A stretch of DNA of 36,038 nucleotides from positions 1-36,038 of the forward strand of contig NZ_MWPQ01000033.1 in NCBI RefSeq assembly GCF_002028545.1, read 5' to 3'. The notes under the pieces are model-generated. The model searched no databases and was not told the origin of the DNA. It was given only the letters and a program-made list of their open reading frames with translations. The stretch is from Nitrobacter vulgaris (GTDB lineage Bacteria; Pseudomonadota; Alphaproteobacteria; Rhizobiales; Xanthobacteraceae). The stretch's first letter is position 1. Each line of letters begins with the position of its first letter. Made by a program: the position numbers and the translations under genes. Of this stretch, positions 1 to 36,038 are shown piece by piece.

Positions 1-87
1 CGCCGCATCGCCACCAGATATGATCGTCTCGCAATCAATTTCCTCGCAGCCGTCTGCATCGCTGCGCTGGTCAGTTACTGGTTATGA
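1..87 (+). CDS. IS5-family transposase, C-terminal end only
   Basis: Reading from base 1, the plus strand encodes a 28-residue tail starting RRIATRYDRLA and ending AALVSYWL before a TGA stop at 85-87. This pattern (RIATRYD, then NFLAAVxxAA, then a short hydrophobic end) is the usual C-terminus of DDE transposases of the IS5 group (IS427-like subgroup). Only the end is in the window, so the catalytic residues and the intactness of the gene cannot be judged. The non-coding end of the element follows at once. The identification rests on family recognition of a short tail, with support from the interrupted gene next to it. Confidence 0.75.
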   Translation, partial: RRIATRYDRLAINFLAAVCIAALVSYWL

Positions 88-98
88 GTCCGGACCCT
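1..98 (+). mobile_element. Right end of an IS5-type insertion sequence
   Basis: After the transposase stop codon only about 10 bases (GTCCGGACCCTAG region, 88-100) remain before sequence that belongs to the disrupted neighbouring gene. CTAG at 96-99 is a plausible target-site remnant, since IS427-like elements often insert at TA or CTAG. The left end and the second target copy lie outside the window, so the exact boundary is inferred. Confidence 0.6.
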
Positions 99-436
99 AG
101 TGTGCTCAGCTTCTGCCTCGGCCCGGCGCGCCAGAGCGGCACATCGCAACTCGAGCGTGGCGCTAATGGCGGACGCGTCCAGCCATAGCTGCGCTTCCAA
201 TGCGAAATGGTGGGTTCACAGACGCCGGTCCTCTCCCGGATTTCGGCGTAGCTCAGAGTCGTCTGCTCGAACAGGTGACGGACCGTCTTGACTGTCAAAT
301 CGTCCCATGCCCGCCGCGCGCCGGGTGGCCTGTGACTCCGCGGGATCGGCTTCGGTCCATTGGGCGGTCCCTCGGCCGGTTCGTCTGGCTTCACGCGAAG
401 GCGGGTGAGGGCGGGCGGCGTGCGGGGCAGGATCAT
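71..436 (-). pseudogene. Small helix-turn-helix protein, 3' end cut by the IS element
   Basis: From an ATG at 434-436 the minus strand encodes a Pro/Arg-rich N-terminus (about residues 1-43) followed by a homeodomain-like helix-turn-helix (about 44-86: WDDLTVKTVRHLFEQTTLSY, then a turn and a WKRSYGW recognition helix). Similar small proteins of unknown role occur in Rhizobiales, with a basic helical tail after the HTH. Here the frame runs straight into the IS end at about base 98 and stops at 71-73 inside it, so the last residues are IS-encoded and the natural tail is missing. An upstream in-frame ATG at 560-562 exists, but the 42 residues it adds look non-coding. The gene is divergent from cynS. 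No function beyond DNA binding can be proposed. Confidence 0.6.
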
Positions 437-623
437 GATGCGGAATATAATCCTATATCGCCGCGCGAGCAAGAGGATGAGGGGTAGCGTTCCGCCGCGT
501 GGAACTACGGCTCCATCGCGGGTGCCTGCATAAGCGGCATTCGTTGCGCAAATTCCGATCAATCGCTCGCCGTCCGCACCGATTTCTCACATTAAACGCT
601 GTCCGGACCCGTCTACTCGTTCG

Positions 624-639
624 TGGCACGGGCATTGCA
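624..639 (+). promoter_or_regulatory. Sigma-54 (-24/-12) promoter of cynS
   Basis: TGGCACG-GGCA-TTGCA matches the RpoN consensus TGGCACG-N4-TTGCW at every defined base. The invariant GG (625-626) and GC (637-638) are exactly ten bases apart. Transcription should start near 650, about 30 bases upstream of the cynS start. I found no convincing NtrC inverted repeat in 440-620, so the activator is unknown. Confidence 0.8.
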
Positions 640-680
640 ATGGATTGTCCCAGGCCCTTTCAGTCAGACGGGAGATGATG

Positions 681-1181
681 ATGAAACGATCCGACCTCAC
701 GGAAAAGATTCTCGATATCAAGCGCGAGAAGGAATGGAGCTGGTCATACATCGCAGGCGAGATCGGCGGTTATTCCGAGATCTTGATCGTCAGCTCGCTG
801 CTCGGCCACATGAGGCTGTCCAAGCCGCAGGCGGCGATCGCCGGAAAGCTGTTCGGCCTTTCCAAGGCGGAAATCGCGATGCTCGGCGAGGTGCCTGTGC
901 GCGGCGCTGGTGTGACGATGCCGCCGACTGATCCCTTGATCTACCGTCTGTACGAACTGGTGATGATCAACGGTCCGGCGCTGAAAGTGCTGATCGAGGA
1001 ACAGTTTGGCGACGGCATCATGTCGGCGATCGACTTCGACCTGGAGCTCTCGCGCGTTGCCAGTCCGAAGGGCGATCGCGTCAAGATCGGCATGTGCGGC
1101 AAATTCCTGCCGTTCAAGTATGCCGCCCCTGCCGGGAATGCCACCGGGGGTAATGTGGAGCACCAGCTCGAGAAGGCGTGA
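681..1181 (+). CDS. cynS: Cyanate hydratase (cyanase)
   Basis: Cyanase converts cyanate and bicarbonate to carbamate and CO2; the carbamate decays to ammonia, so the enzyme both detoxifies cyanate and supplies nitrogen. The protein has an N-terminal helical DNA-binding-like fold (about residues 1-75) and the cyanase catalytic domain: YRLYE gives Arg89 and Glu92, and GIMSAIDF gives Ser115. Their spacing (3 and 23) equals that of E. coli Arg96, Glu99 and Ser122. GGAG at 671-674 sits six bases before the ATG at 681; in-frame ATGs at 675 and 678 are less well placed. The C-terminus runs some 15-20 residues past the usual FLPFKY end. The gene is monocistronic and preceded by a sigma-54 promoter, which suggests nitrogen-status control. 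Confidence 0.95.
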   Translation: MKRSDLTEKILDIKREKEWSWSYIAGEIGGYSEILIVSSLLGHMRLSKPQAAIAGKLFGLSKAEIAMLGEVPVRGAGVTMPPTDPLIYRLYELVMINGPALKVLIEEQFGDGIMSAIDFDLELSRVASPKGDRVKIGMCGKFLPFKYAAPAGNATGGNVEHQLEKA

Positions 1182-1223
1182 GAGAACGGCTCCGCTCGAC
1201 CGGCGTGGTCATCACGAAGAAAA

Positions 1224-1254
1224 GCAGGGGCGACGCGTCGGGAATCGCCCCTGT
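1224..1254 (+). terminator. Hairpin downstream of cynS
   Basis: GCAGGGGCGA (1224-1233) pairs with TCGCCCCTGT (1245-1254) around an 11-base loop. No clear T-run follows on the plus strand, so this may be a terminator of weak type or a 3'-end stabilising hairpin. Confidence 0.45.
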
Positions 1255-1302
1255 GTGATCCGCGCCCGGCGCAAAACCGGCGCGGGCGAGTTGTGTTGAC
1301 TC

Positions 1303-1340
1303 AAAAATGAGGGAGGCGGGAGAAGTTTACGTCCCCGCCT
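1303..1340 (-). terminator. Terminator overlapping the end of the DUF1476 gene
   Basis: On the minus strand AGGCGGG (1340-1334) pairs with CCCGCCT (1320-1314), and a T-rich stretch TCATTTTT follows (about 1310-1303). The TAA stop codon at 1327-1329 lies in the loop, so the stem uses the last codons of the gene. Confidence 0.5.
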
Positions 1341-1650
1341 TCACCTGAGCTACGGCGTCCGCCAATAGCATATCCATTTGCGCGCGGACCTGCTGTTCTG
1401 TGAGTGCGACGCCCTTGGCGGTCAAGTCGCGCATCACTTTCTGAAGCACGTCGTCGTCACCCGGCTGTTCGAAGTCGGCGGTGACGACCTCCTTGGCATA
1501 CGCGCTGGCGGCGTCGCCGGTGATTCCGAGCTTCTCCGCGACCCACAGGCCCAACAATTTGTTTCGGCGGGCAAAGGCCTTGAATTTGTGTTCCTCGTCG
1601 AGCGCGAACTTCTTCTCAAAACCCTCTTGACGCTTTTCGAATGAGTTCAT
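1327..1650 (-). CDS. DUF1476 protein, F1-ATPase zeta-type inhibitor
   Basis: This 107-residue, highly charged, all-helical soluble protein starts MNSFEKRQEGFEKKFALDEE, the hallmark of DUF1476. In Paracoccus and other alphaproteobacteria members of this family are the zeta subunit, which binds the F1 part of ATP synthase and blocks ATP hydrolysis through its N-terminal segment. The central motif ARRNKLLGLWVAEKLG and an acidic stretch near residues 58-67 (ADFEQPGDDD) are also typical. Length is normal. It is transcribed alone, convergent with cynS. In Rhizobiales this family is commonly found next to the purC-purS-purQ-purL genes, as here. The inhibitory role is inferred from family work and cannot be proved from the sequence. 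Confidence 0.88.
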   Translation of the reverse strand: MNSFEKRQEGFEKKFALDEEHKFKAFARRNKLLGLWVAEKLGITGDAASAYAKEVVTADFEQPGDDDVLQKVMRDLTAKGVALTEQQVRAQMDMLLADAVAQVKAGT

Positions 1651-1982
1651 GGCCTGGGTCCGGTTTCCGTTGTTGCCAAAACTGCCGGCCGGCCGCGTTG
1701 CCGCGACCGGTTGGAGTTCCTAAGTTACATACTAGATAGGAAAGGGCCTATCCGGGAACAACAGGCGCAAGGTCGCAGGCAGCGGGTAAAACTTCGCCTC
1801 TGACGGCCTGCATTGATTGTGCGGGGTGACTCAATCGGCTACGTTGCGGACAAGCTGGGGTTCTTGTTCTGTTTCCTGTTCTTGTTCAGGAGTCCTGGCT
1901 TTCGCGGCAGCTCCGCCACGGTCACATCAAGCGCTCGGAGCACACCAGATTCATGGATTTCAACAACACACGGTACATCCCA
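1651..1982. other. Gap between DUF1476 gene and purC
   Basis: This 330-base divergent gap must hold the promoters of the DUF1476 gene (minus) and purC (plus). I see no tRNA, clear riboswitch or repeat. A direct duplication TTCTTGTTCTG / CTGTTCTTGTTCAGG occurs at about 1860-1890. The open frames here continue out of frame into purC and look non-coding. Confidence 0.4.
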
Positions 1983-2750
1983 ATGAGCCGTCGGCGTCGC
2001 ATTTACGAAGGCAAGGCCAAGGTGCTTTACGAAGGACCGGAGCCGGGTACCCTGATTCAACACTTCAAGGACGACGCGACTGCGTTCAATGCCAAGAAGC
2101 ATCAGGTGATCGAGGGCAAGGGCGTCCTCAACAACCGGATTTCGGAGTACCTGTTCCAGCACCTCAACGACATCGGGGTGCCGACGCATTTCATCCGCCG
2201 TCTCAACATGCGCGAACAATTGATCCGCGAGGTCGAGATCGTGCCGCTGGAAGTCGTGATCCGCAACGTTGCGGCGGGTTCGCTGTCGCAGCGGCTCGGC
2301 ATCGAGGAAGGCACCCAGCTGCCGCGCTCCATCATCGAGTTCTATTACAAGAACGACCAGCTCAACGACCCCATGGTGTCGGAGGAGCACGTCACGGCGT
2401 TCGGCTGGGCGACGCCGCAGGAGATCGACGACATCATGGCGCTGGCGATCCGCGTCAACGATTTCCTCACCGGGCTGTTTCTCGGCATCGGCATCCGGCT
2501 GGTCGATTTCAAGATGGAATGCGGCCGGTTGTTCGAAAATGAGATGATGCGAATCGTCGTCGCCGATGAAATATCCCCCGACTCGTGCCGGCTATGGGAC
2601 ATCAAGTCGAACGAGAAGCTCGACAAGGACCGCTTCCGTCGCGACCTTGGCGGGCTCCTGGAGGCCTACACCGAAGTTGCGAAACGGCTCGGCATTCTGA
2701 TGGAGAACGACCGGCCGGTCGGTGCCGGTCCGGTGCTGGTGAAGGGATAG
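1983..2750 (+). CDS. purC: Phosphoribosylaminoimidazole-succinocarboxamide synthase
   Basis: SAICAR synthetase joins aspartate to CAIR using ATP, the eighth step of IMP synthesis, in the cytoplasm. The protein opens [18 protein letters not shown], with the family's YEGKAK nucleotide-binding motif, and contains the ATP-grasp-like signature segments ECGRLFE and [12 protein letters not shown] near residues 178-205. At 255 residues it matches the bacterial family. I chose the ATG at 1983 because the homologous start is [13 protein letters not shown]; an in-frame ATG at 1953 would add ten residues and has GGAG about 11 bases ahead, so it stays possible. It is the first gene of a purC-purS-purQ run with gaps of 42 and 12 bases. 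Confidence 0.95.
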
Positions 2751-2792
2751 TTTTCGCTGCCTCCTGAAGACGGACAAAGATAGAAGCTGGAT

Positions 2793-3032
2793 ATGAAGGC
2801 ACGCGTCACCGTCACGTTGAAAACCGGCGTTCTCGATCCGCAGGGCAAGGCCATCGAGGGCGCGCTGAAATCGCTGGGCATCGAGGGGATCGCCAGCGTG
2901 CGTCAGGGCAAGGTGTTTGACATCGAACTCGCCGGCGACAAGACGAAGGCGGAAGCCGCGCTCAAGGCTGCCGCCGACAAGCTGCTGGCGAACACCGTCA
3001 TCGAGAACTATCGCGTCGAGGTTCTGGGCTAG
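2793..3032 (+). CDS. purS: FGAM synthase subunit PurS
   Basis: PurS is the small (79-residue) subunit that bridges the glutaminase PurQ and the synthase PurL in the three-part phosphoribosylformylglycinamidine synthase, where it is thought to help pass ammonia between them. The sequence shows the typical single ferredoxin-like fold pattern, opening MKARVTVTLKTGVLDPQGKA and ending in a strand NYRVEVLG. It sits 42 bases after purC and 12 bases before purQ, clearly one transcription unit. Its presence agrees with PurL here being the short form that needs PurS and PurQ. Confidence 0.95.
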   Translation: MKARVTVTLKTGVLDPQGKAIEGALKSLGIEGIASVRQGKVFDIELAGDKTKAEAALKAAADKLLANTVIENYRVEVLG

Positions 3033-3044
3033 GCGACGCACGAC

Positions 3045-3746
3045 ATGAAATCCGCCGTCCTCGTCTTTCCCGGCATCAATCGCGAGCGCGACATGGCGCG
3101 CGCGTTGCGGCTCGTATCCGGGCGCGAGCCCGCGATGGTGTGGCACGCGGAAACCTCTCTTCCCGAGGGCACCGATCTCGTCGTGGCGCCGGGCGGTTTT
3201 TCCTACGGCGACTATCTTCGCTGCGGCGCCATCGCTGCGCGCTCGCCGGTCATGAACGCAGTGCGCGCCTTCGCGTCAGATGGCGGTCTTGTGCTCGGGG
3301 TTTGCAACGGTTTTCAGATTCTATGCGAGTCCGAGCTTTTGCCGGGAATCCTGATGCGCAACGCGCGGCTGAAGTTCATCTGCCATGACGTGCATGTTCG
3401 AGTCGAACGCTCGGACACGCCGTTCACGCGCGGCTACAATGCGGGGCAGGTGATCCGCGTCCCCGTCGCCCATGGCGAGGGCAACTACGCCGCCGACGAG
3501 GACACCATTCGCCGCCTCGAGGGTGAGGGTCGCGTTCTCTATCGTTATTGCTCGCCGTCAGGCGAGGTCGGCGATACGCATAATATCAACGGCGCAGCGC
3601 AGTCGATCGCCGGCATCATCAACGAGCGCGGCAACGTTCTCGGCATGATGCCGCATCCGGAAAATCACGTCGAAGACATTATGGGCTGCACCGACGGGCG
3701 CGGCCTGTTCGCCGGACTCGTCGCGCATCTGGGGCGGGCGGCGTAG
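3045..3746 (+). CDS. purQ: FGAM synthase glutaminase subunit PurQ
   Basis: PurQ is a class I (triad) glutamine amidotransferase that releases ammonia from glutamine for PurL. The nucleophile elbow GVCNGFQ carries Cys87, and the HPEN motif near residue 204 gives the His/Glu of the triad. [10 protein letters not shown] (52-61) is the family-specific oxyanion strand, and HGEGNY is also conserved. The 233-residue length is normal. The start at 3045 lies 12 bases after the purS stop. purL, its usual next neighbour, is displaced by 1.5 kb because a P450 gene lies between them. Confidence 0.95.
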
Positions 3747-3959
3747 CATCGTGGATGCAGTCCGCTGACATGCCGCCCCTTGTGTCTCTCCTGAGAGAGC
3801 CATGTGTTTGATGATTGCGGTGCCGTCAGCTAGGCATATTCAGAATGGATCGTACAGACATCGGCTTGAGCGCTGATCCGCTCTCCCGGTGGCTATGTGA
3901 GTGTCTGGGGCTTCTGCCGACGAACAACGTCCGTCTGCTCTGGAGAGGACGATGAAGTC

Positions 3960-5180
3960 ATGATCAAGGCGCGTGATTTCGATGTTCTTTCGCCTGAATT
4001 TCACGCGAATCCTTTTCCGACGCTTGACCGAATGCGAGCCGAAGGTCCGATTGTTCGTATTAGGTTGCCGATCATCGGCTACACATATCTGGCCGTCACG
4101 CACGATGCCTGCGCCGCGCTGTTGAAGGATCATGTGAACTTCGCGCGCGATCCCGCCAATGCGGGGAGCAGAACACAACTGCGAATACTGAGGTTCCTTC
4201 CAAAGACGATCGGCCTTCTCGCACAAAACATGCTCGGTCAGGACGATCCTGAACACCGCCGCCTGCGCAGCCTCGTCGACCAAGCGTTCGCGCGGCGCAC
4301 GATAGAGGCGATGAGGCCGATGATTTCCGAGATCGCTGATCGCATTCTCGACAGATTGAAGGGGAGGACAGAGGTCGACCTCATGTCCGAGTTTTGCCGG
4401 GACCTGCCGCTCTCGGTCATTTGCGCGATGCTCGGCCTTCCGGATCAAGATCACGATCGATTCAAGAGCTGGCTGGGCGGGTTAAAGAACACCGCCAGTA
4501 TTGGCGCGGTCATCCGCGCCATTCCCGGCGTGATCAGAGTTGTCCGCTACCTGCGCCGTAGTTCGAGATCGGGAGGTGGCGCGCTGTCCGGCGGACTGAT
4601 CGCAGAGCTTCGCGATGCCGAAATCGCTGGCCAGACCCTCAGCGAGGACGAACTGGTATCAATGATTTTTCTGCTGTTCGGCGCCGGACAGGAAACCACG
4701 ACCCATTTGATTTCAGGCGGGCTCTTCGCCTTGTTGTCCCACGAGGATCAACTCAATCAGATCCGCCGTGATGCGGGCCTGATGCCGACTTGCGTAGAAG
4801 AGTGCCTGCGCTACGTATCGCCGGTCCAGATGACAAAACCGCGCTTCGTGACTCGCGAACTCGCTTGGCAGGGCCGGCAATTCCGTCGCGGCGACATGAT
4901 TGCCGGATTCGTCGCGGCCGCGAATTGCGACCCTGCCAGATTCGAGCACCCTCATCGTTTCGACATCACGCGGCACCCGAACCCACACCTTTCATTCGGC
5001 ACGGGCGTACATTTTTGCCTTGGCTTCCAACTTGCTCGGGCGGAGGCGGCCATCGCGTTCGAACGCATTCTCGCGCGCTTTCCAGACATGCATCTGGCTG
5101 CGCAGGCGAGGAGTATCGAGTGGCACAAGCGCCTCGGCATACGGGGGCTGACGCAACTGCCGGTACGGCTCGTAGCGTAA
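3960..5180 (+). CDS. Cytochrome P450
   Basis: A soluble bacterial P450 of 406 residues without signal peptide or membrane anchor. The I-helix motif is FGAGQETTTH, the K-helix ExxR is EECLR, and the heme-binding loop FGTGVHFCLGFQLAR places the thiolate cysteine near residue 353. The ATG at 3960 follows GGAGAGG by 11 bases; an earlier in-frame ATG at 3897 adds 21 residues that do not look like P450. The substrate cannot be told from sequence. No ferredoxin or reductase gene lies near, so electrons must come from elsewhere. The gene sits between purQ and purL, an unusual site with about 210 bases of non-coding DNA ahead of it, which suggests insertion as a separate unit with its own promoter. 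Confidence 0.93.
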   Translation: MIKARDFDVLSPEFHANPFPTLDRMRAEGPIVRIRLPIIGYTYLAVTHDACAALLKDHVNFARDPANAGSRTQLRILRFLPKTIGLLAQNMLGQDDPEHRRLRSLVDQAFARRTIEAMRPMISEIADRILDRLKGRTEVDLMSEFCRDLPLSVICAMLGLPDQDHDRFKSWLGGLKNTASIGAVIRAIPGVIRVVRYLRRSSRSGGGALSGGLIAELRDAEIAGQTLSEDELVSMIFLLFGAGQETTTHLISGGLFALLSHEDQLNQIRRDAGLMPTCVEECLRYVSPVQMTKPRFVTRELAWQGRQFRRGDMIAGFVAAANCDPARFEHPHRFDITRHPNPHLSFGTGVHFCLGFQLARAEAAIAFERILARFPDMHLAAQARSIEWHKRLGIRGLTQLPVRLVA

Positions 5181-5278
5181 TAATGCAGGTTAGCAAGACG
5201 GCATTCCGGCCTCGGCTCCACGCAACCCATGGAAAGCGTGGAATCGGCCGGTAAAAGACCTTTTCCCGCGCACCCGAT

Positions 5279-5295
5279 CTCCTTATTAAGGAGGT
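5279..5295 (+). promoter_or_regulatory. Hairpin holding a perfect Shine-Dalgarno ahead of purL
   Basis: CTCCTT (5279-5284) can pair with AAGGAG (5288-5293) around ATT, and AAGGAGGT (5288-5295) is a full anti-16S match. It lies 17 bases before the purL ATG, farther than usual; AGGA at 5306-5309 is a closer but weak ribosome site. No start codon lies at the ideal distance from AAGGAGGT. It may be a ribosome standby or sequestered site. Confidence 0.4.
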
Positions 5296-5312
5296 AAATC
5301 GCGTCAGGACCC

Positions 5313-7523
5313 ATGATCAACAACGAACCCCAGATCACTCCCGAGCTTGTCGCTTCGCACGGCCTCAAGCCGGATGAATACGAGCGCATTTTGAAACTGA
5401 TCGGCCGAACGCCGACCTTCACCGAGCTCGGCATCTTTTCGGCGATGTGGAACGAGCACTGCTCGTACAAATCCTCGCGCATCCATCTGCGCGGACTGCC
5501 GACGAAAGCGCCGTGGGTGATCCAGGGGCCGGGCGAGAACGCCGGCGTCATCGACATCGGCGACGGGCAGGCGGTGGTGTTCAAGATGGAGAGCCACAAC
5601 CATCCGAGCTACATCGAGCCTTATCAAGGTGCGACCACCGGCGTCGGCGGTATCTTGCGCGACGTCTTCACCATGGGCGCGCGACCCATTGCCTGCCTCA
5701 ACGCGCTGAGCTTCGGCGATCCGTCGCATCCCAAGACGCGGCATCTGGTATCGGGCGTCGTTGCCGGTGTTGGCGGCTATGGCAACTCGTTCGGGGTACC
5801 GACGGTCGGCGGACAGGTGCGCTTCCACACCCGCTATGACGGCAACATCCTCGTCAACGCCATGGCGGTCGGGCTCGCCGATGTCGACAAGATCTTCTAT
5901 GCGGCGGCGTCGGGCGTGAACATGCCGATTGTTTATCTCGGTTCCAAGACCGGCCGCGACGGCATCCACGGCGCCACCATGGCGTCGGCCGAATTCGACG
6001 ACGACAGCGAGGAGAAGCGTCCGACCGTTCAGGTCGGCGATCCCTTCGCCGAAAAGCTGCTGCTGGAAGCCTGTCTCGAAATCATGGATGCCGGGTGCGT
6101 CATCGCGATCCAGGACATGGGAGCGGCGGGGCTGACGTGTTCGGCCGTGGAAATGGGAGCCAAGGGCGATCTCGGCGTCGATCTCGATCTCGATAGCGTG
6201 CCGACGCGCGAGCAGGGCATGAGCGCCTACGAGATGATGCTCTCGGAATCGCAAGAGCGCATGCTCATGGTTCTGAAGCCCGAGAAGGAAAAGCAGGCGG
6301 AGGCAATCTTCAGAAAGTGGGGACTCGACTTCGCTATCGTCGGCTCCACCACGCCAAGCAAGCGCTTCGTCGTCAAGCACGGCGGCGATGTGATGGCCGA
6401 CCTGCCGATCAAGGAGCTTGAGTCGGAAGCGCCGCTGTACAACCGGCCGCATGTGCCGTCGCCGCAGTTGCCCGTCATTCAGGCGCGCGACGTTGCACCG
6501 CCTTTGCCCGTCGTCGATGCGCTGGAAAAACTGATTGCCTCGCCGGAGCTGTGTTCGAAGCGCTGGGTGTGGGAGCAGTACGATCATGTCATCGGTGGTA
6601 ACACCGTGCAGCGGCCCGGTGGCGATGCGGCGGTGGTGCGCGTCGAGGAAGGACCGAAGGGGCTTGCGCTTACTGTCGATGTGACCCCGCGCTATTGCGA
6701 GGCCGATCCATTCGAAGGCGGCAAGCAGGCGGTCGCGGAAGCCTGGCGCAACATCACAGCGGTCGGCGGTCGGCCGCTGGCGATCACCGACAACCTCAAC
6801 TTTGGCAATCCGGAACGGCCTGAGAATATGGGCCAGTTCGTCGGCTGCCTGAAGGGCATCGCCGATGCCTGCCGTATGCTCGACTTTCCCGTCGTGTCCG
6901 GCAACGTCTCGCTCTACAACGAGACAAACGGCCGTGGCATTCTACCGACGCCCTCGATAGGCGGCGTCGGTTTGCTTGATGACTTCACGAAGTCAGCCTC
7001 GCTTGCCTTCAAGGCGGAGGGACATCCGATCCTGCTGATCGGTGATACACAAGGCTGGCTCGGTCAGTCGGTTTACTTGCGCGATATCTGTGGACGCGAG
7101 GAGGGAGCGCCGCCGCCGGTCGACCTCGCCGCGGAAAAGCGCAATGGCGATGTTGTGCGCGGCATGATTCACGCGGGAACGGCAACGGCCGTTCATGACG
7201 TTTCCGATGGCGGACTTCTCGTCGCGCTGGCGGAAATGGCGATGGCGAGTGGCATCGGCGCTGCACTCGACGCGGCGGCGGCCGCGATCGTGCCGCACGC
7301 CTGGTGGTTCGGCGAAGATCAGGCGCGCTATATCGTGACCGTTCACGAGCAGGACCTCTTGAGCGTTTTCACCAAGCTCAAGGCGGTGGAGGTGCCTTGC
7401 ATTCAGATCGGGCTGACCGGCGGTCACGAGATCGCGATTGCCGGCGAGCGCGCCGTCCACATCAAGTCCTTGCAGCACGGCTTTGAAAGCTGGCTGCCGG
7501 ACTACATGGCGACGAAAAGCTGA
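5313..7523 (+). CDS. purL: FGAM synthase large subunit PurL (short form)
   Basis: PurL performs the ATP-dependent amidation of FGAR to FGAM with ammonia from PurQ, the fourth step of IMP synthesis. The 736-residue length marks the small form that works with PurS and PurQ, not the 1,300-residue fused form. Two tandem AIRS-type halves are visible: the first with NEHCSYKSS (about 46-54), [20 protein letters not shown] (about 90-109) and an ATP-site Gly-rich stretch [14 protein letters not shown]; the second with the conserved DNLNFGNPE (about 492-500). It is split from purQ by the P450 gene and has its own leader of about 130 bases. An unusual hairpin with a perfect Shine-Dalgarno lies in that leader. 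Confidence 0.96.
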
Positions 7524-7583
7524 CGTTCGGCTAGAGGACACGCCTGTGCCGGAAATTTAGTGCAGCGCGGCCCTCGTCACCCA

Positions 7584-7653
7584 ACTCAGTGCGAATGTGC
7601 CGACGCCACTCAGTGCGAATGTGCCAACGCACTCAGTGCGAATGTGCCAACGG
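7584..7653. repeat. Three tandem 23-24 bp repeats after purL
   Basis: ACTCAGTGCGAATGTGCC occurs three times, at 7584, 7608 and 7631, with spacers CGACGCC, AACGC and AACGG. Units 2 and 3 are identical over 22 of 23 bases. Multiple short direct repeats are a feature of IS21-family ends, so this could be an IS relic. Downstream (7654-7730) a short frame ending in a TAA at 7728-7730 is open, but too short to identify. Confidence 0.75.
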
Positions 7654-7816
7654 CTGCTGAAGCGGGCGTACGGCAGTTCTATGCTGAGGACACAATGCAG
7701 CGTACGATCGCAACGATGGTGGGTCTCTAACCATAGCTTCCGGTTGGCGCACGAGCCATCATCCCGATGACTTCACCATCGTTGTCGAACATCTCAAGCC
7801 AGGGGCATCGCGCCGC

Positions 7817-8182
7817 TCAGTACCCATAATTCGGGCAAACCCAGCTGCCGTAGGCGTTGTAGCCGCAGCCGCTGCGGTAGTAGGCTCCCGTCGCAGCTGC
7901 GCCGACCGCCGCCGCGCCCACTGCCGCGGCACCGACACCGTAGCCGCGATAGCCGTATCCACGATAGCCGTAGTGCCCGCCGCGCACAGCAACCGCGCCG
8001 CCCCGGTATCCCCGACCTGCAACCGCGCCGCCGCGATGCACGGCACCGCCGCGGTGCATGCCGCCGCCGTGGAAACCTCCGGCGTGCATACCGCCGCCAC
8101 GACGGGCGAATGCGTCATTGGGGAAGGTCGTAACCAGCAGCATGGCTACGGCTGCCGAAGCGATGAGAAATTGACGCAACAT
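7817..8182 (-). CDS. Exported Gly/His/Tyr-rich low-complexity protein
   Basis: The 121-residue product begins with a clear signal peptide (MLRQFLIASAAVAMLLVTTF, cleavage near NDAFA-RRGG), then a Gly-rich segment of repeated GGxH / HRGGAV / RGYG units, an Ala/Gly/Val block (GVGAAAVGAAAVGAAATGA) and a C-terminal aromatic part with two cysteines (SGCGYNAYGSWVCPNYGY). AAGGAG lies seven bases before the ATG. Proteins of this form are common in Bradyrhizobiaceae as exported or surface proteins of unknown role. The Cys pair may form a disulfide in the periplasm. It stands alone between purL and bolA. Confidence 0.8.
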   Translation of the reverse strand: MLRQFLIASAAVAMLLVTTFPNDAFARRGGGMHAGGFHGGGMHRGGAVHRGGAVAGRGYRGGAVAVRGGHYGYRGYGYRGYGVGAAAVGAAAVGAAATGAYYRSGCGYNAYGSWVCPNYGY

Positions 8183-8743
8183 TTGCGTACTCCTTCTTCG
8201 AGAGAGGAAAGCCGCGGACGCCTGCGCATCGCGCCGAACCGCGGGTTCTCTCCGAAGCCTCGCGCGCGAGAGCTTCGCGCCCTTGACCTACATCAAACCT
8301 CGCGGTTCCCATCTGCGTGAACGAGCTATTCCATCTCCTCCGACGCCGCACGCTTCCGGCTCTTGACTTGATCCAATCGCTGGCGGACGGCCCGATGCGG
8401 CCTGGGTTCGGCGTCATCATGACCGGGTGATCGGGGCCGGGTATCTTCCGGCCACTTTCTTGCGGTTGGCAAATATAGGACTGATCGTTGTGACGGGGAT
8501 CGGGCGACCGCGTTAAGTTGAGCAGACGTCACGGCGATTCCGGTGCATGATCCGGGCTAGTGTCCCGATTCCGAAGTTCGCATGTCTCCGCGGCAACCTT
8601 TGATGCGAATTTCGGAATCAAAGGGACACTAGTAACTCTATGATTCTAGTGTGTTTTGGTTCAGAAATTCGCTTGACTGAACCCTCAGGAAAATAAAGCG
8701 AACGTTTGAACCACCCCACGAGCCGGATTTAGGAGGCACTTTG
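8183..8743. other. 560-base gap with a palindromic element
   Basis: This gap holds the promoter region of the Gly-rich gene (minus) and of bolA (plus). Its only clear structure is the 76-base palindrome at 8557-8632. The stretch 8633-8720 just before bolA is AT-richer than its surroundings and should hold the bolA promoter. No gene, tRNA or riboswitch was recognised. Confidence 0.4.
8557..8632. repeat. MITE-like palindrome with CTAG ends
   Basis: The left arm CTAGTGTCCCGATTCCGAAG and the inverted right arm CTAGTGTCCCTTTGATTCCG align over about 26 bases with a 3-base gap, around an 18-base centre. Both ends are CTAG. It can fold as one long hairpin. It has no coding capacity and is best seen as a non-autonomous mobile palindrome. 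Confidence 0.75.
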
Positions 8744-8977
8744 ATGCCGATGGAAGCGCGGGAAATCGAATCGATGATCAAAAAGGCGATTCCGGACGCC
8801 CAGGTGACGATCCAGGACCTTGCCGGTGACGGCAACCATTACTCGGCGACCGTGATATCGGAGTCGTTCCGCGGCAAGTCTCGCGTGCAGCAGCATCAGA
8901 TCGTCTATCAATCGCTAAAGGGCCAGATGGGTGGCGTGCTGCACGCATTGGCTTTGCAGACCGGCGTGCCGGAGTAG
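8744..8977 (+). CDS. BolA/IbaG-family protein
   Basis: A 77-residue BolA-fold protein: an N-terminal helix (EAREIESMIKKAIPDAQV), a central hairpin (DLAGDGNHYSATVISESFRG) and the helix with the conserved C-terminal histidine (QQHQIVYQSL). BolA proteins pair with CGFS monothiol glutaredoxins and share a [2Fe-2S] cluster through that histidine, serving in cluster delivery and iron sensing. AGGAGG at 8731-8736 is seven bases before the ATG at 8744. A GrxD partner is encoded 2.6 kb downstream on the same strand; in related genomes bolA and grxD are usually adjacent after purL. Here the egt genes separate them. Confidence 0.92.
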   Translation: MPMEAREIESMIKKAIPDAQVTIQDLAGDGNHYSATVISESFRGKSRVQQHQIVYQSLKGQMGGVLHALALQTGVPE

Positions 8978-8984
8978 TCCCGCC

Positions 8985-9950
8985 TCAGCTAATCAGCGCG
9001 TGAACCGAAAACATTCGCTCCGGGTCGGTCCACGCCGCTATCGGCGTCCAACCAGAGCCCTTCGCCAAGGCGTTGAAACGGTCGGTGCTATACTTGTAGC
9101 TGCTTTCGGTGTGGATACTTTCGCCGGTGCGAAAGAAGAAGCTGCGGCCATGCAAGCGGGCTGTCTGCGGCTTTTTGCTCACGAGATACATCTCGATCCG
9201 GTGTCGATCCCGATTGTAAATCGCGCGATGGGCGAAGGCGGACAGGTCGAAATTGCCGCCGAGTTCGCGATTGACGCGCGCCAGGATGTTCAGGTTGAAG
9301 CGCGCGGTAACGCCGGCGGCATCGTTATAGGCATCGTACAGCGTCCGTTCGTTCTTCTCGAGATCGACGCCGATCAGCATGTACGCGCCCTCACCCAGGA
9401 TATTGCGAGCCCCCCGCAGGAAGCGGCAGGCTTCGTGAGGCTCGAAGTTGCCAAGGGTCGAGCCGGGGAAGAATCCGACTTTCGGCATGGCCGCGACTTG
9501 ATCGGGTAGAATGAATGGCGCGGTAAAATCGGCCGTCACCGGATAGATTTTCAGATGTGGAAAGTCTTTTCGCAAGCCGCGAGCCTGTGCGTTGAGAAAG
9601 TCACCCGAAATGTCCACCGGCACATAGGCGGCAAATTCACACGCGGCCAGCAGCAGCCGCGCTTTGGTGGGAGCGCCGGCCCCGAACTCCACCAGCGCCG
9701 CATGTGTGGGAATGATCGAAGCAATTTCGGCGGACCGATCACGCAGAATACCGAGCTCTGTGCGTGTAGGATAATATTCGGGAAGCCGCGTGATCTGTTC
9801 GAATAGTTCGGAGCCTACTGCATCGTAAAAATACTTTGGCGGGAGTTGTTTCGGATGGTGAGACAATCCTGTGATCGCATCACTCGCGAATTCCCGCGTG
9901 CTTTCGTTGGATCCAGGCGCCCCGGCCAAAGCGGCAGCATGCAGATTCAT
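8985..9950 (-). CDS. egtD: L-histidine N-alpha-methyltransferase (EgtD)
   Basis: EgtD trimethylates histidine with S-adenosylmethionine to give hercynine, the first step of ergothioneine synthesis. The 321-residue length is that of the family. The SAM site LVEFGAGAPTKARLLL lies near residues 87-100, and the upstream PKYFYDAVGSELFEQIT segment is the family signature (DPRGSxLF-like). The ATG at 9950 has GGGAGA seven bases ahead; the frame stays open far upstream, but only as an overlap of egtB. It lies 43 bases after the egtB stop, so egtB-egtD form one minus-strand operon. The pair is convergent with bolA; the stop is only seven bases from the bolA stop. Confidence 0.95.
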   Translation of the reverse strand: MNLHAAALAGAPGSNESTREFASDAITGLSHHPKQLPPKYFYDAVGSELFEQITRLPEYYPTRTELGILRDRSAEIASIIPTHAALVEFGAGAPTKARLLLAACEFAAYVPVDISGDFLNAQARGLRKDFPHLKIYPVTADFTAPFILPDQVAAMPKVGFFPGSTLGNFEPHEACRFLRGARNILGEGAYMLIGVDLEKNERTLYDAYNDAAGVTARFNLNILARVNRELGGNFDLSAFAHRAIYNRDRHRIEMYLVSKKPQTARLHGRSFFFRTGESIHTESSYKYSTDRFNALAKGSGWTPIAAWTDPERMFSVHALIS

Positions 9951-9993
9951 GGCATTCTCCCTGCGCAATGCAACGCATTTGAGTTGGCAGCGA

Positions 9994-11247
9994 TCAAGCG
10001 CCGTAGTCCGCCAGGCGCAGACCGGTGAATTGCCAACGGTGGTGCGGATAAAAGAAGTTCCGGTAGCTGACGCGGCTGTGCCGCTCCGGCGTCGCCAGCG
10101 ATGAGCCGCGGAGAACGAGCTGGTTGACCATGAACTTGCCGTTGTATTCTCCGAGCACGTCTTGGCTGGCGCGATATCCGGGATAGGGCGAGTATGCGCT
10201 TCGCGTCCATTGCCAGACCATGCCGAACGCATCGTCGAGCTGTTCAGCTCGGGCCGCGACTTCCCATTCCATCTCGGTTGGCAAATGCTTGCCGCTCCAG
10301 CGCGCGAAGGCATCGGCCTCGTAATAACTGACGTGGCAGACCGGCGCATTGGCATCGATCGGCCGCAAGCCGCCAAGCGTCATGACCTGCCAACCATCGG
10401 CCGTCTTCCGCCAGTAGCCCGGGGCTTCCCAAGCCTCGCCGGTCGCCGCAGCGAAGCCGTCCATCAACCACAAGCTGGCGGTGCGATAGCCGCCGTCGTC
10501 CATGAAAGCGAGCCAATCGGCATTGGTGACGAGACCGCGCGCGAGCTTTACCGGGCCGACCAAAACGCGGTGCGCGGGCTTCTCGTTGTCGAAATGAAAG
10601 TTATCGCCCTGATGTCCGATGGTGTGGATGCCCTCAATCAGTCTTGTCCATCCGCTGCCGGCGTGTGGAGCAGGGGATGTCCATAACGTGTCGTAAGCCG
10701 GCGCCATCGGATTCTGGGCAAATGCGTGCAGGATATCCGTCAGCATCAGCTCCTGATGCTGCTGTTCGTGGTTAAGGCCGGCTTCGATCAGCGGAATCAG
10801 TCCGGCCAGCATTTTGTCGCTGGTATCGTGAAAGAATTTGACGACCGCGGCGTCGACGTGCCGGCGATAGGCGGTGATTTCTTCCGCGCCGGGACGCGTC
10901 AGATGGCCGCGCTGGGCGCGGGCATGACGCGGACCCACGCCGACGTAATACGAATTGAATAGGAAGGCGTAATCCGGATGAAATGGAATGTAGCCGGGAC
11001 TGTGCTCCCCGAGCAGGAACTGTTCCCAGAACCAGGTCGTATGGGCACGGTGCCATTTCGTCGGACTGGCGTCCGGCATTGATTGCACCATCTGGTCTTC
11101 CGGCGTCAGCGGTTCTGCACGCCGCTCCGTTTCGCTCCGGACGGCGAGAAATGCATCCGTCAGGCGGCCGGCCAATGTCCGTGAACCGGAAAATAGCGAC
11201 GGGTTCGGGGCGGCCATTGCGGCTGCGGCAGACGCAGGGTTCGTCAC
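9994..11247 (-). CDS. egtB: Ergothioneine biosynthesis sulfoxide synthase (EgtB)
   Basis: EgtB is a non-heme iron enzyme that uses oxygen to join hercynine to a thiol (gamma-glutamylcysteine or cysteine) as a sulfoxide. The N-terminal DinB-like domain carries the iron ligands: WHRAHTTWFWEQF (about 65-77) and HEQQHQE (about 160-166). The C-terminal half is a formylglycine-generating-enzyme (FGE) type domain ending in RNFFYPHHRWQFTGLRLA. The start is a choice: GTG at 11247 has GGAG six bases ahead and gives 417 residues, the normal size; in-frame ATGs exist at 11286 and 11217, and the far ATG at 11406 adds non-conserved sequence. No egtA, egtC or egtE is near, so the thiol donor may be cysteine and the last lyase step is encoded elsewhere. 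Confidence 0.93.
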   Translation of the reverse strand: MTNPASAAAAMAAPNPSLFSGSRTLAGRLTDAFLAVRSETERRAEPLTPEDQMVQSMPDASPTKWHRAHTTWFWEQFLLGEHSPGYIPFHPDYAFLFNSYYVGVGPRHARAQRGHLTRPGAEEITAYRRHVDAAVVKFFHDTSDKMLAGLIPLIEAGLNHEQQHQELMLTDILHAFAQNPMAPAYDTLWTSPAPHAGSGWTRLIEGIHTIGHQGDNFHFDNEKPAHRVLVGPVKLARGLVTNADWLAFMDDGGYRTASLWLMDGFAAATGEAWEAPGYWRKTADGWQVMTLGGLRPIDANAPVCHVSYYEADAFARWSGKHLPTEMEWEVAARAEQLDDAFGMVWQWTRSAYSPYPGYRASQDVLGEYNGKFMVNQLVLRGSSLATPERHSRVSYRNFFYPHHRWQFTGLRLADYGA

Positions 11248-11542
11248 GGAAATCTCCGGTTTGGGAAAGAACGTTGCTCCGGACATTGGGTTCCGTGGAA
11301 CAATCCGTTCGCAGGTCTTATTGAGGGTATTGCCGGGAACGATATCCGAGGCTCCGACCGGGCCTAAAAGCGCGGTCTTGACGGTCTGTTTCAGGGCATC
11401 ATTCACAACCCAGAACGCCCTGCGCGATAGGTTGATGCTCCCGGCAATTTATTTGTTACACAACAGTTTCGGACTATATATAGCAGCGAGCTGCGACGGG
11501 CTGTTCGCGGTGCCGGTAACTTGCGGCTAAAGGATGTGATGG

Positions 11543-11881
11543 ATGAGCATTAAGGACACTATTGAAAGCGAACTGAAGTCGAGCGACGTTGTGCTGTTCA
11601 TGAAGGGCACGCCGCAATTCCCCCAGTGTGGTTTTTCGGGGCAGGTGGTTCAGATTCTCGACCACATTGGCGTGGGCTATAAGGGCCTGAACGTGCTCGA
11701 AAATCCCGAACTGCGCGACGGCATCAAGACCTACTCGAACTGGCCGACGATCCCGCAGCTGTACGTCAAAGGCGAATTCGTCGGCGGCTGCGATATTGTC
11801 CGTGAGATGTTCCAAGCTGGCGAGTTGCAGAAACTGCTCGGCGACAAAGGCATCACGCTGAACACACCGGCGTCGGCCTGA
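11543..11881 (+). CDS. grxD: Monothiol glutaredoxin, Grx4 family
   Basis: This 112-residue protein has the single thioredoxin-fold domain of Grx4/Grx5 proteins with the active site CGFS (residues 29-32, in FPQCGFSGQ), a KGTP loop (21-24) and the glutathione-binding WPTIPQLY segment (about 67-74). Such proteins bind a [2Fe-2S] cluster with glutathione and pass it on, or work with BolA proteins in iron control. The ATG at 11543 follows AAGGATGTG. It is divergent from egtB; a gap of about 295 bases between them holds both promoters, including a T/A-rich stretch near 11448-11482. Confidence 0.95.
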
Positions 11882-12245
11882 CGGCGGCCTCACGCGCCGT
11901 CGGTTCAGCACGACTGGATCTCATCGTCGCGGACATCACCACGCTGGGCGTTGATGCATCCGTCAACGCAGCTCAAAGAATCTCCGGTCGCGGCGGTATT
12001 GACGGCGCGACTCGTAGGGTCGCGTGACCGCAAACGGTTGGCATCGCGACTGCCGCGCACGCAGGCGCCAGGAATCCTCAGAGTCCGTGCGGATAAGGCA
12101 CGCTTTCCAGCCACGTCGCCGTGACCAGTCTAATGGTTGCATCCGCGGGGCGTTAGCGTGGGACGGCGCGGAAAAGCTTCTATGAGGAACCTTCCCGACC
12201 AAGGGCAGTTCTTGGCTCAGCCATGTACCTTGCACGGAGACAAGA
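11882..12245. other. Gap between grxD and the PepSY gene
   Basis: No gene is supported here. A small inverted repeat ACGGCG/CGCCGT (11881-11900) follows the grxD stop directly, and GCGAC/GTCGC pairs near 12008-12026. Frames on both strands are short, Arg-rich and lack family features. The PepSY ribosome site is at the right edge. Confidence 0.35.
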
Positions 12246-12512
12246 ATGAGAACGCGTTTTATCGCCCTAGCGCCGATGATGCTTGTTTTGGCGGCAGCTA
12301 CCAGCCCGGCCCATGCAGACCAGCCGGGCGCAGACTGGATGAAGTCCGATCAGGTCATCGAGAAGCTAACCGCCCTGGGATACACAAATTTCAGTAAGGT
12401 TGAGGCCGATGATGGCCATTGGGAGTTGGAAGCCGATCTCAAGGGCGTGCGTTATGATTTGAGTGTCGATCCCAAGAGTGGTGAGGTCATCAAAAGCGAA
12501 CCCGACAACTAA
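12246..12512 (+). CDS. Exported PepSY-domain protein
   Basis: An 88-residue protein with a signal peptide (MRTRFIALAPMMLVLAAATS, cleavage near AHA-DQPG) followed by one PepSY repeat: a helix SDQVIEKLTALGYTNF and strands WELEADLKGVRYDLSVD / SGEVIKSEPD. Single-domain PepSY proteins are periplasmic; the domain is known as an inhibitor in M4 peptidase propeptides, but the role of such small stand-alone forms is not established. GGAGA lies five bases before the ATG. A strong shared terminator follows 18 bases after the stop. It is convergent with rpsD and has no operon partner. Confidence 0.85.
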   Translation: MRTRFIALAPMMLVLAAATSPAHADQPGADWMKSDQVIEKLTALGYTNFSKVEADDGHWELEADLKGVRYDLSVDPKSGEVIKSEPDN

Positions 12513-12530
12513 TCACTTCGACCTTGGACA

Positions 12531-12562
12531 AAAAAAGCCCCGGAGCGATCCGGGGCTTTTTT
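12531..12562. terminator. Bidirectional rho-independent terminator
   Basis: AAAAAAGCCCCGGA-GCGA-TCCGGGGCTTTTTT: an eight-base-pair GC stem with a GNRA-type GCGA loop, A-run on the left and T-run on the right. It ends both the PepSY transcript (plus) and the rpsD transcript (minus), whose stops lie 19 and 18 bases away. Confidence 0.95.
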
Positions 12563-12579
12563 AAATCGAGGCGGTGGGG

Positions 12580-13197
12580 TTAGCGCGAATAGAACTCGAC
12601 GATCAGATGGGGTTCCATCTGCACCGCGAAAGGCACGTCCGCGAGTTGCGGAATGCGGATGAATTTCGCGCTTTGCTTGTTGTGATCGGCGTCGATGAAA
12701 TCGGGCACATCGCGTTCGGCGAGCTGGTTGGCTTCCAGCACCAGCGCGAGCTGTTTGGATGCGTCCTTCACCTCGATGGTATCGCCGACCTTCAGCTTGT
12801 AGCTCGGAATATTGACTCTGCGGCCGTTCACCTTGACGTGGCCGTGGTTGATGAACTGGCGCGCGGCGAACATGGTCTGCACGAACTTCGCACGATAGAC
12901 CACGGTGTCGAGGCGGCGCTCGAGCAGGCCGATCAGGTTCTCGCCCGAATCGCCTTTCATGCGGGTCGCTTCGACATAGATCGCGTAGAACTGACGTTCG
13001 GAAATGTTGCCGTAATAGCCCTTGAGCTTCTGCTTGGCGCGAAGCTGGGTTCCGAAATCGGAGAGCTTGCCCTTGCGACGCTGGCCGTGCTGGCCGGGGC
13101 CGTATTCGCGTTTGTTGACGGGGCTCTTCGGGCGGCCCCAGATATTCTGCCCCATACGGCGATCGATCTTGTACTTCGCCTCATTGCGCTTAGTCAT
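12580..13197 (-). CDS. rpsD: 30S ribosomal protein S4
   Basis: S4 is a primary 16S rRNA-binding protein of the small subunit and, in enteric bacteria, a translational repressor of its operon. The 205-residue sequence opens [20 protein letters not shown], has the Ala/Lys-rich N-domain ([20 protein letters not shown], about 27-46) and the S4 RNA-binding fold ([37 protein letters not shown], about 93-143). AGAGGA lies six bases ahead of the ATG. It is a single gene here, away from the main ribosomal clusters, as usual in Rhizobiales, with murI upstream on the same strand. It ends at a strong bidirectional terminator. Confidence 0.98.
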
Positions 13198-13552
13198 CGC
13201 GTCCTCTTGTCAAAATTAAAGTCTGTGGATCGAGGAAACGCGCCCTCCTGTGCGGATGATCTGGACATGATGAAAAACCGGAAGACCGCTTTTCGGGATC
13301 ATGACAAATCCGCCGCCGACAGGTCCGGCCCATAAGCTTGACGGGCAGGACCACGGGTCGCGAAACGCAACGCGGGCCAAAACAGGCCCGCGCGCAGGCG
13401 TTTTCTAGGGACAAACCGCTTTCCTGTCAAACCATGGCGGAGTCATTTTCGATCGGAAGAACGCCAAACGCGAACGCTGCGGGGAGCTGATCGCCGCTAT
13501 ATCACTTTGCGCCGAAGATTAGCGGCCTGATCCTGTGTAAAATCATGAATCT
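13198..13552. other. Gap between murI and rpsD, with a GC-rich hairpin
   Basis: On the minus strand this is the 3' flank of murI and the leader of rpsD. CGCGGGCC (13371-13378) pairs with GGCCCGCG (13385-13392) around AAAACA, an eight-base perfect stem about 175 bases upstream of rpsD. Without a T-run on the minus strand it may be a weak murI terminator or part of a leader. A second pairing AAAGCGG/CCGCTTT-like lies near 13280-13295 and 13417. Nothing coding was recognised. Confidence 0.4.
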
Positions 13553-14404
13553 TCAACGGTTTGTCGCCGGTTCTGGCATCGGCTGATGAGATGCGGGTCG
13601 GGCTGGGACGCGGCCGCCGAAGAACGGCGCGAGCGCGCCCGTCAGCGCGTTGGAGCGGCCCGAGGTGAAGATCATTTCGGGCGGGAATTCGCGGCCGCCG
13701 GTGGCGCTCGGCGCGAGTGATTTCAGCAGGTCGGCGACGCGGCGGGCGATCGCGGGCGCCGGATCGATCCATGACACCGGCCATGGTGCGAGCCTGAGCA
13801 GCCGATCGAGCAACAGCGGGTAGTGCGTGCAGGCGAGCACGACGACATCGGTGCGCAGGTCTCCGCCATTGCTCGCCGTAACGAAACACGGTGTGATTTC
13901 GCTCAGGATGTCGGCGTCGCTGACGGGGTTGCCGCTCAAGGCGTCCTCCGCCAACGAAGCCAGGCGCGCCGCGCCAACAAGCGTTACGGTGCAGGCTTGC
14001 GCGTGATTCCGGATCAGCGCCTGAGTGTATTCGCGCTGCACGGTCGCCCGGGTGCCGAGCACCGAGACGCGCTTGGTTTTCGACGCGGCGCAAGCCGGTT
14101 TGATTGCCGGAACCGTGCCCACGAACGGCACCGAATAGGCGGCGCGCAAGGGCCCCAGAACCGAGACGGACATCGTGTTGCACGCGATCACCACGATGTC
14201 TGGGGCGTGGGTGCCGATCAACTCTCCGACCAGCGGCACCACGCGGGCGATGATTTCGTCTTCGCTGAGGCGGCCATAGGGGAAGAAGGCGTCGTCGGCG
14301 ACATAGACATATCGTGCAGCGGGGAGGACGCCGACGATCTCCCGCAGCACGGTGAGGCCGCCGAGGCCGGAATCGAGGACAAGAATGGTTGGAGTGTGTG
14401 ACAC
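13553..14404 (-). CDS. murI: Glutamate racemase
   Basis: MurI makes D-glutamate for peptidoglycan by a two-cysteine, cofactor-free mechanism. DSGLGGLTVL (11-20) carries the conserved Asp, IACNTMS (73-79) the first catalytic Cys75 and LACTHYPLLL (190-199) the second Cys192. The 283-residue length is slightly longer than average because of a Pro/Ala-rich C-terminal tail after about residue 262 that looks disordered. The ATG at 14404 is preceded on its strand by a T/A-rich stretch but only a weak ribosome site. It lies upstream of rpsD on the same strand, 355 bases apart, so separate transcription is likely. Confidence 0.94.
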   Translation of the reverse strand: MSHTPTILVLDSGLGGLTVLREIVGVLPAARYVYVADDAFFPYGRLSEDEIIARVVPLVGELIGTHAPDIVVIACNTMSVSVLGPLRAAYSVPFVGTVPAIKPACAASKTKRVSVLGTRATVQREYTQALIRNHAQACTVTLVGAARLASLAEDALSGNPVSDADILSEITPCFVTASNGGDLRTDVVVLACTHYPLLLDRLLRLAPWPVSWIDPAPAIARRVADLLKSLAPSATGGREFPPEMIFTSGRSNALTGALAPFFGGRVPARPASHQPMPEPATNR

Positions 14405-14749
14405 GCGAGAATATTAGGGACGGTCGGTTACCGCGGAGTTTTTACGGATTGTGTCGATTTGTCCATCTCGGGACAATCATACCTTAAGACAAGGCGATCC
14501 CCAACGCTCGCAACATCACGTGGGTGCAACGGCTTTGTGCCGTGGAGAGCGATGCGTGGGAAGTCCTGGACCAGCCATTGGGCATGACCCGGAAAACGTC
14601 TATAATATCATATTTTTCAATATGATGCGGTTTAATACTCACAAAGAAATCAGCCAGATTTCAGCGCTGCTCGGACGAAACGCTTCGTTCGGAGAAAGAC
14701 TCGTAATACCAAGAACGTGGTGCCCTTGCTTCATTCTGGCTGAAAGGCT
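14405..14749. other. Gap between the PAS gene and murI, with an AT-rich hairpin
   Basis: This region is the 3' flank of the PAS gene and the promoter area of murI (both minus). ATCATAT (14607-14613) and ATATGAT (14620-14626) form a small inverted repeat in a local AT-rich patch (14598-14640), unlike the GC-rich surroundings; it could be an operator. A 100-codon plus-strand frame here lacks any family features and I do not call it. Confidence 0.35.
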
Positions 14750-15307
14750 CTAGCGCAATCCTTCGTAGACCATGAAGCCGCGCGCGATCTCGAGCTTTTT
14801 CAGTGCGCGTGGGACGAAACGTTGCGGCGGATGATTCAGATAGCGCCACGAAGTGAGCGTGAAGTCCATCACGGGCTGCCGGCTGGGCTGCATCGGCGCT
14901 AGCAACCCGGTCAGGCTGGTTGGGGTATGGGTGCGATTGTTGAAGGGGAGCAGCAGCAGTTCGAAGTGTGCGAGCGATCCGTTCCGCTCGGTGGCAGTCA
15001 AACCAGCGACCGCGACCAATAGTTCGTCGGACACGATGCCGAGCATGTCGGTAATTTGGGCGCGGCTTGCGGCCGCGAACAGTGTTGAAAAATTCTCCCC
15101 CTTAAGGTCGCGGTCGAGCAGGGCGCAGATCCGGGTTCCGGCAACGCGGAACGGATAACCGCGCTCCGGCTCGTAGGAGAGCACGAAGATGTCCCCGAGC
15201 AGCTGGCGAACTGCACTCGGTTCAATGACGCGGCGGTCCGGAGCACGCTCGCCGTCACGTTTCTCATCCCAGTAGGCGAAGAATGTGCGGTTCGATGGGT
15301 GTTTCAT
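14750..15307 (-). CDS. PAS_5 (DUF1488-like) PAS-domain protein
   Basis: A 185-residue soluble protein with the fold pattern of the PAS_5 family, frequent in many paralogs in Rhizobiales: an N-terminal FFAYWDEKRDGERAPDRRVI stretch, a core QLLGDIFVLSYEPERGYPFR, then AGTRICALLDRDLKGENFST (about residues 67-87), and a C-terminal helical tail. No kinase, cyclase or HTH output domain is attached, so it is a stand-alone sensor or adaptor with unknown ligand. The ATG at 15307 matches the family start MKHPSNRTFF; nine extra residues would come from an ATG at 15334. A perfect CtrA-type box lies about 145 bases upstream. Paralogs in relatives are often cell-cycle or motility linked, which fits but does not prove a role. 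Confidence 0.8.
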   Translation of the reverse strand: MKHPSNRTFFAYWDEKRDGERAPDRRVIEPSAVRQLLGDIFVLSYEPERGYPFRVAGTRICALLDRDLKGENFSTLFAAASRAQITDMLGIVSDELLVAVAGLTATERNGSLAHFELLLLPFNNRTHTPTSLTGLLAPMQPSRQPVMDFTLTSWRYLNHPPQRFVPRALKKLEIARGFMVYEGLR

Positions 15308-15451
15308 GATGCAACCGTCCTGACCGAGGTCCAACCGGACAAATCTGTCCTATTTCAAGGCACCTCAGCCGTTTGCTGTTGTGCAGGAGCGGTGTTGCAG
15401 CGTCCATGCCGGAGGCGGCTTTTGCGTCAGCGACCCCACGCAATTGTGCCG

Positions 15452-15468
15452 TTAACGTTAAGTTAACC
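15452..15468. promoter_or_regulatory. CtrA-type binding site
   Basis: TTAA-CGTTAAG-TTAACC matches the CtrA consensus TTAA-N7-TTAACC at every defined base. The flanks make it nearly palindromic (GTTAAC twice). It could control the PAS gene on the minus strand (start 145 bases away) or a plus-strand transcript ending at 15651. Confidence 0.65.
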
Positions 15469-15617
15469 ACCTGACCAGGTTCGCCGGAAAGCGGGCTATG
15501 ATCCCGCCGCGTCATGCGTTCTCTTCAGGTTTCCGCGGATGTGTCGAGCAGTTGCAACCGTCACGAAGATCGGAAGCGGATTTCTTTTCATCGAAATCCA
15601 TCCGGCCCCACACGATC

Positions 15618-15651
15618 AAGGGAGGGTTTCTCAGGCCCTCCCTTTACTTTT
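15618..15651 (+). terminator. Orphan rho-independent terminator
   Basis: AAGGGAGGG (15618-15626) pairs with CCCTCCCTT (15636-15644) around a nine-base loop, followed by TACTTTT. The T-run is only on the plus strand, so it ends a plus-strand transcript, yet no gene precedes it. Confidence 0.65.
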
Positions 15652-15878
15652 ACGGTTGGCGTCGAGGCGCATTCCGTGCGGCCCGAGAGATTCTTTCGAA
15701 AAATCCGCCCCTTCGATCTTGTAAGTTGCTGCCGCCAACATCGACAGCGAGAGCCGGACTGAGTATGAGTCGGCATAATCCGGCCCGGACGGCCGGCCAA
15801 AATGGTGGTGGTATGAGACCGGATAGAGCACGGTTCGCCGACTATCCTGTACTCGATAATGGCAGAGGCAAACGCTGA

Positions 15879-16292
15879 ATGAGACAGGCGGGGAGAGTCT
15901 TGCGGTTTTGGGTGCCCATTCTGGGTCTTACGATCGGCCTTCAATCGGCCTGTATTCCGGCCCAATCTGATGAACTCGGGAGTAGCCGAACGCCCGTTGC
16001 AGAAGTCCAGTTCCCACCGGCTCACCTTATCAAGGATGTGGCTGATCATCCTCGCGCTGGATCCGTTGTTCAGGTGAGCGAGGTCTCAGCTGAAAAAGGA
16101 GAGGTCTCAGCGGAAAAGGAGCTCCCAGCAGAAAAAGAAGAGGTCCCAGCGGAAAGGGAAAGAGAGCACGGCGCTCGAAGTCCTCTGGAGATGCTTACTT
16201 GGTTTCTGAAGGGCGCGGCATCGCTGACTGCAATGGTGCTTTTCTATAAGGGACTGAAATGGTGGGTGTTCCGCAAGCGGCAGAGCGAGTAA
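15879..16292 (+). CDS. Membrane or exported protein with Glu/Lys-rich heptad-like repeats
   Basis: Not recognised as a known family. The 137-residue product has an N-terminal hydrophobic segment (about 8-25, LRFWVPILGLTIGLQSAC) that may be a signal peptide or a lipoprotein signal, though QSAC is a poor lipobox. Residues 68-95 hold four tandem units, EVSAEKG, EVSAEKE, LPAEKE and EVPAERE, encoded by 21, 21, 18 and 21 base repeats. A second hydrophobic segment (about 107-130) ends in aromatic and basic residues (GLKWWVFRKRQ), typical of a membrane anchor facing the cytoplasm. GAGG lies ten bases before the ATG. It precedes the rhomboid gene by 171 bases. That order suggests, but does not show, that the rhomboid might cut a protein of this type. 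Confidence 0.55.
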   Translation: MRQAGRVLRFWVPILGLTIGLQSACIPAQSDELGSSRTPVAEVQFPPAHLIKDVADHPRAGSVVQVSEVSAEKGEVSAEKELPAEKEEVPAEREREHGARSPLEMLTWFLKGAASLTAMVLFYKGLKWWVFRKRQSE

Positions 16293-16463
16293 CGTATCCA
16301 CGTCATGTGCTTCTTGCGCGACTGTTTTGACGCTTGTTTGAAAGCGTCGTGTTGTCGAGAATGCCCCGCGATATGCGGACCAGGGAAGGGCCGTCTGGAC
16401 CGCCGCCATATACCCGGTTTTCGTGAGCCGGATTCGCCCGCTTGAGCCACCAGGTCGCCACCC

Positions 16464-17246
16464 TTGGACTTTCCCTCAGACCCTTCGTCAGAACCTCGGC
16501 GTGAACCGATCCTGACCCTGCCGGGGCCATTGACCGCCTATATTGGCCTTCTCGCGATTATTCATGTCGTGTGGTCGGCGATGCCGCCAGATCTGGAATA
16601 CTGGATCATTGAGGCGTTCGGCTTCATTCCGAAGCGTTACGATCCGAATCTTCTCGCGACAGCGTTTCCCGGAGGAAGCGGCGCTAAGGTCTGGACATTC
16701 GTGACTTATTCGCTGCTGCACGCCAACCTCAGTCACATCGGCTTCAATATCTTGTGGTTGCTGCCCTTCGGCAGCGCGCTGGCGCGCCGTTTCGGCGCCT
16801 TCAGATTTTTTCTTTTCATGGCGGTGACTGCCGTTGCCGGCGCGGTCGCGCATCTAGTGACCCATGAGCACAATATTGCGCCGATGATCGGCGCGTCAGC
16901 CTCGGTGTCGGGCGCAATGGCTGCGGCGATCCGCTTCGCCTTCGCGCAGGGAAGTTTTCTGTCCTTGGGCCGCGGCGATGCCGACGCTGCCGCGCAGGTG
17001 CCCGCGCTGTCGTTGACGCGCGCCCTGCAAAATCCCCGAGTGTTGGCGTTTCTCGCAATCTGGTTCGGTATCAATATCATTTTCGGCATCGGATCAGTTG
17101 CAATCGGCGCCGAGCCAGGCAGCGTTGCGTGGCAGGCTCACATGGGCGGCTTTATGGCGGGCCTTCTATTGTTTTCATTGTTCGATCCGGTGCCTCGTTC
17201 TCCGCGCGACGCCGAGAATGCGTCTTCCGACGCGGATCATGTCTAA
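16464..17246 (+). CDS. Rhomboid-family intramembrane serine protease
   Basis: A 260-residue multi-spanning protein with the rhomboid core: SHIGFNILWLLPFG (about 90-103) gives the HxxxN-type motif of helix 2, GASASVSGAM (143-152) the catalytic Ser145, and WQAHMGGFMAG (223-233) the catalytic His226. The usual GASG is GASA here, though Ser is kept. About six hydrophobic segments are visible. The start is the TTG at 16464: an in-frame TGA at 16443-16445 excludes anything earlier, and CAGG lies nine bases ahead. Rhomboids cut membrane proteins within or near the bilayer; the substrate is not evident. The neighbour at 15879 is a small membrane protein and the following gene encodes a CBS protein. 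Confidence 0.9.
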   Translation: MDFPSDPSSEPRREPILTLPGPLTAYIGLLAIIHVVWSAMPPDLEYWIIEAFGFIPKRYDPNLLATAFPGGSGAKVWTFVTYSLLHANLSHIGFNILWLLPFGSALARRFGAFRFFLFMAVTAVAGAVAHLVTHEHNIAPMIGASASVSGAMAAAIRFAFAQGSFLSLGRGDADAAAQVPALSLTRALQNPRVLAFLAIWFGINIIFGIGSVAIGAEPGSVAWQAHMGGFMAGLLLFSLFDPVPRSPRDAENASSDADHV

Positions 17247-17441
17247 CGATTGCTTGCGATGCAGGCTGATTTCATTCATCATCCCCTGGTCAGGCGAGTT
17301 TAAATTCGTTCGCGTGCTGGAAACGATGACTCCGTTGGTGCGTTCTACTCGCGAACAAAACTGGATGTTGGTTGTCGCCTGAACGCTAAAGGCAAGGATC
17401 GCGCAAAGTGATCCCGCGCGATCCCTCCAAGGGAAGCGACA

Positions 17442-17870
17442 ATGACAGTATGTGCCATTCTCAGCGCCAAGGGTTCTCAAGTCGTAAGCGTTGCGCCCGA
17501 CGTAAAGCTTTCGGCGGCGCTCAAGATTTTGTCGGAAAAGCAGATCGGTTCCGTGCTCGTCGTGAGCGGTACGCGCATTGATGGCATTCTGTCCGAACGG
17601 GACGTCGTCCATGCACTGGATAAACGCGGCGCAGTTGCGCTCGATGAGCCCGTCAGCCTCGCCATGACCCGCAAGGTCGTCAGTTGCCGTCTGTCGGATA
17701 CGGTCGCTCACCTCATGGAAGTCATGACCGCGGAAAAGTTCAGGCATCTGCCGGTGGTGGAGGAGGGCAAGCTGGTAGGCATGGTCTCGATCGGGGATGT
17801 CGTCAAGCTGCGCGTCCAGGAATATGAAGCCGAGCAGGAGGCGCTGCGCGAGTACATCAACACGGCCTGA
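17442..17870 (+). CDS. CBS-domain pair protein
   Basis: A 142-residue soluble protein composed of two CBS domains in tandem (about residues 10-65 and 75-132), forming one Bateman module. Typical motifs are GSVLVVSGTRIDGILSERDV in the first and FRHLPVVEEGKLVGMVSIGD in the second. Such modules bind AMP, ATP or other adenosyl ligands and regulate partner proteins. No catalytic domain is attached. AAGGGA lies seven bases before the ATG. It follows the rhomboid gene by about 195 bases and converges with the patatin gene after 12 bases. The ligand and partner are unknown. Confidence 0.92.
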   Translation: MTVCAILSAKGSQVVSVAPDVKLSAALKILSEKQIGSVLVVSGTRIDGILSERDVVHALDKRGAVALDEPVSLAMTRKVVSCRLSDTVAHLMEVMTAEKFRHLPVVEEGKLVGMVSIGDVVKLRVQEYEAEQEALREYINTA

Positions 17871-17882
17871 GCACGTGCTGCA

Positions 17883-18932
17883 TTAAGGATCGGTCCCGCT
17901 TTCAGGATCCGCGACGCCAGCGACGTCTGGCGCCGACGCCGGCGCGAGAACTTCGATCGCTTCTACAATCGCGTCGATCGCTCGATCTGCGGCACGTGCA
18001 CCGTGCGCGATCAGATCGCCGGCGCGGTGAAAGTCGAACCAGCCGATCTGGCCGACCCGCGGCGAGATCAAAAGGTCCGGCGGGTCGCCAGCGAGCCGCG
18101 CGCGCGTGATTCGATCCTGCATAATGTTAAACGCGTCGGTCATGACCGACACAACACCCGGGCGACTGCCGCCAGCGAAGAATTCGCGCTTAACCGTTCG
18201 CTCGAGCGAAAAGAACTTGCCGAAGCCAAGTCTGCGCGGCGGGGGCTCGACGACGACCTCCTCCTGCACCTCGTTCTGCGTACCATGAGAGAATATCGTG
18301 GTGCTGCGGCCGAACACGTCATTAGACAGGTTGGCCGCGATCACAACTTCGGCGCCCAGCGCGCGGGCGGTGGAAACAGGCACCGGGTTGACAAGCGCGC
18401 CATCGACCAGCCAGCGGTCGCCAACCAGTATCGGCGCAAAGATACCCGGAAGGGCATAGGACGCACGCATAGCATTGACCAGTCGCCCGTGCGTAAGCCA
18501 GATTTCGTGGCCGGTGCGGACTTCCGTTGCGACGCTTGCGAACTTGAGTGGCAGTTCTTCAATCTGGATTTGACCGAGCGACGCCTCGAGTTGGGCGGTG
18601 AGCTTGGCGCCGCCGATCAGTCCGGAGCCGTTCAACCGGATATCCAGATAACTGAAGAGACTGCGAGGCTGCAGGCTGCGCGCCCACTCCTCCAGAATAT
18701 CAAGACGACCGGCGGCATAGGCGCCCCCAACCACCGCTCCAATCGACGTGCCCACCACGACATCGGGCTCGATGCCGTGCGCGATCAGGGAACGGAGAAT
18801 GCCGATATGAGCGAAACCGCGCGCGGCCCCGCCACCCAGGGCCAGCCCGATCACTGGCCGCCTGACGCTACCCAATCCTACTTTTTGGCCGTTCGACCCA
18901 TTCTGGTCGCGACCTTTCAAACCCTCCAGCAC
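17883..18932 (-). CDS. Patatin-like phospholipase
   Basis: A cytoplasmic or peripheral lipid acyl hydrolase of the RssA type with a Ser-Asp dyad. GLALGGGAARGFAHIGIL (about 29-46) forms the oxyanion hole, GTSIG (61-65) the nucleophile Ser63, and WLVDGALVNPVP the dyad Asp177. The start is the GTG at 18932, with GGAG nine bases ahead, which gives 349 residues. The frame is open to an ATG at 19145, but those 71 residues look like translated non-coding DNA and overlap the start of the next divergent gene. The C-terminal part contains a Pro-rich loop (VVEPPPRRLGFGK) and a helical tail. Substrate unknown. Confidence 0.88.
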   Translation of the reverse strand: MLEGLKGRDQNGSNGQKVGLGSVRRPVIGLALGGGAARGFAHIGILRSLIAHGIEPDVVVGTSIGAVVGGAYAAGRLDILEEWARSLQPRSLFSYLDIRLNGSGLIGGAKLTAQLEASLGQIQIEELPLKFASVATEVRTGHEIWLTHGRLVNAMRASYALPGIFAPILVGDRWLVDGALVNPVPVSTARALGAEVVIAANLSNDVFGRSTTIFSHGTQNEVQEEVVVEPPPRRLGFGKFFSLERTVKREFFAGGSRPGVVSVMTDAFNIMQDRITRARLAGDPPDLLISPRVGQIGWFDFHRAGDLIAHGARAADRAIDAIVEAIEVLAPASAPDVAGVADPESGTDP

Positions 18933-19143
18933 GATAGGATTCTCCGACTGCCGGCATCGGTTACCATGCTGCCGGCGGACACGGTGAGCAAAAGGATGAC
19001 TTATTGCTTGCTTGCCAGAAATTATCACCGGATAGCGGCGTTTCAACCCGATGGGCCGGTTTTTAAGTCTTCCACAGCGGGATGCAATTCTGAGCAAGTC
19101 CCCAGGCTTGAATTCGCCGTGTTTTCCGGGAAGAACCGGCGCC

Positions 19144-20190
19144 ATGATCTTCGGGGGAAATCATCGATGTAATTCGAGCCGACGCTCATGGCCGTTCCTT
19201 GTTTCGGTCGTCACGCTTCTCGCGACCTTTCCATACGCCGCGTCAGCACAATTGTTTGGCGAACGTCCGCCGCCGGTCCCGCCAGCATCCATTCCGGAAG
19301 CTCCGTCGGAACCTGCGATCAGCCTTGCGCCGTCCTCCGGTCCGGCATCCACGCCAAATCTACCAGCGCCATTGACTCAGGTGCCGGCCGCCGCCGTGCC
19401 GCTGACGGCGCCGCCCAGCATCGCGGCTCCGGCGCAGGGGGTTCTGTCGTTGACCGCGCGCTACGGTAAGGATCTGCCGGTTATCAACAGCGGGCTGATC
19501 TGGCGAGTTTATTCCGAACGACCCGACGAGACCGGTGCCTTCAAGCTGGTGCGCGAAAACCATGATGCAACTCCCAGCCTCGTGCTCCCGCCGGGGGGCT
19601 ATGTCGTGCACGTTTCGCTGGGGCTGGTCAGCGCCGCGCGGCCTGTGACACTCAAGCCTGACACCGACCGCGAGTCGTTCGTGTTGCCGGCGGGCGGCCT
19701 GCAGATCGAGGGTCGAGTCGGCGCATCGATGATCCCGCCCAACCAGATTTCCTTCAGCATCTACAAGGGTAGTCAGTTCGAGGGTACCGAGCGCGCGCCG
19801 CTGGTGCCTAATGTCGCTGGGGGCGACGTTATGCTCTTGCCGGAAGGTACTTACTACATCGTCTCCACCTATGGCGACGCGAACTCGGTCGTACGCTCGG
19901 ACATCAGTGTGCAAGCAGGAAAGTTGACCGACGTAACGATCTCTCACCGTGCCGCGCTCATCACCCTGAAACTCGTCAGCGACAAGGGCGGCGAAGCGCT
20001 GGCCAATACTGCGTGGTCAGTTCTGACGCCTGGGGGTGATGTCATCAAGGAATCGATCGGAGCATTTCCCAGCGTGATATTGGCCGAGGGTGAGTATCGC
20101 GTCATCGCTAAGAACGAAGGCAAGGTCTTCGAGAGGGGCTTCGAGGTCTTCAACGGCGTGGACGGAGAAATCGAGGTTCTCGCGCATTAA
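19144..20190 (+). CDS. Exported beta-rich protein with Pro/Ala-rich linker
   Basis: Not assigned to a named family. The ATG at 19144 gives 348 residues with a signal peptide (about residues 12-36, ending FPYAASAQ), a Pro/Ala-rich low-complexity linker (about 41-100), then a region of repeated short beta-sandwich-like modules with the theme LPxGxYxV: VLPPGGYVVHVSLG, LLPEGTYYIVSTYG and ILAEGEYRVIAKN. These recall carboxypeptidase-regulatory or PEGA-type folds of periplasmic proteins. Upstream frame to 19051 adds an unlikely N-terminus. It is divergent from the patatin gene and is followed by a repeat element before convergent yidD. A role in the cell envelope is inference. Confidence 0.75.
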   Translation: MIFGGNHRCNSSRRSWPFLVSVVTLLATFPYAASAQLFGERPPPVPPASIPEAPSEPAISLAPSSGPASTPNLPAPLTQVPAAAVPLTAPPSIAAPAQGVLSLTARYGKDLPVINSGLIWRVYSERPDETGAFKLVRENHDATPSLVLPPGGYVVHVSLGLVSAARPVTLKPDTDRESFVLPAGGLQIEGRVGASMIPPNQISFSIYKGSQFEGTERAPLVPNVAGGDVMLLPEGTYYIVSTYGDANSVVRSDISVQAGKLTDVTISHRAALITLKLVSDKGGEALANTAWSVLTPGGDVIKESIGAFPSVILAEGEYRVIAKNEGKVFERGFEVFNGVDGEIEVLAH

Positions 20191-20290
20191 AGCTCCCGGA
20201 TCCGATGTATCAATATCGGGTTAAACCTTTTTGTTTTAGCGCCCTTTTCTTTGAACGAACCACACCTCAGTTCTCGACATACTTCATTCG

Positions 20291-20393
20291 AGCCTTTCCG
20301 CTTCTGATGGGATCAGAAGCGGCGCTTCTATGATTTTGATTTGCCACGTTTTCTTCACGCGAACCGATACCCCCTTCGCTCGAAAACGCTATG
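20291..20393 (+). repeat. Palindromic interspersed element, copy 1
   Basis: A hairpin CCGCTTCTGAT-GGG-ATCAGAAGCGG is followed by a conserved box with CGTTTTCTTCACGCGAACC (20347-20365) and an end CGCTCGAAAACGCTATGG. It fills the convergent gap between the exported-protein gene and yidD. I recall this as a frequent Bradyrhizobiaceae intergenic repeat. Related copies lie at 21937, 26475 (inverted) and 26981. Confidence 0.85.
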
Positions 20394-20402
20394 GAAATCC
20401 TC

Positions 20403-20747
20403 TCATGGGGCATTCACGCCGCGCCAGCGGCCGTAACGCCACGGCCGGTACCAGGTAGCGCCGGATGGTTTCGCTACGGGAACATTATCGATGCCGGAGG
20501 TTCCCCAAGGATGGCAGCGTAAGATCCGCGCCAACGTCATCCAGCCGCCACCCCAAAGCCCGAAACGCTCGATTGCTTCATCGCCGTAGGCTGAGCATGT
20601 CGGCAGGTGCCGGCAGTTGAAACCCACCAGCGGCGATAGGGTATGGCGATAGATCCAGATCAACGCTCGGCCGACATTGCGGGGCAGCCGCAAAGCGGCA
20701 CTTGCGCAAGCCGGGCAGAACCTGGAACTTTGCGGCGTGGGCTTCAT
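20403..20747 (-). CDS. yidD: Membrane protein insertion efficiency factor YidD
   Basis: YidD is a small peripheral membrane protein that aids YidC in inserting membrane proteins. The 114-residue sequence contains the family core: ALIWIYRHTLSPLVGFNCRHLPTCSAYGDEAIERFG (about residues 27-63, with the cysteines at CRHLPTC) and the RCHPWGTSGID motif (about 78-88). The N-terminal 25 residues and the C-terminal WYRPWRYGRWRGVN tail are extra, as common in Rhizobiales. In many bacteria yidD sits with rnpA and yidC; here it stands alone, as usual in this group. Confidence 0.93.
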   Translation of the reverse strand: MKPTPQSSRFCPACASAALRLPRNVGRALIWIYRHTLSPLVGFNCRHLPTCSAYGDEAIERFGLWGGGWMTLARILRCHPWGTSGIDNVPVAKPSGATWYRPWRYGRWRGVNAP

Positions 20748-21011
20748 GAACGCGGAGCTTTTCTCTCAGGTGTGCCGCAGGTTCCCCCGAAGAACCAGAT
20801 CAAGCTGCAATATCGCCACAGGTGGCAGAATATCGCACACTCCCAGGAACAATCGCAGCAAAGGTTTATGGACGCTGACAAGTCTCACGGCTAGTTTCTG
20901 CTAACAGGATCATCGTGTTGAACGTAGGGTTATGCGTTCGGGTTACTGCATCGGATTGGAACATCGAGCTGCGTTAGATCAGGCAACATCGGCTGTGGGG
21001 AAGGGACCGAA

Positions 21012-21929
21012 TTGAGGTTCGCGAAATCATCCGGCTTCTACGGACGGACGCTTCTGTGCGCGGCAGCTTTTTGTTTTGCCTTTTCAGGTTTCGCATCTGC
21101 GTTTGAGCAGGGTTCGACGAAAGAAAACCTCGAGGCACGCAAGCATCCGATGCGTTTCTCCTGGATTGCTTGTGAGCCGCACTGTGGGAGCTGGATCAGC
21201 GCCGTTGGCCTCGTAACGAGCGAAACTCCGAAAGCCTTCAACGACTTCGCCGCCGGGCGCGATCTTACCGGTGCGACGGTCGTGCTCGATTCCGGTGGCG
21301 GCTCGGTCAACGATGCCATTGCGCTCGGGCGGCGCTGGCGAGAACTCGGCGTGCGCACCACGGTTGGGGCCAGCGTCGTCGTCAAGACGGTGGCGGGTGA
21401 TCGCGCAGCTGTGTTGCCCGAAGCCTATTGCGAGTCCATGTGCGTGTTCGTGTTGCTGTCGGGAAAAACCCGCTATGTGCCTGAGCGTGCACATGTTCGC
21501 GTACATCAGATCTGGATGGGTGATCGCGCGGACGATGCCAGGGCTGCGAGCTACACTGCCGAGGATTTGATGATCGTAGAGCGCGATATTGGTCGGCTCG
21601 CCAAGTACACCTTCGAGATGGGCGGGTCCGGCGATCTGCTGCACCTGGCGCTCAGTATTCCTCCCTGGGAGGCCCTTCACGAATTGTCGCCAGCGGAATT
21701 GCGTTCCGCCAATCTTATGACGACAGACCGTGTTGCGGATGTGTTGCCGGGTGGGGAGGTCGTCGAGGCGCCAGTTGCCGATCTTGTCACAAAGCCGGTG
21801 CAGGATCGCTTTCCCGGTATAACGAATGCACCCGCGGCGGCGATGATGACCGGCCAGCCGACCAAGACAGCTGAAGCGGAATCCGCCGGGCACGCTGCGG
21901 CGAGCGCTGCTTCGGACCGGCCTCAATAA
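21012..21929 (+). CDS. Periplasmic ClpP/crotonase-fold protein (COG3904-like)
   Basis: A 305-residue exported protein: signal peptide about residues 1-30 (LLCAAAFCFAFSGFASAF), then a ClpP-like core with VVLDSGGGSVNDAIALGRRW (about 90-110), equivalent to the substrate-binding Gly-rich loop, and YCESMCVFVLLSGKTRYVPE (about 142-161), where the Ser lies at the position of the ClpP nucleophile between two cysteines. VHQIWMGD follows, matching the VHxF-like histidine segment. Proteins of this type are predicted periplasmic serine proteases without known substrate. The start is a TTG at 21012 with AAGGGA six to eight bases ahead; no ATG fits. The C-terminus is Ala-rich and likely disordered. Confidence 0.8.
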   Translation: MRFAKSSGFYGRTLLCAAAFCFAFSGFASAFEQGSTKENLEARKHPMRFSWIACEPHCGSWISAVGLVTSETPKAFNDFAAGRDLTGATVVLDSGGGSVNDAIALGRRWRELGVRTTVGASVVVKTVAGDRAAVLPEAYCESMCVFVLLSGKTRYVPERAHVRVHQIWMGDRADDARAASYTAEDLMIVERDIGRLAKYTFEMGGSGDLLHLALSIPPWEALHELSPAELRSANLMTTDRVADVLPGGEVVEAPVADLVTKPVQDRFPGITNAPAAAMMTGQPTKTAEAESAGHAAASAASDRPQ

Positions 21930-21936
21930 CGACACG

Positions 21937-22020
21937 AGAGCCTTTCCGCTCCTGACGGGATCAGAAGCGTGGCTCTATGATTTGATCTGATGGCTTTCTT
22001 CCCGCGAACGGTAACCGGGG
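21937..22020 (+). repeat. Palindromic interspersed element, copy 2 (3'-truncated)
   Basis: AGAGCC...GGCTCT and CGCTCCTGA...TCAGAAGCG form the hairpin, followed by a shortened TTTCTTCCCGCGAACGG box; the terminal CGCTCGAAAACGC part is missing. It lies in the 95-base convergent gap between the ClpP-like gene and the scaffold gene and can act as a terminator-like hairpin for both. Confidence 0.8.
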
Positions 22021-22024
22021 AACT

Positions 22025-22492
22025 TTAGCTTTGGGCGGTGGTCAGCGCGGCTGATTTTGTCTCGATCTGACCGATGGCATCGACGACCGCATCGAACGTC
22101 AGCATGGTGGATGCGTGGCGCGCCTTGTAATCGCGCACCGGTTCGAGCAGCGCGATGTCGGCCCACTTTCCTTCGGGCGGTGCGCCGTTTTCCTTCAGCA
22201 TCCTGTGAACGATCTCGCGCAACTCGCGGAGTTCGCTGGCGGTCGAGCCGACCACATGGCGCGCCATGATCGAGGAGGACGCCTGGCCGAGCGCGCAGGC
22301 CTTCACGTCGTGCGCGAAGTCCGTGATAATAGAGCCATCCATCTTGAGATCGATCTTGACGGTGGACCCGCACAGCTTCGAATGAGCGGTGGCGCTGGCG
22401 TCTGGCGCCGCAAGACGGCCCAGGCGCGGAATATTGCCGGCCAGTTCGATAATGCGAGTGTTGTAAACGTCGTTCAGCATAGGTTTCGACAT
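22025..22492 (-). CDS. IscU/NifU-like iron-sulfur scaffold protein
   Basis: A 155-residue protein of the NifU N-terminal (SufU/IscU) fold. The HSKLCGSTVKIDLKMDG segment (about 38-54) holds the first ligand cysteine and ACALGQASSSIMA (about 64-76) the second. The third cysteine region reads YKARHASTMLTFDAV, with no Cys where IscU has one; the scaffold function may therefore differ. The ATG at 22492 (MSKPMLNDVYN) matches family starts; 45 further residues upstream look non-coding, and an ATG at 22480 is an alternative. It is divergent from folE with a gap of about 235 bases. No isc or suf genes lie near. In relatives this family sits next to folE and hisI. Confidence 0.85.
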   Translation of the reverse strand: MSKPMLNDVYNTRIIELAGNIPRLGRLAAPDASATAHSKLCGSTVKIDLKMDGSIITDFAHDVKACALGQASSSIMARHVVGSTASELRELREIVHRMLKENGAPPEGKWADIALLEPVRDYKARHASTMLTFDAVVDAIGQIETKSAALTTAQS

Positions 22493-22640
22493 TGAATTCG
22501 CTGAAAGAGGCGGAGCGACGCTCTTGGCGGCGGGAACCTCGAAGCCTATATATGTATCTATTGCCGGGAAACGCAATCCGGCGATTTTCCGTCGCACCCG
22601 GATTGAAGTTCGATTCGGACGTTGCAATGTTGAATATCAA

Positions 22641-22728
22641 GGGACTCAGGCGTCCGGTGGCGTGCAATGCTGCCCCGTCTGCCCGGTGACACTCCGGTCT
22701 CACGCGAGGCCGGTCGAACGGAGTGAAG
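22641..22728 (+). promoter_or_regulatory. Likely THF-II riboswitch (folE motif) in the folE leader
   Basis: Directly upstream of folE is a compact structured leader. CAGGCG (22647-22652) pairs with CGTCTG (22676-22681) around an internal hairpin; GTCTC (22697-22701) pairs with GAGGC (22706-22710) around ACGC; and CACTCCG (22690-22696) pairs with CGGAGTG (22719-22725), closing on the GGAG ribosome site five bases before the start codon. This matches my memory of the alphaproteobacterial folE motif, now called THF-II, in which tetrahydrofolate binding shuts off folE translation. The pairings are seen; the class is from memory. Confidence 0.6.
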
Positions 22729-23427
22729 ATGGACGCTTTGATCAAGCCGCTACGCGGCAGCAAACCTTCTGACGTCAAATCCAATAACGTCAAACCTGCC
22801 GGGTTCTCTCCCGCCCAGCTGGACCCGTCGGAGTTTCTGGCGGCGGTTCAGCCGAACCGGCAGCGCCCGTCGCGGCATGAAGCCGAAGGCGCTATCAGAA
22901 CGTTGTTATCCTATATCGGGGAAAATCCGGACCGCGAGGGGCTCCTCGATACTCCACGCCGGGTGATCGAGTCGTATGACGAGATCTATCAGGGCTATCA
23001 TCAGTGTCCGGCCGAGGTGTTGAACCGGACCTTTGGTGAAACGGCAGGCTATGATGATTTCGTGCTGGTGCGTGACATCCAGTTCACCTCGCAGTGCGAG
23101 CACCACATGATGCCGTTCTATGGCAAGGCACATATCGCCTATACGCCGGTGGAGCGGGTTGTCGGGCTGTCCAAGCTGGCGCGCTTGACTGACATCTTCG
23201 CCCGGCGGCTCCAGACCCAGGAGCACATGACCGCGCAGATCGCCGCGGCCGTGGACGAGGTGCTTAAACCGCGGGGCGTCGCCGTGATGATCGAGGCGGA
23301 GCATACCTGCATGTCGGTGCGCGGCGTCGCCAAGCATGGCGCGATGACGTTCACAAGCCGGTACACGGGCGTATTCCGCGACAATCCCACGGAGCAGGCG
23401 CGCTTCCTGTCCATGGTACGAGGGTAG
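22729..23427 (+). CDS. folE: GTP cyclohydrolase I
   Basis: FolE converts GTP to dihydroneopterin triphosphate, the first step of folate (and queuosine-type pterin) synthesis. The 232-residue protein carries the zinc ligands in QCEHHMMPF (Cys123, His126) and HTCMSVRGV (Cys194), plus the [15 protein letters not shown] and EHMTAQIA segments of the family. The N-terminal 45 residues are poorly conserved and low in structure. The ATG at 22729 is five bases after GGAG; a GTG at 22723 overlaps that site and is unlikely. Expression is probably controlled by the leader structure at 22641-22728. hisI follows after 40 bases and may be co-transcribed. Confidence 0.97.
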
Positions 23428-23434
23428 CCGCGTT

Positions 23435-23464
23435 AAATCCCTCCACGATATTCCGAAGGGATTT
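23435..23464 (+). promoter_or_regulatory. Hairpin over the hisI ribosome site
   Basis: AAATCCCT (23435-23442) pairs with AGGGATTT (23457-23464) in the 40-base folE-hisI gap. The right arm contains the GAAGGG ribosome site of hisI. It could reduce hisI translation or act as a weak terminator. Confidence 0.5.
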
Positions 23465-23467
23465 CCT

Positions 23468-23905
23468 GTGTCTGGATCAAAACCTTCATCCGAGGTCGAG
23501 GAGGGGCTGGTGTTCCAGCCCCGCTTTGACGCGTCCGGACTCGTGACCTGCGTTGCCACGGATGCCAAAACTGGCGACGTTCTCATGGTCGCACACATGA
23601 ATGAAGAGGCGCTGCGGCGGACCGTTGAGACCGGTGATGCCTGGTATTACAGCCGCTCACGCAAGGCCTTATGGCGGAAAGGTGAGAGTTCGGGTCAGAT
23701 CCAGCGAGTGATCGAGATGCGAACGGACTGCGATCAGGACGCGGTCTGGATCAAGGTCGAACAGCAAGGCGCCGCCTGCCATACCGGACGGCGTTCGTGT
23801 TTCTACCGGGCGGTGACAAAAGGTGATGGCGACAAAATAGGCCTTTCGTTTGTGGATGCCGACAGGCTCTTCGATCCGGCCGATGTTTACGGCGCGAAGG
23901 CCTGA
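23468..23905 (+). CDS. hisI: Phosphoribosyl-AMP cyclohydrolase
   Basis: HisI opens the purine ring of phosphoribosyl-AMP in histidine synthesis. This 145-residue stand-alone form lacks the HisE domain. Metal-binding residues are seen in [17 protein letters not shown] (Mg-binding Asp residues and the first zinc Cys) and [12 protein letters not shown] (the other two zinc cysteines). [19 protein letters not shown] is the family substrate motif. The start is the GTG at 23468, preceded by GAAGGG. Position after folE is typical of Bradyrhizobiaceae; the other his genes are elsewhere. Confidence 0.96.
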
Positions 23906-23930
23906 CGGCTTTGGGTTGTGCAGGCCTCCG

Positions 23931-23946
23931 TTAAGGCCCTGTTAAC
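23931..23946. promoter_or_regulatory. CtrA-type site upstream of the transglycosylase gene
   Basis: TTAA-GGCCCTG-TTAAC fits the CtrA consensus TTAA-N7-TTAAC. It lies 110 bases before the start at 24056, a sensible distance for control of that gene. Confidence 0.55.
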
Positions 23947-24055
23947 CATAATCTTCCACCTTGCGATCCGAGCGAATAGCCGTCTGGAAACGTCGGAATA
24001 GACGACGGATTTTCCGGTGCTATGCAGGCGGGCGGTCGCGGGAGCGGAGATCAAG

Positions 24056-25000
24056 ATGAGCGTCGATGCCGCCAACGCCGCTTCGGGACTGAGCGGAATT
24101 TTCGGCGGAATAACTACCGCCATCAAGCGGGCAGCCGAGGCCACGGGAGCGAGCTTCGAATATCTGCTCGCGACCGCCAAGATGGAATCCAATTTCAATC
24201 CTCATGCCGCTGCCGGCACGTCGTCCGCCAAGGGCCTCTATCAGTTCATCGAGCAGACGTGGCTCGGCACGGTAAAGGAGGCGGGACCGGCGCTCGGCTT
24301 TAACGGCTATGCCGACGCTATCGCCAAATCGCCATCTGGCAGCTATTCCGTCGCTGATCCGGCGACCCGCGCCGCTATTCTCAAGCTGCGTGATGACCCG
24401 GCTATCGCGTCAGCCATGGCGGGGGTGCTGACGCAATCCAACAGTTTCAAGCTGACTGGCCTGATAGGCCGGCGTCCGACCGACAGCGAACTCTACATGG
24501 CGCACTTCATGGGCGTCAGTGGAGCCGCGAAACTGATCGCGAATGCCGAGGACAATCCACAAGCGTCCGGTGCGCGGCTGTTTCCGAATGCCGCCGCCGC
24601 CAATCGTCCGATCTTCTATGATTCTGACGGCCGCGCACGTAGCGTCTCGGAAGTCTACGCCGATCTGGACCGGCGCTACGCTGTCGCCGCCAATTCGCCC
24701 GCGACCCGTATGGCCATGACGTCTGAAACGCAGTCCTCGACGCCATCCGACCAGGCGGCCTATCTGTCACGCCTGCCCGACGTGCGCGGCGTCGCGCCGA
24801 TCGCGGCTTCCTCCTCGGCCGCGCCAAGCCAGCCGACGTTCCGTTCGCTGTTTCAGGTCGGCGAGCGTACCCAGCCGGTGTCTCCGGTCGTTCAGGAATT
24901 GTGGGGTGCGCCGTCCACCACGGCGCAGAACCCATCGGTTTCAGATCCGCGTCCGCCGTTCGATCTGTTCAGCGATCGCAACGGTGCTTACAGCGGGTAG
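24056..25000 (+). CDS. Lytic transglycosylase SLT-domain protein
   Basis: The 314-residue product has an SLT-type muramidase domain in its first half: AKMESNFNPHAAAGTSSAKGLYQFIEQTW (in residues 41-69) with catalytic Glu44 and the GLYQF signature. No signal peptide is visible at the chosen start, so export may be through the flagellar or another specialised route, or be absent. The C-terminal half (about 200-314) is Ser/Ala/Pro-rich and likely disordered. The ATG at 24056 follows GGAG by six bases; 13 extra residues from 24017 are less likely. A CtrA-type box sits upstream. Related proteins lie near flagellar or chemotaxis genes in relatives, so peptidoglycan remodelling for an envelope-spanning machine is a reasonable inference. 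Confidence 0.85.
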   Translation: MSVDAANAASGLSGIFGGITTAIKRAAEATGASFEYLLATAKMESNFNPHAAAGTSSAKGLYQFIEQTWLGTVKEAGPALGFNGYADAIAKSPSGSYSVADPATRAAILKLRDDPAIASAMAGVLTQSNSFKLTGLIGRRPTDSELYMAHFMGVSGAAKLIANAEDNPQASGARLFPNAAAANRPIFYDSDGRARSVSEVYADLDRRYAVAANSPATRMAMTSETQSSTPSDQAAYLSRLPDVRGVAPIAASSSAAPSQPTFRSLFQVGERTQPVSPVVQELWGAPSTTAQNPSVSDPRPPFDLFSDRNGAYSG

Positions 25001-25121
25001 GGGCGCAACGAACCCTGGACGAGTTTAGTCGTTTGTTGTTTTCCGAACGACGCTGCGCACTGCTAACCCCTCGCATGACGATCTAACGCGATCGTCTCAT
25101 CGTGCGCGTGAACTCGCCGCG

Positions 25122-25137
25122 TTAACGAAGCGTCAAC
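25122..25137. promoter_or_regulatory. CtrA-like site upstream of the DUF2336 gene
   Basis: TTAA-CGAAGCG-TCAAC differs from the CtrA consensus TTAA-N7-TTAAC by one base. It lies about 100 bases before the start at 25236. Confidence 0.35.
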
Positions 25138-25192
25138 GAAGGCAAACGGTTATGGTGAACCCTTTGTTAAGCGTCATGGTTTATTTTCTATG

Positions 25193-25217
25193 ACCGACAC
25201 CGTTTCGCGGTGTCGGT
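25193..25217 (+). promoter_or_regulatory. Perfect 10-bp hairpin in the DUF2336 leader
   Basis: ACCGACACCG (25193-25202) pairs fully with CGGTGTCGGT (25208-25217) around TTTCG. No T-run follows, and the start codon is 19 bases downstream, so a role in RNA stability or translation is more likely than termination. Confidence 0.6.
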
Positions 25218-25235
25218 GCGTAAGCCGGAAACACC

Positions 25236-26933
25236 ATGATCGTTCGGCAATTCCTAAGCTGGGTACGGACCGCCCCCGCAGGCGAGCGGGCCGAAGCGAC
25301 GCGAGCGCTAGCCCGCGCGTGGCTCATATCCGATCTGTCCGATGACGACCGCGCCGCTGCCGAGGGCGGGCTGCTGTTGCAGCTCGATGACTCGTCTCCG
25401 CTGGTTCGCCGGGCGATGGCGGACGTTTTCGCGCGTAGCGCGAGCGCGCCGCCGGCCATTGTCCGGGCACTGTCGGTCGATCAGCCGTCGGTCGCTATTC
25501 CGATTCTCGAACATTCGCCACTCTTGATCGATGCGGACCTCGTCGACATCGTCGCGACCGGTAGCTGTGAAGTGCAGTGCGCCGTCGCGCGCCGCGTTCA
25601 CGTGCCGGTGTCGGTCTGCGCAGCCCTTGCCGAGGTTGGCTCGGCGGCGGCGGCACTTGAACTGATCGAAAATCCGGGCGCGAATATCGCGCCGATGTCA
25701 TGGGACCGCATCGTCGAGCGGCATGGTCATCTCGCGGCGATCCGGGAATCGATGCTGGCGCTCGAGGATCTGCCAGTGGTCACACGGCTCGCGCTGGCCA
25801 CAAAGCTTTCGAACTCGCTGGCGCGGTTCGTTGTCTCACGGAGCTGGCTCAATGCCGATCGCGCCGGCCGTGCGGTTAGCGATGCGCGGGATCGCTCGAT
25901 CGTTGACATCGCTGCACATGCGCGAGACGACGACATGTGCAGTCTGGTCGCGCATCTGCGCGCCACCGGGCAACTCACCCCCGGATTGATTTTGCGCGCG
26001 CTGCTGTCGGGCAATACGGAGCTGTTCGACCATGCGCTGGTGGAATTGTCTGGCCTGCCTTTAAGTCGCGTCACCGCGCTGGTTCATGATCGCGGCGGCG
26101 CGAGCCTTCCCGCGCTGCTGACGCGGGCGGGGTTGCCGGAATCCACGTTCCCTGCGTTTCGCGCCGCGCTGGAAGCGCGCGACGAGATTGGCTTTGTCGG
26201 GACGGTCGGCGGTACGACGCGGCTACGCCGCCGCATGGTCGAGCGTGTGCTGACGATGTGCGAAACGGCGCCTGCTGAGGTTTCGGAGCCTCTGCTGATC
26301 CTGCTGCGGCGGTTCGCGACGGAATCGGCGCGCGAGGAAGCGCGTGTGTTCTGTGACGAACTGGTTACCGAAGCAGCCGCCGAGCCGACGCGCGACGAAA
26401 TTGATGAAATGCCGGTTTGCGAGCCGGAGTTTTACGAACCTGAGTTTCGCGAGGAGTTTCGCGAACCTGCCCCCTCTATAGCGTTTTTGAGCGGTTCGCG
26501 TGAAGAAAACGCATCAAATCAAAATACGAGAGTCCTTCAACGTCTCCGTGAAGCGGTGAAGGATTTTAGGCCGCGATTCCTCGACCGCTGGGCGTTCAAA
26601 ACTCAGTTCGACGAACGCGAGTTTGATGAAGTTGAGCCCGACGACGCGAGGTCTTGCGAAGCTTTGCTTTATGAAGCGGAGCCTTATGAAGCGGAGCCTT
26701 ATGAAGCGGAGCCTTACGAAATTGAGTCGTACGGAATTGAGTCTTACGAATCCGAACTTTGCGAGGCTGGGTCTTACGCTGTTGCGTCTTATGAACCGGA
26801 ACGCCTCGAACCGAGGTTTGACGAGCCGGCGTCATACGAGTCCGCGTCCCGTGAGCTGAGCTTTGGCGAGCCCAAAGATTCACCGCGAGCATATCGCGAA
26901 CCGCTGCTCAGCGATCTACTTGCGGCGGCGTAG
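25236..26933 (+). CDS. DUF2336 protein with C-terminal pentapeptide array
   Basis: A 565-residue cytoplasmic protein. Residues 1 to about 370 are Ala/Leu-rich alpha-helical repeats resembling HEAT-type pairs and match my recall of DUF2336, a family of unknown role in alphaproteobacteria. The C-terminal tail is unusual: a short Glu/Pro/Phe array (about 391-413, EPEFYEPEFREEFREP), then about 45 residues partly encoded by an interspersed repeat element, then some 17 degenerate pentapeptides of the form E-x-E-P/S-Y (about 464-548), and a basic/hydrophobic end REPLLSDLLAAA. The tail is highly acidic and likely disordered. The gene has a leader hairpin and a CtrA-like box, and is convergent with the HPt gene. 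Confidence 0.8.
   Translation: MIVRQFLSWVRTAPAGERAEATRALARAWLISDLSDDDRAAAEGGLLLQLDDSSPLVRRAMADVFARSASAPPAIVRALSVDQPSVAIPILEHSPLLIDADLVDIVATGSCEVQCAVARRVHVPVSVCAALAEVGSAAAALELIENPGANIAPMSWDRIVERHGHLAAIRESMLALEDLPVVTRLALATKLSNSLARFVVSRSWLNADRAGRAVSDARDRSIVDIAAHARDDDMCSLVAHLRATGQLTPGLILRALLSGNTELFDHALVELSGLPLSRVTALVHDRGGASLPALLTRAGLPESTFPAFRAALEARDEIGFVGTVGGTTRLRRRMVERVLTMCETAPAEVSEPLLILLRRFATESAREEARVFCDELVTEAAAEPTRDEIDEMPVCEPEFYEPEFREEFREPAPSIAFLSGSREENASNQNTRVLQRLREAVKDFRPRFLDRWAFKTQFDEREFDEVEPDDARSCEALLYEAEPYEAEPYEAEPYEIESYGIESYESELCEAGSYAVASYEPERLEPRFDEPASYESASRELSFGEPKDSPRAYREPLLSDLLAAA
26475..26565 (-). repeat. Palindromic interspersed element, copy 3, inside the DUF2336 gene
   Basis: Read on the minus strand, CGTTTTCTTCACGCGAACC (26492-26510) is identical over 19 bases to copy 1, and the flanks TATTTTGATTTG and GCTCAAAAACGCTATAG also align, with an 11-base deletion. 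A hairpin (about 26531-26542 with 26554-26565) precedes it. The element lies in frame within the coding sequence and breaks a Glu-rich repeat array. Confidence 0.8.
26628..26882 (+). repeat. 15-bp degenerate tandem array in the DUF2336 gene
   Basis: About 17 units of 15 bases. Units starting at 26673, 26688 and 26703 are almost identical (GAAGCGGAGCCTTAT); the others have drifted but keep GAN at the start and usually TAY at the end. The phase keeps several reading frames open, which creates long shadow frames here on both strands. Confidence 0.85.
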
Positions 26934-26980
26934 TTCGTTCGAGCGAAGACTTAAAATTCATCGCTCACGGAAACGGCAAA

Positions 26981-27053
26981 GGATTTCTTTTGGTTTGACG
27001 CGTTCTCTTTACGCGAAGCGGATTCCACTTCGTTCAAAAAAAACGCTCGATAG
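26981..27053 (+). repeat. Palindromic interspersed element, copy 4
   Basis: TTTGACGCGTTCTCTTTACG, then CGAAGCGGATTCCACTTCG and AAAAACGCTCGATAG correspond to the conserved box and 3' end of copy 1; the core matches at 16 of 19 bases. The 5' hairpin is degraded. It lies between the convergent DUF2336 and HPt genes. Confidence 0.75.
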
Positions 27054-27136
27054 GGCTGATCTTCCAGCGGAAATCTTAGTGATAAAAGAAGCCGCGTGAG
27101 AACAGATCCTCAGCCGCTTGCAGGAACGGCCGAGCG

Positions 27137-27715
27137 CTATTCTGTCGGCGCAATGCTCGGCGCGAGAATGGCTTCAAGATGTTCGGGACGGTCCTGGTTG
27201 ACCGTTGCGAGATATTCATCGGCGACAAGACGCAGTTTCCGGTTGATCTCCTTTGCGATGGCCTCGGTGCCGGGGCTGGCGTGCTCGCGCACGATCGCCT
27301 GGATCGCGTTGATGTGATAGGCGATCAGCTCCGTAGGTACCCGGTCGAGAGCCGGCGAATGTTCGATGATGCGGCAGAGGCTTTCGGCACCGGCGGCGGC
27401 GGCGGGATACTCGAAGGTTGCGGCGTCGCCTTTGATGTCGTGCGCGGCGCGAAACAGTTCGTCACGGGTGGCCGGCGTGAATCCGTTCTTGAGAATGGCC
27501 GCGTGGGCGGCGACAAGGCGGTCACACTCGATCGCCATCCACTTGGAGAATTCGTCCGAAAGCCCCGCCAGTGCCTTTTCGGCAAGCGCGATCGGGTCGT
27601 CTAAATTTTTCTCGTCGATCAGCCGAACGACGTTGCGCAGCCGATTGGGCGGGGTGATGACGTGATGGTCGGCGAATGCCTGGATCGTCAGTTCGGCGGG
27701 ATCTTTCTTCTGCAT
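27137..27715 (-). CDS. HPt-domain phosphotransfer protein
   Basis: The 192-residue protein holds a histidine phosphotransfer helix bundle: FRAAHDIKGDAATFEYP (about 88-104) contains the phospho-acceptor His92 within the AHxxKGxA motif. The N-terminal 45 residues (MQKKDPAELTIQAFADHHVI) and the C-terminal helix are extra to the basic domain. The ATG at 27715 has AAAGGC ahead and starts ten bases after the stop of the response regulator, so the two form a transcription unit and probably a phosphorelay pair. A frame extending to 27808 overlaps the regulator and is not used. No histidine kinase is present in the window. Confidence 0.88.
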   Translation of the reverse strand: MQKKDPAELTIQAFADHHVITPPNRLRNVVRLIDEKNLDDPIALAEKALAGLSDEFSKWMAIECDRLVAAHAAILKNGFTPATRDELFRAAHDIKGDAATFEYPAAAAGAESLCRIIEHSPALDRVPTELIAYHINAIQAIVREHASPGTEAIAKEINRKLRLVADEYLATVNQDRPEHLEAILAPSIAPTE

Positions 27716-27725
27716 CGCCGTGCCT

Positions 27726-28271
27726 TTAGCCCGGGGCTCGCGCCTTATCCAGCAGCGATGGCTGCGGGATGACGTCGGGCTCCTTGGTGCCGCGGCGCTC
27801 GGGGCCAATATAGCCGTTGCTGGTATTGCGCCGGCGGTCCGGACCGAAATAGTTTTTGGTCTTGATGAAAGGGCGGGGCGAGACCACGACGTTCAGGATT
27901 CGTTGATAGAGCCCCTTGGCTGAAATCGGTTTCGCCAGAAATTCGGTGACACCAGCATCGCGCGCGACTGTGACGCGCCGCTTCTCCGAGTGTCCGGTCA
28001 GCATGATGATCGGGGCGAACGGGTTTCCCTTCGAGTCCGGCTGGCGGATCATTTGCGTAAGCTCGATACCATCGAAGATCGGCATCGCCCAGTCGACGAT
28101 GACGATGTCCGGAACATAATGAGTAAACATTTCGAGGGCGGTGGCTCCGTCCTCGGCCTCGTAGACTTCGCGCGCGCCAAACGAATGCAGCAACGTGCGC
28201 AGAATGCGGCGCATGTGTGCGTTGTCATCGCAGACGAGAAACCGCAGCTTGTTGAAGTCAATGCCGTACAT
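27726..28271 (-). CDS. CheY-like single-domain response regulator
   Basis: A 181-residue receiver protein without DNA-binding output. FLVCDDNAHMRR (11-22) holds the acidic pair Asp15-Asp16, IVIVDWAMP the phosphorylated Asp60, LTGHS the conserved Thr, and FLAKPIS the Lys. After the receiver (about residue 128) comes a basic tail with two copies of an FGPDRRR / IGPERRG motif, often seen in such alphaproteobacterial regulators. It is the first gene of the pair with the HPt gene. Upstream (28272-28320) two TTAAC half-sites 16 bases apart are visible but do not make a standard CtrA box. A 140-base inverted-repeat element separates it from the NAD kinase gene. Confidence 0.92.
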   Translation of the reverse strand: MYGIDFNKLRFLVCDDNAHMRRILRTLLHSFGAREVYEAEDGATALEMFTHYVPDIVIVDWAMPIFDGIELTQMIRQPDSKGNPFAPIIMLTGHSEKRRVTVARDAGVTEFLAKPISAKGLYQRILNVVVSPRPFIKTKNYFGPDRRRNTSNGYIGPERRGTKEPDVIPQPSLLDKARAPG

Positions 28272-28331
28272 GATGCGGGCCCGGTATACTTGCCGTTAAC
28301 TATATGCCGTCGCCGTTAATGAATGGTTGCC

Positions 28332-28471
28332 GTTCCTTCTGTCTCCCTCGGGGAGGCGAGCGAAGCAGCGAAGTTCGAGCCGGCGAGGGGCGACAAGAGA
28401 TCGATCGCTTCACCAGGTTTCTCGCGTCGCTCGAAACCGTCCACTCTAAAAAGGAGGGAGAGGGAAGGAAC
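28332..28471. repeat. MITE-like element of about 140 bases
   Basis: GTTCCTTC-TGT-CTCCCTC at 28332-28349 is repeated inverted at the right end as GTTCCTTC-CCT-CTCCCTC (28471 back to 28454). The right end touches the TGA stop of the NAD kinase gene (28472-28474). The interior codes for nothing recognised. Confidence 0.65.
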
Positions 28472-29251
28472 TCAGTACCCGAACTGCTCTCTGAGGATTC
28501 GTTCCTCGAGGCTGTGGCCCGGGTCGAACAGCATTCGCATTGAGATCATTTTGTCCGATGAGACCTCGACGCGGCGGACGTTGCGAGCTTCATCGTGATC
28601 GGCGACGGCGGCCACCGGGCGCTTTTCGCCTTCAAGCACCTCGATTGTCACCACGGCCGTATCTGGCAACAGCGCGCCGCGCCAGCGCCGCGGACGGAAG
28701 GGACTGATCGGAGTCAGAGCGAGCAGCGCCGCGTTGATCGGCAGGATCGGTCCCTGCGCCGACAGGTTATAGGCGGTCGATCCGGCCGGCGTGGCAACCA
28801 ATACGCCGTCGGCGACAAGTTCGGCCATGCGTTCGCGCTCGTCGATCAGGATGCGCAGCCGCGCTGCCTGGTGGGTCTGGCGAAATACCGATACTTCATT
28901 GATGGCGTGATGATTATGAATCGCGCCATGAATATCGGTCGCGCGCATCAACAGCGGATGGATAACGGTGTCGGTCGCGGCAGCGAGGCGCGCCTGGAGA
29001 TCATGCCGGCTGTATTCGTTCATCAGAAATCCAACCGTGCCGCGATGCATCCCGTAGATCGGCTTTCCCGACCGCATGTTCCGCTGCAGTGTTTGCAGCA
29101 TCAACCCATCGCCGCCGAGCGCAACCAGCACATCGGCGTCCGCGGGATCGCGATTGCCATAAGTCTCCACCAACTCTGTCAGCGCCTGCTGGGCTTCTGG
29201 ACTTGCGCCCGCGACAAATGCGATCCGGTTATAGGACTGGGGTGAGGGCAT
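28472..29251 (-). CDS. nadK: NAD kinase
   Basis: NadK phosphorylates NAD to NADP with ATP or polyphosphate. The 259-residue protein shows the conserved GGDG (46-49, in [13 protein letters not shown]), the NEVSVFR segment (about 118-124) and [17 protein letters not shown] (about 154-170) that bind the nucleotide. Length is slightly below average because the N-terminal domain is short, as usual in Rhizobiales. It is upstream of the response regulator on the same strand, but a 140-base inverted-repeat element lies between them, directly at its stop codon. Confidence 0.95.
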
Positions 29252-29551
29252 GATGGTTCGCAGGCTTCCGCAACTGCCGTTGACGTGTTGTTTTCGGTCA
29301 CGCCGGCTATCGAAGAGGCACTTAACCGCGCTTTGCGGTCGCGTGTCGAGGCCCGGGTCAGTCCATGGTTAGCGGGAAAGGACAAGGCTCCGCCGATCGC
29401 GCTTATGACCAACTGTTCATCAAGGTGAACAGAGGCCGCCATCGCGCTTCAGCGTGCATTCAGCTACGCGCTTTCATGATGGGGGTCTTATCGAAGAGCC
29501 CGGCCATCCGGACGGCGACCTCGGCGATCCACGCTCCAAGGAGACCAATCG
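29252..29551. other. Gap upstream of nadK and the His-rich gene
   Basis: A divergent 300-base gap that must hold the promoters of nadK (minus) and of the small gene at 29552 (plus). I see no repeat, RNA or riboswitch. The 87-codon minus-strand frame here overlaps the nadK start out of frame and is not supported. Confidence 0.4.
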
Positions 29552-29749
29552 ATGTTCAAGACGATTTCGGCCGCACTGCTTGCGGCTTCCGTGTTTGTTG
29601 CGCCCGCGATGGCTAGCACCTCCCGCACGGACCAGGCCCCGGCGGCCAAGACGGCGACCGTCAACTCGAAAGTGCTGAACGCCAACGCCAAGGCCAAGGC
29701 CAAGACGAAATCTCATCACCGTCATCATAGCGCCCCCAAGCAGAGCTAA
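29552..29749 (+). CDS. Small exported Lys/His-rich protein
   Basis: A 65-residue protein with a signal peptide (MFKTISAALLAASVFVAPAMA) and a mature part of about 44 residues that is basic and ends in a His-rich cluster (KSHHRHHSAPKQS). AAGGAGA lies nine bases before the ATG. Small proteins of this kind, sharing the STVLNANAK-like core (here NSKVLNANAKAK), are present in Bradyrhizobiaceae; I recall them as a His-rich family with no proven function. Metal binding in the periplasm is an inference from composition. A hairpin follows the stop. Confidence 0.75.
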   Translation: MFKTISAALLAASVFVAPAMASTSRTDQAPAAKTATVNSKVLNANAKAKAKTKSHHRHHSAPKQS

Positions 29750-29771
29750 TTCCGTCACGAGGTGCGATCAG

Positions 29772-29805
29772 GGCTTGCGGCGATCGCTTTTGGCTGCCGC
29801 AAGCC
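29772..29805 (+). terminator. Hairpin after the His-rich gene
   Basis: GGCTTGCGGC (29772-29781) pairs with GCCGCAAGCC (29796-29805), ten pairs with a 14-base loop, 22 bases after the stop codon. No T-run follows, so termination is only likely. Confidence 0.45.
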
Positions 29806-29918
29806 TCGATTCGTCGCAACCCGAACTTTTGCGCGGATAAGCGAAATACGAATTTGTTTTCGGCAGCGGACGGTTTAGTGCTTTCGGGAGAATTACAAAC
29901 CGGAAAGACGGACGGACG

Positions 29919-30353
29919 TTGGGGACATCTGCAAAATTCCTGGCGATCGTGATGCTGGCGGCATCGCTCGCGGCCTGCATGACCGACAGCGAGCAGGGCG
30001 GTGGTCAGGGCGGCCTCGTCTATACCGATGATCGCGGGGTGGCCAATCAACCATTTCCAGCCGATTATCGCGCTCAATTGCTGGCGTTTCTCAGAACCTA
30101 CCTCAATAACCCCGCCGGCATTCGGGACGCCGCGATGGCCGAACCGGCTCAGCGCACCGTCGGTGGCAGGCTGCGTTACGTGAGTTGCCTGCGCTATAAC
30201 GCCCGAGAAATCGACGGCAGTTATCGGGGTGTGGTGCAGCGTGCGGTCGTGTATGTCGATGCGCGGCTCGATCGCATGATTGAGAAGGTCGATGACATCT
30301 GTGCGGGCGCGGTCTACGCGCCGTTCCCGGAACTCGAGAAGCTGACGCGCTGA
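29919..30353 (+). CDS. Lipoprotein of unknown function
   Basis: A 144-residue protein with a lipoprotein signal peptide: hydrophobic FLAIVMLAASLAAC, where LAAC is a good lipobox and the lipid-bearing Cys is residue 20. The mature part has a short Gly-rich stretch (SEQGGGQGG) then a conserved-looking globular domain (PADYRAQLLAFLRTYLNNPA, RYVSCLRYNARE, and a Cys near IDDICAGAVY), with two cysteines that may form a disulfide. The start is the TTG at 29919, as no ATG precedes the signal; an ATG at 29952 would lose the charged n-region. Similar lipoproteins exist in Bradyrhizobiaceae. No function is known to me. Confidence 0.78.
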   Translation: MGTSAKFLAIVMLAASLAACMTDSEQGGGQGGLVYTDDRGVANQPFPADYRAQLLAFLRTYLNNPAGIRDAAMAEPAQRTVGGRLRYVSCLRYNAREIDGSYRGVVQRAVVYVDARLDRMIEKVDDICAGAVYAPFPELEKLTR

Positions 30354-30612
30354 GCCACCGGTAGGGCTGGGCTTCGGGTCTCAAATCATTTGATCGCATT
30401 TTGACGAGTCTGGAGCCCTTAGGTCCGCAGAGATTCTGTGGTGGAACTGCGGCAAACGAGGCCCTGTTTTTCCGGGCGACAGTTCCTACATAGGAACAGC
30501 GTTGTGGTGCGCCGACGTCGCCGTTATGCAGCCCGGCAACCAAATTCGCGCCACGTTGTTTGACCAAGGTGAACGAACGATGGTGGTAATCCAATGAGAG
30601 GGGAAACCCATC

Positions 30613-31323
30613 ATGAAAAAATTCTTGCTTACGATCGCTGCCGTTGCAGCCGTCGCTGCACCAGCATTTGCGGCTGACCTTCAGCCGCGACCCTATACCA
30701 AGGCGCCACTGCCTTCTACACCGCCGCAGGCTGTCTACAACTGGACTGGCTTCTACGTCGGCGGCCATCTCGGCGGGGCGTTCGGCGGCGGACTGGGGGG
30801 AAGCGACGGTCGTTTCCTCGGAGGCGTGCAGGGCGGTGCCGACTACCAGTTTGCGAACCAATGGGTGCTCGGCATCGAGGCCCAATATAGCTGGCTCGCC
30901 AACTACAGAGGAGATGTGGTCTTCCCTGGCGGCAGTATTGTGACTGGTGGTAACCCCGGCTTGGGCTCAGTGACCGGTCGGCTCGGCTATGCCTGGGGGC
31001 CGGCTCTTCTGTATACCAAAGGCGGCTATGCGTTCAGGGACAGCACGCTGGGTGTCTCCAACGCGGCTGGGGTGCCGCAGGCTTTCACAACCAATGGAAA
31101 TCGGGACAGTGGTTACACTGTCGGTGCAGGTCTTGAATATATGTTCGCGCCGAACTGGTCCGCTAAAGCAGAGTACCAGTATTACAACTTCGGCAAGACG
31201 ACATTCGGTGCGGGTTCGCCGGCTGATGTTGTCGGAGCGAGCTTCCGCAACGACGAGCATACCGTCAAGGCCGGCGTGAACTATCGCTTCGGATGGGGCG
31301 GACCGGCGGTCCCTCATTACTGA
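30613..31323 (+). CDS. Omp25/RopB-like outer membrane beta-barrel protein
   Basis: A 236-residue outer membrane protein with a clean signal peptide (MKKFLLTIAAVAAVAAPAFA) and the family opening AADLQPRPYTKAP followed by NWTGFYVGGHLGGAFGG. Beta strands of an eight-stranded barrel alternate, e.g. VLGIEAQYSW, GRLGYAWGPALLYTKGGYAF, GLEYMFAPNWSAKAEYQYY, and the C-terminal strand HTVKAGVNYRFGW, followed by a seven-residue GGPAVPHY tail. Homologs in rhizobia and Brucella (Omp25, Omp31, RopB) give envelope stability. GAGGGG lies upstream of the ATG, and a strong terminator follows, so it is monocistronic. Confidence 0.92.
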   Translation: MKKFLLTIAAVAAVAAPAFAADLQPRPYTKAPLPSTPPQAVYNWTGFYVGGHLGGAFGGGLGGSDGRFLGGVQGGADYQFANQWVLGIEAQYSWLANYRGDVVFPGGSIVTGGNPGLGSVTGRLGYAWGPALLYTKGGYAFRDSTLGVSNAAGVPQAFTTNGNRDSGYTVGAGLEYMFAPNWSAKAEYQYYNFGKTTFGAGSPADVVGASFRNDEHTVKAGVNYRFGWGGPAVPHY

Positions 31324-31360
31324 GATCGCCTGCGGATCGCCCGATACGGGCTTGAACGAG

Positions 31361-31385
31361 AAAGGCCGGCTTCGCCGGCCTTTTT
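31361..31385 (+). terminator. Rho-independent terminator of the Omp25-like gene
   Basis: AAAGGCCGGC-TTC-GCCGGCCTTT followed by TT gives a ten-pair stem and a T-run, 37 bases after the stop. Confidence 0.92.
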
Positions 31386-31491
31386 AGTTGCGCATGATGC
31401 GATCTGCTGTCCGATTGCGGATCAAATGCGGTCGACCTATTTCGCGGCGCGTAATCCATAGTCGCGGGCACGCGTCATCTTAAAGCAACCA

Positions 31492-33930
31492 TCACCACTT
31501 GTAGGAGAGGCTTCCCGTGATGCGGCGCCGGTCGCCGTAGTAGCATGAAGTAAAACCGCCACAGCCTGCGACATAAGCGGTGTCGGCGATGTTCATAACG
31601 TTGATTGCCGCGCGCCAGTTACTCGCCCATTCGTAGTGAACGGCAAGATCACCCAGTACCACGGACGGAACGGTAAGAAGATTGGCGACGTCGGCGAAAG
31701 ATGAGCCGACATAGCGCACGCCGCCACCGAGACCAAAGCCGTCCAGCGAGCCTTCCCTGAACGTGTAGTCCGTCCATAACGAAGCAATCTGCCGCGGGAC
31801 GGTGGTCGGAACCTTACCGATCAAGGTCGGATCGAGATCCTTGCTGATGAACAGGTCGTAGTTGGTATAACTCGCAACCACTTTGAAATCGCGGGTGATA
31901 TTGGCCACGGCTTCCAGCTCGAGGCCGCGCGACGTCACCTCGCCATTCTGTCTCTGGAAAGTCGGATTGATCGGATCGACAGTCAGGGCATTCTGGCGTT
32001 TGAGGTCGAACAAAGCGATGCCGAACCGTGCGTTCAGACCAGAGGGCTGGTACTTCAAGCCGACTTCAGTCTGCACACCGGTTTCGGGTAGGAGCAAATT
32101 ACCGGCGGCATTGATGATCACGATCGGGTTGTAGCTCGTTGCATAAGAAACATAGGGTGCAACGCCATTGTCAAAGTTGTAGATCAGGCCGGCGCGGCCG
32201 GAAAACTTGCTGTCCTGTCGGGTTAAAGTAAATAGGTCGGTATAGACTTGCTTTACCCAGTCGTTGCGGCCCGACAGGACCAGCGTCAAACGATCCCACT
32301 TGATCTGGTCCTGCAGGTAGAGGCCGGCCTGCTTTTGTGTCACGCGGCCGTCCCGATAAAGCGGGCCGTCGAAGGGCGGGTTAACGCCATACACCGGATT
32401 GAGGACGTTCAGATCGGTAGCGGGCCCCATACCCTGTTTGTCGTCGAGCGCATAATGTTTTAAGTCAAGACCCATCACCGCGGTATGCCGGAACGGACCC
32501 GTCGCAAAGCGATACTCAAACTGATTGTCCTGACTGAGTTGAGTGGCATTATTGCGGGCGATGAAGGTGCCGCGCGCGATGTCGGCTGCGGCCGGAGTGG
32601 TCGCGTAGCCAAACCCGATTATGCCGTTATAGTCAGCAGCGACATTCGCAACGCGCCCGTTCTGGCGGAACGTCGCGTTGTCCGAGAGATGCTTCTCGAA
32701 TTGATAGCTGACCATTTTTTGCTGCCTGCTGTAGTCGCCGACAGAGGGGTCGCCGATAAACAGGTTCGTCGGTATTCGGCCGAACGGAGCGTCGGTCACG
32801 GTTCCGATATAAGGCAGAAAACCTTGCACCCTCGTCCTGTTCTGGGATGCCATGGCGAGCACCGTAAGCCGCGTGTCCACATCGGGTAGAAAGGTCACGG
32901 ACGGCGCGATGAAATAGTTGTCGTCGTTGACGAAGTTTGTCTGCGTGCCGCCGCGATTGACCTGGCCGACGATCCTGTAGAGAATTTTGCCGGATCCCGG
33001 CTCGGTCGTCGTGACAGGACCGCCGAAGTCAAACTGCGTGTAAGCGTTGCCGAAATTGTTGACGCCGGCCTCGATAAAGCCAAGGCGCTCGGCGGGAGGC
33101 GCCTTGCTTACGGCGTTGACCAATCCGCCCGGCGCCGATCCGCCGTACAAAATTGCTGACGGGCCGCGCAGCACTTCGACGCGCTCAAGATTGAACGGCT
33201 GCAGTTTCCAGCCGGTAAAAGTGGAACTGTAGAGCTGCAGGTTATCGAGAAAAAGCGAGTCGTTCTGCGCAAAAAATCCGCGGATAACAAACCAGTCATC
33301 GCCATGATCCTGCCCATACTGGGCAGCCACGACTCCCGGCGTATAGCGCAGGGTATCATCGAACTTCGAAACGATTTTCTGATCGCGGATTTGCTCGGCC
33401 CCAATGACTGAAATCGACTGCGGCACCTCGATCAACGGCGTATCGGTTTTCGTGGCTGTTGCGCTGCGGTTTGCAACGTAGCCCTGCACCGGCCCCCGCG
33501 CGGTCTCGCCCTGTACGTCGATGGTATCGAGCGAAATCGCTCCGGCCGGCGCCGCGCCGCCGGCCGCTGACGGCGAAACGATCGTGATCGCGTTTGGACC
33601 GGTTGCCCGCGCGACGAGGCCGGTTCCGCTCAGGATCGCCGACAACGCCTGATTAGCAGTCAGCTCACCGTGGGCGCCGCCCGTCGTTTTGCCCCGCGCG
33701 ATCGACGCATCGAACAACACCTGCATTCCGGTTTGGGCGGCCAGCCGATTCAAGGCCGTCGTCAGCGGGCCAGCAGGAATGGACATGGTCCGCGCCACGG
33801 ACGCAGGCGCATTCTGAGCAACTGCCGGCACGACGAAACCGGTTGCAAGCAGCGTCGTCCCCAACAGGAGTGATCGAGCCCGCCTCAAAATCTGTGATTG
33901 TCGCCGCTGCCCCGTTGTTTCCCCCGCCAT
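31492..33930 (-). CDS. TonB-dependent siderophore receptor with N-terminal signalling domain
   Basis: An outer membrane transporter of 812 residues from the ATG at 33930. After a signal peptide (about 15-39) comes an STN domain (about 46-117: SIPAGPLTTALNRLAAQTGM, then a second half ending NAITIV), which talks to a FecR-type regulator. The TonB box is near DTIDVQGE, the plug domain carries VPQSISVIGAEQIRDQK and VEVLRGPSAILYGGSAPGGLVN, and the 22-strand barrel ends in the terminal Trp (GSLSYKW). It is of the FpvA/FhuA-like ferrisiderophore class; the ligand is not known. An in-frame ATG at 33951 adds seven residues. It follows fecR by 225 bases, with a REP-type palindrome between. Confidence 0.93.
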   Translation of the reverse strand: MAGETTGQRRQSQILRRARSLLLGTTLLATGFVVPAVAQNAPASVARTMSIPAGPLTTALNRLAAQTGMQVLFDASIARGKTTGGAHGELTANQALSAILSGTGLVARATGPNAITIVSPSAAGGAAPAGAISLDTIDVQGETARGPVQGYVANRSATATKTDTPLIEVPQSISVIGAEQIRDQKIVSKFDDTLRYTPGVVAAQYGQDHGDDWFVIRGFFAQNDSLFLDNLQLYSSTFTGWKLQPFNLERVEVLRGPSAILYGGSAPGGLVNAVSKAPPAERLGFIEAGVNNFGNAYTQFDFGGPVTTTEPGSGKILYRIVGQVNRGGTQTNFVNDDNYFIAPSVTFLPDVDTRLTVLAMASQNRTRVQGFLPYIGTVTDAPFGRIPTNLFIGDPSVGDYSRQQKMVSYQFEKHLSDNATFRQNGRVANVAADYNGIIGFGYATTPAAADIARGTFIARNNATQLSQDNQFEYRFATGPFRHTAVMGLDLKHYALDDKQGMGPATDLNVLNPVYGVNPPFDGPLYRDGRVTQKQAGLYLQDQIKWDRLTLVLSGRNDWVKQVYTDLFTLTRQDSKFSGRAGLIYNFDNGVAPYVSYATSYNPIVIINAAGNLLLPETGVQTEVGLKYQPSGLNARFGIALFDLKRQNALTVDPINPTFQRQNGEVTSRGLELEAVANITRDFKVVASYTNYDLFISKDLDPTLIGKVPTTVPRQIASLWTDYTFREGSLDGFGLGGGVRYVGSSFADVANLLTVPSVVLGDLAVHYEWASNWRAAINVMNIADTAYVAGCGGFTSCYYGDRRRITGSLSYKW

Positions 33931-34045
33931 CGAACTCGTCCCCAAAATCATGCCGCTCCGCCGGGATGGCGGACAGTCAGCCTTTCAATGGAGTGACGAA
34001 CGAAGGGAACGCTTTGGGACTCTGGACGAGGAGGAAATTTCTCTC

Positions 34046-34137
34046 CCGTCATGCCCGGCCGTGTGCCGGGCATCCACGTCTTCACCGCATCGCAACAAGC
34101 AAGACGTGGATGGCCGGGATAAACCCGGCCATGACGG
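34046..34137. repeat. REP-type palindrome between the receptor and FecR genes
   Basis: CCGTCATGCCCGGC on the left and GCCGGGCAT/GGCCGGGATAAACCC on the right form nested inverted repeats, with CCACGTCTT...AAGACGTGG (34073-34117) at the core. I recall such elements as frequent in Bradyrhizobium and Rhodopseudomonas. Read on the minus strand it lies between two co-oriented genes and could lower expression of the downstream receptor relative to the regulator, or protect the mRNA. Confidence 0.85.
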
Positions 34138-34155
34138 AGACAAAGAAAGGATGGA

Positions 34156-35115
34156 TTATCCCCGCAGCACGATCAGCGGACCCATCCGGATCACACTAAG
34201 TCCCAGAGACTCGCGCAAGAGCGCGAGCGCCGCATCGGTATCGGTGACGGTAAATGTACCGCTGACGCGGCGTCCGGCGAGGTCCGAATTCGATATGATG
34301 ATACGCCCCGCAAAATGGCGACCTATCTCTGTCACAACGTCGGCCAACAGCGCATTGTCAACCACGAGTTGGCCCCGGCGCCACGCCAGCGCGGTATGAG
34401 TGTCGGCCTGCCGAACATCCTTCACCCTGCCGTCACGGTCATATACGGCCTGCTGGCCCTCGTTCACCCGGACCGCAGGGTCGGCGTGCGTATGAGGAGT
34501 GACCGATACAGCATGTTCGGTCACCGTCACTTCTGTTGAACTCGGATCCAGCCGGACATCGAAGGCCGTCCCGAGCGCGGTCGTCAGCCCGCCATTCGCC
34601 TCGACAACAAACGGACGATTTGTATCCTTCGCAACCTGGAAGAATGCCTGACCGCGCAGCAATGTTACCGTGCGAGTTTCTGCTGTAAATCGGTAGGAGA
34701 TGGCGGAAAAGGCGTTGAGCTGAATGGTGGTGCCATCCGCCAGTTCGATGGTCGGCATTTCTCCCGTGCCCGACCTTGCATTGGCCAGAAGCCGCATCGG
34801 GCCGTCGGAATAGACGAAGGCGCCGCCGGCGAGCGCCGCGCCGAGAATCGCAACCGCAAGCGTCTTGGCGACACGCGGGCGCGGCTTGACTTTGAAATTC
34901 CGCAGGGCCGGATCGTTCAAAATGACCGTGCGCGCTTCGCCCATCAGCCGCTCGGCCGCCTCGTACGCCGTTCTGTTCTCCTGGCCCCGGTCGAGCCACT
35001 CCTCAAATGCGCGACTTTCGTGTGCGCTTTGATTCATGTCACGATTCTTCAGCACCCAGGCAGCGGCTTCTTCATGTCGTTTGCGGCTTGCCTGCGCTGA
35101 TTGGTCGGTTGTCAT
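34156..35115 (-). CDS. FecR-family anti-sigma regulator
   Basis: FecR proteins span the inner membrane, hold the ECF sigma factor and receive the signal from the receptor's STN domain. This 319-residue protein has the N-terminal cytoplasmic DUF4880-type segment (AAAWVLKNRDMNQSAHESRA, about residues 18-37, then FEEWLDRGQENRTAYEAAER), one membrane segment (AVAILGAALAGGAFVY, about 87-102), the FecR domain (IELADGTTIQLNAFSAISYR) and a C-terminal STN-like part. The ATG at 35115 has AGGAG five bases ahead; the longer open frame to 35421 overlaps the sigma gene and is rejected. It starts 61 bases after the sigma gene stop. Confidence 0.92.
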   Translation of the reverse strand: MTTDQSAQASRKRHEEAAAWVLKNRDMNQSAHESRAFEEWLDRGQENRTAYEAAERLMGEARTVILNDPALRNFKVKPRPRVAKTLAVAILGAALAGGAFVYSDGPMRLLANARSGTGEMPTIELADGTTIQLNAFSAISYRFTAETRTVTLLRGQAFFQVAKDTNRPFVVEANGGLTTALGTAFDVRLDPSSTEVTVTEHAVSVTPHTHADPAVRVNEGQQAVYDRDGRVKDVRQADTHTALAWRRGQLVVDNALLADVVTEIGRHFAGRIIISNSDLAGRRVSGTFTVTDTDAALALLRESLGLSVIRMGPLIVLRG

Positions 35116-35176
35116 CGCGACTCCTGATCGCTTCTCACCCATCATGGAGACGGGCGAGTCCTGTTGAGAAGGACTC

Positions 35177-35737
35177 TTACTCGATACCGAGCAGGCGATC
35201 GAGGCAATGCGCGAGTGCCCGCCGAAGGTGCCGGTCGACCATATTTCGCGAGATATTGAGCTTTCGCGCGATCTGGTCGGGCTCGAGGCGGTGGAGACGG
35301 TGCAGGACGAAAACGGCGCGCCGTCGCGCCGGAAGCTCCGCAATGGCCTCGCGCAACACCGCGAGGCGAGCCTCGACCTCGAGGCCATAATCAGGCGCGG
35401 CCGTTTCGGCAGGAACCGCAAGCGCCTCGACCGCTGTTCCTGAAAAAAGGTGCTGCTCGAGCCGCGCCCGGCGCATGCGATCGATGCCGAGGTTAATCGC
35501 CGAGCGGCACAGGAAAGCGCATAATGAACGCTTGCCCTTCAGAACGTCGGGCTGTTCGGCAAGTTTGATATAGAGATCGTGGACTACATCCGAGACGAAC
35601 CCGCGTGCGCAGCCGCGGCGAAGCACCGCCGTTTTGATGTCGGCGTAGTGCGCTTCGATGGCGCGATCCAGAAGGTTGTCGCTGTCAAGAATGCCGGCCG
35701 GCGCCACGCTACGATTCCTGTCTGAGTATGCAGGCAT
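35177..35737 (-). CDS. FecI-type ECF RNA polymerase sigma factor
   Basis: A 186-residue sigma factor with sigma-2 (SDVVHDLYIKLAEQPDVL, then FLCRSAINLGIDRMRR) and sigma-4 (LPARRRAVFVLHRLHRLEPD, then KLNISRNMVDRHLRRALAHC) regions, the two parts of group 4 sigma factors. It should be released by the FecR protein on siderophore binding and drive the receptor operon. The ATG at 35737 is my choice; a TTG at 35749 and a GTG at 35707 (AGGA eight bases ahead) are alternatives. An Irr-type palindrome is 38 bases upstream, so iron status probably controls the sigma gene itself. Its genes are ordered sigma, FecR, receptor, as in the classical fec system. Confidence 0.92.
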   Translation of the reverse strand: MPAYSDRNRSVAPAGILDSDNLLDRAIEAHYADIKTAVLRRGCARGFVSDVVHDLYIKLAEQPDVLKGKRSLCAFLCRSAINLGIDRMRRARLEQHLFSGTAVEALAVPAETAAPDYGLEVEARLAVLREAIAELPARRRAVFVLHRLHRLEPDQIARKLNISRNMVDRHLRRALAHCLDRLLGIE

Positions 35738-35774
35738 ATACAGAGACAAATAAGGTGCAGCGCAAGCTCATAAC

Positions 35775-35791
35775 TTTAGATCGCATCTAAA
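35775..35791. promoter_or_regulatory. Irr-type iron control element (ICE)
   Basis: TTTAGAT-CGC-ATCTAAA is a perfect 7-3-7 palindrome that agrees with the rhizobial ICE consensus TTTAGAANNNTTCTAAA except for the seventh base on each side. It lies 38 bases upstream of the sigma gene start on the minus strand, a promoter position, suggesting regulation by Irr according to heme and iron status. Confidence 0.7.
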
Positions 35792-35940
35792 TCAGTCCCG
35801 CATTCGAAGCGGGATCAGCTCCTCTTGGCCGAGGTTAGGTCAGGAAGTCGGTGCGGAATTTGGCTTGAATGGGGGCATTATCCGCAGTAACCCACCCGCG
35901 GTTCGATGCCGCCCGTGTGCCGGATCGTAAGGGGTGAGGA

Positions 35941-36038
35941 ATGGCCAAAGCGAAATTTGAACGTAACAAGCCGCATTGCAACATTGGGACGATTGGTCAT
36001 GTTGATCATGGCAAGACGTCATTGACGGCTGCGATTAC
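35941..36038 (+). CDS. tuf: Elongation factor Tu, N-terminal part
   Basis: The frame begins [20 protein letters not shown] followed by [13 protein letters not shown], the universal EF-Tu start with the P-loop (GHVDHGKT) of the GTPase domain, and runs off the window end. EF-Tu carries aminoacyl-tRNA to the ribosome. GTGAGGA is immediately ahead of the ATG. The gene has its own promoter region in the 200-base gap to the divergent sigma gene, and no fusA or rpsG precedes it, so this is the tuf copy that stands outside the str operon or is the only copy. The rest is outside the window. Confidence 0.97.

Follow-up and report, generated by a model that had tools for sequence, protein, structure and literature searches.

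In-frame palindromic repeats within proteins are best known from Rickettsia, whose genome is that of a host-bound, decaying lineage. The Rickettsia palindromic elements (RPEs) described by Ogata et al. (PMC10969869, PMC2229807, PMC3767692) are palindromes of about 100–150 bp that occur in many copies, have one usable frame and lie in frame within genes for unrelated proteins, where the parts that they encode are located in exposed areas (PMC3767692). RPE-like protein evolution has been deemed conceivable in other prokaryotes (PMC10969869), and in-frame repeats as a kind are already known, since they have been described outside Rickettsia (PMC2229807, PMC3733652). ERIC, YPAL and NEMIS, from Enterobacteria, Yersinia and Neisseria, are small mobile repeats whose open frames are fused in frame to genes (PMC2229807), and the GTAG and CGTC REP repeats, which are short and palindromic, are reported inside ORFs in several bacteria (PMC3733652). 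The CIR repeats of the alphaproteobacteria Caulobacter and Brucella are about 110 bp long, comprise two arms and a linker, and are enriched in GANTC, which is named as the CcrM methylation site; they are reported never to be intragenic and to have stops in all six frames (PMC2229807). Bradyrhizobium, belonging to the same family as Nitrobacter in older taxonomy, harbors Br-REP1 and Br-REP2, the latter being part of a larger element said, with data not shown, to occur also in Nitrobacter (PMC5082802).

An earlier note on the window (i.e., the whole 36,038-nucleotide stretch of Nitrobacter vulgaris DNA that was analysed) had likened a repeat within a DUF2336 gene to RPEs. The likeness holds for the way of working: the repeat is ~105 bp long, palindromic and present in many copies, has one usable frame, and occurs in frame within exposed or loose parts of unrelated proteins. 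It does not extend to membership, because an RPE is a single hairpin from end to end that carries 12-bp terminal repeats, whereas the Nitrobacter repeat forms two separate stem-loops joined by a linker; it also belongs to another bacterial order and is rare in genes (2/111 copies in the window's genome), the two being set apart by description, not by sequence. The repeat thus works in the manner of an RPE but, departing from RPEs in one defining feature, is no established member of that group. By description, its two arms bring it nearer to the Caulobacter CIR, although it departs from the CIR description in having an open frame and lying in genes. The stem of 8–9 bp and loop of 4–5 bp given for CGTC REPs (PMC3733652) do not fit the Nitrobacter consensus structure, and the architecture of ERIC, YPAL and NEMIS differs from it. 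Br-REP1 and Br-REP2 were rejected as the same repeat, their printed consensuses sharing just 5–7 bp words with it, but the larger element containing Br-REP2 could be the Nitrobacter repeat (PMC5082802). No description of this repeat, or of in-gene copies in Nitrobacter, turned up in the literature searched, which is weak evidence given that most subscription journals lie outside its coverage; the papers listed in a search for DUF2336 do not use that word. As far as this literature shows, the novelty lies in the genus concerned, in how many genes are affected and in the exactness of the empty sites.

The repeat family in Nitrobacter

A BLAST search with positions 26455–26585 of the window returned 43 matches, the query itself included, in its own genome (3.9 Mb, 95 contigs), and the best non-self match had 83% over 82 bp (E 6.6e-18). 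The consensus of ~105 bp built from 14 copies (12 from the window's genome and 2 from relatives) runs from CTATAGCG to CTCTAG, and column conservation in the family alignment falls to background immediately beyond the repeat ends. The consensus is predicted to fold, at an energy of -30.25 kcal/mol, into two stem-loops and an A-rich linker: stem I, the outer one, closes a loop containing an inner stem, and stem II extends over ~16 bp or more. Both-sided change occurs in 2/32 pairs, and stem-loop II is represented by at least two sequence types among the copies.

A covariance model of the repeat has 136 matches at E <= 0.01 in the window's genome, a few of which overlap mutually on opposite strands. 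Three of them lie in the window (Table 1). The repeat that the earlier note had placed inside the DUF2336 gene is real; its span, put at 26475–26565, required a small adjustment to the borders of the family alignment. An identical run between this copy and an intergenic one (model matches starting at 26471 and 20311) was likewise found, but it measures 20 bases, not the 19 claimed. At E <= 0.001, the model has at least 130 matches in the window's genome (G000), at least 150 in each of G004 and G005, and at least 148, 147, 142 and 125 in G006, G002, G003 and G001, respectively; numbers are low in G008 (13) and G007 (43). The repeat was detected in 45 of 61 genomes of the family (E <= 1e-6) and, in a class-wide sample, in 5/115, the window's own genome being among the five.

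Like CIRs, the copies are enriched in GANTC. The 111 copies in the window's genome (matches at E <= 6.5e-7) contain 107 such sites vs. 47.2 expected from base shuffles, and 75 of them have at least one; at the loop of stem I, the one counted, the motif lies in just 13/94. An Rfam search of positions 25200–27200 gave a single match (E 0.76), far under the gathering score.

Table 1. Features of the DUF2336 gene and copies of the repeat in the window.
Feature	Position	Strand	Basis
DUF2336 protein gene, 565 aa, insertion host	25236..26933	+	ORF; Pfam DUF2336 E 1.4e-73, residues 86-345
Palindromic repeat copy, in frame, 94 bp	26476..26569	+	Model match 26471-26571, 79.9 bits; family-alignment borders
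Repeat-derived codons, 30 residues IAFLSGSREENASNQNTRVLQRLREAVKDF	26478..26567	+	Translation; single open frame of the consensus
Stem-loop I	26481..26512	+	RNA fold
Stem-loop II	26529..26567	+	RNA fold
12-bp in-frame loss point, window species	26491..26492	.	12 bp retained by the consensus and by the three other carrier copies
Intergenic repeat copy, directly behind DUF2336 gene	26949..27056	-	Model match, 48.1 bits
Further repeat copy	20311..20399	-	Model match, 66.6 bits; 20-base identical run with DUF2336 copy

Filled and empty sites in the DUF2336 gene

The DUF2336 reading frame is open across the whole repeat copy, which contributes about 30 residues to a Glu-rich tail, as had been proposed; the tail is rich in both Glu and Tyr on either side of the insert. 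Parts of this acidic tail (26416–26464 and 26669–26750) consist of 12-/15-bp tandem repeats with a unit like TTATGAAGCGGAGCC, and its length differs among Nitrobacter genomes. In a relative from the same family, G013 (L063), the DUF2336 ortholog stops without any acidic tail. As to the surroundings of the gene, its neighbours on the opposite strand (27137–28271) are a response regulator and an Hpt-domain protein, which might point to a role in signalling, and in G005 a repeat copy also lies behind the DUF2336 gene.

Searching the named genomes with the DUF2336 protein yielded 23 loci, of which four are near-full-length (residues 1–556), all of them in Nitrobacter. The insert is present in 4/9 Nitrobacter genomes: the window's own, G004, and two whose DUF2336 tails are identical to those of named strains, G005 (Nitrobacter sp. 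Nb-311A) and G002 (N. winogradskyi NBRC 14297). Each of the four inserts matches the repeat in its DNA (54.7 to 80.3 bits); the pattern named beforehand as counter-evidence, i.e., conserved amino acids with no match to the repeat DNA, was not seen. The segments at the junctions of host and insert in the carriers lie around EPAPSIAFLSGSR and VKDFRPRF. In two of the nine genomes (G006 and G001, whose tails are identical to those of MAGs 62-23 and 62-13) the site is empty and both flanks are joined by three residues (EP-MSD-RPRF), in keeping with the expectation that homologs without the element join the flanks directly; in the remaining three (G003, G008, G007) the fast-changing tail is unalignable at the insertion point. 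A full-length filled site exceeds the empty one by a net 102 bp, or 34 codons. On a tree built on DUF2336 itself and one other protein, the four carriers group as a single clade (support 100), to which the empty pair is sister (support 82), and a single gain on the stem of the carrier clade would be the simplest history.

The consensus has a single open frame among its six (IAFSSEVESGSREENASNQKARVFHRFREAVKDS), and this is the frame that DUF2336 uses. Among the 94 full-length copies in the window's genome that lie outside genes (i.e., excluding the two in genes), the frame is intact in 12, distributed by rising divergence as 3/18, 3/21, 4/40 and 2/15. The four DUF2336 copies, which are 12, 20, 26 and 30% off the consensus, have kept it in every case, but setting in-gene against other copies is no independent test because the former were found partly through their open frame. 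Because simulated random substitution alone still leaves the frame open in 41–68% (35 down to 12 changes), an open frame carries modest weight on its own; support for a kept frame is increased by the absence of any frame-breaking indel from the four inserts. The codon-position pattern of substitutions was discarded as a coding signal, not being clearly different from that in copies outside genes.

Copies read as protein in other genes

To judge from the alignments, the repeat has entered at least four genes besides DUF2336 in frame, each of them with empty orthologs. The most exact case is a PepSY_TM protein (Pfam E 1.5e-69), in which G002 has 104 bp between flanks that in G004 enclose only GG; G005 is also empty, and in the other six genomes the search brought up nothing beyond hits to the repeat itself and matches whose identity does not exceed 33%. 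The difference at this site between G002 and G004, which are close relatives, suggests that the repeat moved recently. A TadE-like protein (Pfam E 3.1e-7) has the repeat codons right after the segment VKPM in G000, G005, G004 and G002, with an additional in-frame loss in G002, and the sequence continues directly without them in G003, G001, G007 and G008 (G006 is unalignable there). An unnamed protein without a Pfam match has the repeat in frame in G006 and G001; it is absent by alignment from G007, G003, G002, G004, G000 and G008, and the search shows a gap in G005. A PMT_2 membrane protein (Pfam E 9e-18) contains one half-element in G004, adding 22 codons, and is empty by alignment in G000, G003, G001, G006, G005 and G007, with the same gap seen in the search for G008. 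A candidate LptE-like gene (Pfam E 1.9e-6) has the repeat near its N-terminus in G006 and G001.

The inserts lie in a low-complexity tail or linker (DUF2336, the unnamed protein), in an N-terminal segment (TadE-like, LptE-like) or, judged from sequence, in a short segment amid hydrophobic stretches (PepSY_TM), places that agree with the exposed areas reported for RPE-encoded parts (PMC3767692). Two individual loci have features of their own. In the PMT_2 gene of G002 (L297:1-1741, contig C7), two half-elements stand in tandem and in frame, adding 43 codons. The TadE-like gene of the window's genome (L159:2367-3125, G000:C6) has the repeat right after its likely start, and, as the start codon is not certain, some of this copy may go untranslated.

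Movement of the repeat is supported by these empty sites, and to this extent the view of it as a mobile-type element stands; a mobilising enzyme, by comparison, was not found with the Y1 transposase profile (PF01797) in the nine Nitrobacter genomes. A RAYT-type mobiliser was rejected on this ground, eight of the nine having no match and G005 two partial ones. At the PepSY_TM site, comparison of the 104 bp with GG in the empty ortholog indicates that a TA duplication would require one more substitution.

Within the window's genome, the DUF2336 and TadE-like copies are the two that are read as protein. A coding-score scan, which may miss short or odd genes, flagged 16 of the 111 copies; apart from DUF2336, the frames of five of these were read individually and the remaining ten were checked for a frame running through the repeat, which none of them has (0/10), since on the relevant strand all frames hit a stop before the end of the element. 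Of the 95 unflagged copies, those inspected singly are the 12 with an intact frame, whose frames have no gene-like context. Two copies that the coding score had placed in genes, L272 and L240, were ruled out by stops within the element; at L240 (G000:C4:107928-108039) the preceding gene seems to take its stop codon from the repeat, and several other copies likewise contain the first stop that the upstream frame meets. From the matches listed, 29 stretches (20 + 9) with an open frame through the repeat were examined: seven are protein-read copies in five genes (L147; L149; L159; L296 and L297; L301 and L302), and the other 22 were set aside by eye, the repeat preceding the likely gene start or the frame being without gene-like content (L303 is ambiguous).

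Origin and meaning of the inserted codons

The best explanation, to which we assign a probability of nearly nine in ten, is a tolerated in-frame insertion of a mobile-type palindromic repeat in DUF2336 that has since evolved as coding sequence. A short, non-autonomous repeat that abounds in Nitrobacter and occurs across much of the family inserted once into the loose acidic tail in the ancestor of the four carrier species, as the filled and empty orthologs and the tree show, and the net gain came in the stop-free orientation and phase of the consensus. Because 102 bp is a multiple of three and this orientation and phase lack a stop codon, the gene stayed open; that the insertion was tolerated can probably be attributed to the looseness of the tail and to the conserved C-terminal end still being in frame. 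Coding-type evolution followed, with the frame kept, lengths changed in frame and the hairpins decayed in the most diverged orthologs; the dN/dS values given below add thin evidence of selection. No fewer than four further genes received the repeat likewise. That a repeat yields new predicted protein sequence, as originally proposed, is supported by the filled and empty sites in DUF2336 and by four more genes, and the explanation requires no use of the resulting peptide.

It could instead be supposed that the peptide has been domesticated as a useful part of DUF2336, e.g., as a stretch of the tail with a role in binding or regulation. The insert is kept in four species, and its dN/dS is below 1 in all six pairs compared (0.30, 0.78, 0.45, 0.22, 0.70 and 0.50), but the constraint resembles that of the surrounding loose tail (0.21–0.46 in the same pairs, with 0.19–0.26 for the domain). 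Synonymous change exceeds nonsynonymous change at p 0.043 (pooled over two independent pairs with rounded counts, one of these pairs having a dN/dS of 0.78), which makes a thin case that selection may act on the inserted codons. Although a weak helix is predicted at residues 426–443, it belongs to a poor AlphaFold model (mean pLDDT 51.5 over six sequences; residues 383–556 below 50); moreover, four of the residues have been lost in the window species, and the presence of the same peptide in unrelated proteins disfavours one specific role. Domestication of the peptide is on balance unlikely. Still less probable, and in our view very unlikely, is that the repeat acts in the gene as an mRNA hairpin or a protein-binding site, with the peptide as a by-product. 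A near-consensus copy has a fold z-score of -8.2, and both the window copy (-3.1) and the G005 (Nb-311A) ortholog (-4.2), in which stem-loop II is still strong and stem-loop I refolded, also fold better than shuffles; however, the two most diverged orthologs, N. winogradskyi L045 (-1.7) and G004 (-1.25), are near shuffles, and the frame is still open in both.

One might also regard the segment as an old part of the protein that sister species have lost, its likeness to the repeat being accidental, and the tails of three genomes are indeed too different for direct polarisation. Against this stand the E-value of 6.6e-18 between the window copy and other copies in the genome, the absence of the segment from every non-carrier Nitrobacter genome and from the shorter G013 protein, and the PepSY_TM gene, in which the same repeat entered at an exact site; an old origin of the segment is scarcely credible. 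Returning to tolerated insertion, a bolder extension would be that the repeat is harmless in genes by its very make-up, since the net length it adds is a whole number of codons and one of its frames stays open, and that it constitutes a recurrent, still active route to peptides of ~34 residues, some of them useful to their hosts. We consider this extension unlikely.

Repeat DNA now appears, from its sequence context, to be read as up to ~34 extra amino acids in several genes of Nitrobacter, a nitrite oxidiser. Here a free-living lithotroph has both young (one species) and old (four species) insertions, with exact empty sites in close relatives. As a series, these insertions are a clean setting in which to ask if the peptides are simply tolerated or turn useful, and the sites are suited to studying how two-armed repeats move.
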